NCBI GenBank assembly: GCA_037042185.1
Contig: JAXQJY010000033.1
Coordinates: forward strand, 1,488,001 to 1,552,000
Direction: 5' to 3'
Origin: Sordariomycetes sp. S80-01Y
Taxonomy: Eukaryota > Ascomycota > Sordariomycetes
Length of the DNA: 64,000 nucleotides
Under the pieces are notes generated by a model that did not search any database, was not told where the DNA came from, and was given only the letters and a program-made list of their open reading frames with translations. The number at the start of each line of letters is the position of its first letter. Within the stretch, counting starts at the first letter, position 1. The position numbers and the translations under genes were made by a program. Shown here in pieces: positions 1 to 64,000 of this stretch.

Positions 1-1142
1 GCCGGCTTGCGACAGGCGCTCCATTCACCGATGGGTTGACGCAGGTGGCTCACCATAATTTCCAGCAAACGCTTATACTGACCACAACAGAATAATGGAG
101 GCTGGGAATAGAGAGGGAATTTCGGAGAGGGGGTTTGACAGTGTAGGAATAGGAGTCATTGGTTGTGACCCGATTACCCTCCGCGGGTTGCTGAATCCAC
201 TCCCAAGCTTGGGTTTCTGCGCAACCGAACTGACCAGGATTTCGATCAGCTTGTTTTCGGTCCACTACCTTACGTTGGGCTGCTTCAGCTTCAGCTGATC
301 TGTGGCCTTATTCTTGCGTCACTCGGTAGTTGTGCTCTAGTCTAGTCTTCAGCCTGGAGTTGTGACATGTCTCGATCGCGAGACGATGCAGCAGTATGGC
401 AAGGGTCCCTGCGATCAACTAGAAGGTTACCAGATCACTCCAACGAGCAATTAATTGGTTTGTCGCAAGGGCTGCGACAATCGGAAAACCGTTGTGCTGC
501 AGGGCGGTCACGACTACAAGGACAGACCCGGATCACGGCAGGGTGGACGGTTCTGCAGGGCGCGGTCTGGAAGCTCACATGCTAACATCGACAACACCGT
601 CTCCTCGATCATCAAGGTCGATTCCCCCCTGTCATCAATCTGCCATCGTAAATTCTACGGCGAAAGATCTCGTTCCCGGACAGCCTGGACCCTGAGGCTC
701 GGAATAGTGGGGCGATGCTGAGCAGACGACCGAGCGTCTGCATCGAGCATCGATCGTCCCCAGGCTCCTCAATCGTCATCCATCGGCCCAATCCCATTTC
801 GATTGTCCATCGCCCAGAATCCGCGTTGCTGTTAGCTATTCGTGCCCGTGCACAAGCAATGGACTTAACAATCCCTACCACAGTGGCAACCAGCCTTTCC
901 GATCCCAGCCTACCCGCAGCTTGACCACGGATCAGCATGACGGGCCCACGAACGCTCTTTAGCCTGGGTTGCGCCCGGCCGCGGCAGACGTCCACGATGA
1001 GATTCGAGCTTCAGTCAAAACCCTCGCCATCCTCGCCATTCAACATTGGGATGATCGAATGCGTTCTTCACCTTCTGATAATCCAGAAGTTTTGGTGAGG
1101 ACCAGCGAACCCACTCGACAGTCACCATCTCCACAGAACGCA
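1..1142. other. Upstream region of the VIVID-like gene, no gene seen
   Basis: I see no convincing coding frame in this stretch; the short open frames on both strands lack recognisable domains or splice structure. It holds several GATC/CGAT elements (373-378, 607-623, 751-756, 1053-1058), listed separately as possible light-response elements. It is most simply read as promoter and 5' leader of the gene starting at 1143, plus the flank of whatever lies to the left of the window. Confidence 0.5.
601..1058. promoter_or_regulatory. Candidate light-response elements (GATC/CGAT cluster)
   Basis: White-collar complexes bind paired GATN-type motifs, often containing GATCGA. Here GATC at 607 is followed by CGATT at 619, CGATCG lies at 751 and GATCGA at 1053, all upstream of the VIVID-like start at 1143. 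In Neurospora vvd is a strongly light-induced white-collar target, so such elements would be expected. The motifs are short and occur by chance often, so this is only a candidate. Confidence 0.3.
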
Positions 1143-1801
1143 ATGGCATCCCGAGCACCACCGCCACCGATGAACCCGTGGGAGGCTCAAGCTCTCACTG
1201 TATGTTGCCAAATACCCATGATGTATGTTCCTAGCTGACAACAAACCAGCACTCGTTCTCGAGTTCCGGGATTGGTCACGATGATACGTCCATCAGCAAC
1301 TCAGATCCCCTCTTCTTTCCTCAGCTATACTGTCCTAGTGGTTGGGATTTGATAAACATCTTGGTCAGTCAACCCCATCATACAGAACCACTTAGCTTTC
1401 AGATTTCTAACAGACCCCAGCTTCAAGTCCGATGTCGACCTAATCCCGTGATCGACCTAGGGCCTATCGACTGTTCAGTCTCCCTTACCCTCTGTGATCT
1501 TGAAGACACAGACATGCCCATTGTCTATGCATCAGACGCCTTCTATGAGCTCACTGGTTACGCGGAACACGAGGTCATTGGCAGAAATTGTCGGTTCTTG
1601 CAAGCTCCGTACGGGGTGAATGATGGGCTCGACAAAGCCGCTTCGAGACGCATGGGATCGGCCATCCGCAACAACCAAGAAATCCAAGTCGAACTTTGGA
1701 ACTGGAAGAAGAACGGACAACGCTTCAAGAACATTCTCAGCATCATCCCCATCATGATAGGCGGACGTCGCTACGCTGTTGGCTTGCAGTGCGAGGTCTG
1801 A
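1143..1801 (+). CDS. vvd: VIVID-like LOV-domain blue-light photoreceptor
   Basis: Three exons, 1143-1199, 1250-1363 and 1421-1801, give a 183-residue protein; Neurospora VVD has 186. The N-terminal MNPWE and PLFF motifs and the segment before the core (RPNP, then DLGPID) align to VVD without gaps once the 57-nt intron 1364-1420 is removed; that intron has branch point CTAAC and acceptor CAG. The LOV core contains GRNCRFLQ, whose Cys forms the flavin adduct, then KKNGQRF and a final QCEV. VVD binds FAD, dimerises in light and damps the white-collar complex (photoadaptation). The loop after FLQ is about six residues shorter than in VVD. Where VVD has switch residue Cys71 this protein has Val, with a Cys two residues earlier; VVD Asn56 is also Cys here. 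No gene is seen close upstream. Identification is firm; function is inferred. Confidence 0.9.
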
Positions 1802-2632
1802 TACATAGATGGCGTGGCGCCTATGACATTTCGGCAAGGAGTTACTGGGCATACAGCATCAAGATATTGGCGTAGGACATTTGGACACGATGCTTTCAGG
1901 CATTTACGATACCCCACCACAGCGAGCGGTCTTTTACGACATGATGATTATAAACATAGCGCATCGAGCACTTTGAGGTGCTCTATTGGTGAGGACGGGC
2001 GAGCGATGTATCTTAGGCAACGTTAAGGAGATGGAGACTATCCTGATGGGTCACGACTGAAGCAAGGAACTTTGGGTATGGTCCAGTCACTTCCGAGTGA
2101 TCCACACGGACATGTTCAGTAGCGGCACTTCGCCGAGGTTCGCTGAGATAGCTGCGTACATCGTCTTCCATTGCTTCACAAATGAGATCCCATGAATGTG
2201 ATGTATTCCTTTTGGACATACTTAAGAGACCAATCACTGAGCTCAAAATTGTTTCGACATCAATTGTTTCCTGCAGTCCTTGCCTACAACGGTCATGCGT
2301 GGCGGACGTATGTGTCGAGTGACAGGGATTGTGAGGCACTCCTGCCCGTGGTGGACTATTGATCCCTGCGATGCTTCGAACCCGACGGGAACCGTTCAGA
2401 TCGAGGTAGTTTTATATGCGCTGCGTGAAGTGGTCCGATTGGCCTTTCCGATCGCCACGGGATCTTATCACGGGCGGTTTATATCCCCTGATATTGCAGC
2501 GTCCGTTCTGTATCGATGCAAAAATCAAGGCGCCCTTCTAACCCGGTGGACTCATGGTGATAATCTCGACCCGGCACTAGATATCGGTCGTACCTGCGAG
2601 GCGACGCGCATCGCGAGCTTCGAAGCGACGCC
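1802..2632. other. Convergent intergenic region, nothing recognised
   Basis: This region lies between the 3' ends of the VIVID-like gene and the glycosylase gene. Short overlapping open frames exist on both strands but none shows a domain or plausible gene structure. It probably holds the two 3' UTRs and terminators. Confidence 0.4.
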
Positions 2633-3974
2633 CTACTTCCTCAGTCTCGTAGACCTTCGGTGTGTGGACGTCCCGGGCTGATCCTCGATCTTGACCTCTT
2701 CCTCCGTCTTCGGCAGCTGTCCATTCGAAACAACAGCGGACTTCCTCTTCTTCGTTGGTGGGCTTGCCTCCTCTTCTGCCCCGTCCTCCTCTTTGACTTT
2801 TGAAGACTTCCGTGCCTTCTTCTTTGGAACTTTGGCACCGTCATCCATTTCAGAGACTTTTGTCTTTGCTGCGGCGGGGATATGTCCTGTCTTCTTTTGC
2901 ACCCCTGGGGCGTAACAGCTCGTCCTCCCGCCAACGGTAATGAAGGCCAGCTTTTCGCCATTCGGTAACTTTGTGACAGCTTCCTTGGACCCTTTACCCC
3001 AGCGATAATTGAAAAGCCAGTGATCGGGGAACTGATCGGAATCGCCAAGCTTGTCAACCGCAGTCTGGCAGACGTATCTTGCAGAATCGAAGATCTTCTT
3101 CACCTCATCGTCATTGAACTCATCGCAGTACTGCTCCGGATGCACTTTTGCTTGGTAGAGCAACTCATCTGCGACCCAGTTGCCGATACCACTGATCATA
3201 GCTTGATCGAGCAGAAGTGCCTTGATCGGGACGTGACGCGCTCGCATCTTGCTCCGCAAGTAATCTTCAGTAAAGACGTCGAGATCATTGACCGGATCAG
3301 GTCCATTCTCAACTAAAGGCGAGTGCTTTCTAATATCCGCGCCGGGGCAGTCAACGAGTCTGACCCGCCCAAAGCGGCGGGCATCGGTGAAAGCAACCTC
3401 GACAGGCGGATCGGACTCTGTTGTCAAATGAAACTTCCAGAACCGAGGTGGCCACTGATCTTTTTCCGAGTCCTTCATTTTTTTGTAGTAGTTCGTGTAT
3501 GCCGTTTGTTCGCCTTTGATGTGAACCCATCCTACTTGGATTAGAGATGGGTAGTGGGAGTGCTTGGTGAAACACACCTGTCATGCCAAAATGCATCACC
3601 AAATGAGGTGGTTTGTCCAAAGTGATCCTGATCATCTTCAGTATTCACCCTACTGCAAACAATTGCAACAATTGACGTACCAGAAATATTTGCCTTGGCT
3701 CCCTGCTGAGACGACCTCAAGGCATGTCAGGCAAGTTTATCGCAACAACCTGTTGAACTGACCTGCCTGCCCGTCAGGGCCTTCTCGACCTCAGCACCAG
3801 TCGTTCCAACTTTACCAAAGACGTTTGCATCGTCAATGGCCGAGCATTTGGCTATTCTCTGTCCAACAAGCTTTAACTTGAGGAAGTGCGTGATGCGGGC
3901 GACTGCAGAGCGATGAGAACATATTATCGCATCTTCAGAAGAGACTTAAGCTTACCTTCAGCTATTTCAGGCAT
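2633..3974 (-). CDS. Fpg/MutM-type DNA glycosylase (formamidopyrimidine-DNA glycosylase)
   Basis: Five exons on the minus strand (3974-3956, 3902-3763, 3715-3681, 3627-3578, 3531-2633) encode about 380 residues. The protein begins MPEIAEV; mature Fpg enzymes use Pro2 as the Schiff-base nucleophile and Glu3 as acid. Next come the conserved Lys in QGKYFW, the HLVMHFGMTGW strand, and the helix-two-turn-helix segment around ISGIGNWVADELLYQAKVHP. The C-terminal GGRTSCYAPGVQ segment resembles the zincless finger of plant and fungal Fpg rather than a four-Cys zinc finger. A Lys/Glu-rich tail of about 80 residues follows, likely carrying nuclear signals. The enzyme would excise oxidised purines in base excision repair. 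The first four exons are tiny and were joined from GT-AG signals with continuous phase and sequence. It is divergent from the snoRNA host gene, sharing an upstream region of under 250 bp. Confidence 0.88.
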
Positions 3975-4246
3975 TCTTCTGACCGGCAATTGTGAGTTTG
4001 AAAGCACAACATGGGTGCTGGGCCGCAGCTCATTTCGTCATGTCGTGACGCGACGGCTCACGCCCGCCACGCGAAGCCACGTGATCGTGCTTAGTCACCG
4101 AGCTCCCACTGACAGGTCCCCACACAACCTACATTTTCTTCCCAGCTTTTTTCTTTTCCAACCATCCTCCATCAACAATCCAACACCGCGCTCCAAGCAA
4201 TTGGTAAGTCGTTTCTCTTTTCAAGCAACGTACGACAGCCTCTCCT

Positions 4247-4328
4247 TGTCGCTGATGACACCTATAACCGCAAACTAGAGTCTTTGACCACTGGAATGAA
4301 ACTAGTTTTACACGTCAGTCTGAAAGAC
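4247..4328 (+). ncRNA. snR78: Box C/D snoRNA, snR78-like (25S rRNA U2421)
   Basis: Box C CTGATGA is at 4252-4258 and box D CTGA at 4320-4323. TGTC before box C (4247-4250) pairs with GACA after box D (4325-4328), giving a terminal stem. The guide at 4271-4282 (CAAACTAGAGTC) is perfectly complementary over 12 nt to 25S 2418-2429. It lies just before a D' box TTGA at 4284-4287, and the fifth base upstream of D' (A4279) pairs with U2421, the site yeast snR78 methylates. The rRNA sequence and numbering are from memory of S. cerevisiae. Confidence 0.88.
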
Positions 4329-4480
4329 ACTCTTCGTCGCACGTTGCTCGCTATTTCGAAGCTTGGGGCTTTTTGTTAACAACGCCCACAGATGCTTCCA
4401 GCCAAGTGGCCAAACTCGGAGCGATGGACTTTCCGGTCGATTGAATATGGTATGTGCTTTCTCGTTCCTCCTTGCCCTCC

Positions 4481-4570
4481 GCTTCATGATGATCAATTTC
4501 GTTATAATATACGCTGGAAATTACCGTCTGAGTTTTCCTTGACGACAATAAATGGCTATGTCTGATGCTT
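4481..4570 (+). ncRNA. snR77: Box C/D snoRNA, snR77-like (18S rRNA U578)
   Basis: Box C ATGATGA is at 4486-4492, D' CTGA at 4528-4531, C' TGACGA at 4540-4545 and box D CTGA at 4562-4565. Upstream of D', bases 4519-4526 pair with 18S CGGUAAUU; one bulged A (4518) allows the helix to continue into CCAGC. The fifth base before D' (A4523) pairs with the U of CGGU, taken to be U578, the snR77 target. The terminal stem is weak. The identity also rests on its place between the snR78-like and snR76-like genes. Confidence 0.78.
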
Positions 4571-4682
4571 TTACCTACAAACAAATTCTTGCACACAGCA
4601 GTCAACAAGCACTCGCTGACAAGAAACCAGAACTATAGGCAAGGTATGCAACCTCGTTGACCTCGACCCCGATCGACCCTTC

Positions 4683-4776
4683 GTCCAAGTGATGAATTGG
4701 CACTGGGCTCCGATACACGAATGAGCAGACAAGCCACTTTGCGGCAGGCCTAGAAAACCTCGCCCACTGATTGGAC
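4683..4776 (+). ncRNA. snR76: Box C/D snoRNA, snR76-like (25S rRNA C2197)
   Basis: Box C GTGATGA is at 4689-4695 and box D CTGA at 4767-4770. GTCCAA (4683-4688) and TTGGAC (4771-4776) form a perfect 6-bp terminal stem next to the boxes. The guide at 4700-4708 (GCACTGGGC) pairs with 25S 2194-2202, and the fifth base before a degenerate D' box CCGA (4710-4713), G4705, pairs with C2197, the snR76 target. A C'-like TGAGCA follows near 4722. The rRNA sequence is from memory. Confidence 0.87.
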
Positions 4777-4921
4777 CTCTTCGGCACCGACCGCGACTAC
4801 CGTGATCCAGCTTGTTGCTAACTGGTCATGTCAAGTGCCAGTCTGATCATCGACAAGGCGACCCGTACCAGCCCGGGACTACGTCAACCTTGTGGTATGT
4901 TTAACCCTCTCGCACGTCGCC

Positions 4922-5013
4922 TCCATGTGATGAGCACAGATGACGAGTCTGAATCGAGTTTTCGTTGAAGACAAACATTTTTACCTACCATTCATGCATT
5001 TCCTGAACTTGGA
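4922..5013 (+). ncRNA. snR75: Box C/D snoRNA, snR75-like (25S rRNA G2288)
   Basis: Box C GTGATGA is at 4927-4933, D' CTGA at 4949-4952, C' TGAAGA at 4966-4971 and box D CTGA at 5003-5006. TCCA (4922-4925) can pair with TGGA (5010-5013). The guide 4938-4947 (AGATGACGAG) pairs with 25S 2285-2294, and the fifth base before D' (C4944) faces G2288, the snR75 target. A second stretch, 4988-4997, is complementary to 25S 2307-2316 but is off-register for D+5, so it may be accessory pairing. Confidence 0.86.
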
Positions 5014-5117
5014 TCCTTCTCATACCCATTCAACGCCTCTTGGATCATGGACGCTGATTAGAATCAAGACATTTAGGGACTGAGTAAGTCATCTCGTGGG
5101 CAAGCTGTCACCGCCCC

Positions 5118-5200
5118 GTCCTCCTGATGAACTGAATAAAAATGACAAGCATATGTCTGAGCTTCGGCTACGACGACAACGTGTTCTTCCCTGACCTACG
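5118..5200 (+). ncRNA. snR74: Box C/D snoRNA, snR74/U27-like (18S rRNA A28)
   Basis: Box C CTGATGA is at 5124-5130, D' CTGA at 5157-5160 and box D CTGA at 5191-5194. The guide 5144-5155 (GACAAGCATATG) is a perfect 12-nt complement of 18S CATATGCTTGTC near the 5' end of the rRNA. The fifth base before D' (T5152) pairs with A28, the site of yeast snR74 and vertebrate U27. The terminal stem is only about 3 bp. Confidence 0.88.
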
Positions 5201-5346
5201 ACCTCACCCTGTCATGGCCTTGCAGTCTTTGGTAGATCGGCGCTAACGGCATCAAGTAACCATGAAGGTGTAACGCCCACCTACATTTGCAGAGCTCGTT
5301 GGCAACACTGGTAAGCTTATACTACTTTCCCACTACCCCTTCCCGG

Positions 5347-5436
5347 TTCATATGATGTTACAAATATCACGACGGTCAACTGAGCCATACGCATTGATGA
5401 CCACCGCCTTTGACAAGGCATTTACCCTGACACACA
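5347..5436 (+). ncRNA. snR73: Box C/D snoRNA, snR73/U35-like (25S rRNA C2959)
   Basis: All four boxes are clear: C ATGATGT 5352-5358, D' CTGA 5380-5383, C' TGATGA 5395-5400 and D CTGA 5427-5430. The guide 5367-5377 (TCACGACGGTC) pairs over 11 nt with 25S GACCGTCGTGA (2957-2967), and the fifth base before D' (G5375) faces C2959, the snR73/U35 target. I could not assign a target to the guide before box D. Confidence 0.88.
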
Positions 5437-5499
5437 CCTTTACATGCGCTTTTTATTGCTTCCATACCATTCGGAATCCAGTGCTGATCAAGACGCTAG

Positions 5500-5867
5500 A
5501 CCAGATTTTTGCGACATCAGCGTAGACCCTATGATCTGCGGCTTCCAACCATGACATGTAGATGGCAGGAGAGACGAAGTCGTCTTGAACGTGGTGACAT
5601 TAGTGGACGGCTAGAACGCCTCCAAATACAGCTTCTGAGCAAGGTGCTGGGCAACAAACATCGGGCATTGTCCTAGGCATCTAGTACTACTCAGCAGCTC
5701 CCGCAACATCGCCCTCAAACGTATTACACCATAGGAAATAAAGAACGTATACATGGTATTTTCGATCCAGATCCTCACGCAATGAACGCATTGTGCTTAA
5801 TGTCACTCTGGAAGGACGGCGGGAAGTCGTGCTGCGACGGCTCGGGTGCGTACCTGGACATCGCCCG
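5500..5867. other. Last host exon and 3' flank; no snR72-like snoRNA seen
   Basis: This holds the probable last exon of the snoRNA host transcript and the 3' flank of the convergent Clr5-domain gene. I looked for a seventh C/D unit with a guide for 25S A876 (yeast snR72) and found no paired C and D boxes. Confidence 0.4.
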
Positions 5868-6463
5868 TTAGCCCAACGTGCTGCCCAGTCGTGAGAGCAT
5901 TACGTACCAACTTGCGCTCAGGGGCGGTGGCGCTAAAGCATGGTGGTACTTCCTCTCAGGGATGGGGTGGCATCGTTGCTTGAAATGCCGCTGTCGCTGC
6001 TGGAGGTGAATCGGGGACATTCTGCGTGCTGGATATTGAGACGGAGCTATGAACTCGTCGCATCGCCACGAGGGCATAGGCTGGTGGAAGTAATCATGGC
6101 CTTCCTGCTTGATCCCCGCCGTCGAGATCATGCCGTGTCCGTTATCAGGCGACTTGGGAGGCGACGGCAACATCAGACCCCCATCGAAGTCAGAGGCCCT
6201 CCTCTGCTCCTCTTTGCGCTGCTGGCGCTTCTTGCAGTTATACTTTGTCAGGTTCCAGTTGTCGAAGCGCTGGCGGTACGAGCGGATGCTGAAACAATCA
6301 ATGAGCACGGAGACAGCGGAAGGAAAATAGAGGAGGAGGAGACGAACGAGGCAACGAATCCGTGCTGGTCCTTCATGATCTTCTGGACCTCGGAGAGGGT
6401 GCGGGCCTCCTTGATGTACAGGGTCGTGATCCGCTCGCGGAACTGCTTCCAAGGCTTGACCAT
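5868..6463 (-). CDS. Clr5-domain protein
   Basis: Two exons, 6463-6348 and 6288-5868, give 178 residues. The N-terminus (WKQFRERITTLYIKEARTL, then a HGF motif) matches the fungal Clr5 domain, and the intron interrupts it exactly at HGFVAS/IRSYRQRF; the domain then ends at WNLTKYNCKK. The remaining 110 residues are basic, Gln/Pro/His-rich and low complexity. Clr5 domains are widespread in Pezizomycotina, often in putative regulators, and are presumed to bind DNA; no target is known here. It is convergent with the snoRNA host gene. The length is short, so a missed downstream exon is possible. Confidence 0.75.
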
Positions 6464-7792
6464 CGTGACGGCGCTTCCGACGTTAAGGAACTTGGCACTT
6501 AGAAAAAAATAGAAAATAAAAGGGATCCTGATCCTGTAGTTTAAGGCCCGGGCATAAGGTTCGCCGTTCCGTATGACGGGAGCTTTCGCAAGCTGTTGAC
6601 GCTTTTCGAATAGGCAGGGAGTTCTGTATAAGCCTCCGGCAGAAAGATGGGATGTCCAACGTATCTAGTGTCTTCTTCAAGGGAAGAGAACTTACCTTCG
6701 AAAGCAAACACATACAGAAACAGCCAACATTTATGCTCCCCAATTCGTGAGGCGGAATTCCTAGCTGTCGCAGGTGGGCAGCACGCGGGAGGTCGACAAG
6801 GCTGGCCTAGAGCCGCAAGGCAAAATCCGAACCATCGAAACCCCGGACGAAGAGGAGGGGGGTTGGCATGTCTGCCTGAAAAAAGCGGCCGTACATGTTC
6901 TCGTCCAATCTGCCGCGCAGACGAGACGGCAGCCAGCACATCGAGTCCAGCTAGGGCACGCCACAAGGCATCCCGGAGCCTCGTCTGGCCGCTGCAACCC
7001 CCTCCCACCGCCGTCGGGCGTACTTGGGGACTGGGGAAGCTCGTCCCTGGACGACGACGGAGGGCGCCACAGCAACGCTGGAGCTTCCGAGTAAAATGAA
7101 AATATGGCTAGACGCGCTTCTTCGTGATGGTCGCAAAATAAAGCTCACGAGGTTCAAATCTGTTGGTGGCTGTCGCTACATACCGTGCGCCCGAGACTGA
7201 TCGCGGCTTCACAAGACGAGGCTCTCACTCCCCCTCCCCCCACCCCTCCTTTTCGCTGAGGCGCCTGCGTCGACGCATCTGGCTCATCTTTTCGGTGAGA
7301 CGAACAACCCACCCCTGCGGAGATCGCTGATTGCACATTCAGCCTTGGCCGCTTCTGCCACACCTTCGCTCATGTTTCAAGCTTTTTCTGGAAATATTGT
7401 CGCATGATGATCCGTCATCAACCTGCGGGTTCAATGGCAGGGATGAGGAACAGCAAGGCGGACCATGGTTCTCACCGAAGAGTGCATGAGGCACGGATGG
7501 GGGAAAGTGAGAACCACATGGTGTATTAAACAATTATCGTATAAACTATGGGTTTCAGATAAGCGTAGCTTGGAGAATGTGTTTTCGTCGCTTTCGATGG
7601 GTTGAATCAGGGACAGAAAGCGCCCATCAACCCACGCAATAGACGCCCACCTCATATGCAGCAAGCCTCATTACCTCCTCCTCCACACACACTATCAGAC
7701 TCATACTTTGTTGTTGGTCCGTAGACGTGTCTTCCTTCTCTTCAGCTCCATATTCGGGCATAGTCCGCCGGGAAGACAGCAGGCTCTCCCTA
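6464..7792. other. Intergenic region, no gene supported
   Basis: It lies upstream of the Clr5-domain gene and downstream of the SLM1-like gene. A 155-codon minus-strand frame (7008-6541) ends just above the Clr5 start but is Arg/Pro/Cys-rich with no recognisable domain, and I read it as leader or promoter sequence. Confidence 0.4.
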
Positions 7793-9410
7793 CTAAGCAA
7801 GGTCCTTCTTCTCATCCGTCGCACTGGTGGGGGCAGCGCTAGGCGCCGCACTCGGGGTCGTGGTGCTCGCCGCACCACCCGTGACACCAGCCTCCTGCGC
7901 CTTGTGATCAGAAGGGCTGACGCCAGCCTCCGTGGGTGAGTTCATCTCGTACTTCTCACTGGCGAGGCTCTGCATCTTGGGCTCTTGCTCCGCAACAGGC
8001 GACGTAGGCGTCGAACCGGCAGGCGAGAGCGGGGACTCGGGGTTCGCAGCTGCGGAGGCGTTGGAGATGCTGGAAATGACGCTGAACCACTTCTGTGCAT
8101 CGGCAGGCGTGTGCGCTTTGAAGGCCAGCTCGCTAGAGCCCGTAAGACGAGAAGACATGGTTTTGCTGCGGTCCTTGCCCTTGACGTTGAACTTTTCTCC
8201 CGAAGGAGTGCCGACGGTTGCGTCGGGCAGGTAGATGCTCAGCTCCGGCTTGGGATCTTCCCTGGCGACGTCGTTGTCCTTGAACTCGTGCAAGAACTTG
8301 GACGGGGTGACGACGTAGTAGCCTGTGCTCAGGCCCCAGCTGAGCTTGTTGCGGCTCTTGCGCTCGAGCGAGCCCTCGATCAGAGGCTTCGTCGAGGAAT
8401 GTTCCATGTTAGGGAACGTGATGGTCTCAACGCTCCGTGGCGCCTCGTTAGGCTGCGCCAGGCGGTCGGCGCTGCGTACCGTGAAGTTGGCCCATTCGAA
8501 CTCAGGGGGGACGCGCTGGATGTTGCCCAGCATGTCATTGTGCAGGGCGCCAGTCTTTTGCGCCTGACCAGCAGCAAGCTGGGTGAAAGCCTCCATAGCT
8601 TGTTGGATGACCTCGACAATGTGACCTTCAAACGTCGCAAAGTTATTTTGAACGGCAATCAGATCATTGTGGTGGTTGTTCTCCGCCATGACCTGCGTAG
8701 TCAAGCGGTGTAGGACTCCCTGCCTCAGCACGTACGGGTCGTTAGCCGAGTCGGGCTTTCCACCAGCCGAGTCAAAGCTGGCGGTGTGCTGACCTAGCAG
8801 CTCAATTTGCTTCTGTGTGTTGTTGCGAGACTTTTCCACATCCTTGGCACCCTTCTGCGCGCCGCTGTTGAGCTCCTTGGCCTTGTGCTTGATCTCCTTG
8901 TGCAGGCGCTCGAGGATGGGCAGGACGGAGCCTTTGATGGCCTTTTCGGTCTCGAGGTTGGTGTTGACGAGGGATTGGGTGTTGGAGCGCATGTTCTCGA
9001 AGAAGCCAGCGACGCCGCCAAGGGACTGGTCGAAGTGATGGCCCTCCTTCAGAGGGTTCTGGATTGCCTACGTGCAGGCGTTAGACGGATCCAGATCATA
9101 GTGAAAGTGCTGAACATACCTTGAGGGCGCGCTCATACTCCTTGGCGTGCTTTCCGTGGATCTTCTCCATGGCCTCCATGTAGCCCTCCAAGTAGACGAC
9201 AGCATGCTTCCAAGCTTGGAGTCGCTCAGCGAGCAAGCCAGCTGTCTGCAAGTATCCGTGTCAGCAGATACTCGACCTCAAGAGTCTGGGGCTTGTGCAA
9301 CTTACGTTGGAGGGATCAATCTCGGGAACGGCATCGTCGCTCAGAACGCTGGCGTTCGTTGCTGACCTGGTCGGCAGGTCCGTGGTGGTGGGCGAGGGAG
9401 CGGTCGCCAT
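7793..9410 (-). CDS. slm1: SLM1/SLM2-like F-BAR and PH domain protein (TORC2 effector)
   Basis: Exons 9410-9306, 9245-9120 and 9067-7793 encode 501 residues. After a short Ser/Thr-rich N-terminus comes a long helical F-BAR-like region (about 35-250: AWKHAVVYLEGYMEAMEKIH, then FFENMRSNTQSLVNTNLETEKAIKG). A PH domain follows (about 275-400: EGSLERKSRNKLSWGLSTGY to DAQKWFSVISSIS), then a disordered Ser/Pro/Ala tail. Yeast Slm1/2 bind PtdIns(4,5)P2 at eisosomes, relay membrane stress to TORC2 and control actin and endocytosis. The order and size of the domains fit this family. The role is inferred from the family. Confidence 0.85.
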
Positions 9411-10816
9411 CTTTGCGAACGTTTATTGTTCTTCGCTGTGGTGCTGTCGACGGCGTTGTTGAGAGCGGAGTTTAGGGAAGGGCGGAATATGACAAGCTGA
9501 GCTTAAGAATGATTAGCGATGCTTGTGCTCGGGTGTACAAAAGTTGTCATGTAGTACGGCACGGGTCGACAGCGGGATCGTGCTTCTGTCCAGCTGTGTC
9601 CGAAAGGTTGGAGTAGTAGATCGGGAGAGTCGAGACAGGAGGGAGCTGGCCGCTTAAATTGAAGCTCTGGCGGAGATGAGCCCATGCTGGTGCCAGTGGA
9701 GGGGCACCGCACTTTCTTGGCGAGGGGGGAGGGGAAGGGGGGCCCCTTCACGCTGCCAGCCAGGGTCCAGCGATCCCGTCCCAGGTCTGCTCTCCCTTTC
9801 GATCGTAATGATGTGATATGGTTCCAGGGTACGCGTATCTCGCACGTAAAAGTGCACATTGCCAGAGAATATGAAGGGCTGGTCACTCACCTCGCGTCAC
9901 TTGTTTCAGGGTCAAGATGTAGGAATGTCGGTGTCGTAACTAAAGTGTGTATGTACGTAGTTGGTCAACAGGAACAGACCATGGTTATCCCACGCCGGGC
10001 GACAGGCCTTTTATCTTCTTTCCCCCTACTGGGCGCCAACACTGAATGCCCACACTCCGGTTGCCTCCCATTTGCCCAGATGGATGCTTGTGGCCTTCAA
10101 TGGTCCGTCGCTAGACACGGAGTAGCAAGTTCCCATTGTTGAGGTCGTCCGAAATTCTGCGCTCTGACGTCAAGGGCCCTGGTCCCACCAGGCCGTCGAT
10201 CACGCACAGCCCCGACCTAACATATCTGTTACGTCCAGCGTCGTCGGCCCGGTGCAAGGCTATCAGTCCGGCTAGGGCTCGTGGCGCGAGACAGAAATCA
10301 AGGCTGTGCTGGCGCTAGCGGGTGGCCTGCCGAAACCTTCGGTCTTGCCGCCACCATTGCCGAGTGCTTTCATTGACGAGGGCTTCACAAGACATTGGAA
10401 AATGATGTCACGACGGCGATATCAGTCGGCATGGAACTGCTCTTTGAAAATTCAGATGGCTCTTTCTTTCGGGTATCGTACAATTGGCAGGCATATCCAG
10501 CTGCCCGCCGTGCGTCGCGTCTACTGAGTAATGATGCAATCCCATATCTGCCCTGTACCATATACCCAGCGAGACAAGAAACGCAAAGATGTGAAAGAAG
10601 TAAGTAAATAAAAGAAAAACAGATGATAGATGCATCCGGGCAACGCTTTGCCAACCATTCGTGGAAATGTACCACCCATGTGGTTTGAAAACGAACCAAA
10701 AACGCCAACCCAATGTATCCCCAGGCATGTCGTCCAAAATAAAATGATCACCCCTTGCCGTTAGAAGAGAATGAGGGAAGAAGAACTTGTGATATCCAGG
10801 CGTCCAGGCGAGACCT
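9411..10816. other. Intergenic region between slm1-like gene and creD
   Basis: The SLM1-like promoter and the creD 3' flank share this space. A few open frames occur on both strands without domains. Nothing else is recognised. Confidence 0.4.
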
Positions 10817-12572
10817 CTAGACGACCTGGTCGCGACCCTGCATGATACGGACTCTTCTGTGGTCCGCTGAATCTTCACCGATGTGTCGGCTGAGCCGCTC
10901 TGACACAGAGCCCATGTAGTCGTCTGTATTCTGCCCCTGACCGTTGACGGGGGGCGTCCTAGGTGCTGTCAAGGCAGTTTGGTAGTCTGGCAGAGGTGCT
11001 CTTTCACCAGGTACGCGCGTTCGCACAGCTGTCGAGTAGCTGGGCACTCGTGACGTGGGAGTCATCTCAGGATCATCGATGTGCTCAGGTGAGTCGCGTC
11101 CGGAACTTGGGCTGTCGTCCTCGCCGCTGTTGTGTCGGGTAAGGTTCGTTGAAGTGGGTTCGGAGCGGATATTCCTCGCGCTGCCGATGGTTGAGTTGAA
11201 CGCCGTATTTCGCTCCGTGGGATCATCGGAGACGTTCATCAGCCTCGATGATAGATCCGCTGGCGGTACCGCGCCTCCATCGTCTCCCAAGTCCGCGAGG
11301 TTTTCGTTGGATCCTGCGCGCGAGTGCACGTAGAAGGGACTGTTGACACCAGATACACCGCCTGGTGTTTGAAATCCTGTCATGTCGTCGTCGTAGAGTG
11401 CATCGAGCTGATGGTCGCTGTAACTTGGCGGCGCGATGCGGTCTTCCTCCTCTGTCGACTGTGCGGCTGCTGGGTTGATGACGTCGCCGGCCTCGTTCAG
11501 CGGCGCGTTGGGCGAGATGAAGATGGAGACGGGAAGAGTGGCTCGCAGCTCCGAGATGTGGCCATCCGGGTTCTTGAGGGCGATTGTCAGCTTGAGCTTA
11601 TGACGGACCTTGATGCCGTGGAGGTTGACGTCCTGGATGCACTGGCGTAGCCTCCTAGGCAAGTCCAGTGGCTTTCCAATGACCCAGCCATCCTGTCCGG
11701 TATCTTCGATCATATCCAACCAATTGTTCTCCCGGTCGCACTCGATCTCCCACTTCTCCACGTCGCGCTCCAGCTTGTGTTCCCGAATGCTCATGCCAGT
11801 CGGCCCTGTGACGCACGTCTCACGGATCTCAATCAGCTTGACGTGAATCTTGCCCATCTCCAACCCCTTGAGCAAAGGCGTCAAGCGCATGCTCAGATTT
11901 ATCCTCCCGCCGAACACGACTGCCTTTTGGGGAATGACGATGGAGTAGTCGACCTTATTGGGCCAGATGTTCTCAACGCTCATTGCGTGGTGAAACTCGA
12001 GAGCGCCGGGCTCTAACGTGCGGATGACCCTCAGATGCTTGTATGCGTGCAGGTCGTAGGCGAGCTTCCCGCGACCGACAGTCGCCTTAAGACGGTAGGT
12101 GATGGAAGCCTCGGGGATGCCCTCGACGCTCTCGGCGGTATCTCCGGGCATGAGGTATTCGAAAGGGTATTCATGATTGCCTGCGGGCAGGATGATGTTC
12201 TTCTGCCCGTGCTCGACATCTGGTTGCACGAATGGCTGGAATCGATGCTCGAGGATGGTGGTTAACCGGTCGTTCTTTGCGCTGGAAGAGCCGGCGTTGT
12301 GCAGCCGCAAGGTGCCGGTGAGGCGCAGCTTGATCTGCTCGCACTTGAGCGGTTGCGAGAGGCAGAGGACGACGACGCCCTTGATGAGCTGGCCAGCGGA
12401 CTCGTGCTCGCTGCCGCGAAAGACGATAAAGTCATTCTCGAGACTGGCGCAATGGGATTAGAGGGGTTTCAAGACCGTCGGGAGGGGACCCGCTGCGAGA
12501 GGCTCACCGGATGTCAAACAGGCTGGCGGCATTGCGCCCGGTCACGGCGTTGAAGGGGTTAAACGACGGCAT
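10817..12572 (-). CDS. creD: CreD-like arrestin-related ubiquitin ligase adaptor
   Basis: Exons 12572-12508 and 12443-10817 give 563 residues. The first 320 residues form arrestin N and C domains (start MPSFNPFNAVTGRN; then LENDFIVFRGSEHESAGQL; later VVFGGRINLSMRLTPLLKG). The C-terminal part has PPSY near residue 365 and LPDY near the end, PY-type motifs that bind WW domains of Rsp5/HulA. Aspergillus CreD and yeast Rod1/Rog3 recruit the ligase to permeases and counteract carbon catabolite repression. The tail is rich in Ser/Thr and likely phosphorylated. It lies 2.9 kb from creC on the same strand. Confidence 0.87.
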
Positions 12573-15493
12573 TGCGAGCAAACCACTGCTAAGAATGGCT
12601 TACACGGAGTCGATGTCGATGGAGGGGGGAAAGGAAGGAGAGTGTAGGAAAATAAAGGCCTCCGGATAGCGAAGGGGATGGATGGGCTGAGTCGTGGGGG
12701 GCACGGGCACAGCCAGGGTCGACTAGTACGAGTAGCCGTGCCAGTTCAGGCAGAATGAGCCCACTTGACGCTCCCGTGAGACGCTGGCGAAGGACGACTT
12801 GATAGCGGCTTCACATCAGCGCCTTGCCAGTGCCCGCAGTACTAATGGTGGTGGGGCAGCGTGTGTCGGTTATCCCCCGTCGTGTCGGCGATCACGTCCG
12901 GCAAACCGAGCGGCCCTCCGATGCGCCTCCGAAGATGTGTCGTGCAGCGCAGTACGAGCTCGGGTGGGAGGGATACAAGCACAGAAGACGTAGGCAGACG
13001 ATGATGTCTATTGTCCAAGCGCAGACGAGTGGAAGAAGTTGAGTTGGGCCTGGGACTTCGCCTTCTTCTTGCTCGAGTTATTTGGACCGCACACCCCGTC
13101 AGTCACTGGCCCCTTAGCACTACATGTCATGTCCGGTGGGGCCGGTCTTTTATCTTTTATCTTTGGAAACCCGTCCCTCCCGCCGCGACGCCGCAACCGT
13201 CATCTTGCACGTCACCTCCTTGCAATACCCTGTCGAGAATAGCCCGTCGTCACATCCACCAATGGACAGCGAGAAGACTTCTCTCTGCGACGCCATCAGC
13301 CCGGCAGGTCGCACTACCAAACCATCGCTACGCAGGCACCAAACTCAAAGCCATGCAAAGGACCGAGACGAGACGAGACGCCGAGTCGTCATCGGCGGCT
13401 GGGTCAGTGCGGTGCAGTGCAGTGCAGCCCAGCCCAGCGCAGTGCAGTGGCTCCCATGATGGCTTGCATGGGCCCCACATCGAAAGTCAAAAAATCGTGA
13501 TGCAGGCGGCTGACTCTATCAATGACGCCCGCGGGATACCCTTTTGGATAAGGCAGAGGTCAGGCATGCTTCGTTTCAATGCTTCCAAGACTGCAATGCC
13601 ACCCTCTCTGCCCTACGTGCGTGTCATGGCACCGTCCACCGACTTCACGGGCTGCTGCTGATCTTCGACAGGGTGACCACAACATGAGGTGCCCTCCGAG
13701 CCTGGGCTGATATCACAAGATGCCCTCACGATGCCCTCGGATCCCTCAGGACGGCCATCTTACCTGATATCTCTCCTGCTGTCTGCCACCTTTCTCATCA
13801 CACGCCGAATCGACAGGCTGCCTAACAAGGCCTTGCATGAACACTGACCTCAGCTCTTATCGTCAACGCATCCATTCCTGGACGCTGAGACCCTGGAATC
13901 CACATCTAAAACTGGATCTCGGGCGCCATCGGGCGAGCCTCACCGACCTTGCTCTGGTCCGCGACTCTTGGACCCTCTGCGCAGGTAATAAAAAAAATTT
14001 CCGAAGGATAAAAAAATCCAGAGATAAGCACTCGACACCGCCTTCGGTACGCACGTGCACGCGTTTGACGAAGGGCACTGGCGGCCGTGCGCTCTTTTTG
14101 CCCGTATGCCGCACGCCCGAGACAAGTGGAACATTCGAAACCTTCGGCCAAGCCTTCTAGAGCCCTCCGTCCAAGTACAAGGGTCTTGGGTCTGGCGCTC
14201 CATCATGTCGCAAAACTTGTAGAAGCGCCGGCGGAACATCACTTCCAGGGATCAGAGACTACAATCGTCCGGCCCATTACCCTCGGCACAATAATCCCAC
14301 GAAGCGCTGAAGCCGCCTTCACTGTATGATTTTGGGCCATGACTCGCCGGATCCGTTATCCTTGGCGGGATTCGTGCCTATCTGTGCTTTTAGCCCTCGA
14401 GACGCGTTATTCCCGCTGGTGGTGTGTTCCGATAGCGGCAAACAGGGGTTTGGAAGGTCTCGCCCCGACAGGCCAGCTTTATCGATGGTGCAGGGTCTCA
14501 GGGCGACTCTGACCCAGTGAAACAGCACTTGAGAGATCTGCTGATTTTATAGGTTGTCTCATCACAGGATTCACTGCGTGTATACTGCTTGATACCGGTT
14601 CAACTCGGAAGGATTGCTGCCTGTTTGATGCGGAACTTGTGCTATCACGAGCTCGGCGTGACACCCTGGGAGCAATTGTATTAGAGACCCTGATTACCGC
14701 AGATGTGTGGGATGAGTTATGTCGGTAACTGACCCAGTCGCGGTGAGACATTCAGGACTCCGCGTACCGTCTGAAGCCCACAGTATCTACGAAGTAGCTC
14801 CTACGCGTTCCACGGCCCGAATCCTTCAACCATGTGGTCCTCACCTGCCGAGCTATACGCCTCGAGCTCAGCTAATACACCGAGAACCTTAAAAGGCAAC
14901 GACATGACCAGTGGATCAACAGGGACGGGATGTGGATGAACCCCCCTTTCCCGCCGAGATTGTCCCACTCTCGACAACCCTAATACAAGCTCCAAATGCC
15001 GGCATACACGCGCTTGCCGAGGGAGTGCCCGACAGGACCGTCCGCGGCGCTGGACGCCCTTCGCAGAGCCGCATGAGCCGCGTAGGCGATAAGCCAGCTT
15101 GGCCTCATGCTTGCGCGGCGGGTGGCTTCCGTGGGCTTCCGGGCTGTTTTCGTTGCAGCGTGAGGCTTGACAGGCTACGAGCATGCTCTGGACCCGGAGA
15201 GCTCTTCCCGGCTGCACGCATCATGCCGCACAGATTGCGGCTCTCCGGATAGATCCGACGGCACCAGCTATCGCTGTTCTCGGGGTGGCTGACATGAGGC
15301 TGGTCGGTGAGGCGCGGCACTCCTGCAAACCGCGAACGCAAGGGTGGGTATGTCCGCACTATTCATGTTATTTTGGTTGTATATACGTACTATTCTTATG
15401 GATTCAATAGACAAAAAAAAACGCTCCAATATCATACACGATCCTCATTAGATGGCCAGGCTAGATAGTTAAAGATGCGTCGTTGCGTGGGTC
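12573..15493. other. 2.9-kb intergenic region between creD and creC
   Basis: No gene is supported. Open frames up to 216 codons (13011-13661, +) have no domain, and conflicting frames on the other strand are about as long. A short GTGCAG-type repeat lies near 13408-13450. Part of this must be the creD promoter and the creC 3' UTR. Confidence 0.4.
13408..13450. repeat. Short GCAGT/GCCCA low-complexity repeat
   Basis: Imperfect tandem units GTGCA and CAGCC run through this 43-bp stretch. It is a simple low-complexity tract with no sign of mobility. Confidence 0.5.
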
Positions 15494-17524
15494 TCATGCT
15501 GTCGCGTCTGGAGTTCCAACGGTCGCTCCCGGCCTGTTCCACGTCTTGATATGTCCTAAGACGAGTTAGCATTTTTCTCGTCGTGGGGTCAGTCAACTAT
15601 GGGGCGCATACCTGTCTTTGAGCTTGTAAGGATGTATTCCTCGGTAAACTCGAGCCAGCACCCAGGGTCCTTATCAATGGACTTGTTCAGAATCGGCGGC
15701 AACATGGGGATTCTAGACCGAGGCTCGATGGCGTGTGAAAGACCATCCTCTTCAACATTGCCTGAAAGTGCATTCTCTTGGGATTGTGCCGAGGTCGTGG
15801 TGTCCGCACGGTTCAATGTCATCTTGGACGCCACTGAAGCGCCCCTCTGACGAATGGAGTGCTGTAGAGTTAGCAATTATCCTAACGGAGTTTGCGGGCA
15901 AGGCGGCGACTCACAGCTCTCGGTCGGTGCAGCATGCCTACACTGAAGTCCCAGAGACACAACCGTCCGTCCTCCCCAACACTGCCAAACCGGTAGTTGC
16001 GATCGTCACAACGCCAAGGATCGAATGCCACAGCTGCCACGAAGGACTCATGCCCTTGGCATCTCGCAACCAGCGCAGAGTCGTTCATTGACCAAATAGA
16101 AATCAAGTCATCCTGGCCGCCTGTAACAACGTACTTGCCGTCAGGTGACCAGCATACGCAGCTCAAACCTCCGTAATAAGAGTAGAAGACCGATAGAAGC
16201 CTAGAGTCTAGTTAGACAACACTTGGAGTACATAGTACGGCAACTTACTTCTCTTCTAGGTAATTTATGATCCTAAGGACGCCATCTTCCGACACGGTCG
16301 CCAAATGTGTCCGGTCAGGTGAGAAAGCGAAAGCATTGATGCGCTGATTGGATAGCTTCCAGAAGGCGACAGGGTTGGTCTTCTGGTTCTTCGAATGAAC
16401 CGACTTTTGGATGATCATCTGGATCTTGACCGCAGCATCGCCAGCCTCACTACCATTTGCATTGGCGGCGGCAGCGGTGTCATCTTCAGGGGTAAAGGGC
16501 GCGTCCTCCTTCTCCTTGTCGTAAACCACCAGCGAGCCATCCATGTGCGCGGCCATGAACAGATTCTCGGAGCCAGGGACCCAGGTGATCTCCGCAACAG
16601 GCGTGCTGTTTATAGCGCCATTTTTGTTTAAGCGCGTGTAGCGCTGAGAGATGGGCTCCCACCAGATGACCTCTCCTGTTGAGAATCCCATGATGACGTC
16701 GATATGTGAGCTGCTCTTGGTGACCGTGTTGACGTCGTGGCATAGACAGTGTGCTTTTGTAAAGAGAATCTTGGTGAGGTAATCTTGCTTGGAAGGGTTT
16801 GAGAGGTCAAGCCATTGGAAAGCTCGGTTGATGTTGGCGAAGGCAAAGATGCCATCGCTTGGTCGGTCTGTCAACTTCCTCGAGAGGCTCTCATTCACAA
16901 TGACGCGTGAGATAAAAGAGGAGTTGCTCTTGGTCATGTTGTTCTTGGGCTTCCGTTTCTTGTTCACGTCTTTTACGGGCACGGCCGTCAGGAGCGCATT
17001 CCCCTCACCAAATGCTGGCGCTGAACCTCGAGCAGAACCGGTGGCATCGCCGAACGAAGATGTACCACGGCCGTCATCACTGCCGAGACCGCCCTCGGTC
17101 GATGAGCGCACGTCCTTGTCGCTCTCGCCAATGCTGCCGTTGACAGAGTAGTTTGTCTTAAAAATGGTGGCAGCGGTTCGCGAACGCGCATCTGTGCTGA
17201 CGAGGGACACTTGAGTGCCTGCTGTTGCGGGTTGCGGATTCGTAGCGAGGGGATTCGGGTTAACAATAGGCGCCTCGGATGGATGCGGTGGCGGGGTCGC
17301 AAGATGGAGATCCTCCTTCAAGACGTATTGTCCCTCTCCGACAAGGAATTGCCATTCGGGTCCGGAGGGGTTCGTGAGGGTGTTGTTGGTCTCGATGGTC
17401 GGGACCATAGGGTTGATGCCATTGCCATAGCCGTTGATGGGGTACCGCGGTGGCGGCGGTAGAACACTATTGGGAATTAGTGCTTGGTCGTGCGATACCT
17501 GAGCATCTAAAAGACTTACAACAT
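15494..17524 (-). CDS. creC: CreC-like WD40 protein of carbon catabolite repression
   Basis: Exons 17524-17520, 17466-16249, 16200-15915, 15861-15612 and 15555-15494 encode 606 residues; Aspergillus CreC has about 590. The protein begins [11 protein letters not shown], continues through a Ser/Asn-rich region and a basic KKRKPKNN stretch, then WD40 repeats with signatures such as [50 protein letters not shown] and a closing [13 protein letters not shown]. CreC stabilises the deubiquitinase CreB, opposing CreD/HulA-type ubiquitination during carbon catabolite repression; WDR20 is the animal relative. The first exon is only 5 nt of coding sequence, and another protein-like frame lies directly upstream out of phase, so the N-terminus is the uncertain part. 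Confidence 0.87.
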
Positions 17525-18313
17525 GGTGGCGGTAGGATCGTTTCTATGCTCGGCTGGGGATGCTGGGTCGCAATGTCGCTACTGTTGGATGCGCCAAAGC
17601 GCCGCAAGTTGGTGAGCGACTTGGTTTCGGACGGAACGATAGCAGAGCGAGCATCAGCACAGGAGCTGCGCGAGGGGAAAGAGGCTGAGGGACCAGTGGT
17701 CTTTGGGCGAGGACCGGGCTGGAGCAGTGCGGGAGGGTCAATTGAGGAGTCTGGAGTTGAAGGTTGGGGTCGGGAGGGCGGCGAGTCGCTCCGTCGCCAT
17801 GGGGTCGTCGTGCCTGCCAGTGCCTCACCAGCGCCTATGATCCGGGCTTGTGTGGGGTAATGATGGCAGGGCCAGGCTCGGCGTCCACTGACCGAGCTGG
17901 ACAGGGATTGGTGGCGCCAGCAGAAGAGGACACCCCCAGTCTGTTGATTTCGGGAGCCTCGCCGGTAGCATAATGGCAGGTGTAGTGGAAGCGTTCAGGA
18001 ACAAAGTGAAACGGACTCATGCGCCTGCCCACCGAGAGATCGTCTCCGGTCGTGATGCTGCAGATGCCACGCGCCTTCGTTAGCGTCATTTATGGTGGGC
18101 GGGGGTACTCCGTAGGTAGTGTAGCACTCGCCCGCCCAGCGGAGCACCTGGATCCATTGCCAACGAAGGGAGATCACCTCGGGTTCCTCATTTCAATTCT
18201 TCAACCCTTCGCGCCCACGTCGATCAACGCTCAACCACCCTGCGCCCGCGTCCGCCAAATCCAGAAATGGACGCCCGACCCTGCATCGCTGTTGTTTGAG
18301 ATCATATCCCATC
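17525..18313. other. Divergent promoter region of creC and gem1
   Basis: This 789-bp gap separates two divergent genes. On the minus strand, roughly 17760-17525 reads as an open, protein-like frame (containing SLTNLRRFG and SIETILPPP) that is out of phase with the creC start; see findings. No ATG or intron that would join it cleanly was found. Confidence 0.45.
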
Positions 18314-20258
18314 ATGACGACCGGTACGCCCCCCTATCCCGAATCCAACCCCTGTCCCGAACCCCCTCTAACACGGCATCACAGTCCGAATCTGTGTCTG
18401 CGGCGACGAGTCGACAGGCAAATCCAGCCTGATCGCAGCGCTCGTCAAAGATCAGTTCATAGCCAACAAGATACAGCCCGTACTGCCTCAAATCACTATC
18501 CCTCCCAGCATAGGCACCCCCGAAAATGTCACAACCATCATCGTCGACACCTCGGCGCGTCCGCAAGATCGAACGACGCTGCGCAAGGAGATTCGAAAAT
18601 GCAACGTCATCCTGCTCGTCTACTCCGATCACTATAGTTACGAGCGCGTCGCCTTGTTCTGGATGCCCTACTTTCGCTCACTCGGCGTCAACGTCCCCGT
18701 CGTACTATGTGCCAACAAATCAGACCTCGCCGGCCAGGCAAATACTCCACAAGTCGTTGAGGAAGAGATGCTCCCAGTGATGGCCGAGTTCAGAGAAATT
18801 GATTCGTGCATTCGGACGAGCGCGCGCGAACACCGCAACGTGAACGAGGTCTTCTTCCTGTGCCAGAAGGCCGTCACCCACCCGATCGCACCGCTATATG
18901 ACTACAAGGAGGGGGTACTTAAGCCAGCATGCATTGCGGCTCTGCGAAGGATATTCTACCTGTGCGATCGCGACCAGGATGGTTACCTGAACGATACCGA
19001 GATGCGCGAGTTCCAGTCTAAGTGCTTCGACAAGCCTCTGACAGACGACGATCTCGAGAATATCAAGACCTCGATTGCAAAGGCTGTGTCGACGACGGAT
19101 CCCGCAAAGGGGATAGACCAAGCCGGATTTCTGCAGCTCAACAAAATATACGCCGAGAAGGGCCGTCACGAGACCATTTGGATCATTTTGCGCAAGTACC
19201 ACTACACCAACAGCTTGAGCCTGGACGAGAAGTTCCTTCACCCGAAACTCGAAGTCCCCGAATACTCCTCTGCTGAACTAAGTCCAGCTGGCTATCGTTT
19301 CTTCGTGGATCTGTTCTTGCTGTTCGACAAGGACAATGATGGTGGGCTTAACGACGATGAACTCGCGGCGCTGTTCGCCCCTACACCTGGGATACCGCAA
19401 TTCTGGATCGACTCGAATTTTCCTTCCTCAACTGTGCGCAACGACGCTGGGCATGTCACATTGCAAGGCTGGTTGGCACAGTGGAGTATGACGACGTTCC
19501 TGGAACCCAAAACCACCATCGAGTACCTCGCTTATCTTGGGTTTGAGCCTCCCAACGTGAAAGACCCTCTCACCGCGGCGCTCAAGATTACGAAATCGCG
19601 GAAGAGGAGAAGGCGCCCTGGGCGGGTAGAGCGGAATGTGGTCATGTGCTACGTTCTGGGCTCTCCCGGTTCTGGCAAGTCTTCTCTGCTGGACTCCTTC
19701 CTCAACCGCCCCTTCGAGGGACTGCATCGTCCGACAATCAAGCCTCGACGCGCTGTCAACACCGTGGAGCTGCCAGGGGGGAAACAGGTATACCTCATCC
19801 TCGAGGAACTTGGGGAGCTAGAGGAGGCAATTTTGGAAAACAAAACGAAGCTGGATGCCTGCGACCTTCTCTGCTTCGCATACGACTCCTCGGACCCTGA
19901 CTCCTTCTCTCACATTGTTGATATGAGAGTCAAGCACCCCCATCTCGACGACATGCCATCCATTTACACCGGACTCAAGGCAGACCGTGACAAGACAACC
20001 CAGCGAAGCGAGCTCCAACCGGACGAATACACCTCCTCACTCAACATGAGCCACCCACTGCACGTAAGCGTCACTTGGAACAGCATCAGCGAGCTCTTTG
20101 TGGCCCTCGCTGGAGCAGCCACCAACCCCAGCACTGCCTTCCCTAAGACCGAGGACGACGGCGCCGACAGGACCAGCTTGTACATTGCTCTCGGTGGAGC
20201 AAGCTGCGCCGCCGTAGCTGCGTTGATGATCTGGCGGCGGTCCACGAACGCAGCCTAG
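18314..20258 (+). CDS. gem1: Gem1/Miro mitochondrial Rho GTPase
   Basis: Exon 18314-18323 (MTT plus one base) joins 18385-20258 to give 627 residues, the usual fungal length. The first GTPase domain has P-loop [18 protein letters not shown] and NKSD. Two EF hands follow ([12 protein letters not shown] and [12 protein letters not shown]), then a second GTPase domain with [14 protein letters not shown], and a C-terminal membrane anchor ([19 protein letters not shown]) with a short basic tail. Gem1 sits in the mitochondrial outer membrane and controls mitochondrial shape and inheritance; in yeast it regulates ERMES. The 61-nt intron directly after the third codon is well supported because it restores the P-loop frame. 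Confidence 0.93.
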
Positions 20259-20658
20259 GAGTTGTCGCCTTGAGGAAGTTCTCGTCGTCGACTTTGAGTT
20301 TTTAAATACTTTTTTTCTGGATTTACGCCCTTCTTCACTCTTCTTCATTCTTTGGGAGCGAGCCTTCATTATTCTATACCTTCCTTTGTAATTGGGATAC
20401 AGATTGTTTGGGTGTTCAGACTTGGCGGGGGACCTAAATACCTGCGTGGGCAAGGGGAGTTTTTCACCTTTTCCTTTTTTGACATACGCATTCGTTGGCT
20501 GATGCGCCATATTTATACGAGATACCCAACTCCATCATTACCGTCGTTTGGACGTTTGAAACTGTAATAAAAAATAATATCATTTGCATATCAAGCTAGC
20601 GCAACGCCCTCCAAGTACCCATGAAGCAAGACCGTGATTGAAATCGAGAGGGCGAACG
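20259..20658. other. Convergent 3' flanks of gem1 and abd1
   Basis: An A/T-rich stretch containing AATAAAAAATAATA near 20567 suits polyadenylation signals. No gene is seen. Confidence 0.4.
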
Positions 20659-22119
20659 TTAGACCTTGTAGAAGCAGAATCCGATGTAAAAGCTCGCAGC
20701 CTCCATCTCATCATCCGAAACCAGCAACTTTCCAGTCCCCCTCTCTCGGACACCCATTCGTTCGCTCAAGGGCCCCAATTCCCTATCGTCCTTCTCGGCC
20801 TCGTAGATCTCGGGGAACGTACGGTGGAACTGCAGCTCGAGGTTGTAGTCCTCGGCCAGCGCACGGAACGCCTCCCAAGGCACCACATACTCGGGCACCT
20901 CCTCAACGGCTTCGTCAAGGAAGAAGCTGTACTTCCAACCGAATGCTGGCCGGAAGATGCCATCCTCGGGCGTCTTGCCCGGGAAGCGGACGCGGTAGAT
21001 GGAGTTGCCCCATTCGGCGCTGGGTTCGGCTTCCCCTTCTTCTTCCTCTTCGTCTTCCTCTCCATCTTCCTTGGGCGATTTGGGTTCCGGCGTCTTGTCA
21101 CCGTCTTCGGAAGTCTGTGCGGCTTTCTTGGCGGCTCTTTTGGCCGCCTGCTTCTCGTTGAACTTACGGACGTGCTCGCCTAGAACGTCAGAGTTGGGGA
21201 TGCAGCCGATGAAACGGCCGCCTTTACCCAGCGCGCCTGCGACGTTGCGAAGCATGTTGCGCGCATTGGTCTCGTTCTCAAAGGAGTAATGCATCGAGAA
21301 CATCATGGTGACGACGTCGAATCCACGGCGGTTCATGGGCGACGGGTCGAAGCCGACTTGCTGGATGATGTCGATGTCCTCAATGGACTCGCCATAACAG
21401 TCTTTGACGTGGAAGCGACCCTCAAAGATGCGCGCAGGCGGGCGTCGTTGGCGGCCGCCCCGGCCCCGTCCCGTGGCCATCTCATGATAACGACCGCGAG
21501 CCTGCTCGATACTGACGTCGGCAGGGTCCAGGCCAACATACAATTCAATCGGCTGAGGAGCAGCCTGCCACTTGTTAAGGTCGCCACCCTTTCCACAACC
21601 AATATCCAGCACTAAGAGGTTCTTTCCCGAAGACCTTCCCTGCTCTCTCGACCCAGGCGTATGATCCTCGTCTGGCGAGTATCGCTGGATGATGCAGCTC
21701 TTGATCCAGTTATTGAACACCCTCAATCCTTTGATCTTGCTATCTGTCTTCCTCCACTCTCGACCTCGCTCAGGAACAGCGTTGTAATGCTGCCTGACTA
21801 CATCATTGATGCCCCTAGCACGTTGTTCGTCTTGCTGGCGGAGCTGCTCCTGCTGCGACTGGCGCTCGCGCTCGGCTTGTTTGGCGCGGATGGCTTCGCG
21901 CTGCTCGTCGGTGATTCGGGCACGCGCGCCGGGGCGTTTCTGCTTGCGAGGCCCTTCAGAAGGGGAGACAGCGCGGCGTTTAGCGGGTTGGAGGGCTCGA
22001 GCGTTGTAGGGCTGGGGAAGGTCGTCTTGGGGAGGATCATTGGAAGCTGGTCGTTTTCCGTTCTGATTGGTGCCTTCAGATTTGGGGACCGAGGCCTCCC
22101 CCTTTCCGTTATCGGGCAT
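20659..22119 (-). CDS. abd1: mRNA cap guanine-N7 methyltransferase
   Basis: A single exon encodes 486 residues from the ATG at 22119 (MPDNGKGE). The open frame continues upstream, but that part is not charged and low-complexity like the usual N-terminal tail of this family. A Lys/Arg-rich disordered tail precedes the catalytic domain (from about residue 140: KGLRVFNNWIKS). The SAM-binding motif is LDIGCGKGGDLNKWQ, followed by YVGLDPADVSIEQARGRY. An acidic insertion (DGEEDEEEEEGEAEPSAEW) sits in the domain, as in other fungal homologues. The enzyme methylates the guanine of the mRNA cap in the nucleus and is expected to be essential. Confidence 0.92.
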   Translation of the reverse strand: MPDNGKGEASVPKSEGTNQNGKRPASNDPPQDDLPQPYNARALQPAKRRAVSPSEGPRKQKRPGARARITDEQREAIRAKQAERERQSQQEQLRQQDEQRARGINDVVRQHYNAVPERGREWRKTDSKIKGLRVFNNWIKSCIIQRYSPDEDHTPGSREQGRSSGKNLLVLDIGCGKGGDLNKWQAAPQPIELYVGLDPADVSIEQARGRYHEMATGRGRGGRQRRPPARIFEGRFHVKDCYGESIEDIDIIQQVGFDPSPMNRRGFDVVTMMFSMHYSFENETNARNMLRNVAGALGKGGRFIGCIPNSDVLGEHVRKFNEKQAAKRAAKKAAQTSEDGDKTPEPKSPKEDGEEDEEEEEGEAEPSAEWGNSIYRVRFPGKTPEDGIFRPAFGWKYSFFLDEAVEEVPEYVVPWEAFRALAEDYNLELQFHRTFPEIYEAEKDDRELGPLSERMGVRERGTGKLLVSDDEMEAASFYIGFCFYKV

Positions 22120-22601
22120 TGTGGCAGTTGCAATTGAAGCGAACTTCGAGTTTTGCGAGTTGTGGTTGATGAGGAGGAGAACGAAGACAAAGCCGGGGAG
22201 CTCTGAGCGAGGCTGAACGAACCTGCCCAGCGCTGCGTCGGAAGAAGTGGGTCTCGATGCACGTGTGGCTGACCGGGGACGGGAGACATGGCACAGGGGC
22301 ACTGAGCGCCGTCACTACCTTCGGCCCCCCATCATGCCACTAGGCACTGCGGTATTGAGAACCTGTTTGTGCTCTGACGCTACGCTCTTGACTACTAAGC
22401 GAGGGTGAATCTCAGAGGTGAGTGCGCTATGCATGAATCAGCAATACCGGTGGTATTAGGCCTCACACCCTTCAGTAGCACATGAGGGGGGTGTTTCACA
22501 TCGTTGGGGAGTGATATTGACCAGGTAAGAGAGAAACGTCATTTTGCTATCTATGTCCAACGCCAATAGTCATCAAATCGTGGTATCCAAAGCTGATATA
22601 T
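22120..22601. other. Intergenic region between met10 and abd1
   Basis: It carries the abd1 promoter and the met10 3' flank, both on the minus strand. The abd1 frame stays open to 22302, so an upstream start cannot be excluded. Nothing else is recognised. Confidence 0.4.
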
Positions 22602-25600
22602 CTAGTAGACCTCGAGAACGTAACGTCCGTGCTCTTTGAGCTCCTCAATTTGCTTCTTGGGATCGACCTTCTTCGCCCCGGTAGCCTTAGCATCAAGAGC
22701 AATGGCCTCTTGCAGCACAGCAGTGACATCAGGCACAGGCCATGTAGGACCGCAAAGATAGAAGCTTCCCTCCTCCTTGATGTACGCCTTGACGATGTCG
22801 TTGACAGTCTGGCGCATGCGGTCCTGGATGTAGATCTTCTGGGGCTGATCACGAGAGAACGCGGCACCGATGAGAGTGACGACGCCAGAGGCCAGGTACG
22901 CCTCCCATTCCTCACCATAGAGATATTCCTCGCGCTGGTGACGAGAACCAAGGTATAGAAGGATGGAGCCAATCTCCTTGCCCTGGGCCTTCTGCATGGC
23001 ACGGTACTGGACGAAAGCACGGAAGGGAGCAAGACCAGTACCAAGACCAGCCATGATGAGAGGTGCCTTGTCGTTGGTCGGGAGCTTCATAACTGAGGGC
23101 TTGACAGAGGCAGTCACAGGGGTGCCGGGTGCGAGCCTGCTCAGGTAATGAGAGGCATGGCCGTAACGGGTGCGGCCCTTGGGGTCGACCCAGTCGACCA
23201 CGACAATCATCAGAGCAACCGAGTTGGGAGTGACGGCCTGGGCCGAAGCAATCGAGTACTCACGACGCTTGAGAGGGCTGACAATCTTGACGAGATCGTG
23301 GAAGCTAGGGTGGGCAGACTTGAACTCCTCCAGGATGTCGACGTAGGTAAGGGTGTCGACCACGGTGCGCTTCTTGAACTCCGCGGCACCATCCTGGCCA
23401 CCAAGCTGCTCGAGCTTCTTCTTCTCGGTCTCGTCGGTCGCGAACTCAGCCAGAGCCTCGTAGAAGCGCTTCGGGGGTTTGCCAAGGATGTCGACATTCT
23501 GGCGAAGAGCCTGGAAGACAGTGCGGACCTCCAAGGCTTCAGGATCCTCACGGGAAGGAACCTGCACAACCTCGGCCGGGTTGAGACCGTAGAAGTCGAT
23601 AAAGGCGTTGACCTCAGCTTCGTCGTTCTCAGCATGGATACCGAGAGCCTCACCAATCTTGTAGGTGAGACCCGAGTCGCCGAGATCGAACTCGATGTGG
23701 AAAATGTTGCGGTCGTAGTCAGCAGGAGTCAAACGTCTGTTCTCCTTGACGGTGATGGTCCGGGTTACGACAGACAGATCAGGGCGAAGCTTGGTCTCAG
23801 TGCCGTAAGCCTCCTGGAAGGCCATGCCCTTAGCAGCGGCTTGCCAGTCGTGAAGCTCGAGGGCCTCCTCAACCTCCTCCTTTTGGTGGGCGACGAAGCT
23901 GTTGGCCTGGACAACGGAAGGTAGCTGGGGATCCTGGTAGTCGGCGTCAACCTCAGCCCAAGAGGCAGGAACCTCGATCTTGCGGAGGCACTGGTTGAGG
24001 GCATCGACACACTCCTCAAGAGTTGGCGGGTGCCCCTCGATAATGTTGAGTTTGCCGAAATCCTCCGGGGTGATGTCAGGACGAGCAACCTTCAAGAAGG
24101 CCAGCTCCAAGAGAAGCTTGGTGGATTGAGGATCCTTCTCAAATGCAGGAGAGAAGGTGATGTCGAGGACGTGGAGATCGGCAGCCTTCTCCTGAACAGC
24201 CTTCCGGAACCAAGCAGGCAGTCGCTTCTCAACATCGTCCTCCTTGAAGTTGGACAGCTTGAGGAGAACGTTGCCACCCTCAGCAAGGTTCTTGGTAACG
24301 TCGACGGACTTCAGCAGCTTGTCGTCAGTGACAACGACAACGTCAGCGTCCTCAACGGCGTAAGGAGCTTCGAGAGCCTTCTTAGAGGCACGGACGTCAG
24401 AGCGCACGATGCCGCCCTGGGTAAGGTTGTCGTATGTCTCGTGGACGTAAATGTTGTTCCTCGACTCCTTCGATAGGACGCTGCCAACAGCGCTGGCGGA
24501 TGCAGCAGTTGCAGACTCGTCAATGTCCCAGAAGGTGTATTGGCTCGCCTCCTGGATGAGCGAAGGGAACTTCTTGCTCTCACCACCGTTGTCAAAGATC
24601 TTGTGGAGAGTGTCCACAATACCTTGAGGAGTAACAGCCTGAGCGGGGGTATACTTGACGTCGAGGATCTCGGGCTCCTGAGAGAACTTCTCAGAGAAGG
24701 CCACAGCAGTCAAAACATCGGCGTACAGAGCGGACTGGACAGCCTCGTCGGCAACAGCAACGTCGGAGGAGACCTGTCCTAGCACGGCAATGGTGCGGGC
24801 AGACGAAGGGATGGCCTTCAAGAACGCCTCCTCGATGAAGGGGCGGTAGATGCGAACGTTGATGACACCTGCCTTGGCGCCGTCGGCAGCAATCTTCTTC
24901 AGGACTTGCTTGGCGGTCTGAGACTCGACGCTTCCGAAAGTGACGAGAACAACATCAGGCTCGGCGTGACCGCTGTACTCGAAGGGCTCGTAGATGGTGC
25001 CGAGCTCGTCGTTGAAGAGCTTCAGAAGCTCCAGCACCTTTCCGGCGGTGTCAAGACGCTTGTTGAGGTTGCCGACCTCGGATGACAGCTTGTTGTACAG
25101 GTTGGCGACGCCGGTCTCGCTCAAGGCGTCAACAACGCGGAGGGTCTCCCTGGCGACGCGGACGCCGTCGTACACGTGAAGAGTAGGAATCAAAGATGCC
25201 AACAAGGTTGAGAAGATGGACATGTGCTGGGTCTCGTACGTCGAAGCGCTCGAGACCAGACCAAGACCGAGATCCTCAGAGAGTCTCAGCACAGCATCAT
25301 AATCGGAAACCAGGCCCTCGCTAGCGGAGAACTCAGCAGCCGCAACGTGAGCGACGAAAGGGCTCGAAACGCCGTATAGCAACGACAGCTGGTCCAAGCT
25401 GCTCCTCAGCTGCTGCAGACTTCCGGAAGCAGCAACCAAGGACTGGGGGATATGACGCCTGCTCACGTCAAAGTCAGGCGAAAAGATGTATCCCAATGCC
25501 AGGGCACCAGCACCAGTCCTTGTCTGCAGCGGCAGCACATTGGTCGCATAGTCGTGGATGTTCTTGTCGCCATTGGCAGCCCACTCCTTGAGCGAAACGT

Positions 25601-25763
25601 CGAGGTCGAAGGTCTCGGGAGAGTAGGAGAAGATCTTATCGGAGAGCTTGTAGGCAACCTGCTGGACGAGCAGCTGGGCGGTCACGTAGGTCGCATCGGA
25701 GATAGAGGAGAGGGGGACGCGCTGGCCGAATGGCAGGGTCGTGCTCTGCTTCTGGAATGCCAT
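22602..25763 (-). CDS. met10: Sulfite reductase [NADPH] flavoprotein component
   Basis: A single exon encodes 1053 residues. The start is the ATG at 25763 (MAFQKQST); the frame extends five codons further only from a GTG. The N-terminal half resembles the pyruvate-ferredoxin oxidoreductase-like region typical of Met10. The C-terminal half (from about 640) is a ferredoxin-NADP reductase module with RREYSIASA (FAD), GLGTGLAPFRAFVQYR (NADPH) and terminal YVLEVY. As in yeast Met10 there is no FMN flavodoxin domain, which is supplied by the partner Met5. The complex reduces sulfite to sulfide for methionine and cysteine synthesis. The gene shows strong codon bias, consistent with high expression. 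Confidence 0.93.
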   Translation of the reverse strand: MAFQKQSTTLPFGQRVPLSSISDATYVTAQLLVQQVAYKLSDKIFSYSPETFDLDVSLKEWAANGDKNIHDYATNVLPLQTRTGAGALALGYIFSPDFDVSRRHIPQSLVAASGSLQQLRSSLDQLSLLYGVSSPFVAHVAAAEFSASEGLVSDYDAVLRLSEDLGLGLVSSASTYETQHMSIFSTLLASLIPTLHVYDGVRVARETLRVVDALSETGVANLYNKLSSEVGNLNKRLDTAGKVLELLKLFNDELGTIYEPFEYSGHAEPDVVLVTFGSVESQTAKQVLKKIAADGAKAGVINVRIYRPFIEEAFLKAIPSSARTIAVLGQVSSDVAVADEAVQSALYADVLTAVAFSEKFSQEPEILDVKYTPAQAVTPQGIVDTLHKIFDNGGESKKFPSLIQEASQYTFWDIDESATAASASAVGSVLSKESRNNIYVHETYDNLTQGGIVRSDVRASKKALEAPYAVEDADVVVVTDDKLLKSVDVTKNLAEGGNVLLKLSNFKEDDVEKRLPAWFRKAVQEKAADLHVLDITFSPAFEKDPQSTKLLLELAFLKVARPDITPEDFGKLNIIEGHPPTLEECVDALNQCLRKIEVPASWAEVDADYQDPQLPSVVQANSFVAHQKEEVEEALELHDWQAAAKGMAFQEAYGTETKLRPDLSVVTRTITVKENRRLTPADYDRNIFHIEFDLGDSGLTYKIGEALGIHAENDEAEVNAFIDFYGLNPAEVVQVPSREDPEALEVRTVFQALRQNVDILGKPPKRFYEALAEFATDETEKKKLEQLGGQDGAAEFKKRTVVDTLTYVDILEEFKSAHPSFHDLVKIVSPLKRREYSIASAQAVTPNSVALMIVVVDWVDPKGRTRYGHASHYLSRLAPGTPVTASVKPSVMKLPTNDKAPLIMAGLGTGLAPFRAFVQYRAMQKAQGKEIGSILLYLGSRHQREEYLYGEEWEAYLASGVVTLIGAAFSRDQPQKIYIQDRMRQTVNDIVKAYIKEEGSFYLCGPTWPVPDVTAVLQEAIALDAKATGAKKVDPKKQIEELKEHGRYVLEVY

Positions 25764-27344
25764 CTTTTCGTCTGGCACAACTGGCGAGGGACAGTTGAGG
25801 AAATGGGGATAGACGAGAAGAAAGACAGTGACAGCAGCAAGGAAAAGAGTTCAAGTCCACCCCCAGATGCCAGGCCTTATTTGCCGCATCCCCACGCCTC
25901 GCCTCGCGGGCAACTGGAATTTTCCCATCATTGCGTGCTTACCATGTCAGTCAGGACGTCGGTTTCTCTGGCCGCTTGCAAATTGTCGATACGGAGGGAG
26001 AATCACGCAATGGAATCTCTCCCAAAAGCGGCTTAGCGTCTGCTCAGCAACCGCCGAAGGACCCCGAAATTCGGTGTCTGCCCCACTGTTGGCACCGGCC
26101 GAGTGCCGGCGTGGAGGCGGATGGTGGAATCGACGCTTCGGATCATCGGTCGTCGGTTTCGTCGTGCTCCAGACCTGTCCGACTTCCGCAAAATGATGAT
26201 TAATGATGGGTCGGCCACTGGACGGACCGCTGGACGGACCACTGCGATTCTTGGAGTAAACAACAGGAGGTGGAAGGTTATACTAGCAATTGTTCAAATC
26301 CTGGCATTGCAGCCTATCGACATGTTTGCCGTGCGCTGCAGAGGCCGAGGAATATTCTGGTCCAACAGTAACATCTCTCCCACTACAGTGATCTGGTCAC
26401 CACAACACCAAGCGACATTCGACGCAATACTACCAAGACGCGGCATGCTCTACTCTGCAAGGCGGAACTGAAGAGAGAGCCAGGAATTGCCTGTCGTAAA
26501 GGTCGCCACCCAATTGTCTGTCTGGGGAGCCTGTCTTCGGGGTTGCGGGCTTCTGTGCTAACCGCCGTCCCGTTGCACGCTGCTAGGAGGCTAACGCAGC
26601 TTCATGCCCAACCTCATATCAAATTGCCACCAGATGTCCTGACTAATCCTCCCAAAACCTTATTTCGACCTCCTGAAAGAAGACGCCTCTCCCTGGGGTC
26701 TTTGAAACATAGATACATTCATAGATATGATGCACAGTGCTTCATGTCATCATCTTAGGTTCGCCGCTTCGCAACAAGTTTCCTCCCGCGGCCGCTTACA
26801 TACTCACACCCTGGCTAAAACAAGCTCGGCCTGGGCTTCTCGTTGCTTTTTCGATGTACAATTATTCGGCATGCCACGTGCGCATCCCGGCGCAAACGCG
26901 TTGTTGGCGATCTCCCGGCCCCGGTGCAATTCCGCGATCGAGGACTTGCAGTCAGTGACACTATCAAGTTGATGCGAGCTGCGACTCACGTCTTGCCTAC
27001 TCATTCTACTGCCGGAGCATTGGGGATAGGGAGGTTCATTGAAAGGGATTCCATGGAACAGGGGCGCATCGAGTCACCCGCTCGCTCTACTAGGGACTAC
27101 GTGTTGCTGCGTATGACAACGAGTGGTTCAAAAATGGGATAGATCCGAAGGAGTTAACTCTGCAAGACGTTCACATGCACCAGACAGAACTCTCAGCTCG
27201 GCTCAACGAGAAGATCATTTTCATCATTTACTCTCGAGTGGTATCAAAGCTCCCCCAATCGCCAGACCAGAATTACACGCACGCTGTTCACCAGTACGTA
27301 TAGAAAAATCAGACATCCTTTCCCAACCATGTACAGCAATAAGC
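25764..27344. other. Intergenic region upstream of met10
   Basis: This 1.6-kb stretch includes the met10 promoter and the 3' flank of the symporter gene. No open frame has a recognised domain. Confidence 0.4.
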
Positions 27345-28852
27345 CTACTCCTCGACGTCACGGCGACGCTCCATAGTAATGTCGACAGTGCCAGGAGGGT
27401 CGACGATGCCAGTGAGCTTGGTGATGACGGCCGCACCGAAAAGATCGCCAGAGACGTTGATGGCGGTACGGAAACGGTCAAGGAACCAGTCAATGGCGAC
27501 AATGACGGCGTACATACCCGTGATGGGTACGTTGACGGACGAGGCGATCATGATGACCAGGACGAGCGAGGACGAGGGAATAGGAGTGGTACCGATGGAG
27601 GCGAGCGTAGCCAGGATGACGATCAGGACGTAGTCAGTGGCCTGGAGGATCTGGCCCTGGGTGGCGGCGAGGAAGACGACGGCCATGGGGAAGTAAATGG
27701 CGGTGCCGTCCATGTTGATCAAGCAGCCCAGGGGGCAGGTGAACTTGTACACGGTGATTGGGATCTTTCGCTCGTAGGCGCAACGCAGCGTGACCGGAAG
27801 GGTGGCAGCGGACGAGGCGGAGCCCCAGGCGGTGATCCAAGCAGGCGAGATCTTGAGCCAGTATGCGTAAGGGTTCTTGCGCACGAAAATGACGAACAGC
27901 AGAGGAAGAACAACGAAAACATGGATGGCCATGGTTCCGAGGGTACCGCCGATGAGCATACCCAAGTTCTTGCCAATCTCGGCAAGGGAGAGCTTCATCA
28001 AGTTCGACAAGACCAGGGAGAAGACACCGTAAGGCGCGGCCTTGATCAACCAAGCAATAATGCGCATGATCATGACCTCGATCTCTTGAACCAGCTTGAA
28101 GAAGTAGGAGTCCTTGGAGGGAATGAGGTAGCCGATGACCATGGCCATGATGAGAACAGCGAGGAGCTCATCGTTGGACATGGAGTAGAAGACGTTGTTG
28201 GTGACGAAGGACTGGAAAAGGGTCTTGACGACCATGTGAGGCGGGTTTTCCTCACCAGTATCGACCTTCTCCTGATCACTTTCGCTGATCTGACTCGTGT
28301 CAAGGGATGCGTTGTCGACCTCGGTGAAGCGGGGTCCCCAGACAAGGGCAGTCATGATGGCGGAGATGATGATGGACAGGAGAGTTGTGAGAACGTAGTA
28401 GCCAACAGTCCAGCCAGCAAGCTTGGAGCCACTGCCGTCGGCCATCTCCTTGAGGCGCTGCACGGCGATGATCATGGCGCAAACAATCATGGGTAGCACT
28501 GTCAATGTGGTCAGACGGGTCTTTGCACGCTCTGGTAGCACTTGGGGAACTTACCGACAGCCTTGAGGGCGCGCAACCAGAGGTCACCGGGAATGTTGAG
28601 GATCTCAATTGCCGGCTCGGGAACATCGTCGACCTGGGTGGAAACGACCAGGCCAATGATGATGGCGAGCACCGCAGCGAAGACGATCTGGAGGGCGGAT
28701 CCGGGCGTCTTGAAAGACTTCCACACCTTCTGGGGGAAGCTGAGCTTGGGTTCCTCGGGCTCAGACATTTCCATCGGGGACTGGTTGGAGGAGGTGGGCT
28801 CGGCCGCCGTGGCGTCGATGCCGACCTCCCTGATGTTCTTCTCATCCGACAT
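27345..28852 (-). CDS. SLC1/DAACS-family dicarboxylate or amino acid:cation symporter
   Basis: Exons 28852-28555 and 28498-27345 encode 483 residues. After a 45-residue hydrophilic N-terminus there are about eight membrane segments and two re-entrant hairpins. Family signatures are present: a Ser-rich hairpin (AWGSASSAATLPVTL), NMDGTAIYFP in TM7, and GTTPIPSSSLVLV in the second hairpin. Members of this family (bacterial GltP/DctA, animal EAATs) take up glutamate, aspartate or C4-dicarboxylates using sodium or protons. Substrate here is unknown; proton coupling would be usual in a fungus. An 80-residue hydrophilic loop lies between early helices. Confidence 0.88.
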
Positions 28853-31800
28853 TGTGATGATTTGGCTTGCTGCTTCAGCCTGGCGCGGGCGATTCGAGGG
28901 ATATGGAAAGCAGGCACGACCAAGAGGAGAGGGGGGAGGGAGGCGAGATGAAGACGCGACGATGGGAGGAGTGCTTTATACGGCTATCGAGGGCATACGG
29001 GGGGGGAGCATGGGCGTTGGGACGGGGGGGGTGGCGACCAGGGCACAGAGGAAGCGCGCCAAGTCGCACGAGCATGAGTGCCACAAGCACGAGACTGGGC
29101 CTCCGTGCGTCTAGCTCTGCGTCGAAGGCAGTTCAGAAGCCATGGAAGGCCTCGGTCTCGGGGCCTGTCCTGAGGCCAAAACGGTGGGCATCGTCCCTTG
29201 GCTGGGCCTTGTGTGGCAGACAAAAAGCAGCGGCAATGAGCTTGTCTGGGGAGACTTCCAAAGGGGGAAGGTTGCAAGCCTCCCGGTCGCAGCTTAGCTG
29301 CGCAGCTTAGCTGCGGAGTCACGATCCAGGTATCCAGGGACCACGGGTGAACATGCAAGACGTGGTCGAGACGGCCAGTGAGGATGCTGGGCGGACGGAT
29401 TGCCTCTGGTCATGACCCGGTCACGACCACAGTCGGGGCAGCCGATTCGACGCTGAGTGGCCAGATAGGCTCCTGATAGGGGAGACTTGGCGAGGTGGAG
29501 GGAGCGAAGTCTGCCAGGATGTGCGCAAAGGGGCTAAGAGCAGCACTGGCCGACAGGGAATCGTGCTTGCTTAGCACCCCATATCCAGGACTAACAGCGC
29601 TCGCATTGGAGGATGCCTTGAATGCCAAGCGCCAAGTTAACACCAGTTAGCGGGGGCGAGGGGCGGGATCCCACCAACATGCGAGAATCCCATCGTTATC
29701 TATCGTGGTACCGGAGGCCGCTGCAGCAGCGCCTGCTTCCCGACCAAGCTGCTGGATCGCGACTCGAAGGGTCCTCGAAGGGCCGTGGCGAGACTTCTGC
29801 GCTACCATTGGGAACATGAGGCTCAAAATTAAAAATGCCTCTGTCCGCGGAAACGGGTGCCAGTTTTGCGACGATCGCCAGCCGTTGGGTGGGGTAGGGC
29901 GCTGCAGTGCCTGGGGCCAGTGCCGTATTCCGCTAGACGGGCCCGAGTCTATTGCTGACCTTAATTTTGTCGGGGAAAGATGGGCAAATGGCATCGAGCC
30001 TCGACAATCAGTGCCGCAGCCAGCCGTCAGCCGCCACACCAACACCTGCGCTGCGCACTGCACACCTAAGCAAGTCAACTCCCGCCCTACCTAAGGCACC
30101 TAGCAGCTGAATGTCGATACCGCCCGAGTTGGAGCAGGTGCTATTCCCCAGGCCGCCTGCTCATTTCCGAAACGGCGACGCTCACTCCCAGCCCTGCCTC
30201 TGGTGGAACTGGACGGACAAAAGACCCAATATCGCCAACAGACTGATACAGAGCGCTTGACTCGTCGACAGCCCACTTCGCCTGCCAATCTCTGGCACTG
30301 GAACGGCTTTCTCCAGAGGCGCGCCTTTTTCCGTCGACGATGACAGACGTGTTTGTCAAATGTCCAGCCACCATCCATGCTGGTGTGCTCGGATCTCCAA
30401 TTCACTGATAGGGGCCTTGGCAGAGGGACTGCGGTTCGAACCGGCAATCCAGTGGTCTGGTCCCTGTGCCCTGTCTCTCATCTTGATAAGGAGTCGTCGT
30501 CGACTCGGTCTTGCCCGTGCGAGTCGGTGTGGTCCCGGGAAAAACTCTGTTTTAACCTTGACCAGAACCAACAAGAAATGTGGAAGCTGATTTGACTCGA
30601 GGATTGCGACGCAACCTGTTGATCGGCGTCCAGCGGCAGCAGGTGCGGCAAGGTGCATCAGCCAAGGTTGGTCCGTATAAGTATTCGCCTTCTCTTCTGG
30701 CCGTTTCGACCAGGTGACACAAAAGCAGCGTCCCTCTGTCGAACATCGCTGCCGCCAGCACAGGTCAAGATGGCGGAGGTGGAACCACCGTTTTTGCATG
30801 GAGGGGCGCCACATGCAGCACCAATCTTGGCGAGCGTCCGTCCGACGAATCAACCGCGGCGGCTATGAGGAGCCGCTGTTTCTGGAAAGACGCGTCGAAG
30901 GCCTTTTCGGTGGGGACTTTGTGCTGGTCTGTGTTGGAGCTGCCTTGGCTGCCCGGACAGAATGCGAGATAAGCCACGAGGCGAAAATGTAAGGCGCTCT
31001 CGCTGCCTCCACACCAGCCGGGCGCGTCAGCAACCTTATCTTTGTGATTCAAGACGAGCTTAGCCATCACTGATCATGCTGGCGTCAACTCCGATACGCA
31101 GAATGGGACACTGCTGGCGGGAACGATATCACCTTCTCGCGTGGCGGGGCCCACCCTCTACCTACTGGAATGCACACATTCGCAGACATATCAACCTTGG
31201 CTATCAATTCGAGGATTGCAGTCAAGATCGACATCAGGGAAAGCCACAGTAGAATCCTCCTCCAGTCTAACTTGTTTTCATGCGCCTTCGGAAATCCTCG
31301 GGGTCGTTGCTCGGTTGAGGAGCAGGTCGCGTGAGCCGCCATGGTCCAAGCTTGGATGAGTCTGGGGAACAGTGAGCGCCCGCTATTGATTACGTACAAG
31401 TTCTGGACAGGTGTCTGCCGTCGACAGCCGCCATTACGTTTATCTAAGCTAATGACAAGGTCAGTCTCATTCCTATGAAGAAGTATCGATGCTCCATGTT
31501 AGATAACCCGCGGAGAGGAGGTCCCGCCTCCGAAATTAAGGCATTATGATGCCGGCGTGCGTTAGAGTCCCAGATCAAGAGCTACCCCGACTTTCGTGTT
31601 CGTCCACGGAAGACGTGGCAGTTCGTAATTACTCCCTCTTGTTTCAGGGTGAAGCCGGCGAGTCTGTCCAAAAATATCGGTCCGAGCGCTGTGGTCGTGA
31701 ACCCCTGTCGTCCATGTCACTTTCGAGTTTGTACACTATCTGAATGCAAGGCCCCACGCGGTGAGCTCTGTTAGAGCCATATCGCTATCCCCTCTCCTCC

Positions 31801-32280
31801 CATCGCCGGCACCGGCACTGTCTGCCCTCCTCGTCCACCGTGCACCTGGCCAGTGCTCAGATTGTCTCATGAACCTACAGCGCAAATGTGATCCAGCTTA
31901 GTGCTATCGTTGCTCAATGCCTACAGAATATATGAGCTTGAACTCTACAATTGTATATTCTGCCTACGCGCCCGATGTTCTCGGCCCTGGTGGGTTCTGG
32001 AAGTGGCTCATGTGCGGTGCTCATTCATTAATAATCAAAGATGAACCGCCCTGAACGAGGTCGCCATGATGAGCAGTTATCACACTCCGCGACTCGGCGC
32101 CCAAGAAGACAAAAATACGAGCTTTTGAATTGGTCCGTCTTACGGACTGCACAATGGTGACTCAACCCTAACCCGAGAGCGGGGAGGGCCGCTCCTAGAA
32201 AAGCCTGAACGCCATTGAGGGCATCACGAACTGCCTCTAGCAAGAACAACAACAGGAACCTGTCCTTTCCCGACGCCAAG
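28853..32280. other. 3.4-kb gene-free region
   Basis: I see no gene. Overlapping open frames on both strands (for example 30853-30356, minus, 165 codons) have no domain or homology that I recognise. It includes the symporter promoter, with an interrupted-palindrome repeat at 29289-29314, and the GST promoter. A CCTAAGG/CCTAG element lies near 30090. Confidence 0.4.
29289..29314. repeat. Two tandem 13-bp interrupted palindromes
   Basis: GCAGCTTAGCTGC occurs twice back to back (29289-29301 and 29302-29314). Each copy is a 6-1-6 inverted repeat. It lies about 440 bp upstream of the symporter start and could be a binding site for a dimeric regulator, but no factor is known. Confidence 0.5.
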
Positions 32281-32973
32281 ATGACGTACACCCTCTTCAT
32301 TGCCAACAAGCGCTACTCATCATGGTCCATGCGGCCATGGGTTCTTCTCAAAGCCCTCGACATTCCCTTCACCGAAAAGCTTCAGTATTTCAAGCCTGGG
32401 TACCGCCAGCCCGACTTTCTGGCGTTTTCCCCCAGCGGAAAGGTGCCATGCCTTCATGACGACGACAGCCAAGTCGTGGTCTGGGACTCGCTCGCCATCT
32501 GCGAATACATCGCCGAGAAGTATCCCGCCGCGTGGCCCTCTGATCCCGCGGCACGCGCCTTCGCGAGATCTGCCGCTGCGGAGATGCACTCCGGGTTCAA
32601 CGCCATTCGCGACGAATGCTCCATGAATGTGGGCCTGCGTATCGAGCTCGGCACTCCAGGCGAGGCCTTGCAGAAGGACATTGAGCGCCTGAACGCCGTG
32701 TTCAAGGATGGACTTGAAAAGTTCAAAGGCCCTTTCCTAGCTGGGCAGAGCTTCACAATCGTCGATGCCATGTACGCGCCCGTTGCGTCACGGTGCAAGA
32801 CGTACGGCATCGAGCTTGAGGGCGCCGCTGGGGAGTACTTGCAACGGTTGTTCGATCACCCTGCCGTGCAAATTTGGATTCGCGACGGCATAAGTGAGGA
32901 TGTGCGGGAGCCATCTCATGAGGAGGACTGCCTGAGGGGACGGCGGATCATCGAGGACCTGACCAAGCAGTAG
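32281..32973 (+). CDS. Glutathione S-transferase family protein
   Basis: A single exon encodes 230 residues starting at MTYTLFIANKRYSSWSMRPW. The thioredoxin-fold N-terminus has the SSWSMRPW segment, with a Ser likely contacting glutathione, then the cis-Pro motif GKVPCL and WDSLAICEYIAEKYP. An all-helical C-terminal domain follows. It resembles a group of GSTs shared by bacteria and fungi (similar to YfcF-type proteins) that are of uncertain substrate. It is probably cytosolic, as no targeting signal is seen. Confidence 0.85.
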   Translation: MTYTLFIANKRYSSWSMRPWVLLKALDIPFTEKLQYFKPGYRQPDFLAFSPSGKVPCLHDDDSQVVVWDSLAICEYIAEKYPAAWPSDPAARAFARSAAAEMHSGFNAIRDECSMNVGLRIELGTPGEALQKDIERLNAVFKDGLEKFKGPFLAGQSFTIVDAMYAPVASRCKTYGIELEGAAGEYLQRLFDHPAVQIWIRDGISEDVREPSHEEDCLRGRRIIEDLTKQ

Positions 32974-33626
32974 GATCAGCGAAGGCTTCGTCGAGGATGT
33001 CAGAGGCTCTTGTCTGCAGGGAATCTTGTTTCCGGAGATCGAACGGTCAATCACCTCCTCAAGCTGTCCACTTGCCTGTCGTCTAGTAGCACGTGTAGTC
33101 AACTGACGTTCCCTGAATTGATGGTCACTCGGAACTCGAGTGCCAGCGTGCATTTTACCGCTTTGAATCCGCCGATCGAGATACAAGAAGGGATGTGATG
33201 GAGGCTATAAAAAGGTAAGTCCGAAGGTCGATACTGGATGCCTTCGCTTTTGGGCGATTGCAACCCTCAACGCTGATAACGACTCGACAACGTTGCGCGG
33301 ACTGGCTGCAATTGTTTGGAAGGATCTTGAATACGTCACTAACGGCCATCCCCTCTTGTTTGGTGCCGCGGGGTGCAACCCTGGGTGCAGGGTTCTATAT
33401 TGACCTCGACAAGGCCTTTGAATCCTTCCACGTTGTGGCAGCGTCCCAGTGCCCGCTCGGACACGGCGCACGTCAACGCTGACCGTGTATGTCTGTCGCC
33501 TTGTATAATAAGGACGTTCCTTTCCCTAGCTCCATTGGCGTCTATCTTGGCGGTTTGTCACAGTATCTCGCGTTTTCCTCATTTGTAGTAGCCCCTTTTG
33601 CGTGCATTCGAGCCTCCGTCTCCAGC
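32974..33626. other. Intergenic region, nothing recognised
   Basis: This holds the GST 3' flank and the promoter of the rhodopsin-like gene. The downstream frame stays open from an ATG at 33489, so part of this may be coding. Confidence 0.4.
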
Positions 33627-34787
33627 ATGTCGGAGACCTTTGCTGATGGATCCCCCGATGCCCCCCTTTATGGCTTGATCGCCACGATATCACGGCAAGA
33701 CCTCTTGGCTTCGATATATTCCACATTCGCGGTCGCGACTATCTTTCTCTCATTACGCTTCGTCCTTCGCTTCCGCTACAATGGCCGCCTCCTTCTCGAC
33801 GACTACTTCATGCTGTTGGCCTGGCTGGCGTTCACCGTGCAGACGATTCTGCAGACCTTACAACTCGACCCGCTCTGGTATGTCACATACATGGACTTTG
33901 GCCGTGTGTCATCCACGGACCCAGAGAGGTTCAGCCAAGCCAGGCAGATGTCGAAATGGTTCTTCGGCGTTACTGCGCTGTACTGGACAGTTCTCTGGAG
34001 CGTCAAGACGAGCCTGCTCGTCACGTTCTTCAAGTTGGTCCGCCCGATCGCTTGGCTGCGGCGATGCCTATATGCAGTCGCTCTGTTCACCTTTCTCTCG
34101 TACGTTGGTTGCTGGGTGCTCTTCGCACTCCTGCGTGAGAGCCCCGAGGATACCTACATCGTTGAGACGGGGACATCTGAGCACCACCTGCGCGTCAGCA
34201 CCATCTACGCGGCGACGGTCGATGTTGCGAGCGACGTACTTATCGCGTTGCTGCCCATGAGCATCCTACCAAGCCTTCACCTCAGCCGAGGGAAGAAGAT
34301 CGGGATTGGGATTACCTTTGCACTGGGCATGCTGGTCGTGTCCGTCGCCATTGTGCGCATGGACAAGATCACGTGCGGGAGTGGCATGGACTTTGTGGGT
34401 GTCGCTCTCTGGGGCGCCGTAGAGACCGCGACGGCCATTGTTGTGGGCTCTCTCATGTCTTTTGGTGGTCTCCTGACGAAGGGTGTTGAGGGAGTGCGAC
34501 GCAGCGTCGGATACTCCAAGCAGTCGGATCGCAGCAAGGGTTCCTCCAAGGGATGGAGCGATTCGACCGGGACGCGGAGGAGTGGGCAGATATCAGCACA
34601 CGCGCGGGCTTCCGCATCTGACCGAGAGCTCATGGGCGAGCAGGATGAGGCTGGGCTTCGGCCTCCGGAGAATGTCTTTGCAGTGCACAAGACGGTTGAA
34701 ACAGACGTGTACTCTGAGTACGGACGGGACTTGATTTCTGAGGATGATATCATAGAGCTGAGGAAGAAGGAGTTACAACTAGCCTAG
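33627..34787 (+). CDS. Rhodopsin-like (PTH11-related) seven-helix fungal membrane protein
   Basis: A single exon gives 386 residues from ATG 33627 (MSETFADG), the start I prefer because it places a short N-terminus before helix 1; an in-frame ATG at 33489 would add 46 residues. About seven membrane helices are visible in the first 290 residues. The LLDDYFMLLAW motif after helix 1 and a WSVKTSLLVTFFKL helix are typical of the fungal rhodopsin-domain family that includes the outer-membrane segment of PTH11-like proteins. The cytosolic tail (about 95 residues) is rich in Ser and charged residues. The family is large in Pezizomycotina; a sensory role is assumed but ligands are unknown. Confidence 0.82.
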   Translation: MSETFADGSPDAPLYGLIATISRQDLLASIYSTFAVATIFLSLRFVLRFRYNGRLLLDDYFMLLAWLAFTVQTILQTLQLDPLWYVTYMDFGRVSSTDPERFSQARQMSKWFFGVTALYWTVLWSVKTSLLVTFFKLVRPIAWLRRCLYAVALFTFLSYVGCWVLFALLRESPEDTYIVETGTSEHHLRVSTIYAATVDVASDVLIALLPMSILPSLHLSRGKKIGIGITFALGMLVVSVAIVRMDKITCGSGMDFVGVALWGAVETATAIVVGSLMSFGGLLTKGVEGVRRSVGYSKQSDRSKGSSKGWSDSTGTRRSGQISAHARASASDRELMGEQDEAGLRPPENVFAVHKTVETDVYSEYGRDLISEDDIIELRKKELQLA

Positions 34788-35963
34788 CAGAAACACCAAG
34801 CCAATATACGATTCATGACCCCTAGACAGTGCTGTTTATGATCTAGCCGGTCCATAGGCAGCTGGGCGGCCCCTGAAGAGTCAACAACATCATGCCCAAT
34901 CCTGCGACATCATGTTGCAGGTATTGTCAAGTCGTCAGCCCTGCGAGAAGGTTGAAGGCCGATCGTTGTGATGTGCCTGGGAATGAGGCGATGCGGGCCG
35001 CTGACGACCTTGGTTAATAATGTTAATAAGACACCAGTGGAAAATAGTGGTGTCATTCGCGCTTCAGGCGTCAGCAGGAAACGGTACGTTCTGGTTTGTC
35101 AGAGGTGCCTCGTGGTCACCGCCAACTGGACGCACAAACATCGCAGCGGTAGCTCCGTGACGCATTCGATGTCAGGGGATTCTGATTGGCTTGCCACTCA
35201 ATCAAACGCCCGGTACCTGAGTGCTATTACCTAGGTAGGTAGTACCTAAGTTGCCTTAGTAAGTTTAGAACTTGACTGTCGAACCCTCCTTGTCCTGCAT
35301 CGCGGGCGAGGGCGAGGTAAGCTGCAACTTCATGTAGGTCACACCGGTCAACGTCTACGTCGGAAATGCTGCGATCACCCTTTCTGGTCGGTCGCTGCAA
35401 AATATGGCCGGACTCAAAGAGCTGCCGCAACGGCATGCGAAGGCGTGGGAACATCACCGCCACTTGTCGAATTGATGGACACTAGCAAACACCGCCATCA
35501 TGACCACATGAAAGATCGGGGTGTAAGGTTCGCGAAAATCGCTCTGAATCGTCTCGAAAGATCTATTGCTGATCATATGTAGCCTTCACAAGAAATACCC
35601 GGCATTCACTTGCCGAGAGAACCCCTCCAGCCCCAGCGTATTGGTGTGCGCGTTTTGTGCGTGTTTTAGTCTGAGGCGACAAAGCGCTTCATGACGACGA
35701 GCTTTCGACATAAGAATCTTCATTCACCTCAACTCGAACTCTTCTTTATCATCATACTATACTCCGCAACTCTCCAGAATCTCCTCACTCAAGTTTGCAT
35801 CGAGTCTCGTCTTATTCACTTCCTCCTTTCCTCAAATCCATGCCCCTCAGCCCGACTCACGGCACCTGACGCCGGTGTTCTTGGCTCGAATACAACACAG
35901 TCACATACAATTCATCTATTGCACGGCCTACGTGCTTCCGTCCAGCATATTCGCCTGCCGAGA
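34788..35963. other. Intergenic region upstream of the copper ATPase
   Basis: Contains a palindromic TACCTAGGTA at 35228-35237 within a longer CCTAGGTAGGTA-like tract. The ATPase frame stays open upstream from 35691, but that part is hydrophobic, low in conserved features and looks like leader. No other gene is seen. Confidence 0.4.
35228..35252. repeat. CCTAGGTA-type short repeat
   Basis: TACCTAGGTA is a perfect palindrome, followed by further GGTAGTACCTAAG units. Similar CCTAG/CTAAG clusters appear near 30090 and 50987-51010, always between genes. Confidence 0.4.
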
Positions 35964-38900
35964 ATGGCTTCTCTCCGAGCGCCTGTCACCACTTCCTACC
36001 TCATCGAAAATCTACACTGCCCGTCATGCGTCGCGCTCATCAAGTCGCAAATACAAGAGACCTACGGCGACCAGGTCGTCTGGGTCTCGCCTAACCTCGT
36101 TACTTCCATCGTCACCATCGATCACTACGACGACAAAATGGCCTCCGTCGACAGCATCAAAAGTACTTTGGAGGACGTTGGCTTTCAGGTGTGCGCCGTC
36201 GACACAACTTCTACAGCTGTCCAAGGCCTCGCCACCGTATCAGCTGGCGAGAGCAGTAGCGACGGCCAAAAGGGTGCTTCCAGTGGGTGGTCTCGTTTCT
36301 GGGGAGAGAGAAATACTCCCTCAGATGAAGAGGCTGCTCGGTTAGCTCATCTGGACAACTGCGAGTCTTGTCGTCAGTCGGCGAGCGAGCGTCCTGCCTA
36401 CAATGACGAGAAGAGTCTTTTGCAGATCCTCCAGCCACTCGACGACGGAGCCAAACCACTGGAGTCCGTTGTCGTAGACGGGAACCGTGCGCCGTCTGTT
36501 TGGCGAGCAACCGTGTCCATTGGAGGCATGACGTGCGCCGTTTGTACCAATGCCATCACTGAAGATATTAAGAAGAAGCCTTGGGTTTCAAAGGTAGTCG
36601 TCAATCTCGTTACGAACAGCGCCACCATCGATCTCAACGACCGTGAGCGTGTCGATGAGACCATAGACGCCATTGAGGATCTGGGCTACGACGCATCACT
36701 AGATAACATCGTCAACCCAAATGAGGTTGAGCAACACACCGAGTGGCGCCAAATACAGATCTACATCGATGGCATGTTCTGTCCTCAGTGCCCGAGAAGG
36801 ATCAGCAAGAGCCTGTCATTGCTCGGCTCCCACAGACTTCAGATCGTGAAAGAACCTTCGACCGCACGGCCGATCATCGAGCTTAAGTACAAGCCGGAAT
36901 CTCCCTCCTTCACTATCAGACACATCCTACGAGCCGTCGCAGCAACGGATCCCTCGCTGGCGCCTACAGTGTATCATCCACCAACACTCGAGGAAAGATC
37001 AAAGGCTATCAGAGCCAAGCATCAGCGGTCTCTCTGGCGGAGGGAGATCATGACCTTCATCATTGCCATCCCCACGTTCGTGCTCGGTATAGTCTATATG
37101 GCATTATTGCCTGACACGAATCGTACTAAGCACTATCTTATGATGCCTTGGGCGTCCGCCATCTCGCGACTGGACCTCATTCTCTGTTTGCTGGCAACGC
37201 CAGTCTGGCTTTTCGCTGCCGACGTCTTCCATCGTAGAGCAATCAAGGAGCTCAGATCAATGTGGCGTCCAAGCAGCCAAGTCCCCATCCTGGCAAGATT
37301 CTACCGTTTTGGTAGCATGGACATGTTGATGTCGCTCGGGACCACTGTGGCGTATGTTTCATCAGTTGCGCAGATGATAGCGGCTACAGCACGCGGCCAG
37401 AAGAAGATTCCCCATGGTCTTATCTATTTCGACTCGGTCGTCTTCTTGACTCTTTTCCTCCTCGCCGGCCGCCTTATTGAGGCTTACAGCAAGTCCAAGA
37501 CGGGCAACGCCGTCGAGGAGCTCACCAAGCTCCGACCAAGTACAGCGGTGTTGGTCGAGAGCACCAAAGGACAGGGACAGACCAGCTCGACGATTCCTCT
37601 GGATGAGCTTGAGCATGGCGATATCATCCGCGTCGCTAAGGGAGCTGCGCCGCCCGCAGATGGGTTGATCGTTTCAGGCGAAACGACGTTCGACGAATCG
37701 AGCTTGACAGGAGAGGCGCGACCTGTTCGAAAAATTGAAGGGGATGAGGTCTTCGCTGGCACCGTGAACCAGATGGCTGCAGTCACCGTTAGAGTTACTA
37801 GTGTTGAGGGAAAGTCAATGCTGGACCAGATCGTACAAGTTGTACGAGAAGGCCAGACCAAGAGAGCGCCGGTCGAACAGATCGCCGACATCCTGACAAG
37901 CTATTTTGTGCCCGTCATCACGCTCATCGCTATCATTACGTGGCTCGTATGGTTGAGTCTTGGAGTCTCTGGCTCTTTGACAAGCACGGACCAACATGTC
38001 GATTCCTCGGGAGAGTGGGTGGCTTTTGCCTTCAAGTTTGCCATCTCAGTCTTCGTCGTTGCGTGTCCCTGTGGCATCGGACTTGCTGCTCCCACGGCAA
38101 TCTTCGTCGGCGGCGGACTAGCAGCCAAGCACGGCATCCTGGCCAAAGGAGGAGGCGAGGCGTTTGAAAAGGCCCACAAGGTGGATTGCGTGGTCTTCGA
38201 CAAGACTGGTACGCTGACGACTGGCGGCGAGCCCCAGATTACCAACTGGCACGTCTCTCTCGACGACTCGACGGGTGACCACAGCCCTGAGATGGTCTGG
38301 TCCGCCTTGAGAAGTCTGGAGGAGAACAGCAGCCACCCCATCGCCAAGGCCGTCGTGCACTTCCACGAGAATCACCGGTCGGCTTTAGAACTTGGTCAGA
38401 TTGACGAGATCTCCGGGCGCGGGATGAAGGCAACCGTTCGGCGAGATGGCCAGGAACTGTTCGACATTGCTGCTGGTAATGAAGCCCTGATGAGCGATCT
38501 TGGAGCACCGATTCCACACGATGCGGCCGATAAGCTCGAGCAATGGAAAACCGAAGCTAAGAGTCTCGTGCTCGTCGCCATCCGACCTCATGGCGCATCG
38601 TCATGGACCCTAGCAACCAGCCTCGCCGTATCCGATCCCATCCGCCCGGAAGCAGCATCCGTCATTGAAGCTCTCAAAGCTCGTGGCACTCAGGTCTGGA
38701 TGCTCTCTGGTGACAACGTCGTAACAGCGCGCGCGGTCGCCTCCCTGGTAGGCATCCCGCAGGACAACATCCTGGCAGAGGTGTTGCCCTCGGAAAAGGC
38801 CGCCAAGATCACCTACCTCCAATCAACCCTCCACGCCTCGGACGATTTCAGTCGGTCGTCCAGCGGAAGAGCTATAGTCGCAATGGTAGGAGACGGCATC

Positions 38901-39275
38901 AACGACTCTCCCGCCCTGACATCCGCGGACGTCGGGATCGCTATCGGCTCAGGCAGCGACGTGGCTATCTCGAGCGCCGACTTCATCCTCGCGAACAGCC
39001 AGCTCGGCACCGTGCTGACGCTCCTCGACCTCAGCAGGGTCGTTTTCCGGAGGATCAAGTTCAACTTTGGCTGGGCGCTCGTGTACAATCTCGTAGCCAT
39101 CCCGTTCGCGGCGGGCTGCTTCTACGCGGTTAGGACGAGCGGGGGCGGCCGCGTAGTTCTGGTGCCCGAGTTTGCGGCTTTGGCCATGGCGCTTTCTAGC
39201 ATCAGCGTGGTTTTGAGTAGTTTGAGTTTGAGGAGTGGCTTGCCTCTGATGGGGTTCAGGGCGAAGAGAGACTGA
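35964..39275 (+). CDS. crpA: P1B-type copper-transporting ATPase (CrpA/CCC2-like)
   Basis: A single exon encodes 1103 residues from ATG 35964 (MASLRAPVTT); the frame is open for 91 more codons upstream, which I treat as leader. Three metal-binding-like domains occur in the N-terminal 300 residues, with CPSC, MTCAVC and MFCPQC motifs. The membrane core includes the ion-binding CPCGIGLAAP helix, TGE in the actuator domain (SSLTGEARPV), phosphorylation motif DKTGTLTTGG, an HP motif (SSHPIAK) and GDGINDSPAL. CPCGIGLAAP instead of the more common CPCALGLATP is, from memory, seen in fungal CrpA/Crp1-type exporters. The protein would export copper from the cytosol, probably at the plasma membrane, for metal resistance. 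A CCC2-like secretory role is less likely. Confidence 0.88.
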   Translation: MASLRAPVTTSYLIENLHCPSCVALIKSQIQETYGDQVVWVSPNLVTSIVTIDHYDDKMASVDSIKSTLEDVGFQVCAVDTTSTAVQGLATVSAGESSSDGQKGASSGWSRFWGERNTPSDEEAARLAHLDNCESCRQSASERPAYNDEKSLLQILQPLDDGAKPLESVVVDGNRAPSVWRATVSIGGMTCAVCTNAITEDIKKKPWVSKVVVNLVTNSATIDLNDRERVDETIDAIEDLGYDASLDNIVNPNEVEQHTEWRQIQIYIDGMFCPQCPRRISKSLSLLGSHRLQIVKEPSTARPIIELKYKPESPSFTIRHILRAVAATDPSLAPTVYHPPTLEERSKAIRAKHQRSLWRREIMTFIIAIPTFVLGIVYMALLPDTNRTKHYLMMPWASAISRLDLILCLLATPVWLFAADVFHRRAIKELRSMWRPSSQVPILARFYRFGSMDMLMSLGTTVAYVSSVAQMIAATARGQKKIPHGLIYFDSVVFLTLFLLAGRLIEAYSKSKTGNAVEELTKLRPSTAVLVESTKGQGQTSSTIPLDELEHGDIIRVAKGAAPPADGLIVSGETTFDESSLTGEARPVRKIEGDEVFAGTVNQMAAVTVRVTSVEGKSMLDQIVQVVREGQTKRAPVEQIADILTSYFVPVITLIAIITWLVWLSLGVSGSLTSTDQHVDSSGEWVAFAFKFAISVFVVACPCGIGLAAPTAIFVGGGLAAKHGILAKGGGEAFEKAHKVDCVVFDKTGTLTTGGEPQITNWHVSLDDSTGDHSPEMVWSALRSLEENSSHPIAKAVVHFHENHRSALELGQIDEISGRGMKATVRRDGQELFDIAAGNEALMSDLGAPIPHDAADKLEQWKTEAKSLVLVAIRPHGASSWTLATSLAVSDPIRPEAASVIEALKARGTQVWMLSGDNVVTARAVASLVGIPQDNILAEVLPSEKAAKITYLQSTLHASDDFSRSSSGRAIVAMVGDGINDSPALTSADVGIAIGSGSDVAISSADFILANSQLGTVLTLLDLSRVVFRRIKFNFGWALVYNLVAIPFAAGCFYAVRTSGGGRVVLVPEFAALAMALSSISVVLSSLSLRSGLPLMGFRAKRD

Positions 39276-40930
39276 GTGCGGAGGACAAGCGGTGGACATC
39301 TTGCCAGAAAGAAGCTCTTTCTAAAGCACTAGTAGCCGCCATTTGGCGTGGAACGTTCTTGGGAAACATGGGATTCCTTTTTTACTAATAGGAGGCATTT
39401 GAATAGCGATGTTGAAATTGAATCATGCCCGTTGACGGAGCATCCACAACCTTGAACCCCAGTTTGCATCAAAATGACAGAGGAAGAACTGCAACCTAAG
39501 CGTTCAAGCTCTCTCAAATTACTCCAATCTTCCTGGTACAGAGCACTAACTCATCCTCCGCGCTCCAAGCCTCCCAAGCATATGCCCTCTTTCTCCGCAA
39601 ACACGACTAGTAGCTCACACAGCCACCGTCCCACCGAAGCTGCGGCAAATCCACCTGAAAAGACTCGTCAGCTCGCCAGCCCGCGCCATGATGCGGACCT
39701 TTCCCAAGTGGTTTCCCACCGCCGCATCTCCAACGCCAGAGTATTTGCAACCGAGATTGAAGAGCAGTGCCGAGGGGGTAAGGGGGGGCGTGAGGCAGCA
39801 AACAAAAGGGGGCGCCTGGCGGCCGGGCGGGGCATGTCGCCCGCAGCAGCACGCCGTGTTGCGCGCGCGCGTGCCTGCCGTGAACAAGGCAAACACGGAG
39901 GCTCGCTGACAAGAGGAGAATTCACAGGTTTTGATCCCGCCTGAGTGCAGGCTTCTGTAAAACGAGGTGTGTTTGTTAAGGGTTATCAAAGGCTGTGAGG
40001 GAGACACGTGGTTTGCATCGCATTGCGGGCGTAGGTACCCGTCGCGCCGATAGATGAAAATCACGACAATGTCGTCGGGTTTCATACTGTACAATAGGGT
40101 ACGAAGAGGTCTGATGTGCACAACCAAGCTCTTGCAACCGGCGTGGGACAAGGCGTACTCGCACCTTTCATCCTCCTCAGACAAACGTCACGACGGCGGA
40201 GACACCCAACCACGCGTCCTTGTCCAACGACAGATCGAACGCACAGCTTACCAGATCTACAAATTGCGCCTGTCATTCTCTGCCCTTTGCTTATCACCCT
40301 TCGTAGGGCTAACAGTGAAACAAAGCCTCGCGCCCTTTCGCGCCCGTTATGCGAGCAATCCCGCGACTGTCCGGATCCGGAAACCTCCTTCGCGTGTAAG
40401 TGCAGCCAGCCTCACGGGGTGCCTCGCCAACGTGCATGTCAGCACCATCTAATCCTCCCGACTGAGGACGCCTCAGTGATTTGAAAATCCCTCGGCAATG
40501 CAGGCAAGGGTAGCTTGTGGCGCGCTGCGTGATTTCAGTCTCGGTATGTTTGCTTCCAGTGACAGCAAATTAAATATGACCAAAGGCAATCTGATGGGAT
40601 AATGTTTGTGTTTGCAGGCGTGCAGTACACTGCGGGCCTTCATTTAAGTATCCTATCTAAGCAATGCGGAAAGCTCTGTAGCGAATCATGTCCAATTACT
40701 CCTGTACGGGGTATGTTCAATCCATCCCATTCACCAATATCGTAACCAATGCAGGGCCCTCCCCGCCTTCATGCCGTTGGTATCCCTCCGTCGTCCCGGG
40801 AAATGACAGGGAATCGACGCCTGAAAAAAAAACGCCATACCGTTCAACGCCGTAAAATGCCAAGAATGTGATAAAAAGGGAAGTCATGCAACGCCGTGCT
40901 TTTGTGCGAGAGACGGTTTATGGGGTGGAC
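39276..40930. other. Convergent intergenic region
   Basis: This 1.65-kb stretch lies between the ATPase and cyclin 3' ends. A 156-codon frame (39474-39944, +) and a 189-codon frame opposite (40184-39615) overlap each other and show no domain. Nothing is supported as a gene. Confidence 0.4.
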
Positions 40931-42013
40931 CTATCGAGCGGCTGCCGCGCTGCCGAACCAGCGCCCAAGAACGCCCCGCCTGATGCGCTTCTTGGAGCCA
41001 TCGTCGTGGAGCTGAGCATACTCCTCCTGTGAAATTTCGTAAGGCAGACGACCGTTGGAGCTGCTGCGAGAGTGTTTGCCGTGGTGACCATCGTCCATGT
41101 AGACTTGAACAGGTGATTCGTAGAGTCCGCCTTGGGCGGCCATGAGCATGTAAGCGTCGGGCTCCTCGAGCGGCGTAGTGGCTCGCGATTGCTGGCGGCT
41201 CGACGAAATGGACGAGGCGTACGAACTCGCTGAGCTGCTGTAAACAAGACCCGGAGTCGATCCGCTGCTGTTGGAGCGGGAGTGCTCGGGTGAAGTGTGT
41301 CGAGAACGAGAGTGTCCGCGGGACGATGCTGGGCTGGGGTACCTGCGGGCGGCGGCCTTCATCTCCTTTTGCCTTTGCTTCTCCTCGCGTTCTTGCATCT
41401 TGCGTGCGTGGCGGTCCACGACATTTTGGCGAAGAGGCTCAAGGAAGTAGTCCAACTCCCGGTAGAGGTCGTCCTCGTGAATTCGAAGGTCCCACTCCAG
41501 CAAGAACAGCAGCTGCTTCTCCATGGTATTGACCTCAGTGCGGGAGAAGCCGAACTGGTAGTAGTTGGTGGTGATCTTGGTGTAGTTGGCCCAATGCTTG
41601 TTCTTGGGTGAGGAGTCGTTGAGGTACTTGGCAGCAAGGATCAGCGACGCGAGGAAGATGCGATGGGCGGTGCACCGGATTCCGCGGGCTTGAGGTTGCA
41701 GGCGAGCGCGGAGGCGGTTGAGGTAGACAAGCGAGGCCATGAGTGTAGAGACCTGAACGTTCGAAGAGACGACCAGCTGGCGGATGAATTCCTCGACGGT
41801 GGGAAGGGACTTATCCTCCTCAAATTCGGGCTCCGGGGTCTTTGGTGGCGATGGAGGAAGCTGAGCACGAGTGTGTGATGAGGGGTCGCATGAAATGACA
41901 GTCTGGGCAGCGTGTGCGAGGAAAGAAATCATGTCGTTGTTGACAGGTTGGTAGACAAAGTGCTCGAGGGCAGTCTTGTTGATTTCGTCCATGGTGAGGT
42001 ATCGTGAAGCCAT
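40931..42013 (-). CDS. pclA: Pcl-type G1 cyclin (Pho85-family cyclin)
   Basis: A single exon encodes 360 residues from MASRYLTMDEINKTALEHFV. The cyclin box (about 70-200) contains VYLNRLRARL, AHRIFLASLILAAKYLND and YTKITTNYYQFGFSRTEVN, the pattern of Pcl1/Pcl2/PclA cyclins. A basic coiled stretch (ARKMQEREEKQRQKE) and a Ser/Arg-rich disordered tail follow. Such cyclins activate Pho85/PHOA kinases and in Aspergillus PclA acts in conidiation. The 5' side is unusually long and gene-free, which fits a heavily regulated gene. Confidence 0.83.
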   Translation of the reverse strand: MASRYLTMDEINKTALEHFVYQPVNNDMISFLAHAAQTVISCDPSSHTRAQLPPSPPKTPEPEFEEDKSLPTVEEFIRQLVVSSNVQVSTLMASLVYLNRLRARLQPQARGIRCTAHRIFLASLILAAKYLNDSSPKNKHWANYTKITTNYYQFGFSRTEVNTMEKQLLFLLEWDLRIHEDDLYRELDYFLEPLRQNVVDRHARKMQEREEKQRQKEMKAAARRYPSPASSRGHSRSRHTSPEHSRSNSSGSTPGLVYSSSASSYASSISSSRQQSRATTPLEEPDAYMLMAAQGGLYESPVQVYMDDGHHGKHSRSSSNGRLPYEISQEEYAQLHDDGSKKRIRRGVLGRWFGSAAAAR

Positions 42014-45000
42014 GGTGGGCGAGTTTAGTGTGAGTAACTCGGAGTGGTGTAAGTGGGGATGAGTAAAGTAAGGTGAGTGTGTAGGGCGGAAGGCACCAGG
42101 GCCGATCGGTAAAGGCGGGGTAGTATGAGGAGTATAGAAGAATGAGAGGCAGAAGGCTTGTTATATTGAACAGGCCGATAGTTCAAGTGTAGTTCATGTG
42201 CCACTGCTGAACAAGTGACCTTGTCAGTGGGTGACGTTGGCGTGGGCTGGGGGGGGTCCACGAGGCTGAGTCGTGGGTGCGGGATTGCTGGAGGGGTGGG
42301 TGCCTTCGGTGGCTTGTCGCTAGTCACGGCCTTTTAGGGGACCTTTCAGCGGGCGACAGGGGGGTTTCCAGCGGGCAGTCCGGCAGGTTTCTTCAGTCGA
42401 CAGGGGTCTGGTCCTGACGATCTTGGTCGAATAGGAAAGTCGAGAATCCAGTGAAAAGAGTGCAGAAATCAGAGGCCTGTTCGTAGGCTGTCCCTAGTCC
42501 GTCGTATTTCGAAACTGCCGTGGCGACGGGACTTGCGTGTCTTCAGGCTCGGCCTCTTAACGGGTGCGCGTCCGGATTGTGGCTGATGCAGATAGTGTCG
42601 GACTACCTCGGAACACGGGAAGAGTGGAAGACCGATTGATTTGCGAAAGCGAAGCAAATTGAGAGTGACGAGGCGGAATGAGATGCGTCGCTTTTTGGTC
42701 CTTTCGGTGCGGCCAGGAACGAGTCAGAGATCAAGGTCAATGAGTCGAGAAGCTCGTTTTTGCTGGTGGCGTCTTCCGTTCCAGTGGGTGTGGAGGTGGT
42801 TGGTACAGAGACGGATGGCTTCCGATCCAGCGGAAGGAAGGAAAGAATTAAGGCTCGACACGTTTTTGTGTCTGGAGTTCGAGATTCGGATAGATGCAGC
42901 AAGCGACCGTTGCAGATTCAAATTTTCTTGTCGTGGATTGCGGTTATGCGAGTGAGTGTCGGTGAGCCCGTGGAGTAGCGTTGCTGCGCTGCGTGCTAGT
43001 ATCGGCTTCGGCGGTCTGCGGTCTTGGTGGTGACTGCTGGCGCTTTCTGGGAGTCGGTATCGAGACAAAGGCAATTGTTTTCGTGACGCCGACAATGAGG
43101 TTTATATCACTGTCAAAGGGCTGTCGATTTCCAACGTCCAGTAGTGCTTTGTCGGTTTAGGGCAAAGCGATGGAATCGATGAGCGATAAAGGGAGTGAGC
43201 GAGATCGGACAAGAAAACGATAGTGGTCGGAAGGCCGATAAATGAGTCGATACCAAGCTGGCAGAGAAAAGCGAAGGGCGATGAGTATTATTCAGTAAAC
43301 CTCACAGAGGTATGTGATGTTCGTCAGTGTGTCTCTTGATCTCCGCGTGTGGCGACGGGGATGGCAAAGGATTGACGAGGAGGCCCTTCAAGGGAAGTCT
43401 GAGGAGGGGGGACGGTGCAAGAAATTCGACCCGCGAAAGAGAATTCCAGAGCCAGCCTGAAGGGGGGGGAAGAATAAAGGAAAAGAGGAAAAGGGGAGGT
43501 GAGGGTGAGGTGAATGTCTCTGATGGGTACTCGATGTGAGCGTAGCGTCAGGAGGCACTTGACACATTCGAGACGGGCACCTGATACGTTTAATACTGGG
43601 CAGGTGCAAGTTGTCTCCGGACTGCAGCCAGAAGCATCGCAAACCCCACTGGACCCTCGCACCCAGTAGAAAGCCTGAGACGCGAGCTTTGCGGCTCCTG
43701 GTTCCTCCTTTGCGCAAACGCGGCCCCTCGAATGGCTTTGGGGCCTTGAACTGGAAGCGCAAGCAGATCTCGAGGTCAGACTGGCGTTCAGGCGTCTCCA
43801 GGCCTTCCCAGGGGTCTGGCACCCCTGACTGTCACGGCGTGATTGGCTCGCGTCGACCGCCTACCCGTCCCGTCAAGCGGGTGCGACGCTGATTGGATGC
43901 GACGCCACCCTTCCTGAAACACCCTCTCGCGGGCCTCAGACACCGTCTCTGGCGGTCGTTGCCAATCATCCCGCATCCTCTCTGCGCATCTCCTTGACGC
44001 CTGGCACTGCTGTCAAGTTTAGAATCCAAGCGCTGGCCGCGTCAAGAGTGGCCTGCTTGTTGTCCCTAGCCGCTGCACTGCCAGCTTGCACGCGCTGGCC
44101 TCGCGCCCATCAAGGAGGCATTCTATCCTGGGCCAAGGCACGCGATTCCGCGACGACACGTATGACCACCGCGACCGCATGTCGTGTCGCCGTGCATCGT
44201 CGTCCCGCGTGTCAAGTCGATGCCAGCCTGCTCAACGGGCGCTGGCCCACCACTGGCACCCGCCAACCGTGACCGTGACCGTGACCGTGGCCGCGACGGC
44301 GACCCCCCGCAGACATACCCACCAGGGCCACCGCCGGCACTGCACTGGGAACTCCTCCGCGCAGCTGGAAAAGCAGTCACCGCTCGCTGGTCGCCGCAGG
44401 GAGGGATGGCCGCTCTGCCCTGTAGGTAGTCGAGCGTGTACTAGACTAGCATGTGCGTACTGCAGTGCCGTGATTATCTACACTTTTACCAACACCACCA
44501 ACTGCCTCTCTCGGAGCGCAAGGAAACGCTGGTGTTGGCGCGGTGTAGGCATACCGCCACGTTGCTTGTGGCCCCCGAGTCACCAGCAGCCTGCCTGCGC
44601 GTGGCGCGAAACAGGCACGCTTCTATCTGGAGTCTGGCTTCCAGGTTCTGAGGCTTTTCTTTGGCGGTGGCGTCTTGTCTACGCTGCCTCGTCTAGCCTC
44701 GAGATTGACTTTGATCGGCTTCCTGCAAGTTTCGCGTGCCCTTGCCGCGAGGCACTGGTAGTCCAAAGCCAAACGACAGGTTGAAGCGGCACACGCCTTG
44801 GCCCCGTCCTGGCTCCAGAGTCCGAGCCGCATTTGGACTCCCGACGATGCGTCCATGCATCCCCCGAAAAGCAACTATCAGTTCAAAATCTCGAGGCTAC
44901 CGGTCGCTAATGCCGTGGCTACAGCCCCCCATCACCGGTTGGAATTCCTCCTGCGTCCCCCCCCCTTGCGGCCTTGGCTTCCGCCATTCGCAGCAGCCAT

Positions 45001-47652
45001 CATTTAATATCGCCTCTTCCATGTCTCAGAGCGCCTCTCCTTTTGTCTCGCCCGCTCAGCCATCCCGTGCAACCTCTCGAACCCTTCAATGTCGTGGAAT
45101 GGAGGGGGCGGTGATGACGCCGCATGAAGCGTGCGAATGCCAGCTGCTGAGAGTAAATCATGCGCTTCAACGTAGCATGATCTTTGGACATGGCTGACGG
45201 CCGCGCATTTCCCTGGGCGTCGCTACCTCCGGCTTCCCCTTCTGTCGCCGCATTCCGGACGGAGGCTCACGGCTCCGCTACGGTGCCGGTTCGAGGTCGA
45301 GCCCCTCTGGTAGCTTGACGTCAGGTCAGGAGATCACACGGAGGCGGCCAGCTCGGCTGATTCTCCCCTCCTTCTCCTCTAGAGTGCGTTCTTGGGGTGG
45401 TCCGGCTTATCCAATGCAAGGAAATACTCGTGTTCTCCTTCTCTTGCTGGACCTGCCCGTTCTGAAGATCGACCTCCGGATCCTTATGTCACCTTCGACA
45501 TCCCGTGCAGAAAAAGGTGCAGGGGACTGTAACGTGTCCTGCCGGCAATTTTCCAAGGCCACATCAATGCATCAAGTTGACCGACACGAGCTCAGATTTC
45601 CGCTACAGCTGCATCACTCCCTTCACGGGATACCTTCCCTTCATGACGGCCAGCTTGCTGCAAATCATTCATGCTCTCATCACATGCGCCGTCTGGGTTG
45701 GTGACCCCGACAGATGCAACCCCAGATCGGACTCGAGCGAGCGACTCCTCGACCTGCCATTGGTTGCAGGACTGGGGTAGCTGAAACGGACAGCCACATC
45801 CCGGGGCTCGACCAATCGCTCTTCACGACGGCCACGCTGCCGAGGTGTGGCTCAGCGGCATCCCGTATCAGCCCCTGTGGCTTTGGCAGCAGGATAAAGC
45901 AATTCGCTGGTTAAGTGCCGAGGTGGAAAATTTAGATGCTCCATCTACTGCGCAGGAAGACTCAATCATGCCAAGGTAGCTGAGCGTCCTGTGGCTCATG
46001 CGTGGGGATAGATGATGAGTGCGTGCGAAGGTGGCTGGCTATGGATACGTTAGGTAGGCAACAGAGCAACACCAATGGCCTACGGCAGATGGGGCCCTGA
46101 ACAAAAGAAGCCAAGCATGTTGAATTGACAAGGCATGGTCAAGCTACAGGTAAAGGGCTTACTCCGGGGGAGATGGCCCTCGAAGCGTCACGGTGGCAAC
46201 CTCAGCCTCAATATCGATTTCAGCCCTCCAAACACGAATTCCCATCGCACTACAACTTTGCCATATCCTTCCGGTTCTCCTGACCACACAATCATTTCTA
46301 AATATAGGAAGCTCGTCTTCGTCTCTAAAATGACATCAAATAAGCTTAAGTCCAGCATCCCGGACCTGCCGCCGTCGCCACACTGTCCGCTGCGGTGGCC
46401 CCGACCCGGCTTCCATCGGGCGCCGGTATACCCCGAAGGCCCTACCGTGACGTCCGCGGGATCCACTTTGACGATGCGCGGAGCCCCGACGCCGCGGCGC
46501 GCAGCTCACTCGAGGGCGAGACGCGGCCGTGTGCTGGCATCACCGTCGGCTGCAAAGACGTCACTGAAGCTGTTCGATATCGAACCCGCGGTAGGAACTG
46601 CTGTGGACTCAGCCACGCTCGAGGGTGGCTTTAGAAATCCCAATCCCGGTCTTCACGCCAGATGCACGTCACCTGAATGAACGCTTTGATTTCAACTCCG
46701 TCCCATTGCTCAATGCCACGCGAGAAGTCTGAGCTCAGCTACCCGTGCAAAACAAACACAACCACGGGATATCTGAAACGAGGCTATCGACAAGAAGTCT
46801 TACTGAGATGCCTCAGCCTCCCGTACATCCCAAAATACAGGCGCCCTCTCCAGGCCCACCAGGTCCGGCGCCTAGGAGCCTCCTCAGCTCTAAGCGCCCG
46901 GTTTCAGCAGTCGCGCTCGAGCTTCGCCGCACAACAGGACGCGCTTAGTTATATAATTAGCTGCACCGGGGGATAGAGATGAAATTGGGCATTTGAATTC
47001 AAGCGCGCGTTTGCTGAGGGGGATGGAAATAGATTGCTACTAACCGCCGTGATGGGACTCCCGCTGATGTTTCATGAGCATAGTTGCGGTGGCCTCTTGA
47101 TATAGCACCCACATACAGAGGCTCCAACCGGGGAAACCACATTGCGATTCTGGACAGCTTCTTCCAGATGAGCTCCTGTCTCTCATGGTTCACAAACAGC
47201 CTAGCTCGCCTGCCGACCCAGCAGCTAAAACCTGACTGTTGAGCAATCATGTCTTCACAGGCCCTCACCTCAAAACAGAGACGGAACGAACTTCAGCAGA
47301 AATCTCAGTTGATTGGGGCGTCCTGGATCTAGCCGCACCAGGACGTGTCTCAGGCCTGTCCCACGCGCCCCTTTCTTCCCATTACACAAGTACCACAAAG
47401 GTGAATTCATATCCGGCGCAGTCGACAAAGTCGTTTCCCACACATCGTACCTCATGTTATTCCGTAAGGCTCGTTAAAGAGACAGTGCTACCATAGCGCT
47501 GCTCGCGGGACCTAGAAGCCTGGCATCGCCCTCGCTGCAATATCTGGGTATCCGACGAGTATCCCTCTCTTGGACCTCGTTTCGACAGTGGTGTAGGTGA
47601 TCACCTACCACCACTGAGGATGCGACCTTTGCGCGTTCGGCACATTCATCTG
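42014..47652. other. 5.6-kb gene-poor region between the cyclin and cdk1
   Basis: No convincing gene is seen. The first 1-1.5 kb upstream of the cyclin probably holds a long leader and promoter. Open frames elsewhere (44086-44784 and 46135-46680, +) are Arg/Pro/Ser-rich without domains. A 91-codon frame at 45505-45780 has several Cys and a hydrophobic segment but no clear start context. A GTGACC hexamer repeat lies at 44267-44290. Confidence 0.4.
44267..44290. repeat. CCGTGA hexamer microsatellite
   Basis: Four consecutive CCGTGA units, the last with one change. It is an ordinary short tandem repeat. Confidence 0.7.
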
Positions 47653-48766
47653 CTAGAGACCGCCGTTCGCCGTGAGCTGACGCAGCTGCTCGTTCTCCTC
47701 CTCAAAGCCCTCGAAGTATGGGTGGTTGACCGCTGACTTGGCAGAGATCCGGCCGGCCGGGTCGTACACCAACATCATCTCCAGGAGGTCAAGGCCGGCG
47801 TCGTTCAGGTTGTTGCAGATAACGTTGTCATAGTCACGACGCCATTTAGGGAACGTGGACTTGTAGTCGGGATAGGAGGTGACACCTGGCCACTGGTCTT
47901 CGTTGGGTGTGCCGAGGACGCTGTTCCTGTAAGCGAGGTTGGAGCAAGGGTGGTTCAGCATGTAATCTTACCGGAAGATCTTGAAGATCTCGTCAATCTC
48001 TGAGTCACCGGGGAAGAGCGGCTTCCGCGTGCACATCTCGGCAAAGATACAGCCCACGGACCACATGTCCACGCCTGTCGAGTATTGCCTGCCGCCGAGC
48101 AGAATCTCAGGCGACCGGTACCAAAGCGTGACGACCTCGTGGGTGTACGTCCGCAACGGAACACCAAATGCCCTCGCGAGACCAAAATCCGCCAGCTTCA
48201 GGTTGCCCTCCGAACTGATGAGCAGGTTCTGCGGCTTCAAATCGCGATGCAGGACGCGGTGAGAGTGGCAGTACTTGATCCCCAGACAGAGCTGCATGAG
48301 AAACCTCCGCACCACCGCATCGCTCATGCCGAGCGCCTGTACGGTCGAGCTGGCAGCATCCGGCAGCTTCTTCCCGCGCCCACCCTCGGAAACGGGCAAC
48401 GATTCCATGAACCTCTTCAGATCGAGGTCGAGGAATTCGAAGACGAGATAAAGCTTGTGTCCATCTGCGTGAACGATGTTGAAGAGGCGCAGGATATTGT
48501 CGTCCTTCATTTCTTTAAGCAGGGAGATCTCGCGGATGGCGGTGCTAGGGACGCCCTCGTCTTCGGCTTCGAGGCGGATCTTCTTTAGGGCGACGATTTG
48601 GCCGCCATTGGAGAGGTCGCGGGCTTTGTAGACGACGCCGTAGGTGCCTGTAGAGAAGCTTGTTCAACTTAGGTCCATGAAGGTGCCAGCGATGCAGCTG
48701 TGCCTGGAGGGAAGGGGTGCTTGACGTACCCTCACCGACCTTCTCCAATTTCTGGTAGTTCTCCAT
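47653..48766 (-). CDS. cdc2: Cyclin-dependent kinase 1 (Cdc2/Cdc28/NimX)
   Basis: Exons 48766-48730, 48647-47972 and 47920-47653 encode 326 residues. The kinase begins [20 protein letters not shown] with Thr14 and Tyr15 of the inhibitory site. It has the hallmark helix [16 protein letters not shown], catalytic [13 protein letters not shown], and activation loop [19 protein letters not shown] with the CAK-target Thr. It controls G1/S and G2/M with mitotic and G1 cyclins. The last acceptor was placed at 47921/47920 because it gives KIFRVLGTP, as in the family; an acceptor 6 nt upstream would add two residues. A 20-residue insertion ([20 protein letters not shown]) sits before the catalytic loop, as commonly in Pezizomycotina. 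Confidence 0.94.
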
Positions 48767-49248
48767 CCCCGGAGCGTTCGACGAGTGCCTTTCTATGTTC
48801 GCTCGTTCTATTGCGCTACGGCGCTCGAGTTCCCTGGGATGCTTTCGTCAAGATTCGGTCCAGTCTAGTTGAAGTCGTCGGCAGCAAGCGGTGATGGGTC
48901 GTCGCGGTTTGCGGGCCGTCGTTTCGGGATGCTCTGACCGCCCAGGGTAAGCAGAGGATTGAATCGCCGGTGTAGCTGCTGGGTTAGTAACAGACTGTCG
49001 CTCCGCTGAAGTTGATGTCGAGAAGTCAGTCCGTGGCGTCGACTGAAGGGATTGTCTGAGATTTGGCAGTTGCTGTGGAAGGCTGCTCAGGTTTGTTGAC
49101 AGTGCATGTTGTGGTGGGGTCAAGTCGCGTTCAGGGACGCGGCGGGGTCGCGATAAGATAAAGCAAGTAAACATCTCGTGCATCAGCTTAGTAGCATATG
49201 ATCATAGTTTTCAATGCTCATACAACTTCATCTTCCAAGTCAATTTAC
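48767..49248. other. Upstream region of cdk1, nothing else seen
   Basis: Promoter of cdk1 and the 3' flank of the IMPACT-family gene, both on the minus strand. No coding frame is supported. Confidence 0.4.
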
Positions 49249-50784
49249 CTACACCTTATCTGATTCTGGTGTCTTTCTTCTGAGGTCCAGAATCTTCTTA
49301 AGCTCTAACTTCCCCTTCGCGCCCCAGCCTGCTGGGCCGGCCTCGACCTCAGGTCTCACATGTACATACCAGCTCCAAGCTCTCTTGTCCAGCTCATCTG
49401 GCTTAAGCACATCCGCCCAGCTCGAGAAGAGGAGCCTCAGCGCCCCGAGGAGCCGCCCTAGATTCCCCGTCTTTTCCTCGTTCACGGCCGTGACCGTTTT
49501 CTTGTCATGGTTTGCATCTGCCGTGTCGAATGAACGCAACAGGTAGTTCCTCGCACCCTCAGGTCGATGAATAGCCATGCCGATGGTCGAGGACACAGGC
49601 TTCGTGTCTTGCGTATCCAGAGCCCACACTGGTTCCCCGGAATGCGTCGCAGTCCGTTGTTGCGCTGAGAGAGCATCATTGACACACTCTCGCATCAGCC
49701 GCCATCGGTCCGGCCCGAGCATGACGCCCCCAAAGTACCGAGTGAGTACAACGACCGTGTTCGTGACATTGGCTTCCTTCATGACATTCAGCATGAGCTG
49801 GCCGCAACCCTGCTCTCCATCATCGAACGAAGCCTGTTGGACAAGTGGCGAGTTGCCGTAGCTGGTTCGAATCGCCCAAGCGTTGTGATCGGCCTCCTCG
49901 AGGTGTTTTTTCTGCGCCATCAACATTCGCATGAGCTCTGGCCGGGCGTTAGGTGAGGTGATGCTAGCCGCATGAGCGATGAAGATTGATCCTTTCGACA
50001 TGAGCCGTTGGCTGGCTCTCCATACTTGCTTCTCCTGGGATGGTTGATCGACCGTGACCGAGGAAGCGACAGATGAGGTCGGTTCCTGTGCTTCCGACCA
50101 GACATATCCTCCTCTCTTTAGCACAGGGACTTCCCTCCCCATAACTCTGAGCTTCGGCTGTCCTTCCGATAGTCCCGCGCCGTCCTCTGGGCCTGCCTTC
50201 TCAATGCCTATGCTGACGGCCTTACTCCGCGAGTTCGCGCTGACAACGGCCTGGGCCAGGCTGAGCCTGCTGCTTGGAGGCTGCTCCGGCATGGTGAACC
50301 TCATCAACTCCACCGCGAACGCAAGCAACAACGGTGCCCTGTTTGTGACTAGCGTAGTGTTCCTGAGAACGGTATCATCCTGAGTCAGGGGGAGTGAAAG
50401 TGAAGCCTCAAGTTCCGCAGGGGACATTGAGCTGTAGTCCAGATCCCGCTTGTGAACCGCCAGTTTCGGCTTCTTTGATGGTGGTGAGCCGTCTTCTGTA
50501 GCCGGTCGCTTCGCCTTCTTGCCATGTCCTTTGCATGCTGTTTGTATGCTCTTCGCCAGCTTAGGATCCGCGAGGAGAGTCTCGAGCTCCTTAAGAGGCG
50601 CTTCTCCGATTTGATCTATTCTAGACGGTAATGTTAGTTTGGATCAAAGTACACGGCATTTTCAACCGTACGTCTTGTAGTTCTTCCCCTGCAGTGCTTG
50701 AACGTGCTTCATGGCTTGGATAGTGGGCACTTTACGTGACGTGAACATGCGGATGAGCTCCTGCAAATCCCCGTGAGCGGCCAT
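49249..50784 (-). CDS. IMPACT/YIH1-like (UPF0029) protein
   Basis: Exons 50784-50672 and 50620-49249 encode 494 residues. The N-terminal 40 residues (MAAHGDLQELIRMFTSRKVP) form predicted helices, followed by a basic nuclear-type stretch and a linker. An IMPACT N-terminal/UPF0029 fold spans about 240-350 (SKGSIFIAHAASITSPNARP, DDGEQGCGQLMLNVMKEAN, VVVLTRYFGGVMLGPDRW). The DDGE and RYFGG motifs are diagnostic. Unlike YIH1 I see no RWD domain, so a role in Gcn2 control is uncertain. A conserved-looking Trp-rich tail ends the protein. It is divergent from the Oms1-like gene across 346 bp. Confidence 0.78.
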
Positions 50785-51130
50785 TGCGACGTCGACTTAT
50801 CGAGAAACACGAAGCAATCCTGAGAACGCCCGTGTCGCATCCTTTTATGATTCCGAAGGCCAGATTATGGAAGATGTTCCACCCCAATAGTTGCTTCAGG
50901 GTAGATGATGCAAGCGACAAGTTCACGGACCAGCCAGGCAGTCGCGTCGCGGTCCCATATCCACCGGCGCGGGTCCCACCCGTCCTATCTAAGCTAAGTA
51001 AGTACCTGAGGCCAATGCAGCGCACGTCCCACATCGAGAACTTTGACGTTGTTATCCAAATCCACATATCTAGAATGGCCTCCTCAACACCGACAACACG
51101 TTCATGACACCCACACACTATGCGACCACC
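50785..51130. promoter_or_regulatory. Shared divergent promoter region
   Basis: This 346-bp space drives the IMPACT-like gene to the left and the Oms1-like gene to the right. It contains CTAAGCTAAGTAAG near 50990. No start-site motif is clear enough to place. Confidence 0.4.
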
Positions 51131-52439
51131 ATGACCTCAACTTCTCGAGCCGGCGTCCTCGCCCGCTCGATCCGTCCCCAGCAACATTGCCCACGCTACG
51201 GTCTGCATCACCAATGGATCCGCTACGAGACCAACAAGCCGAAGCCCAGCTTCCCAAAATCGGCTCCCATGCCCGCGAAGCCCCCAAAGAAGAAGCCGAG
51301 CACAGACGAGCAGCGACGGATTGCCCTGCAAAGACAGGAACGGGAGCAGCAGTCCAGGGAGAGGGGACCCAGGCAGAGGATAGAGGAAGAGAAGAGCTCG
51401 AGGAGATTGAACAGCGCGTAGGGCTTTGTCTCCCGTCTGCAGGCTGATCGACTAATGATGCTGTAGGAAGAAGAGCTATGAAGAGTACCGCCAATTCCAC
51501 GGAGAGAAACACTCCATCCAATCGATATGGAACTCCTCGTGGCTACCACTGTCCGGCGCAGCCCTCCTCGCCGGGGCGCTGGGTTTCTACATCGTCGGCA
51601 CCTTGACGGCAACATACAAAGCCCCATGCTGTCACTTCGACGAGCACAGCGCGCCCACCGGAAGACCTCCCGCGCTCACGGGCGACAACGCCGAACAGTT
51701 CGACAAGGAGCTCAACCTACCCGAGTGGTTCTCCGGCATAACAAAGCTGCGAAGACGGCTAGCGGAGCAGGCCAAGGGCGAGGTCTTGGAGGTCGCGATG
51801 GGTACGGGCAGGAACCTGGAGTACTACGACTGGGGCCTCCTCAGCGCTGCCATGGAGGGGAAGAAGGAGGCCGTGCGAGGGGGGATAACCAGCTTCACGG
51901 GTCTGGACATATCGGCTGACATGCTGGACGTTGCCAGGAGGAAGCTCGTCAAAGCCGTGCCGCCGATGAAGGACTTCGCACCCGTCGTCAAGGCCTCCAC
52001 GATGTCAGACAAGATGGGCGCGCAGCTCTCGTATCTGTCAAACCACCTGCGGCTCATCACCTCAGACGCGCACAATGCTCTGCCGGCGCCGCACCTGCAG
52101 AAGAAGTACGACACCGTGGTGCAGACTTTTGGGCTGTGCTCTGTGTCGGATCCGGTCGCGGTGCTGCAGAACCTGGCCAAGTCGGTCAAGGAGGAGACGG
52201 GACGGATTATATTGCTCGAGCACGGAAAGGGCTACTTTGGGCTTCTGAATGGGATGTTGGACAGGAATGCGGACCACCACTTCCAGAAGTATGGATGCTG
52301 GTGGAACAGGGACATTCAGGGTCTGGCAGAAGAGGCGGCAGCGAAGACCCCTGGACTTGAGATCGTCAAGGTTGTGAGGCCCAACTGGACTCAGATGGGG
52401 ACGCTGGTGTGGATTGAGCTCAAGGTTGCGAAGAGCTGA
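51131..52439 (+). CDS. oms1: Oms1-like mitochondrial SAM-dependent methyltransferase
   Basis: Exons 51131-51417 and 51467-52439 encode 419 residues. The N-terminus (MTSTSRAGVLARSIRPQQ) is basic and hydroxylated, as for a mitochondrial presequence. A very charged region follows, then one membrane segment (LPLSGAALLAGALGFYIVGT). The C-terminal methyltransferase domain has motif I VLEVAMGTGRNLEYYDW, FTGLDISADML and a later VVQTFGLCSVSDPV. Yeast Oms1 is an inner-membrane protein of this plan, with the methyltransferase motif and a multicopy suppressor of oxa1; recent work links it to mitochondrial RNA processing. The intron has branch point GACTAAT. Confidence 0.85.
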
Positions 52440-52780
52440 TGTATTCAACTGTAACAACAGCGAACGACTGGAAATATACCCCAGATTTTATGAGAGGAAT
52501 GTGTTCTTTTCTGCAAAAGCTCGCAAGCACGGCTGCTATCCGGACAGAGCTGATCACTCCAACGCCTCGAACTCCGGTTGCCCCCTTTTTGCCGTGCGCG
52601 CCCATCTGCGCAATCAATCTAGATGTACATTCTTGCTCCTAAACCCACACGCCTGACTGGGTATAAATCGTGCGCAGATGCTAGCTGAACTCCAAATACT
52701 CCAAACATGCAAGAAATCAAAGCTTTTGCCCAAATATGCAAACACACAAAGTGGAGATATCCCTCCATCGGAATCCTCCA
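52440..52780. other. Convergent intergenic region
   Basis: 3' flanks of the Oms1-like gene and the next minus-strand gene. Nothing else is recognised. Confidence 0.4.
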
Positions 52781-53985
52781 TCAGCACCCCTCCATCAGAC
52801 CGTCTAGCTCGTCAATCTCGATGCTCTCGGCGCCAGCGCTCTGATCCCATTCGAAGAGTTTGTTCAGCTTGATCCAGTTCTCGGCTTCATCCTCCTTACG
52901 GCTGCTGGCCGTGATGCTGGGCTTAATCGCGGGTGAAGTCAAGAAAGCAGCGGCGTCGCCGAACCACAAGTCGTCACGCATGCCATACTCGGTGTTGGCG
53001 TGGTCCTCCTTGGGAGCCTCGTTGAACTTGCGCTTCAGCAAAGTGTCGGCAGTTTGAGAAAATTCACGCTCATCCGTCTCCAAGGGAGGCAAGTCGTGGG
53101 GCAACTCGCCAATTCCACGGGTTTGGGACTTGGGTAGTGAACCCACAGGGGTGATGGGCATCTCATCGACACCGTTGAAGTCGTAGCGAGGAAGATCTAT
53201 TTCGGGCGAAGGACTCAACTGGCGACGGCGCTCCTCGAGCTCCTCTGATCCCGAGTCGTCGGTCAATGAGACGGAGGGGGTGATATCAGGGGCCTGGGTA
53301 ATTGATTGCACAGAGCCCGATTCAGGAAGGGGTTGCCGCGGGAAAGTCGTGAGGAAGTAGTATGTACGGCGGGGGTGAACAGTCTCGAGTTCCTTAGCGA
53401 GCGGGCAGGGAGCCAGGGCGCTCCAACACGGACGCTTCATATACGAAGCCAAGCGGGATTGGATGATGGCGCAGGGGTTGGCAGAACTGGGATAGGTTAG
53501 CGCCTTGCTCAGGAGGTTGATGGCATTGGAAGGGGAGGGACGTACTTTTGGACGGATCTCAACGACCGGGCAAGGATGGTTGCGAGGTCTTTGATGAGAT
53601 GAGGCCTGTTGTCGCTGGTTTGCAGCTCTGTGATAACAGCCTCGACAATATCGTCATTGATACCCTCGAGGTCGACCTGCTTATGCGACACGAGGTCATC
53701 CATGTCGACGCTGGTGGCAGGTGTCGGGGAGGGCGGCGGCGTGGTCTCGATGGCGATGGGGTCGACGTCTCCTGAGTGGGATTGCTTGAGGCGCTTGCTC
53801 GGGTGGGAGTCGGGCGACCTCGAGCGAGATGACGAACTGCGCGGCGATGCTGACGATGCGGAGGAGTTGGAGAGACGGGCGCTCTTGGTCGAGGCGTTGT
53901 GCGCTGCGCGGGCGGCTGCGGTCATGGGGACGTGGATGCCCAGACTGGGCAGCGACAGCGACTTGCGACGGGTGTTGTAAGGCAT
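52781..53985 (-). CDS. Conserved fungal nuclear protein, possibly GDS1-like winged helix
   Basis: Exons 53985-53546 and 53486-52781 encode 381 residues. The N-terminus (MPYNTRRKSLSLPSLGIHVP) and a bipartite basic patch suggest nuclear location. A helical domain at about 110-200 spans the intron (DIVEAVITELQTSDNRPHLI, ILARSLRSVQ, then CAIIQSRLASYMKRPCW and YYFLTTFPRQPLPE). This helix-turn-helix-plus-wing pattern resembles the GDS1 winged-helix family, from memory. The C-terminal half is acidic, Ser/Pro-rich and disordered with an ending rich in Glu and Asp, as for an activation region. Function is not established. Confidence 0.6.
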
Positions 53986-56210
53986 GGCGAAGACGACTCG
54001 ATGGGCGGTGATGATAACTACTGCCGGAAGAAGGGAATGTTGATGGAAGACGAGACTGGGTCTTGGGCCGGGTTGTCTAGCAACTACGGATGTCCGTCGT
54101 AACGATGATGCGTATGTACACCGGGGGGGGCTCGGGCAACCTCTCAGAGGTGTGTTGGTACAGGGGGAGATTAAGGGTATCTTTGGGTGAACAGATGGGA
54201 TGGGGAGAAGGGAAGGGAAAGTGGTGATGCTTGTCGGGATGTGTCGGGGGGGCTGCCAGGCATGAGGAGAGTCATGTTCCTTGTTGGCTTAAGGGAGACA
54301 AGACGACGCTGGGACGGCCGGTACGGCGGTAGGGTAGGGGTCTCAGCCGGGCTGGGGATGGCGGCAGAACCTGCAGCCTGAGGCAAGAGCTCAGGCGAGC
54401 GCACGATGAAGCACGAGAGCTTTTCGAACTTTTTTTTTTCTTTCATCATTCCCGCTCATCCCATTGGCTGGGGGCGAGCTGCATGGCTGCCGAGGTGGGG
54501 ACGTCTAACGTCAGTGGGGCCCCCCTGGCCACCCTCCCTCAGGCCCGGTGCGGCGGACCAGTTCGAGTCGGAGTCGCTGCAGCGGTGCAGCAGTGCAGCG
54601 GTGCAGGGTGCAACCTGAGGGACAGAGAGCGTCACCGACTGGGCAAGGCTGCTAGTGTGCAGAGCACCGTACGGTACAGAGAGTCCCTGTCCCTCTTAGG
54701 GCCCTCTTAGGGAGACACAGCGCAGAGCCAGAGCATTCCGGCCAGGACCCTGTTCTTGCCATTCTCGCCAGACCCGGACCCTCACTGCCAAATGAGGCTC
54801 CACTGCCGGAATGATCCTTTTTCCCAGCAACCGCCAAAACAAGCTTCGTCTGGAGCAGCAGTGCGAAGCAGAAGCAGAGGGGGGCCGTGTTGGTGCACTC
54901 GCCCGCTCGCCTTGGATGAGCTCTGCAACCACCACGGGCGCCCGCGAGTCGTGCGTTGCTTCTGCTCCCGCTCCTGGTGCCGCTGCTCCTCCCAGTCGAG
55001 GCTGTCAGATCAGATCAGGCATCGCCCCACTTCTACTTAGTGGTGGTGGTAGCGTCCCAGCGTCCCAGGCGGCTCCAATTGGCCGCAACAGCAGCTGCAG
55101 AACGGGGTGGCAACTGGCAAACTCTCTTACACCTCATTGGTCGCGTCTCAGTCACGCTGCAGCTGCATCATCCCTTGCTTCTCTTCTCGGCTCCTCTGAC
55201 CTTTTTTTTTTTTTTCTTCTCGTCCGCAGGGCTGCTGGCTGGCGAACGGGGGCATTGTTCGATCACGCCCTGTGTTTGTTGCAACTGGGAGGAGCAAACA
55301 ATTCCTCAGATCCAATTTCCTCAGATGGCTTCCCGCAGGTGCATATGCAGTTTGACTCGAACCCAGGGCTAAATCTCCCACCAAAGGCGACCAGGCCAAA
55401 CCTTCTCGATGCCAGGAATTCTTCACCTTGGACCAGTTGAGCCCCCGCACCACCTCCGCAGTGACCGCTCATCCCTCGCTGCAGGTCAGAGTGCGTGCTG
55501 CTCCTCTGCTGCTACTTCTGCTGCTGCTTCTGGCTAATATTGCCTGACCTGCGTCTCCCAGCTCATTGCCATCGGATCGTCAGCCTGCTCCCATGCACCA
55601 GCGTCACATCCGCCCTCCAATCTCCAACCTCCAACCTCGTCGTTTTTTTCTTCTCCTTCACCGCCTTGCCTCCCCAAGCTCCCGTCCCAGGGTCCTTCAT
55701 CTTCCTGCCAGATCCAGCACGGACATGACATGGCCAGATCGATCACCTCCCGCTCGTAAATGGGGATGGTCCGAGACACAGCAGAGGCGACCCGGTGATC
55801 GTCGTCGAGCCTTCGTCATCGCAGCGGAGCACCCAGACCCTTATTCCGTCACCCCCTGGAGCCTGGCTCGCCTGGCAGGTTGACACGACTCAGGGCTCCC
55901 TACCGGCTCCGGGCACGTAACAAGGGCAGAGCCGGCTACTCGTACCATTTCTGTGCTTCGGCAGCATGTAGCCTGGCAAGCCTGGGTCCGGTGCCCGTCT
56001 GACTTTTACAGCACCCCATCCAATCATGATTCCCTGTTTTGTCAATTACGATCCAAACAAGGCCCTGCAGTCAGTGGCTACAGCAACGTCGACATGTTCA
56101 CGTCTACCTGTTCGCGTCTGCAGTGCAACTCACGTGGGCTGATATGCATTATGTGTTGGGAGAAGTCGAGCGAACAACAGATAAGATCTCTTCATTCGAG
56201 ATTACCAGGG
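53986..56210. other. 2.2-kb gene-free region with simple repeats
   Basis: It starts with the promoter of the GDS1-like gene. It holds a G9 run near 54123, a T-rich run near 54425, a GCAGCGGT-type repeat at 54580-54610 and a 13-15 nt T tract at about 55201. Many Cys/Arg/Ser-rich frames occur but no domain. I support no gene here. Confidence 0.4.
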
Positions 56211-57584
56211 TCAGCTGAGACTTTTTCCCCCATGCTTTGACTCCTCGTGGACAGCCGACTTCTCGTAGACACCTCGGGCCCGCCTCTCAGAAAAACCATC
56301 CCGCATCTTCTTCTTCAGGCTCCACGGCCTCGCTTTCCGCGCCCTTTCTGCTTCCTCGGCCCGCTCCACATCTGCCAGGTACGCTTCGCGCACGCTCAGC
56401 GCTTTGATCTCGAGGGCATCCCGCACGGGCTTCTTCCACCGGCCGTCGTTGTACGTGCGCTGCTGGCCCAGGGCGTGCACCTCCCAGATCCTGTCAGTGA
56501 TCGACCCCTCCGGACCCAGGTCGTGCCAGGCGTGGACGATGATGTCGCGTTGGATCATCTGGATGCTGAAGTCGGTCGGGCAACGGGGACAGGCCCGTGC
56601 TTGAGTGCTGCCCTTGGTCTCGCGGGCACTCTGGATCATGCTGCGCGTCCGCGCGTGTTGCCCATCGTTGCTCGACATGATGCGTTCCATCATCTCATCC
56701 GCGGTACGAGCGCCGCCTCCTTCGAAGTGAAATGTCTGATGGGGGCATATATCGGGAGCGTGCCGGATCCATTCTCCCAAGAAGGCATCAGGATGCCAGC
56801 CATGCCGGCTTATGTAACTGTACTTGGCCTCCACTTGCAGAATGTACCAGCCGTTGCATATCCTGGGCATTGTCCTGATCTTACCGTAGATCCTTGATTG
56901 TACCATAACTCTCCTCATGTATCGCAGGTCGTGCTTCTCGGTACGGAGCAGGTTGGGGGAGAAGAGGCGGTACAGGGACGGCAGCCTGCCCTCGTCGTTG
57001 AGGCGCCTGTGCTTGAGCGCGAGCTGGACGTGCCTGTGCCGCGGCCAGTATCTGGCGTAGAGGAGGCTGCCGTCGTTGTACCTGGCTTTGGCGCACACTC
57101 GGGAGATGCTCTTGTCCGCACGCGCGTTTGCCCTATCCGAGCCCGTGACCGAGTGAAGCTTGAGGCAGAGCTCGCAAGCCCACTGCATGGGCCGGTCTCG
57201 GCCGAGAGCCATGCAGAACTCGAGTGCCTGGAGTTTGCTGAGCTCGCTCGTGTCCGGCCGGCAGGTTGCCGGGTATTGCTGCGCCAGTCTTCGAAGAGGA
57301 ACGCACGTCATGGCGAAGAGGATCCGGGTCTCGGGCGACAGCCAGTCGAAGATACTGAGGAGTGCGTCCTCCGGCAGCTCGAACAGAAGTCTGCAGCCTG
57401 GTGTTTGGGCAGGCGGGGGAGGAGGACGGCGCTGGAGCAGAGCCTTGACACGGTCGGTCCATCTCAAGAGCTCCGACAAGGTCGGCGCTCCGTCGAATAT
57501 GTGCACCATCTGGTAGAACGGGGATGCGACTATCGCTACGCACGCCACGACACGCAAGCTGACTTTCCCAATTCTCGGACTCAT
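56211..57584 (-). CDS. F-box domain protein
   Basis: A single exon encodes 457 residues from the ATG at 57584 (MSPRIGKVSL); the frame extends further only from a TTG. A hydrophobic stretch (VVACVAIVASPFYQMVHIF) lies near the N-terminus. The F-box follows (about 75-115: LPEDALLSIFDWLSPETRIL, then CVPLRRLAQQYP). Pairs of Cys (ACELCLK, CPRCPTDF) and many Trp/Tyr/Arg residues characterise the rest, a style seen in fungal F-box proteins of unknown target. The C-terminus is a basic helix. It probably acts as a substrate receptor for an SCF ubiquitin ligase. Confidence 0.75.
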   Translation of the reverse strand: MSPRIGKVSLRVVACVAIVASPFYQMVHIFDGAPTLSELLRWTDRVKALLQRRPPPPPAQTPGCRLLFELPEDALLSIFDWLSPETRILFAMTCVPLRRLAQQYPATCRPDTSELSKLQALEFCMALGRDRPMQWACELCLKLHSVTGSDRANARADKSISRVCAKARYNDGSLLYARYWPRHRHVQLALKHRRLNDEGRLPSLYRLFSPNLLRTEKHDLRYMRRVMVQSRIYGKIRTMPRICNGWYILQVEAKYSYISRHGWHPDAFLGEWIRHAPDICPHQTFHFEGGGARTADEMMERIMSSNDGQHARTRSMIQSARETKGSTQARACPRCPTDFSIQMIQRDIIVHAWHDLGPEGSITDRIWEVHALGQQRTYNDGRWKKPVRDALEIKALSVREAYLADVERAEEAERARKARPWSLKKKMRDGFSERRARGVYEKSAVHEESKHGGKSLS

Positions 57585-58949
57585 TGCCCACGCTCGGGAG
57601 CCGGGAGGTTCGGGAGCTGCGAGGAGTTTCAAGGAGGAAAAGGGCTGGCTGTAACAGAGCCTTTGGGGTTCTGAGCTATACCCTAGGCTTGACCTACGTT
57701 TGCGCTTCTAGGCTTGCCCTAGGATATACCTTGTAGGCGTTGGAGTGAAGCTCGGACGAAGCCAAGCAAACTTCAACTCCCGCCATAGTAATGGCCCAGA
57801 TTGTCATAACAAGGTTAAAGACGTCTCGGCAGAGTTTGAAAGCTTTGATCGAAATGATCATGTGCGGCATGGTAGATTTGGCTGAGGGTGCCCCTTTCAG
57901 ACACTCGCCCCTGAACCAACGATAGGTGGCTGGCTGTCAGTGTTGAGAGGGTTGACCTGCTGAGGAATCGTATCACCTTTCCATGAGCGCACAATCGACC
58001 GGACTGCATGGGATCCAAGCTTTACTGAGAGGAGGTTGACATATCGGACCGACTCGCAGACCGACAGCAATCAAGCAACATGTCACTCAGTTAGGAACAG
58101 ACAACACTGACAGCCTTCAAGCATGTGAGCAAGCATCAAGTCTGTTGTTATTTACCATATGCAATCCATAGTCAGAAGCGTGAAGCGACAGATTGCTCGA
58201 GATTCTTTTGTATTCAGTTGCCGAGATGAGGGGGGCGCTCTCGCATTGAGCAAGTAAATGCTGCGTTCAGCTCCAAAGATGCCGTGACTGCCTACCTCCA
58301 TCAGCTTACATCGTGCTCCTATGGATCAGCACTTCGCATCACAGCTTTTTGAGACCTGTGACAGTGCAGACTGGTCGACCCGAAGTCGGCCCTCTATAAA
58401 ATCGGTCTCCGCGTTGCCTAGATAGGACTACCCACGACCCAACTTCGCTTAAGTTACATGCCAGATAGGCACTGTCAGAGCGCTCGCCCACGCAAGGAAT
58501 TTACTCACACAAGCCTAAGCGAAATCAGCTTCCGACAGCCGGCGGCAATTACCAATCCTGGCTCATCTCGCCGGTCACCAATGCTTTCACCATCTCAGAT
58601 GTTCGCGTCTGTGGACCGACAGCTTTGTATCGGCATTATGTGCAGTGAGTCAATGAGTGGGACCAGAGCTCCGATGTGAAGCGGCTACTACGCACATAAG
58701 GGCGAGCCATCTCAACCTCAATCCAACAAGCTTCAAATCCTCTCATGTTAGTTTACACCCAGCAGAGCTAAATCATTCTGCTTGGAGAGCGCAATCGCAA
58801 CGCCAGCTGCACTTGCACGGCTCTAACCTTCCCGCTACCCCTCATCATTGGCCCCGAGCTACACAAGACACAACCTCCAGGCTTCCGCTCAACAAGCCTT
58901 CACGCACCACCGCAACCTTCAACAAGAAATCCGCCCAGCCTCTCTCAAG
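57585..58949. other. Divergent intergenic region
   Basis: Promoters of the F-box gene and the PhzF-like gene. A short repeated CCCTAGGCTTG/AGGCTTGCCCTAGG pair lies near 57679-57725. No gene is seen. Confidence 0.4.
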
Positions 58950-59852
58950 ATGCCCCTTGAACTCCCTTTCATCACCCTAGATGTCTTCACCACGACGCGC
59001 TACAAGGGCAACCCCCTCGCCGTGGTGACGGTCCCCGCGGACTGTCCCAACCCGCCCACTCAGGAGCAGAAGCAACTCATCGCCCGCGAGTTCAACCTTT
59101 CCGAGACTGTGATCGTACACGAGTCGAAGGGGAGCTCGAGGAAGATCGACATCTTCATCCCCGAGGCCGAGCTGCCGTTTGCTGGCCACCCTACCGTCGG
59201 CACGGCTGTCAGTCTGCTGAAGGATGGCGTGACGGAGCTTGTCACCAAGGCAGGACCGATTTCCATCGAGACCGAGGGACAAAACTTCGTCAAGGCCGGC
59301 ATTCCGCACAATGTGCGCCTCCATCGGAATACGCTGGAAGCTGCGGAGGAGAAGTCTCGCCCAGGGTACCTGAGCTCGGTCGACGAGATCCAGAAGGCGG
59401 AGCTCGCTGCTCCCATCTTCAGCATCGTAAAGGGCATGGCCTTCTCGCTCATTAAGCTGCCTAGCTTGGAGATGCTGGCAAAGGTTGAGTGCAGCGTGGG
59501 AACCTTCTCAGAGAAGATCCTCGACGACGCTTGGCAGGAGGGCATCATTGGACGGCTCTACTATGTCGAGCAGAAGAGCGACGACGAGAACGTTGTCAAA
59601 CTCCGCACGCGGATGGTCCTGATCGGTTTCGAAGACCCGGCCACTGGCAGTGCGTCTTGCGCCCTCGCCTCGTACCTGATGCTGCACGGCGGGAGGAGCG
59701 ATGGAAAAACAAGGTTTGAGCTTACCCAAGGTGTTGAGATGGGCAGGCAGAGCGACATAGTTGTCGAGGTCACGAAGAAGGACGGCGCCATCGACACAGT
59801 CAGCCTGGCTGGTACTGCTACTCAGGTCATGAAGGGCTATGTCACCGTTTGA
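58950..59852 (+). CDS. PhzF-family isomerase/epimerase-like protein
   Basis: A single exon encodes 300 residues from MPLELPFITLDVFTTTRYKG. The family signatures are the catalytic Glu in FNLSETVIV (about residue 50), LPFAGHPTVGTA, and DPATGSASCALASYL near residue 230. The fold is that of diaminopimelate epimerase, duplicated. PhzF of bacteria isomerises a phenazine precursor, but most fungal members lie outside phenazine clusters and their substrates are unknown. No biosynthetic genes are adjacent here, so a housekeeping or detoxifying role is as likely. Confidence 0.88.
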   Translation: MPLELPFITLDVFTTTRYKGNPLAVVTVPADCPNPPTQEQKQLIAREFNLSETVIVHESKGSSRKIDIFIPEAELPFAGHPTVGTAVSLLKDGVTELVTKAGPISIETEGQNFVKAGIPHNVRLHRNTLEAAEEKSRPGYLSSVDEIQKAELAAPIFSIVKGMAFSLIKLPSLEMLAKVECSVGTFSEKILDDAWQEGIIGRLYYVEQKSDDENVVKLRTRMVLIGFEDPATGSASCALASYLMLHGGRSDGKTRFELTQGVEMGRQSDIVVEVTKKDGAIDTVSLAGTATQVMKGYVTV

Positions 59853-60194
59853 TCCCCGCCGGACACCTCGGCGACTTGGATTCGTCGGCTCTACAAACGC
59901 AGGAAAAGGAAGGGTGCTCGCATAAGTTGGATTCAAAAGGTATTACGTGAACCGGCCACAGCAGGTTGTTGATGGAATCAGGGGCCAAGATGGGACCAAC
60001 GGTGTGAACGCCATAAACAATGTATTCCTTAAACACTCCACCTGCGCCGTCATCACGTCACATGTTGTGATGAGATGCTATTATTTACGTATCGTACACG
60101 TACACCTTACAATGATACATTGGGCCGGTGCGCCTTGTCCCCTCTCCGGATCCGCCCCTAGCCTTTACCATTGTTCCGAATTATGCACATTTGC

Positions 60195-60295
60195 GCGTGC
60201 TCTATGTAAGCTCAGTGGGCTGAGCGCGTACTATGCAATGCTGTTAACCTCAGCCAAGCAAGCTGGAAGATCAGAGGTCGTGATTTCATTTGCGG
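60195..60295 (+). other. tRNA-like segment, possible SINE relic
   Basis: AAGCTCAGTGGGCTGAGCGC (60208-60227) resembles a tRNA D arm/A box with a self-pairing GCTCA...TGAGC stem. AGAGGTCGTGATTTCATTT (60273-60291) resembles a degenerate T arm/B box. The spacing is too long for a tRNA without intron and no good anticodon stem forms. It may be a decayed tRNA or the head of a tRNA-derived SINE. Confidence 0.35.
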
Positions 60296-60311
60296 TCTCA
60301 CGCGTGAGACC
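60294..60311. repeat. 18-bp perfect palindrome
   Basis: GGTCTCACGCGTGAGACC reads the same on both strands. It directly follows the tRNA-like segment, between two convergent genes. Confidence 0.6.
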
Positions 60312-60402
60312 TTCGCTCAAGCGTCTGCCATGTGACAAAACCTGGTGGCGCCTACTGGCCTGAGCGAACGAGGGCCATAAAGCGTTCAGTCACCTGCGTT
60401 CA

Positions 60403-63400
60403 TTAGCTTGTGTTAAATCTCAATGGGTCGGCGATGCTTACATCCGGGTCTGACTTGATGAAGGGCAGTTCGAAGAACGTATACTTCTCGTTCTTCAATA
60501 GTTCAAGAACGGTCTGGATGAGACCCCAAGGGTGAGGCCAATAGCCCCCTAGACGTTCAAGTAAAACGCGTGTAATGTCGGCGCGCAGCTCCATTTCCTC
60601 AGGATCGTCCATGTCTTTACCAAAGATGGAAAGCAGGATTTGACTGAAGCAGTCCGTGCGCTGGTTCGGCGCTTGGAGTTGGTTTACCAAGCTGGTGAGA
60701 AGATGGTACCGAGCCACGGGCGAGACTTCATGAATCAGGAGCGACAGAGTCGCAATTTCGGGCTCGCTGCCATTCAATGACAAGAAGCCATCGTAGCGAG
60801 GCGACCTTGCGTCGAGCTCATGGCCGAGGTATACGGTGACGGCAGCGATAAGTCGAACATTGACCGTAAGGGGAGCATAACCGAAACCAGTATCGCGAGT
60901 TGTGCCTTGTGAGATGGCATGGGCAATCTGCGCGACAACCTCTTCCGAGGAACCGTTCTGCACAGCACGGTCCAATACCTCAAGCAAACCGCTATCTCGC
61001 AACGTCTCGGTAGCTTGTTCAATGCTGACGGTGGAAGCTGATTCCTCTTCTGTAGATGGGGCGCTCGCCGCGGTGATCGTGTTGATGAGCTGTGTGCAAT
61101 GTGCCGGGATGCTTGCACAGAACTGCATAGAGTAGGCGGACATGAACTGGGGGAAGTCGTGCTGAATAACAACGAGAAGCTTCCACGTTGCCCGGTATAG
61201 ATCCTTGCCAATAGGGGACACGTTGACAGCCTTGAGTTGCTCACCAACGCAGTCCAGAAGCTGAGACAGTAGCTTTGCGTAGAGCGGCCATCCTTCGCGG
61301 TTAGGCTGCGACAGGATTTGCGGCAGGAAAATCCGGTGTTGAAGAAGTGCCAGCCATCCGTAGGTGAATATTGGAAGCCTGACCGGTCCAAACCCTGCAA
61401 AGCGTGCGCCGAAGCGCAACAGCAGCTCGCGGCGTTCTTCATCGCCAAATTCATCTGAGATCGTAAGGAACTGATGCAGGAGCATCGACAAGAGGCGGAA
61501 AAACACCCTCTGGCACATGTGCTCGCCCTGCTTCGCTTGGTGATTGTAAGCAATAAGTGAAATCAGCGACAAGGTGGCGTCAAGCGTGGCCGGCCGAGCG
61601 GAAGAAGATTCAGGTTGAATGCTGACGAACATGCTAATCAGAGTAGCCAGCGCATCGACGTAGATGTAGCTGTCGCCAACCGTAGCGGCATGCATACTTC
61701 GTTCAAAGTGCACCACAGACATGTCGAGGGCGGTCCGCACAAACACGAAGTAGTCATCGCGATCGCGGATTACATTTCGCGTCATCAGCTGCTTGACGAA
61801 GAGCTCTGTAAGCCTGGATGAGGCATTGTAGTTGTTGCAGAGGCTGACCCATTCCTCAAAAATGTATTCCATCTGAAGATCGGTTTCCTCGCCATTTCCA
61901 GGCTGCGCCGAGCGCGGTGTCATGAGCTTGTTCTCCAATTCTTTGGCGATCGGGAGACCGGGCTCGGCGTCCATCCAAGTCCATGCAGCCTCCAACGTCC
62001 GCACGAACTGGGCGAACAAGATGATGGGCCGATTGTTTACCAGAGCAACGTCGATGATCTGGTTGAAGAACTCGAGAGATCCGTCTTTTCGCCCCTCCAA
62101 GGCTCGGGCTAGTGCCTGATCAATGACGTTCCAATCTAATAGATCGGTGCGAATCAAAGCATTGATCAGTGACATGTTGAGGAAAGAATGCCCGGGCTGT
62201 TCGTCGAAAAGTTGTCGGACGCGGCCGTCCACACTGCCTTTGGATATCTTGCGAACTGCCTCAAGCACGTGAACGAGGCTTTCCAAAGTGAGACTATCGT
62301 CACCTTGCTGGAAGATGTGAATAATTATTTGCTCCACCGCATAAGTGACGAACTCCTCAGAAGCTTGAGCTTTGATGATAGACTGGACCAAAGCATCCAC
62401 TAGGTCAAGCACGTTGTGTGGCCGAGGCAAAGTCGCAAAGTGCTCTTCACGGGCTTCGCCTGCAGCACGGACAAGCTCTTGTAGGAGCTTGCCGACACGC
62501 TCAACCAGGGCTCGAATCTCCAAATGATAGTTCGGCCCCCGTCCATTTGTCATGTTGTTTGACGCGCCGCCAGCGTGCACCGAAGGATAAGGCTGCATCG
62601 GGCCCCCGAGTTGTTGGACAGAAGGGGTCTCTGCCGGAGTAGGAATGTTGGGAATGGTGCTGTATTGGTCCTGTAGCACCTCATTCGCAAGAGATCTTGT
62701 CGCATCCGACGTAGAAGGGGCATGAGCAGGAGCGGATGCGCTGGTGCTACGAGGCTGTCGCCCAAATTCTTCGTAAATTGCCATTTGTTCAGGGTTAAGT
62801 CCGTTTGCACTAGGGCTCAGCTTGTATGGATGCGGTATCGTCATCGACCACCGACTAACGCTGGGATCATAGTAGGGTTCGTCAGGTCTCGACGCTCGGT
62901 GTCTCCTGCGGCTTTCGAGGTCGCTCTGGATGAGGGCTTCAATCTCTGGAACAGCCCTCTCCTCAGCTTGTCGCTCAATGATATTGCAGGCCAAGTCGAT
63001 GTTGTTGTTGACACACATAATGATCGTACCCTCCGGCAGACCTGACGGAATGTCGTTTGCCAAGGTGCGGATGTAGTTCGTGAAATTTGCTCGGAGCGGT
63101 TCCTTGGATGTGACAAGCGCGAGACTGCCAGCTGTAGCCTTGACCATCCCGATTGCAGAAGTGCGAAGACGATCCTCGTCGGGCTCTGTACCAAAGTCCT
63201 TCCTGATCATCTGGATTGTGGAGATGGCCGCGATGGTAACAGAGCGATCAACGACAGGCTGGATGATGTCCTGCAGAGCGCGAGTGAGAGCTGAGAGGAC
63301 GATCTCGTGCAGGCGGTTCGAGCTGGTAACCATTTCGTTATGGGGAGGGATGTTGATCGAAGGGCCAAGATCTGGGATAGTGGGTGCTACAGACTGTGAT

Positions 63401-64000
63401 TGCAGGCCACTGGTGACGGCAGGGCCCAAGCCATTAAGAGACAGGTTCTCGAACGCCTCGAGCTGCTCTTGTGGTATGACTTCTGGAGCCTCACCCATGG
63501 GAGGCCGATTCAATATCTCCCCTGTTGGCTCGATGTTCTTGTGGTCTAGGTTGAGCCCCTTGCAGAGGACTTCAATCTCAAACTTAAGATTCAACTTCAG
63601 CTCTGCGTGGTGGTAAAGATCGATCAGCAAGTGGATGATCTCCATCAACCACGGGTTTGGGGGCCGGAAGACAGCAGAATTGGCGCCCTGAAGCAGGACC
63701 TTGCAGACAAACGGAATGACCACAATAAGGCGTTTGGTGTCATGCGCCTCCATCAAGAGCTGCTTGAACGCGATGTTACGGTGCTTGATGGGCTTGTCCC
63801 GAGCCAGGGTCAATAGTCCGAGCCAGCCACCCAGGTTTTTGAGGTTGCCTCGGTCTGAAGAGCTTTGCATCGTAGCTTCGGAGTTGAGCATTCGAGCCAC
63901 GCTGACATATGTCTCCCTAAGCACCTCCCCCCAAAGTGACGCGTCTTGGAACAGATTGATAATCTGTAGATAAACGCCATGGTAATTAGGCTGAAGTTTG
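60403..64000 (-). CDS. not1: CCR4-NOT complex scaffold NOT1, 3' part (partial)
   Basis: The frame is open from the right window edge to the stop at 60403 and encodes nearly 1200 C-terminal residues; the 5' part lies outside. The segment begins in the MIF4G-like CAF1-binding region (NLGGWLGLLTLARDKPIKHR). The CNOT9-binding DUF3819 region follows (HEIVLSALTRALQDIIQPVV to MVKATAGSLALVTSKE), then a linker rich in Pro/Ser. The large C-terminal Not1 superfamily domain, which binds NOT2/NOT3/NOT5, makes up the rest and ends RFNTS. NOT1 holds together the main cytoplasmic deadenylase and is essential in yeast. No intron is visible in this portion. Confidence 0.92.
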   Translation of the reverse strand, partial: KLQPNYHGVYLQIINLFQDASLWGEVLRETYVSVARMLNSEATMQSSSDRGNLKNLGGWLGLLTLARDKPIKHRNIAFKQLLMEAHDTKRLIVVIPFVCKVLLQGANSAVFRPPNPWLMEIIHLLIDLYHHAELKLNLKFEIEVLCKGLNLDHKNIEPTGEILNRPPMGEAPEVIPQEQLEAFENLSLNGLGPAVTSGLQSQSVAPTIPDLGPSINIPPHNEMVTSSNRLHEIVLSALTRALQDIIQPVVDRSVTIAAISTIQMIRKDFGTEPDEDRLRTSAIGMVKATAGSLALVTSKEPLRANFTNYIRTLANDIPSGLPEGTIIMCVNNNIDLACNIIERQAEERAVPEIEALIQSDLESRRRHRASRPDEPYYDPSVSRWSMTIPHPYKLSPSANGLNPEQMAIYEEFGRQPRSTSASAPAHAPSTSDATRSLANEVLQDQYSTIPNIPTPAETPSVQQLGGPMQPYPSVHAGGASNNMTNGRGPNYHLEIRALVERVGKLLQELVRAAGEAREEHFATLPRPHNVLDLVDALVQSIIKAQASEEFVTYAVEQIIIHIFQQGDDSLTLESLVHVLEAVRKISKGSVDGRVRQLFDEQPGHSFLNMSLINALIRTDLLDWNVIDQALARALEGRKDGSLEFFNQIIDVALVNNRPIILFAQFVRTLEAAWTWMDAEPGLPIAKELENKLMTPRSAQPGNGEETDLQMEYIFEEWVSLCNNYNASSRLTELFVKQLMTRNVIRDRDDYFVFVRTALDMSVVHFERSMHAATVGDSYIYVDALATLISMFVSIQPESSSARPATLDATLSLISLIAYNHQAKQGEHMCQRVFFRLLSMLLHQFLTISDEFGDEERRELLLRFGARFAGFGPVRLPIFTYGWLALLQHRIFLPQILSQPNREGWPLYAKLLSQLLDCVGEQLKAVNVSPIGKDLYRATWKLLVVIQHDFPQFMSAYSMQFCASIPAHCTQLINTITAASAPSTEEESASTVSIEQATETLRDSGLLEVLDRAVQNGSSEEVVAQIAHAISQGTTRDTGFGYAPLTVNVRLIAAVTVYLGHELDARSPRYDGFLSLNGSEPEIATLSLLIHEVSPVARYHLLTSLVNQLQAPNQRTDCFSQILLSIFGKDMDDPEEMELRADITRVLLERLGGYWPHPWGLIQTVLELLKNEKYTFFELPFIKSDPDVSIADPLRFNTS

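Follow-up and report, generated by a model that had tools for sequence, protein, structure and literature searches.

Sordariomycetes sp. S80-01Y very probably carries fungal snoRNA cluster I in its filamentous-ascomycete form, with one box C/D snoRNA in each of six predicted introns

Introduction

One comparative study (PMC3596301) has described fungal snoRNA cluster I and the order of its genes, and reports it as intronic in those Euascomycetes, Basidiomycota and Rhizopus that were included; its conservation across fungi has been restated elsewhere (PMC5033589). For the three clusters treated in the comparative study, 323 of 460 snoRNAs were predicted to be intronic and 83 of those introns were verified (PMC3596301). 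The intronic layout is presented there as the older state, with splice signals lost on the Saccharomyces lineage; the finding of that loss is credited in the paper to Mitrovich et al. (2010). An intron in which snR78 and snR72 are fused was reported for all Euascomycetes studied by Luo et al., as well as for Yarrowia (PMC3596301), and the account of cluster I given for Pezizomycotina in PMC5033589 has no snR72 as a separate unit.

The snoRNA clusters of Neurospora crassa were followed by RT-PCR and are described as alternatively spliced, with non-coding, UHG/GAS5-like hosts that contain short ORFs only (PMC2780460). The table of that paper holds six snoRNAs, each listed as intronic and located on chromosome VI, that serve the same seven targets as the locus described here, and from this table we infer that CD5, CD24, CD12, CD7, CD21 and CD31 constitute N. 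crassa cluster I. CD5 is a double guide in the same table, directing 26S-Um2383 from D' (12 bp) and Am856 from D (10 bp), the equivalents of U2421 and A876, respectively (PMC2780460).

Materials and Methods

We analysed a 64-kb window, which is the whole stretch of DNA under study, and extended selected searches to the genome (30.9 Mb in 16 contigs). Guides were placed with the D+5 rule on working copies of yeast 18S and 25S rRNA, rather than on the species' own rRNA, because the species' own rDNA was not found in the assembly by pattern and DNA searches (the DNA search ignores very common words and was run without a positive control). An exact rRNA pattern gave no match in viral_contigs or genome_contigs. 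These working copies were self-consistent (1800 and 3396 nt), with the expected base at 57 of 57 2'-O-methyl sites, and the positions of these yeast sites, which served as guide targets, were assumed to be correct.

A combined rule was used for the identification of complete units, in which three elements had to occur together: a C box (TGATGA/T), a CTGA lying 50-100 nt beyond the point where that box starts, and a guide scoring at least 8 whose D+5 position falls on a known yeast 2'-O-methyl site. This rule was settled once the region had been seen, including the acceptance of TGATGT as the C box of snoRNA 6.

Results and Discussion

The stretch from 4204 to about 5504 on the + strand is, with very little doubt, fungal snoRNA cluster I as it occurs in filamentous ascomycetes, its units running snR78/72, 77, 76, 75, 74, 73. 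A C box, a D box and a D+5 guide to an rRNA site on the yeast sequence were read in six of six units, and Rfam together with the guide/box scan gave the cluster I order snR78/72-77-76-75-74-73 on this single strand. SnoRNA 1 (4253-4323, measured like the others from C box to D box) has its C box at 4253, a D' box (TTGA) at 4284 and its D box (CTGA) at 4320, and its D' guide (4271-4282) forms 12 bp with 25S U2421. No Rfam family matched this unit up to an E value of 5. SnoRNA 2 (4487-4565; D' box at 4528), a snR77-type unit, pairs with 18S U578 from 4519-4527 over 9 bp with one G-U, and matched the Afu_300 family (RF01509) at 73.1 bits (gathering cut-off 40). SnoRNA 3 (4690-4770), of the snR76 type, pairs with 25S C2197 from 4699-4708 over 10 bp with one G-U; it matched Afu_513 (RF01514) at 73.6 bits (gathering 48) and snR76 itself (RF01209) at 37 bits, below the gathering cut-off of 55. 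We equate Afu_300 with snR77 and Afu_513 with snR76 because overlapping sub-threshold matches to snoR77Y and snR76 agree with the guides.

SnoRNA 4 (4928-5006) is a snR75 unit (RF01185; 72.8 bits, gathering 40) with a 10 bp guide at 4938-4947 for 25S G2288. SnoRNA 5 (5125-5194) is of the snR74/U27 type, with a 12 bp guide at 5144-5155 for 18S A28 and a sub-threshold match to SNORD27 (U27, the counterpart of snR74; 31.9 bits against a gathering cut-off of 52, E 0.0069). SnoRNA 6 (5353-5430), of the snR73 type with the C box TGATGT, has an 11 bp guide at 5367-5377 for 25S C2959 and matched snR73 (RF01207) at 35.4 bits, slightly below the gathering cut-off of 37 (E 0.002). Rfam thus supports five of the six units, three above the curated gathering cut-offs and two at sub-threshold scores with the family of the right target.

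These results bear out most of the sequence-only reading, which had placed six C/D snoRNAs on the + strand, one per intron, in the order of their yeast counterparts. The box and guide scan recovered six units, each inside its own predicted intron; all six of the proposed D' targets (U2421, U578, C2197, G2288, A28 and C2959) were reproduced at D+5 on yeast rRNA, and these targets follow snR78, 77, 76, 75, 74 and 73. The Rfam search that the reading had proposed as a check agreed for five of six units. Its description of the locus as an SNR78-SNR73 cluster was right in identities and order and fell short at one end; snR72 is not missing, as its A876 guide is fused into snoRNA 1.

This seventh guide, overlooked in that reading, lies at 4311-4318 upstream of box D of snoRNA 1; by the D+5 rule its 8 bp duplex targets 25S A876, the snR72 site, so that the locus covers the full set of seven yeast-cluster targets. 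When the 20 nt upstream of box D were shuffled by mononucleotides, 39 of 200,000 shuffles equalled the A876 guide. Across the 30.9 Mb genome, a pattern of C box, 25-55 nt, A876 guide and CTGA matched once, at snoRNA 1 itself. On this basis snoRNA 1 looks like a snR78/72 double guide. Two further, chance-like A876 matches (scores 8.5 and 9) lie on the - strand of the window and have no boxes. A looser and shorter snR72 pattern, for which about 0.3 chance matches are expected by our own arithmetic, found one other string of C box, guide and D'-like ATGA on another contig, at 1501-1531 of locus L004 (G000:C13:1402268-1402298). This string was set aside as a separate snR72, having no Rfam match up to an E value of 1 and its next CTGA about 108 nt on, and is probably due to chance.

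Some pairings departed from or extended the plain guide duplexes. The U578 duplex of snoRNA 2 is broken by an extra A relative to perfect complementarity with yeast 18S, and the same extra A is present in the Rfam Afu_300 consensus. Guide duplexes can be supported by accessory pairing nearby. SnoRNA 2 has an additional 12 nt complementarity (4505-4516 with 18S 593-604) upstream of its U578 guide, and snoRNA 4 has one at 4988-4997 with 25S 2307-2316; both look like accessory pairings that would aid the guide, and similar scores arise by chance in the same scan. An 8 bp match of snoRNA 6 to 25S A2280 at box D was discarded, as it begins 4 nt from the box.

Splice-site signals were read around every unit. 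A donor lies 33-49 nt 5' of each C box and a YAG past each box D (six of six units), and a branch-like site was seen in five of six; the predicted introns measure 149-209 nt. Intron 1 (4204-4391) runs from GTAAGT through a branch-like GTTAAC to CAG. Intron 2 (4450-4598; GTATGT to CAG, with an alternative CAG at 4601) is the one with no branch-like site after box D. Intron 3 (4644-4841) has GTATGC, a branch-like GCTAAC and CAG, intron 4 (4895-5076) has GTATGT, a branch-like GCTGAT and TAG, with an alternative end at 5061, and intron 5 (5084-5292) has GTAAGT, a branch-like GCTAAC and CAG. Intron 6 (5311-5504) runs from GTAAGC through a branch-like GCTGAT to CAG, with an alternative TAG at 5499, the end given in the sequence-only reading. 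The predicted internal exons measure 58, 45, 53, 7 and 18 nt, with a second candidate 3' splice site in introns 2, 4 and 6.

The longest ATG-initiated ORF of the predicted spliced RNA, over three frames and with arbitrary outer ends and some guessed splice sites, was 41 aa. Short ORFs of this kind fit a non-coding, UHG/GAS5-like host. Mammalian UHG and GAS5 host genes likewise have a non-coding host with one C/D snoRNA per intron, and differ in carrying other snoRNAs and forming a separate gene family. Use of the acceptor at 5076, which has branch-site support, would leave a predicted exon of just 7 nt (5077-5083) between the snR75 and snR74 introns. The host may therefore be a cluster I gene partway to losing an exon, its two flanking introns being removed by stepwise or recursive splicing of the kind published for clusters II and III; we consider this unlikely.

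The same features might in principle have arisen by chance, as C/D-like boxes and short complementary stretches that serve no function. The guide match alone (score of at least 8, known site) is indeed unspecific and common: the window holds 68 such matches (+ strand, 37; - strand, 31), of which 7 fall in the cluster, and dinucleotide shuffles of the region (n = 300) gave a mean of 0.74 guide hits and a maximum of 4. Under the combined rule, however, both strands of the 64 kb yielded six units with seven guides, all at 4253-5430 on the + strand, with none on the - strand and none elsewhere, so that all box-bearing units lie within 1.3 kb on one strand and in yeast order. Over 1000 shuffles of the region the rule found 0.012 units on average and never more than 2, and whole-window shuffles of one strand (n = 30) a mean of 0.3 units (maximum 2). 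With three Rfam matches well above their cut-offs in addition, a chance origin is extremely improbable. We give equally scant credence to the idea that the locus is a decayed copy of a cluster that works from another site in the genome. Nothing in the data favours it directly, and the one thing that leaves it room is that the assembly searches failed to recover rDNA and perhaps other sequence as well. Against it, the boxes and guides are intact, and the sole genome match reported for snR75 (RF01185) at E ≤ 0.001, a count that is a lower bound, was the unit in this cluster.

A further alternative concerns processing, since S. cerevisiae cuts the same cluster from an unspliced polycistron by RNase III and exonucleases (PMC5033589) and the units here might be released in this yeast-like manner instead of from introns. 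Consensus donors and YAG acceptors, however, bracket every unit, and the Euascomycete copies of the cluster are reported as intronic (PMC3596301). In that study, EST or RT-PCR evidence confirmed 83 of the 323 introns predicted for three clusters across all fungi, and the cluster transcripts of N. crassa were checked by RT-PCR (PMC2780460). Release from an unspliced transcript is thus very unlikely for this locus, and a single snoRNA in each of six introns remains the preferred reading.

Splicing, processing, expression and methylation can be predicted from the boxes, the guides to yeast rRNA, the order and the splice-site signals, all of which were read in the DNA itself. The host gene would have little coding potential, as in UHG/GAS5, with six introns that hold one box C/D snoRNA apiece. 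Splicing and debranching would be followed by exonuclease trimming of each intron down to the C/D core, and the resulting snoRNPs, with fibrillarin (Nop1), would methylate 18S A28 and U578 together with 25S A876, C2197, G2288, U2421 and C2959 (yeast numbering).

When set beside the published table for N. crassa (PMC2780460), the locus shares six C/D snoRNAs, seven rRNA targets and a CD5-type unit that guides both the snR78 and the snR72 site. The two differ in the strength of the second guide of that unit, which is 10 bp at the A876 equivalent in CD5 and 8 bp here, and in the box D guide of CD24 to U5-Am62 (15 bp), for which the counterpart snoRNA 2 has no such pairing. The U5 of this genome, found as one confirmed match, offered snoRNA 2 at best 6 Watson-Crick pairs as a second target, which was not useful, and a scan of the whole 3.1 kb locus placed none of the best matches listed for snoRNA 2 in U5. 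The likeness to the Euascomycete cluster I described in 2013 (PMC3596301) extends to the same order, to the placement of every snoRNA in an intron (predicted, in the present case) and to the fusion of snR72 into snR78, and nothing that we tested sets the two apart. Compared to the SNR78-SNR72 polycistron of S. cerevisiae, the order and all seven targets are kept; yeast, however, has seven snoRNAs on an unspliced transcript, whereas here there are six in predicted introns, the snR78 unit having taken in the snR72 guide.

The conservation of order across the split between yeast and filamentous fungi, which had been proposed from the sequence alone, is correct and had already been published in 2009 and 2013 (PMC2780460, PMC3596301). 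The accompanying proposal of a switch in expression mode also corresponds to a published change, with its direction to be amended, as the intronic form is given as the older and the change is placed on the Saccharomyces lineage through loss of splice signals (PMC3596301). The cluster is real, and both its kind and its details are already known; it is an ordinary one because its order and intronic form have been described in filamentous fungi. The locus adds one species to a well-studied case in which snoRNA order is kept while gene architecture shifts, intronic in filamentous fungi and exonic in Saccharomyces. It supplies an annotation for this part of the window and raises no fresh question alone.

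Three ORFs were noted in the neighbourhood of the cluster. A LOV/PAS ORF lies at 1349-1801 on the + strand, and Pfam and PDB searches gave Envoy and Vivid, proteins of Trichoderma and Neurospora, as its closest solved structures. This likeness agrees with a filamentous ascomycete as the source, and so does the fusion of snR78 and snR72. On the - strand, the ORF at 2633-3577 is formamidopyrimidine-DNA glycosylase-like with an H2TH domain, and the ORF at 7793-8992 has a BAR-like and a PH domain.
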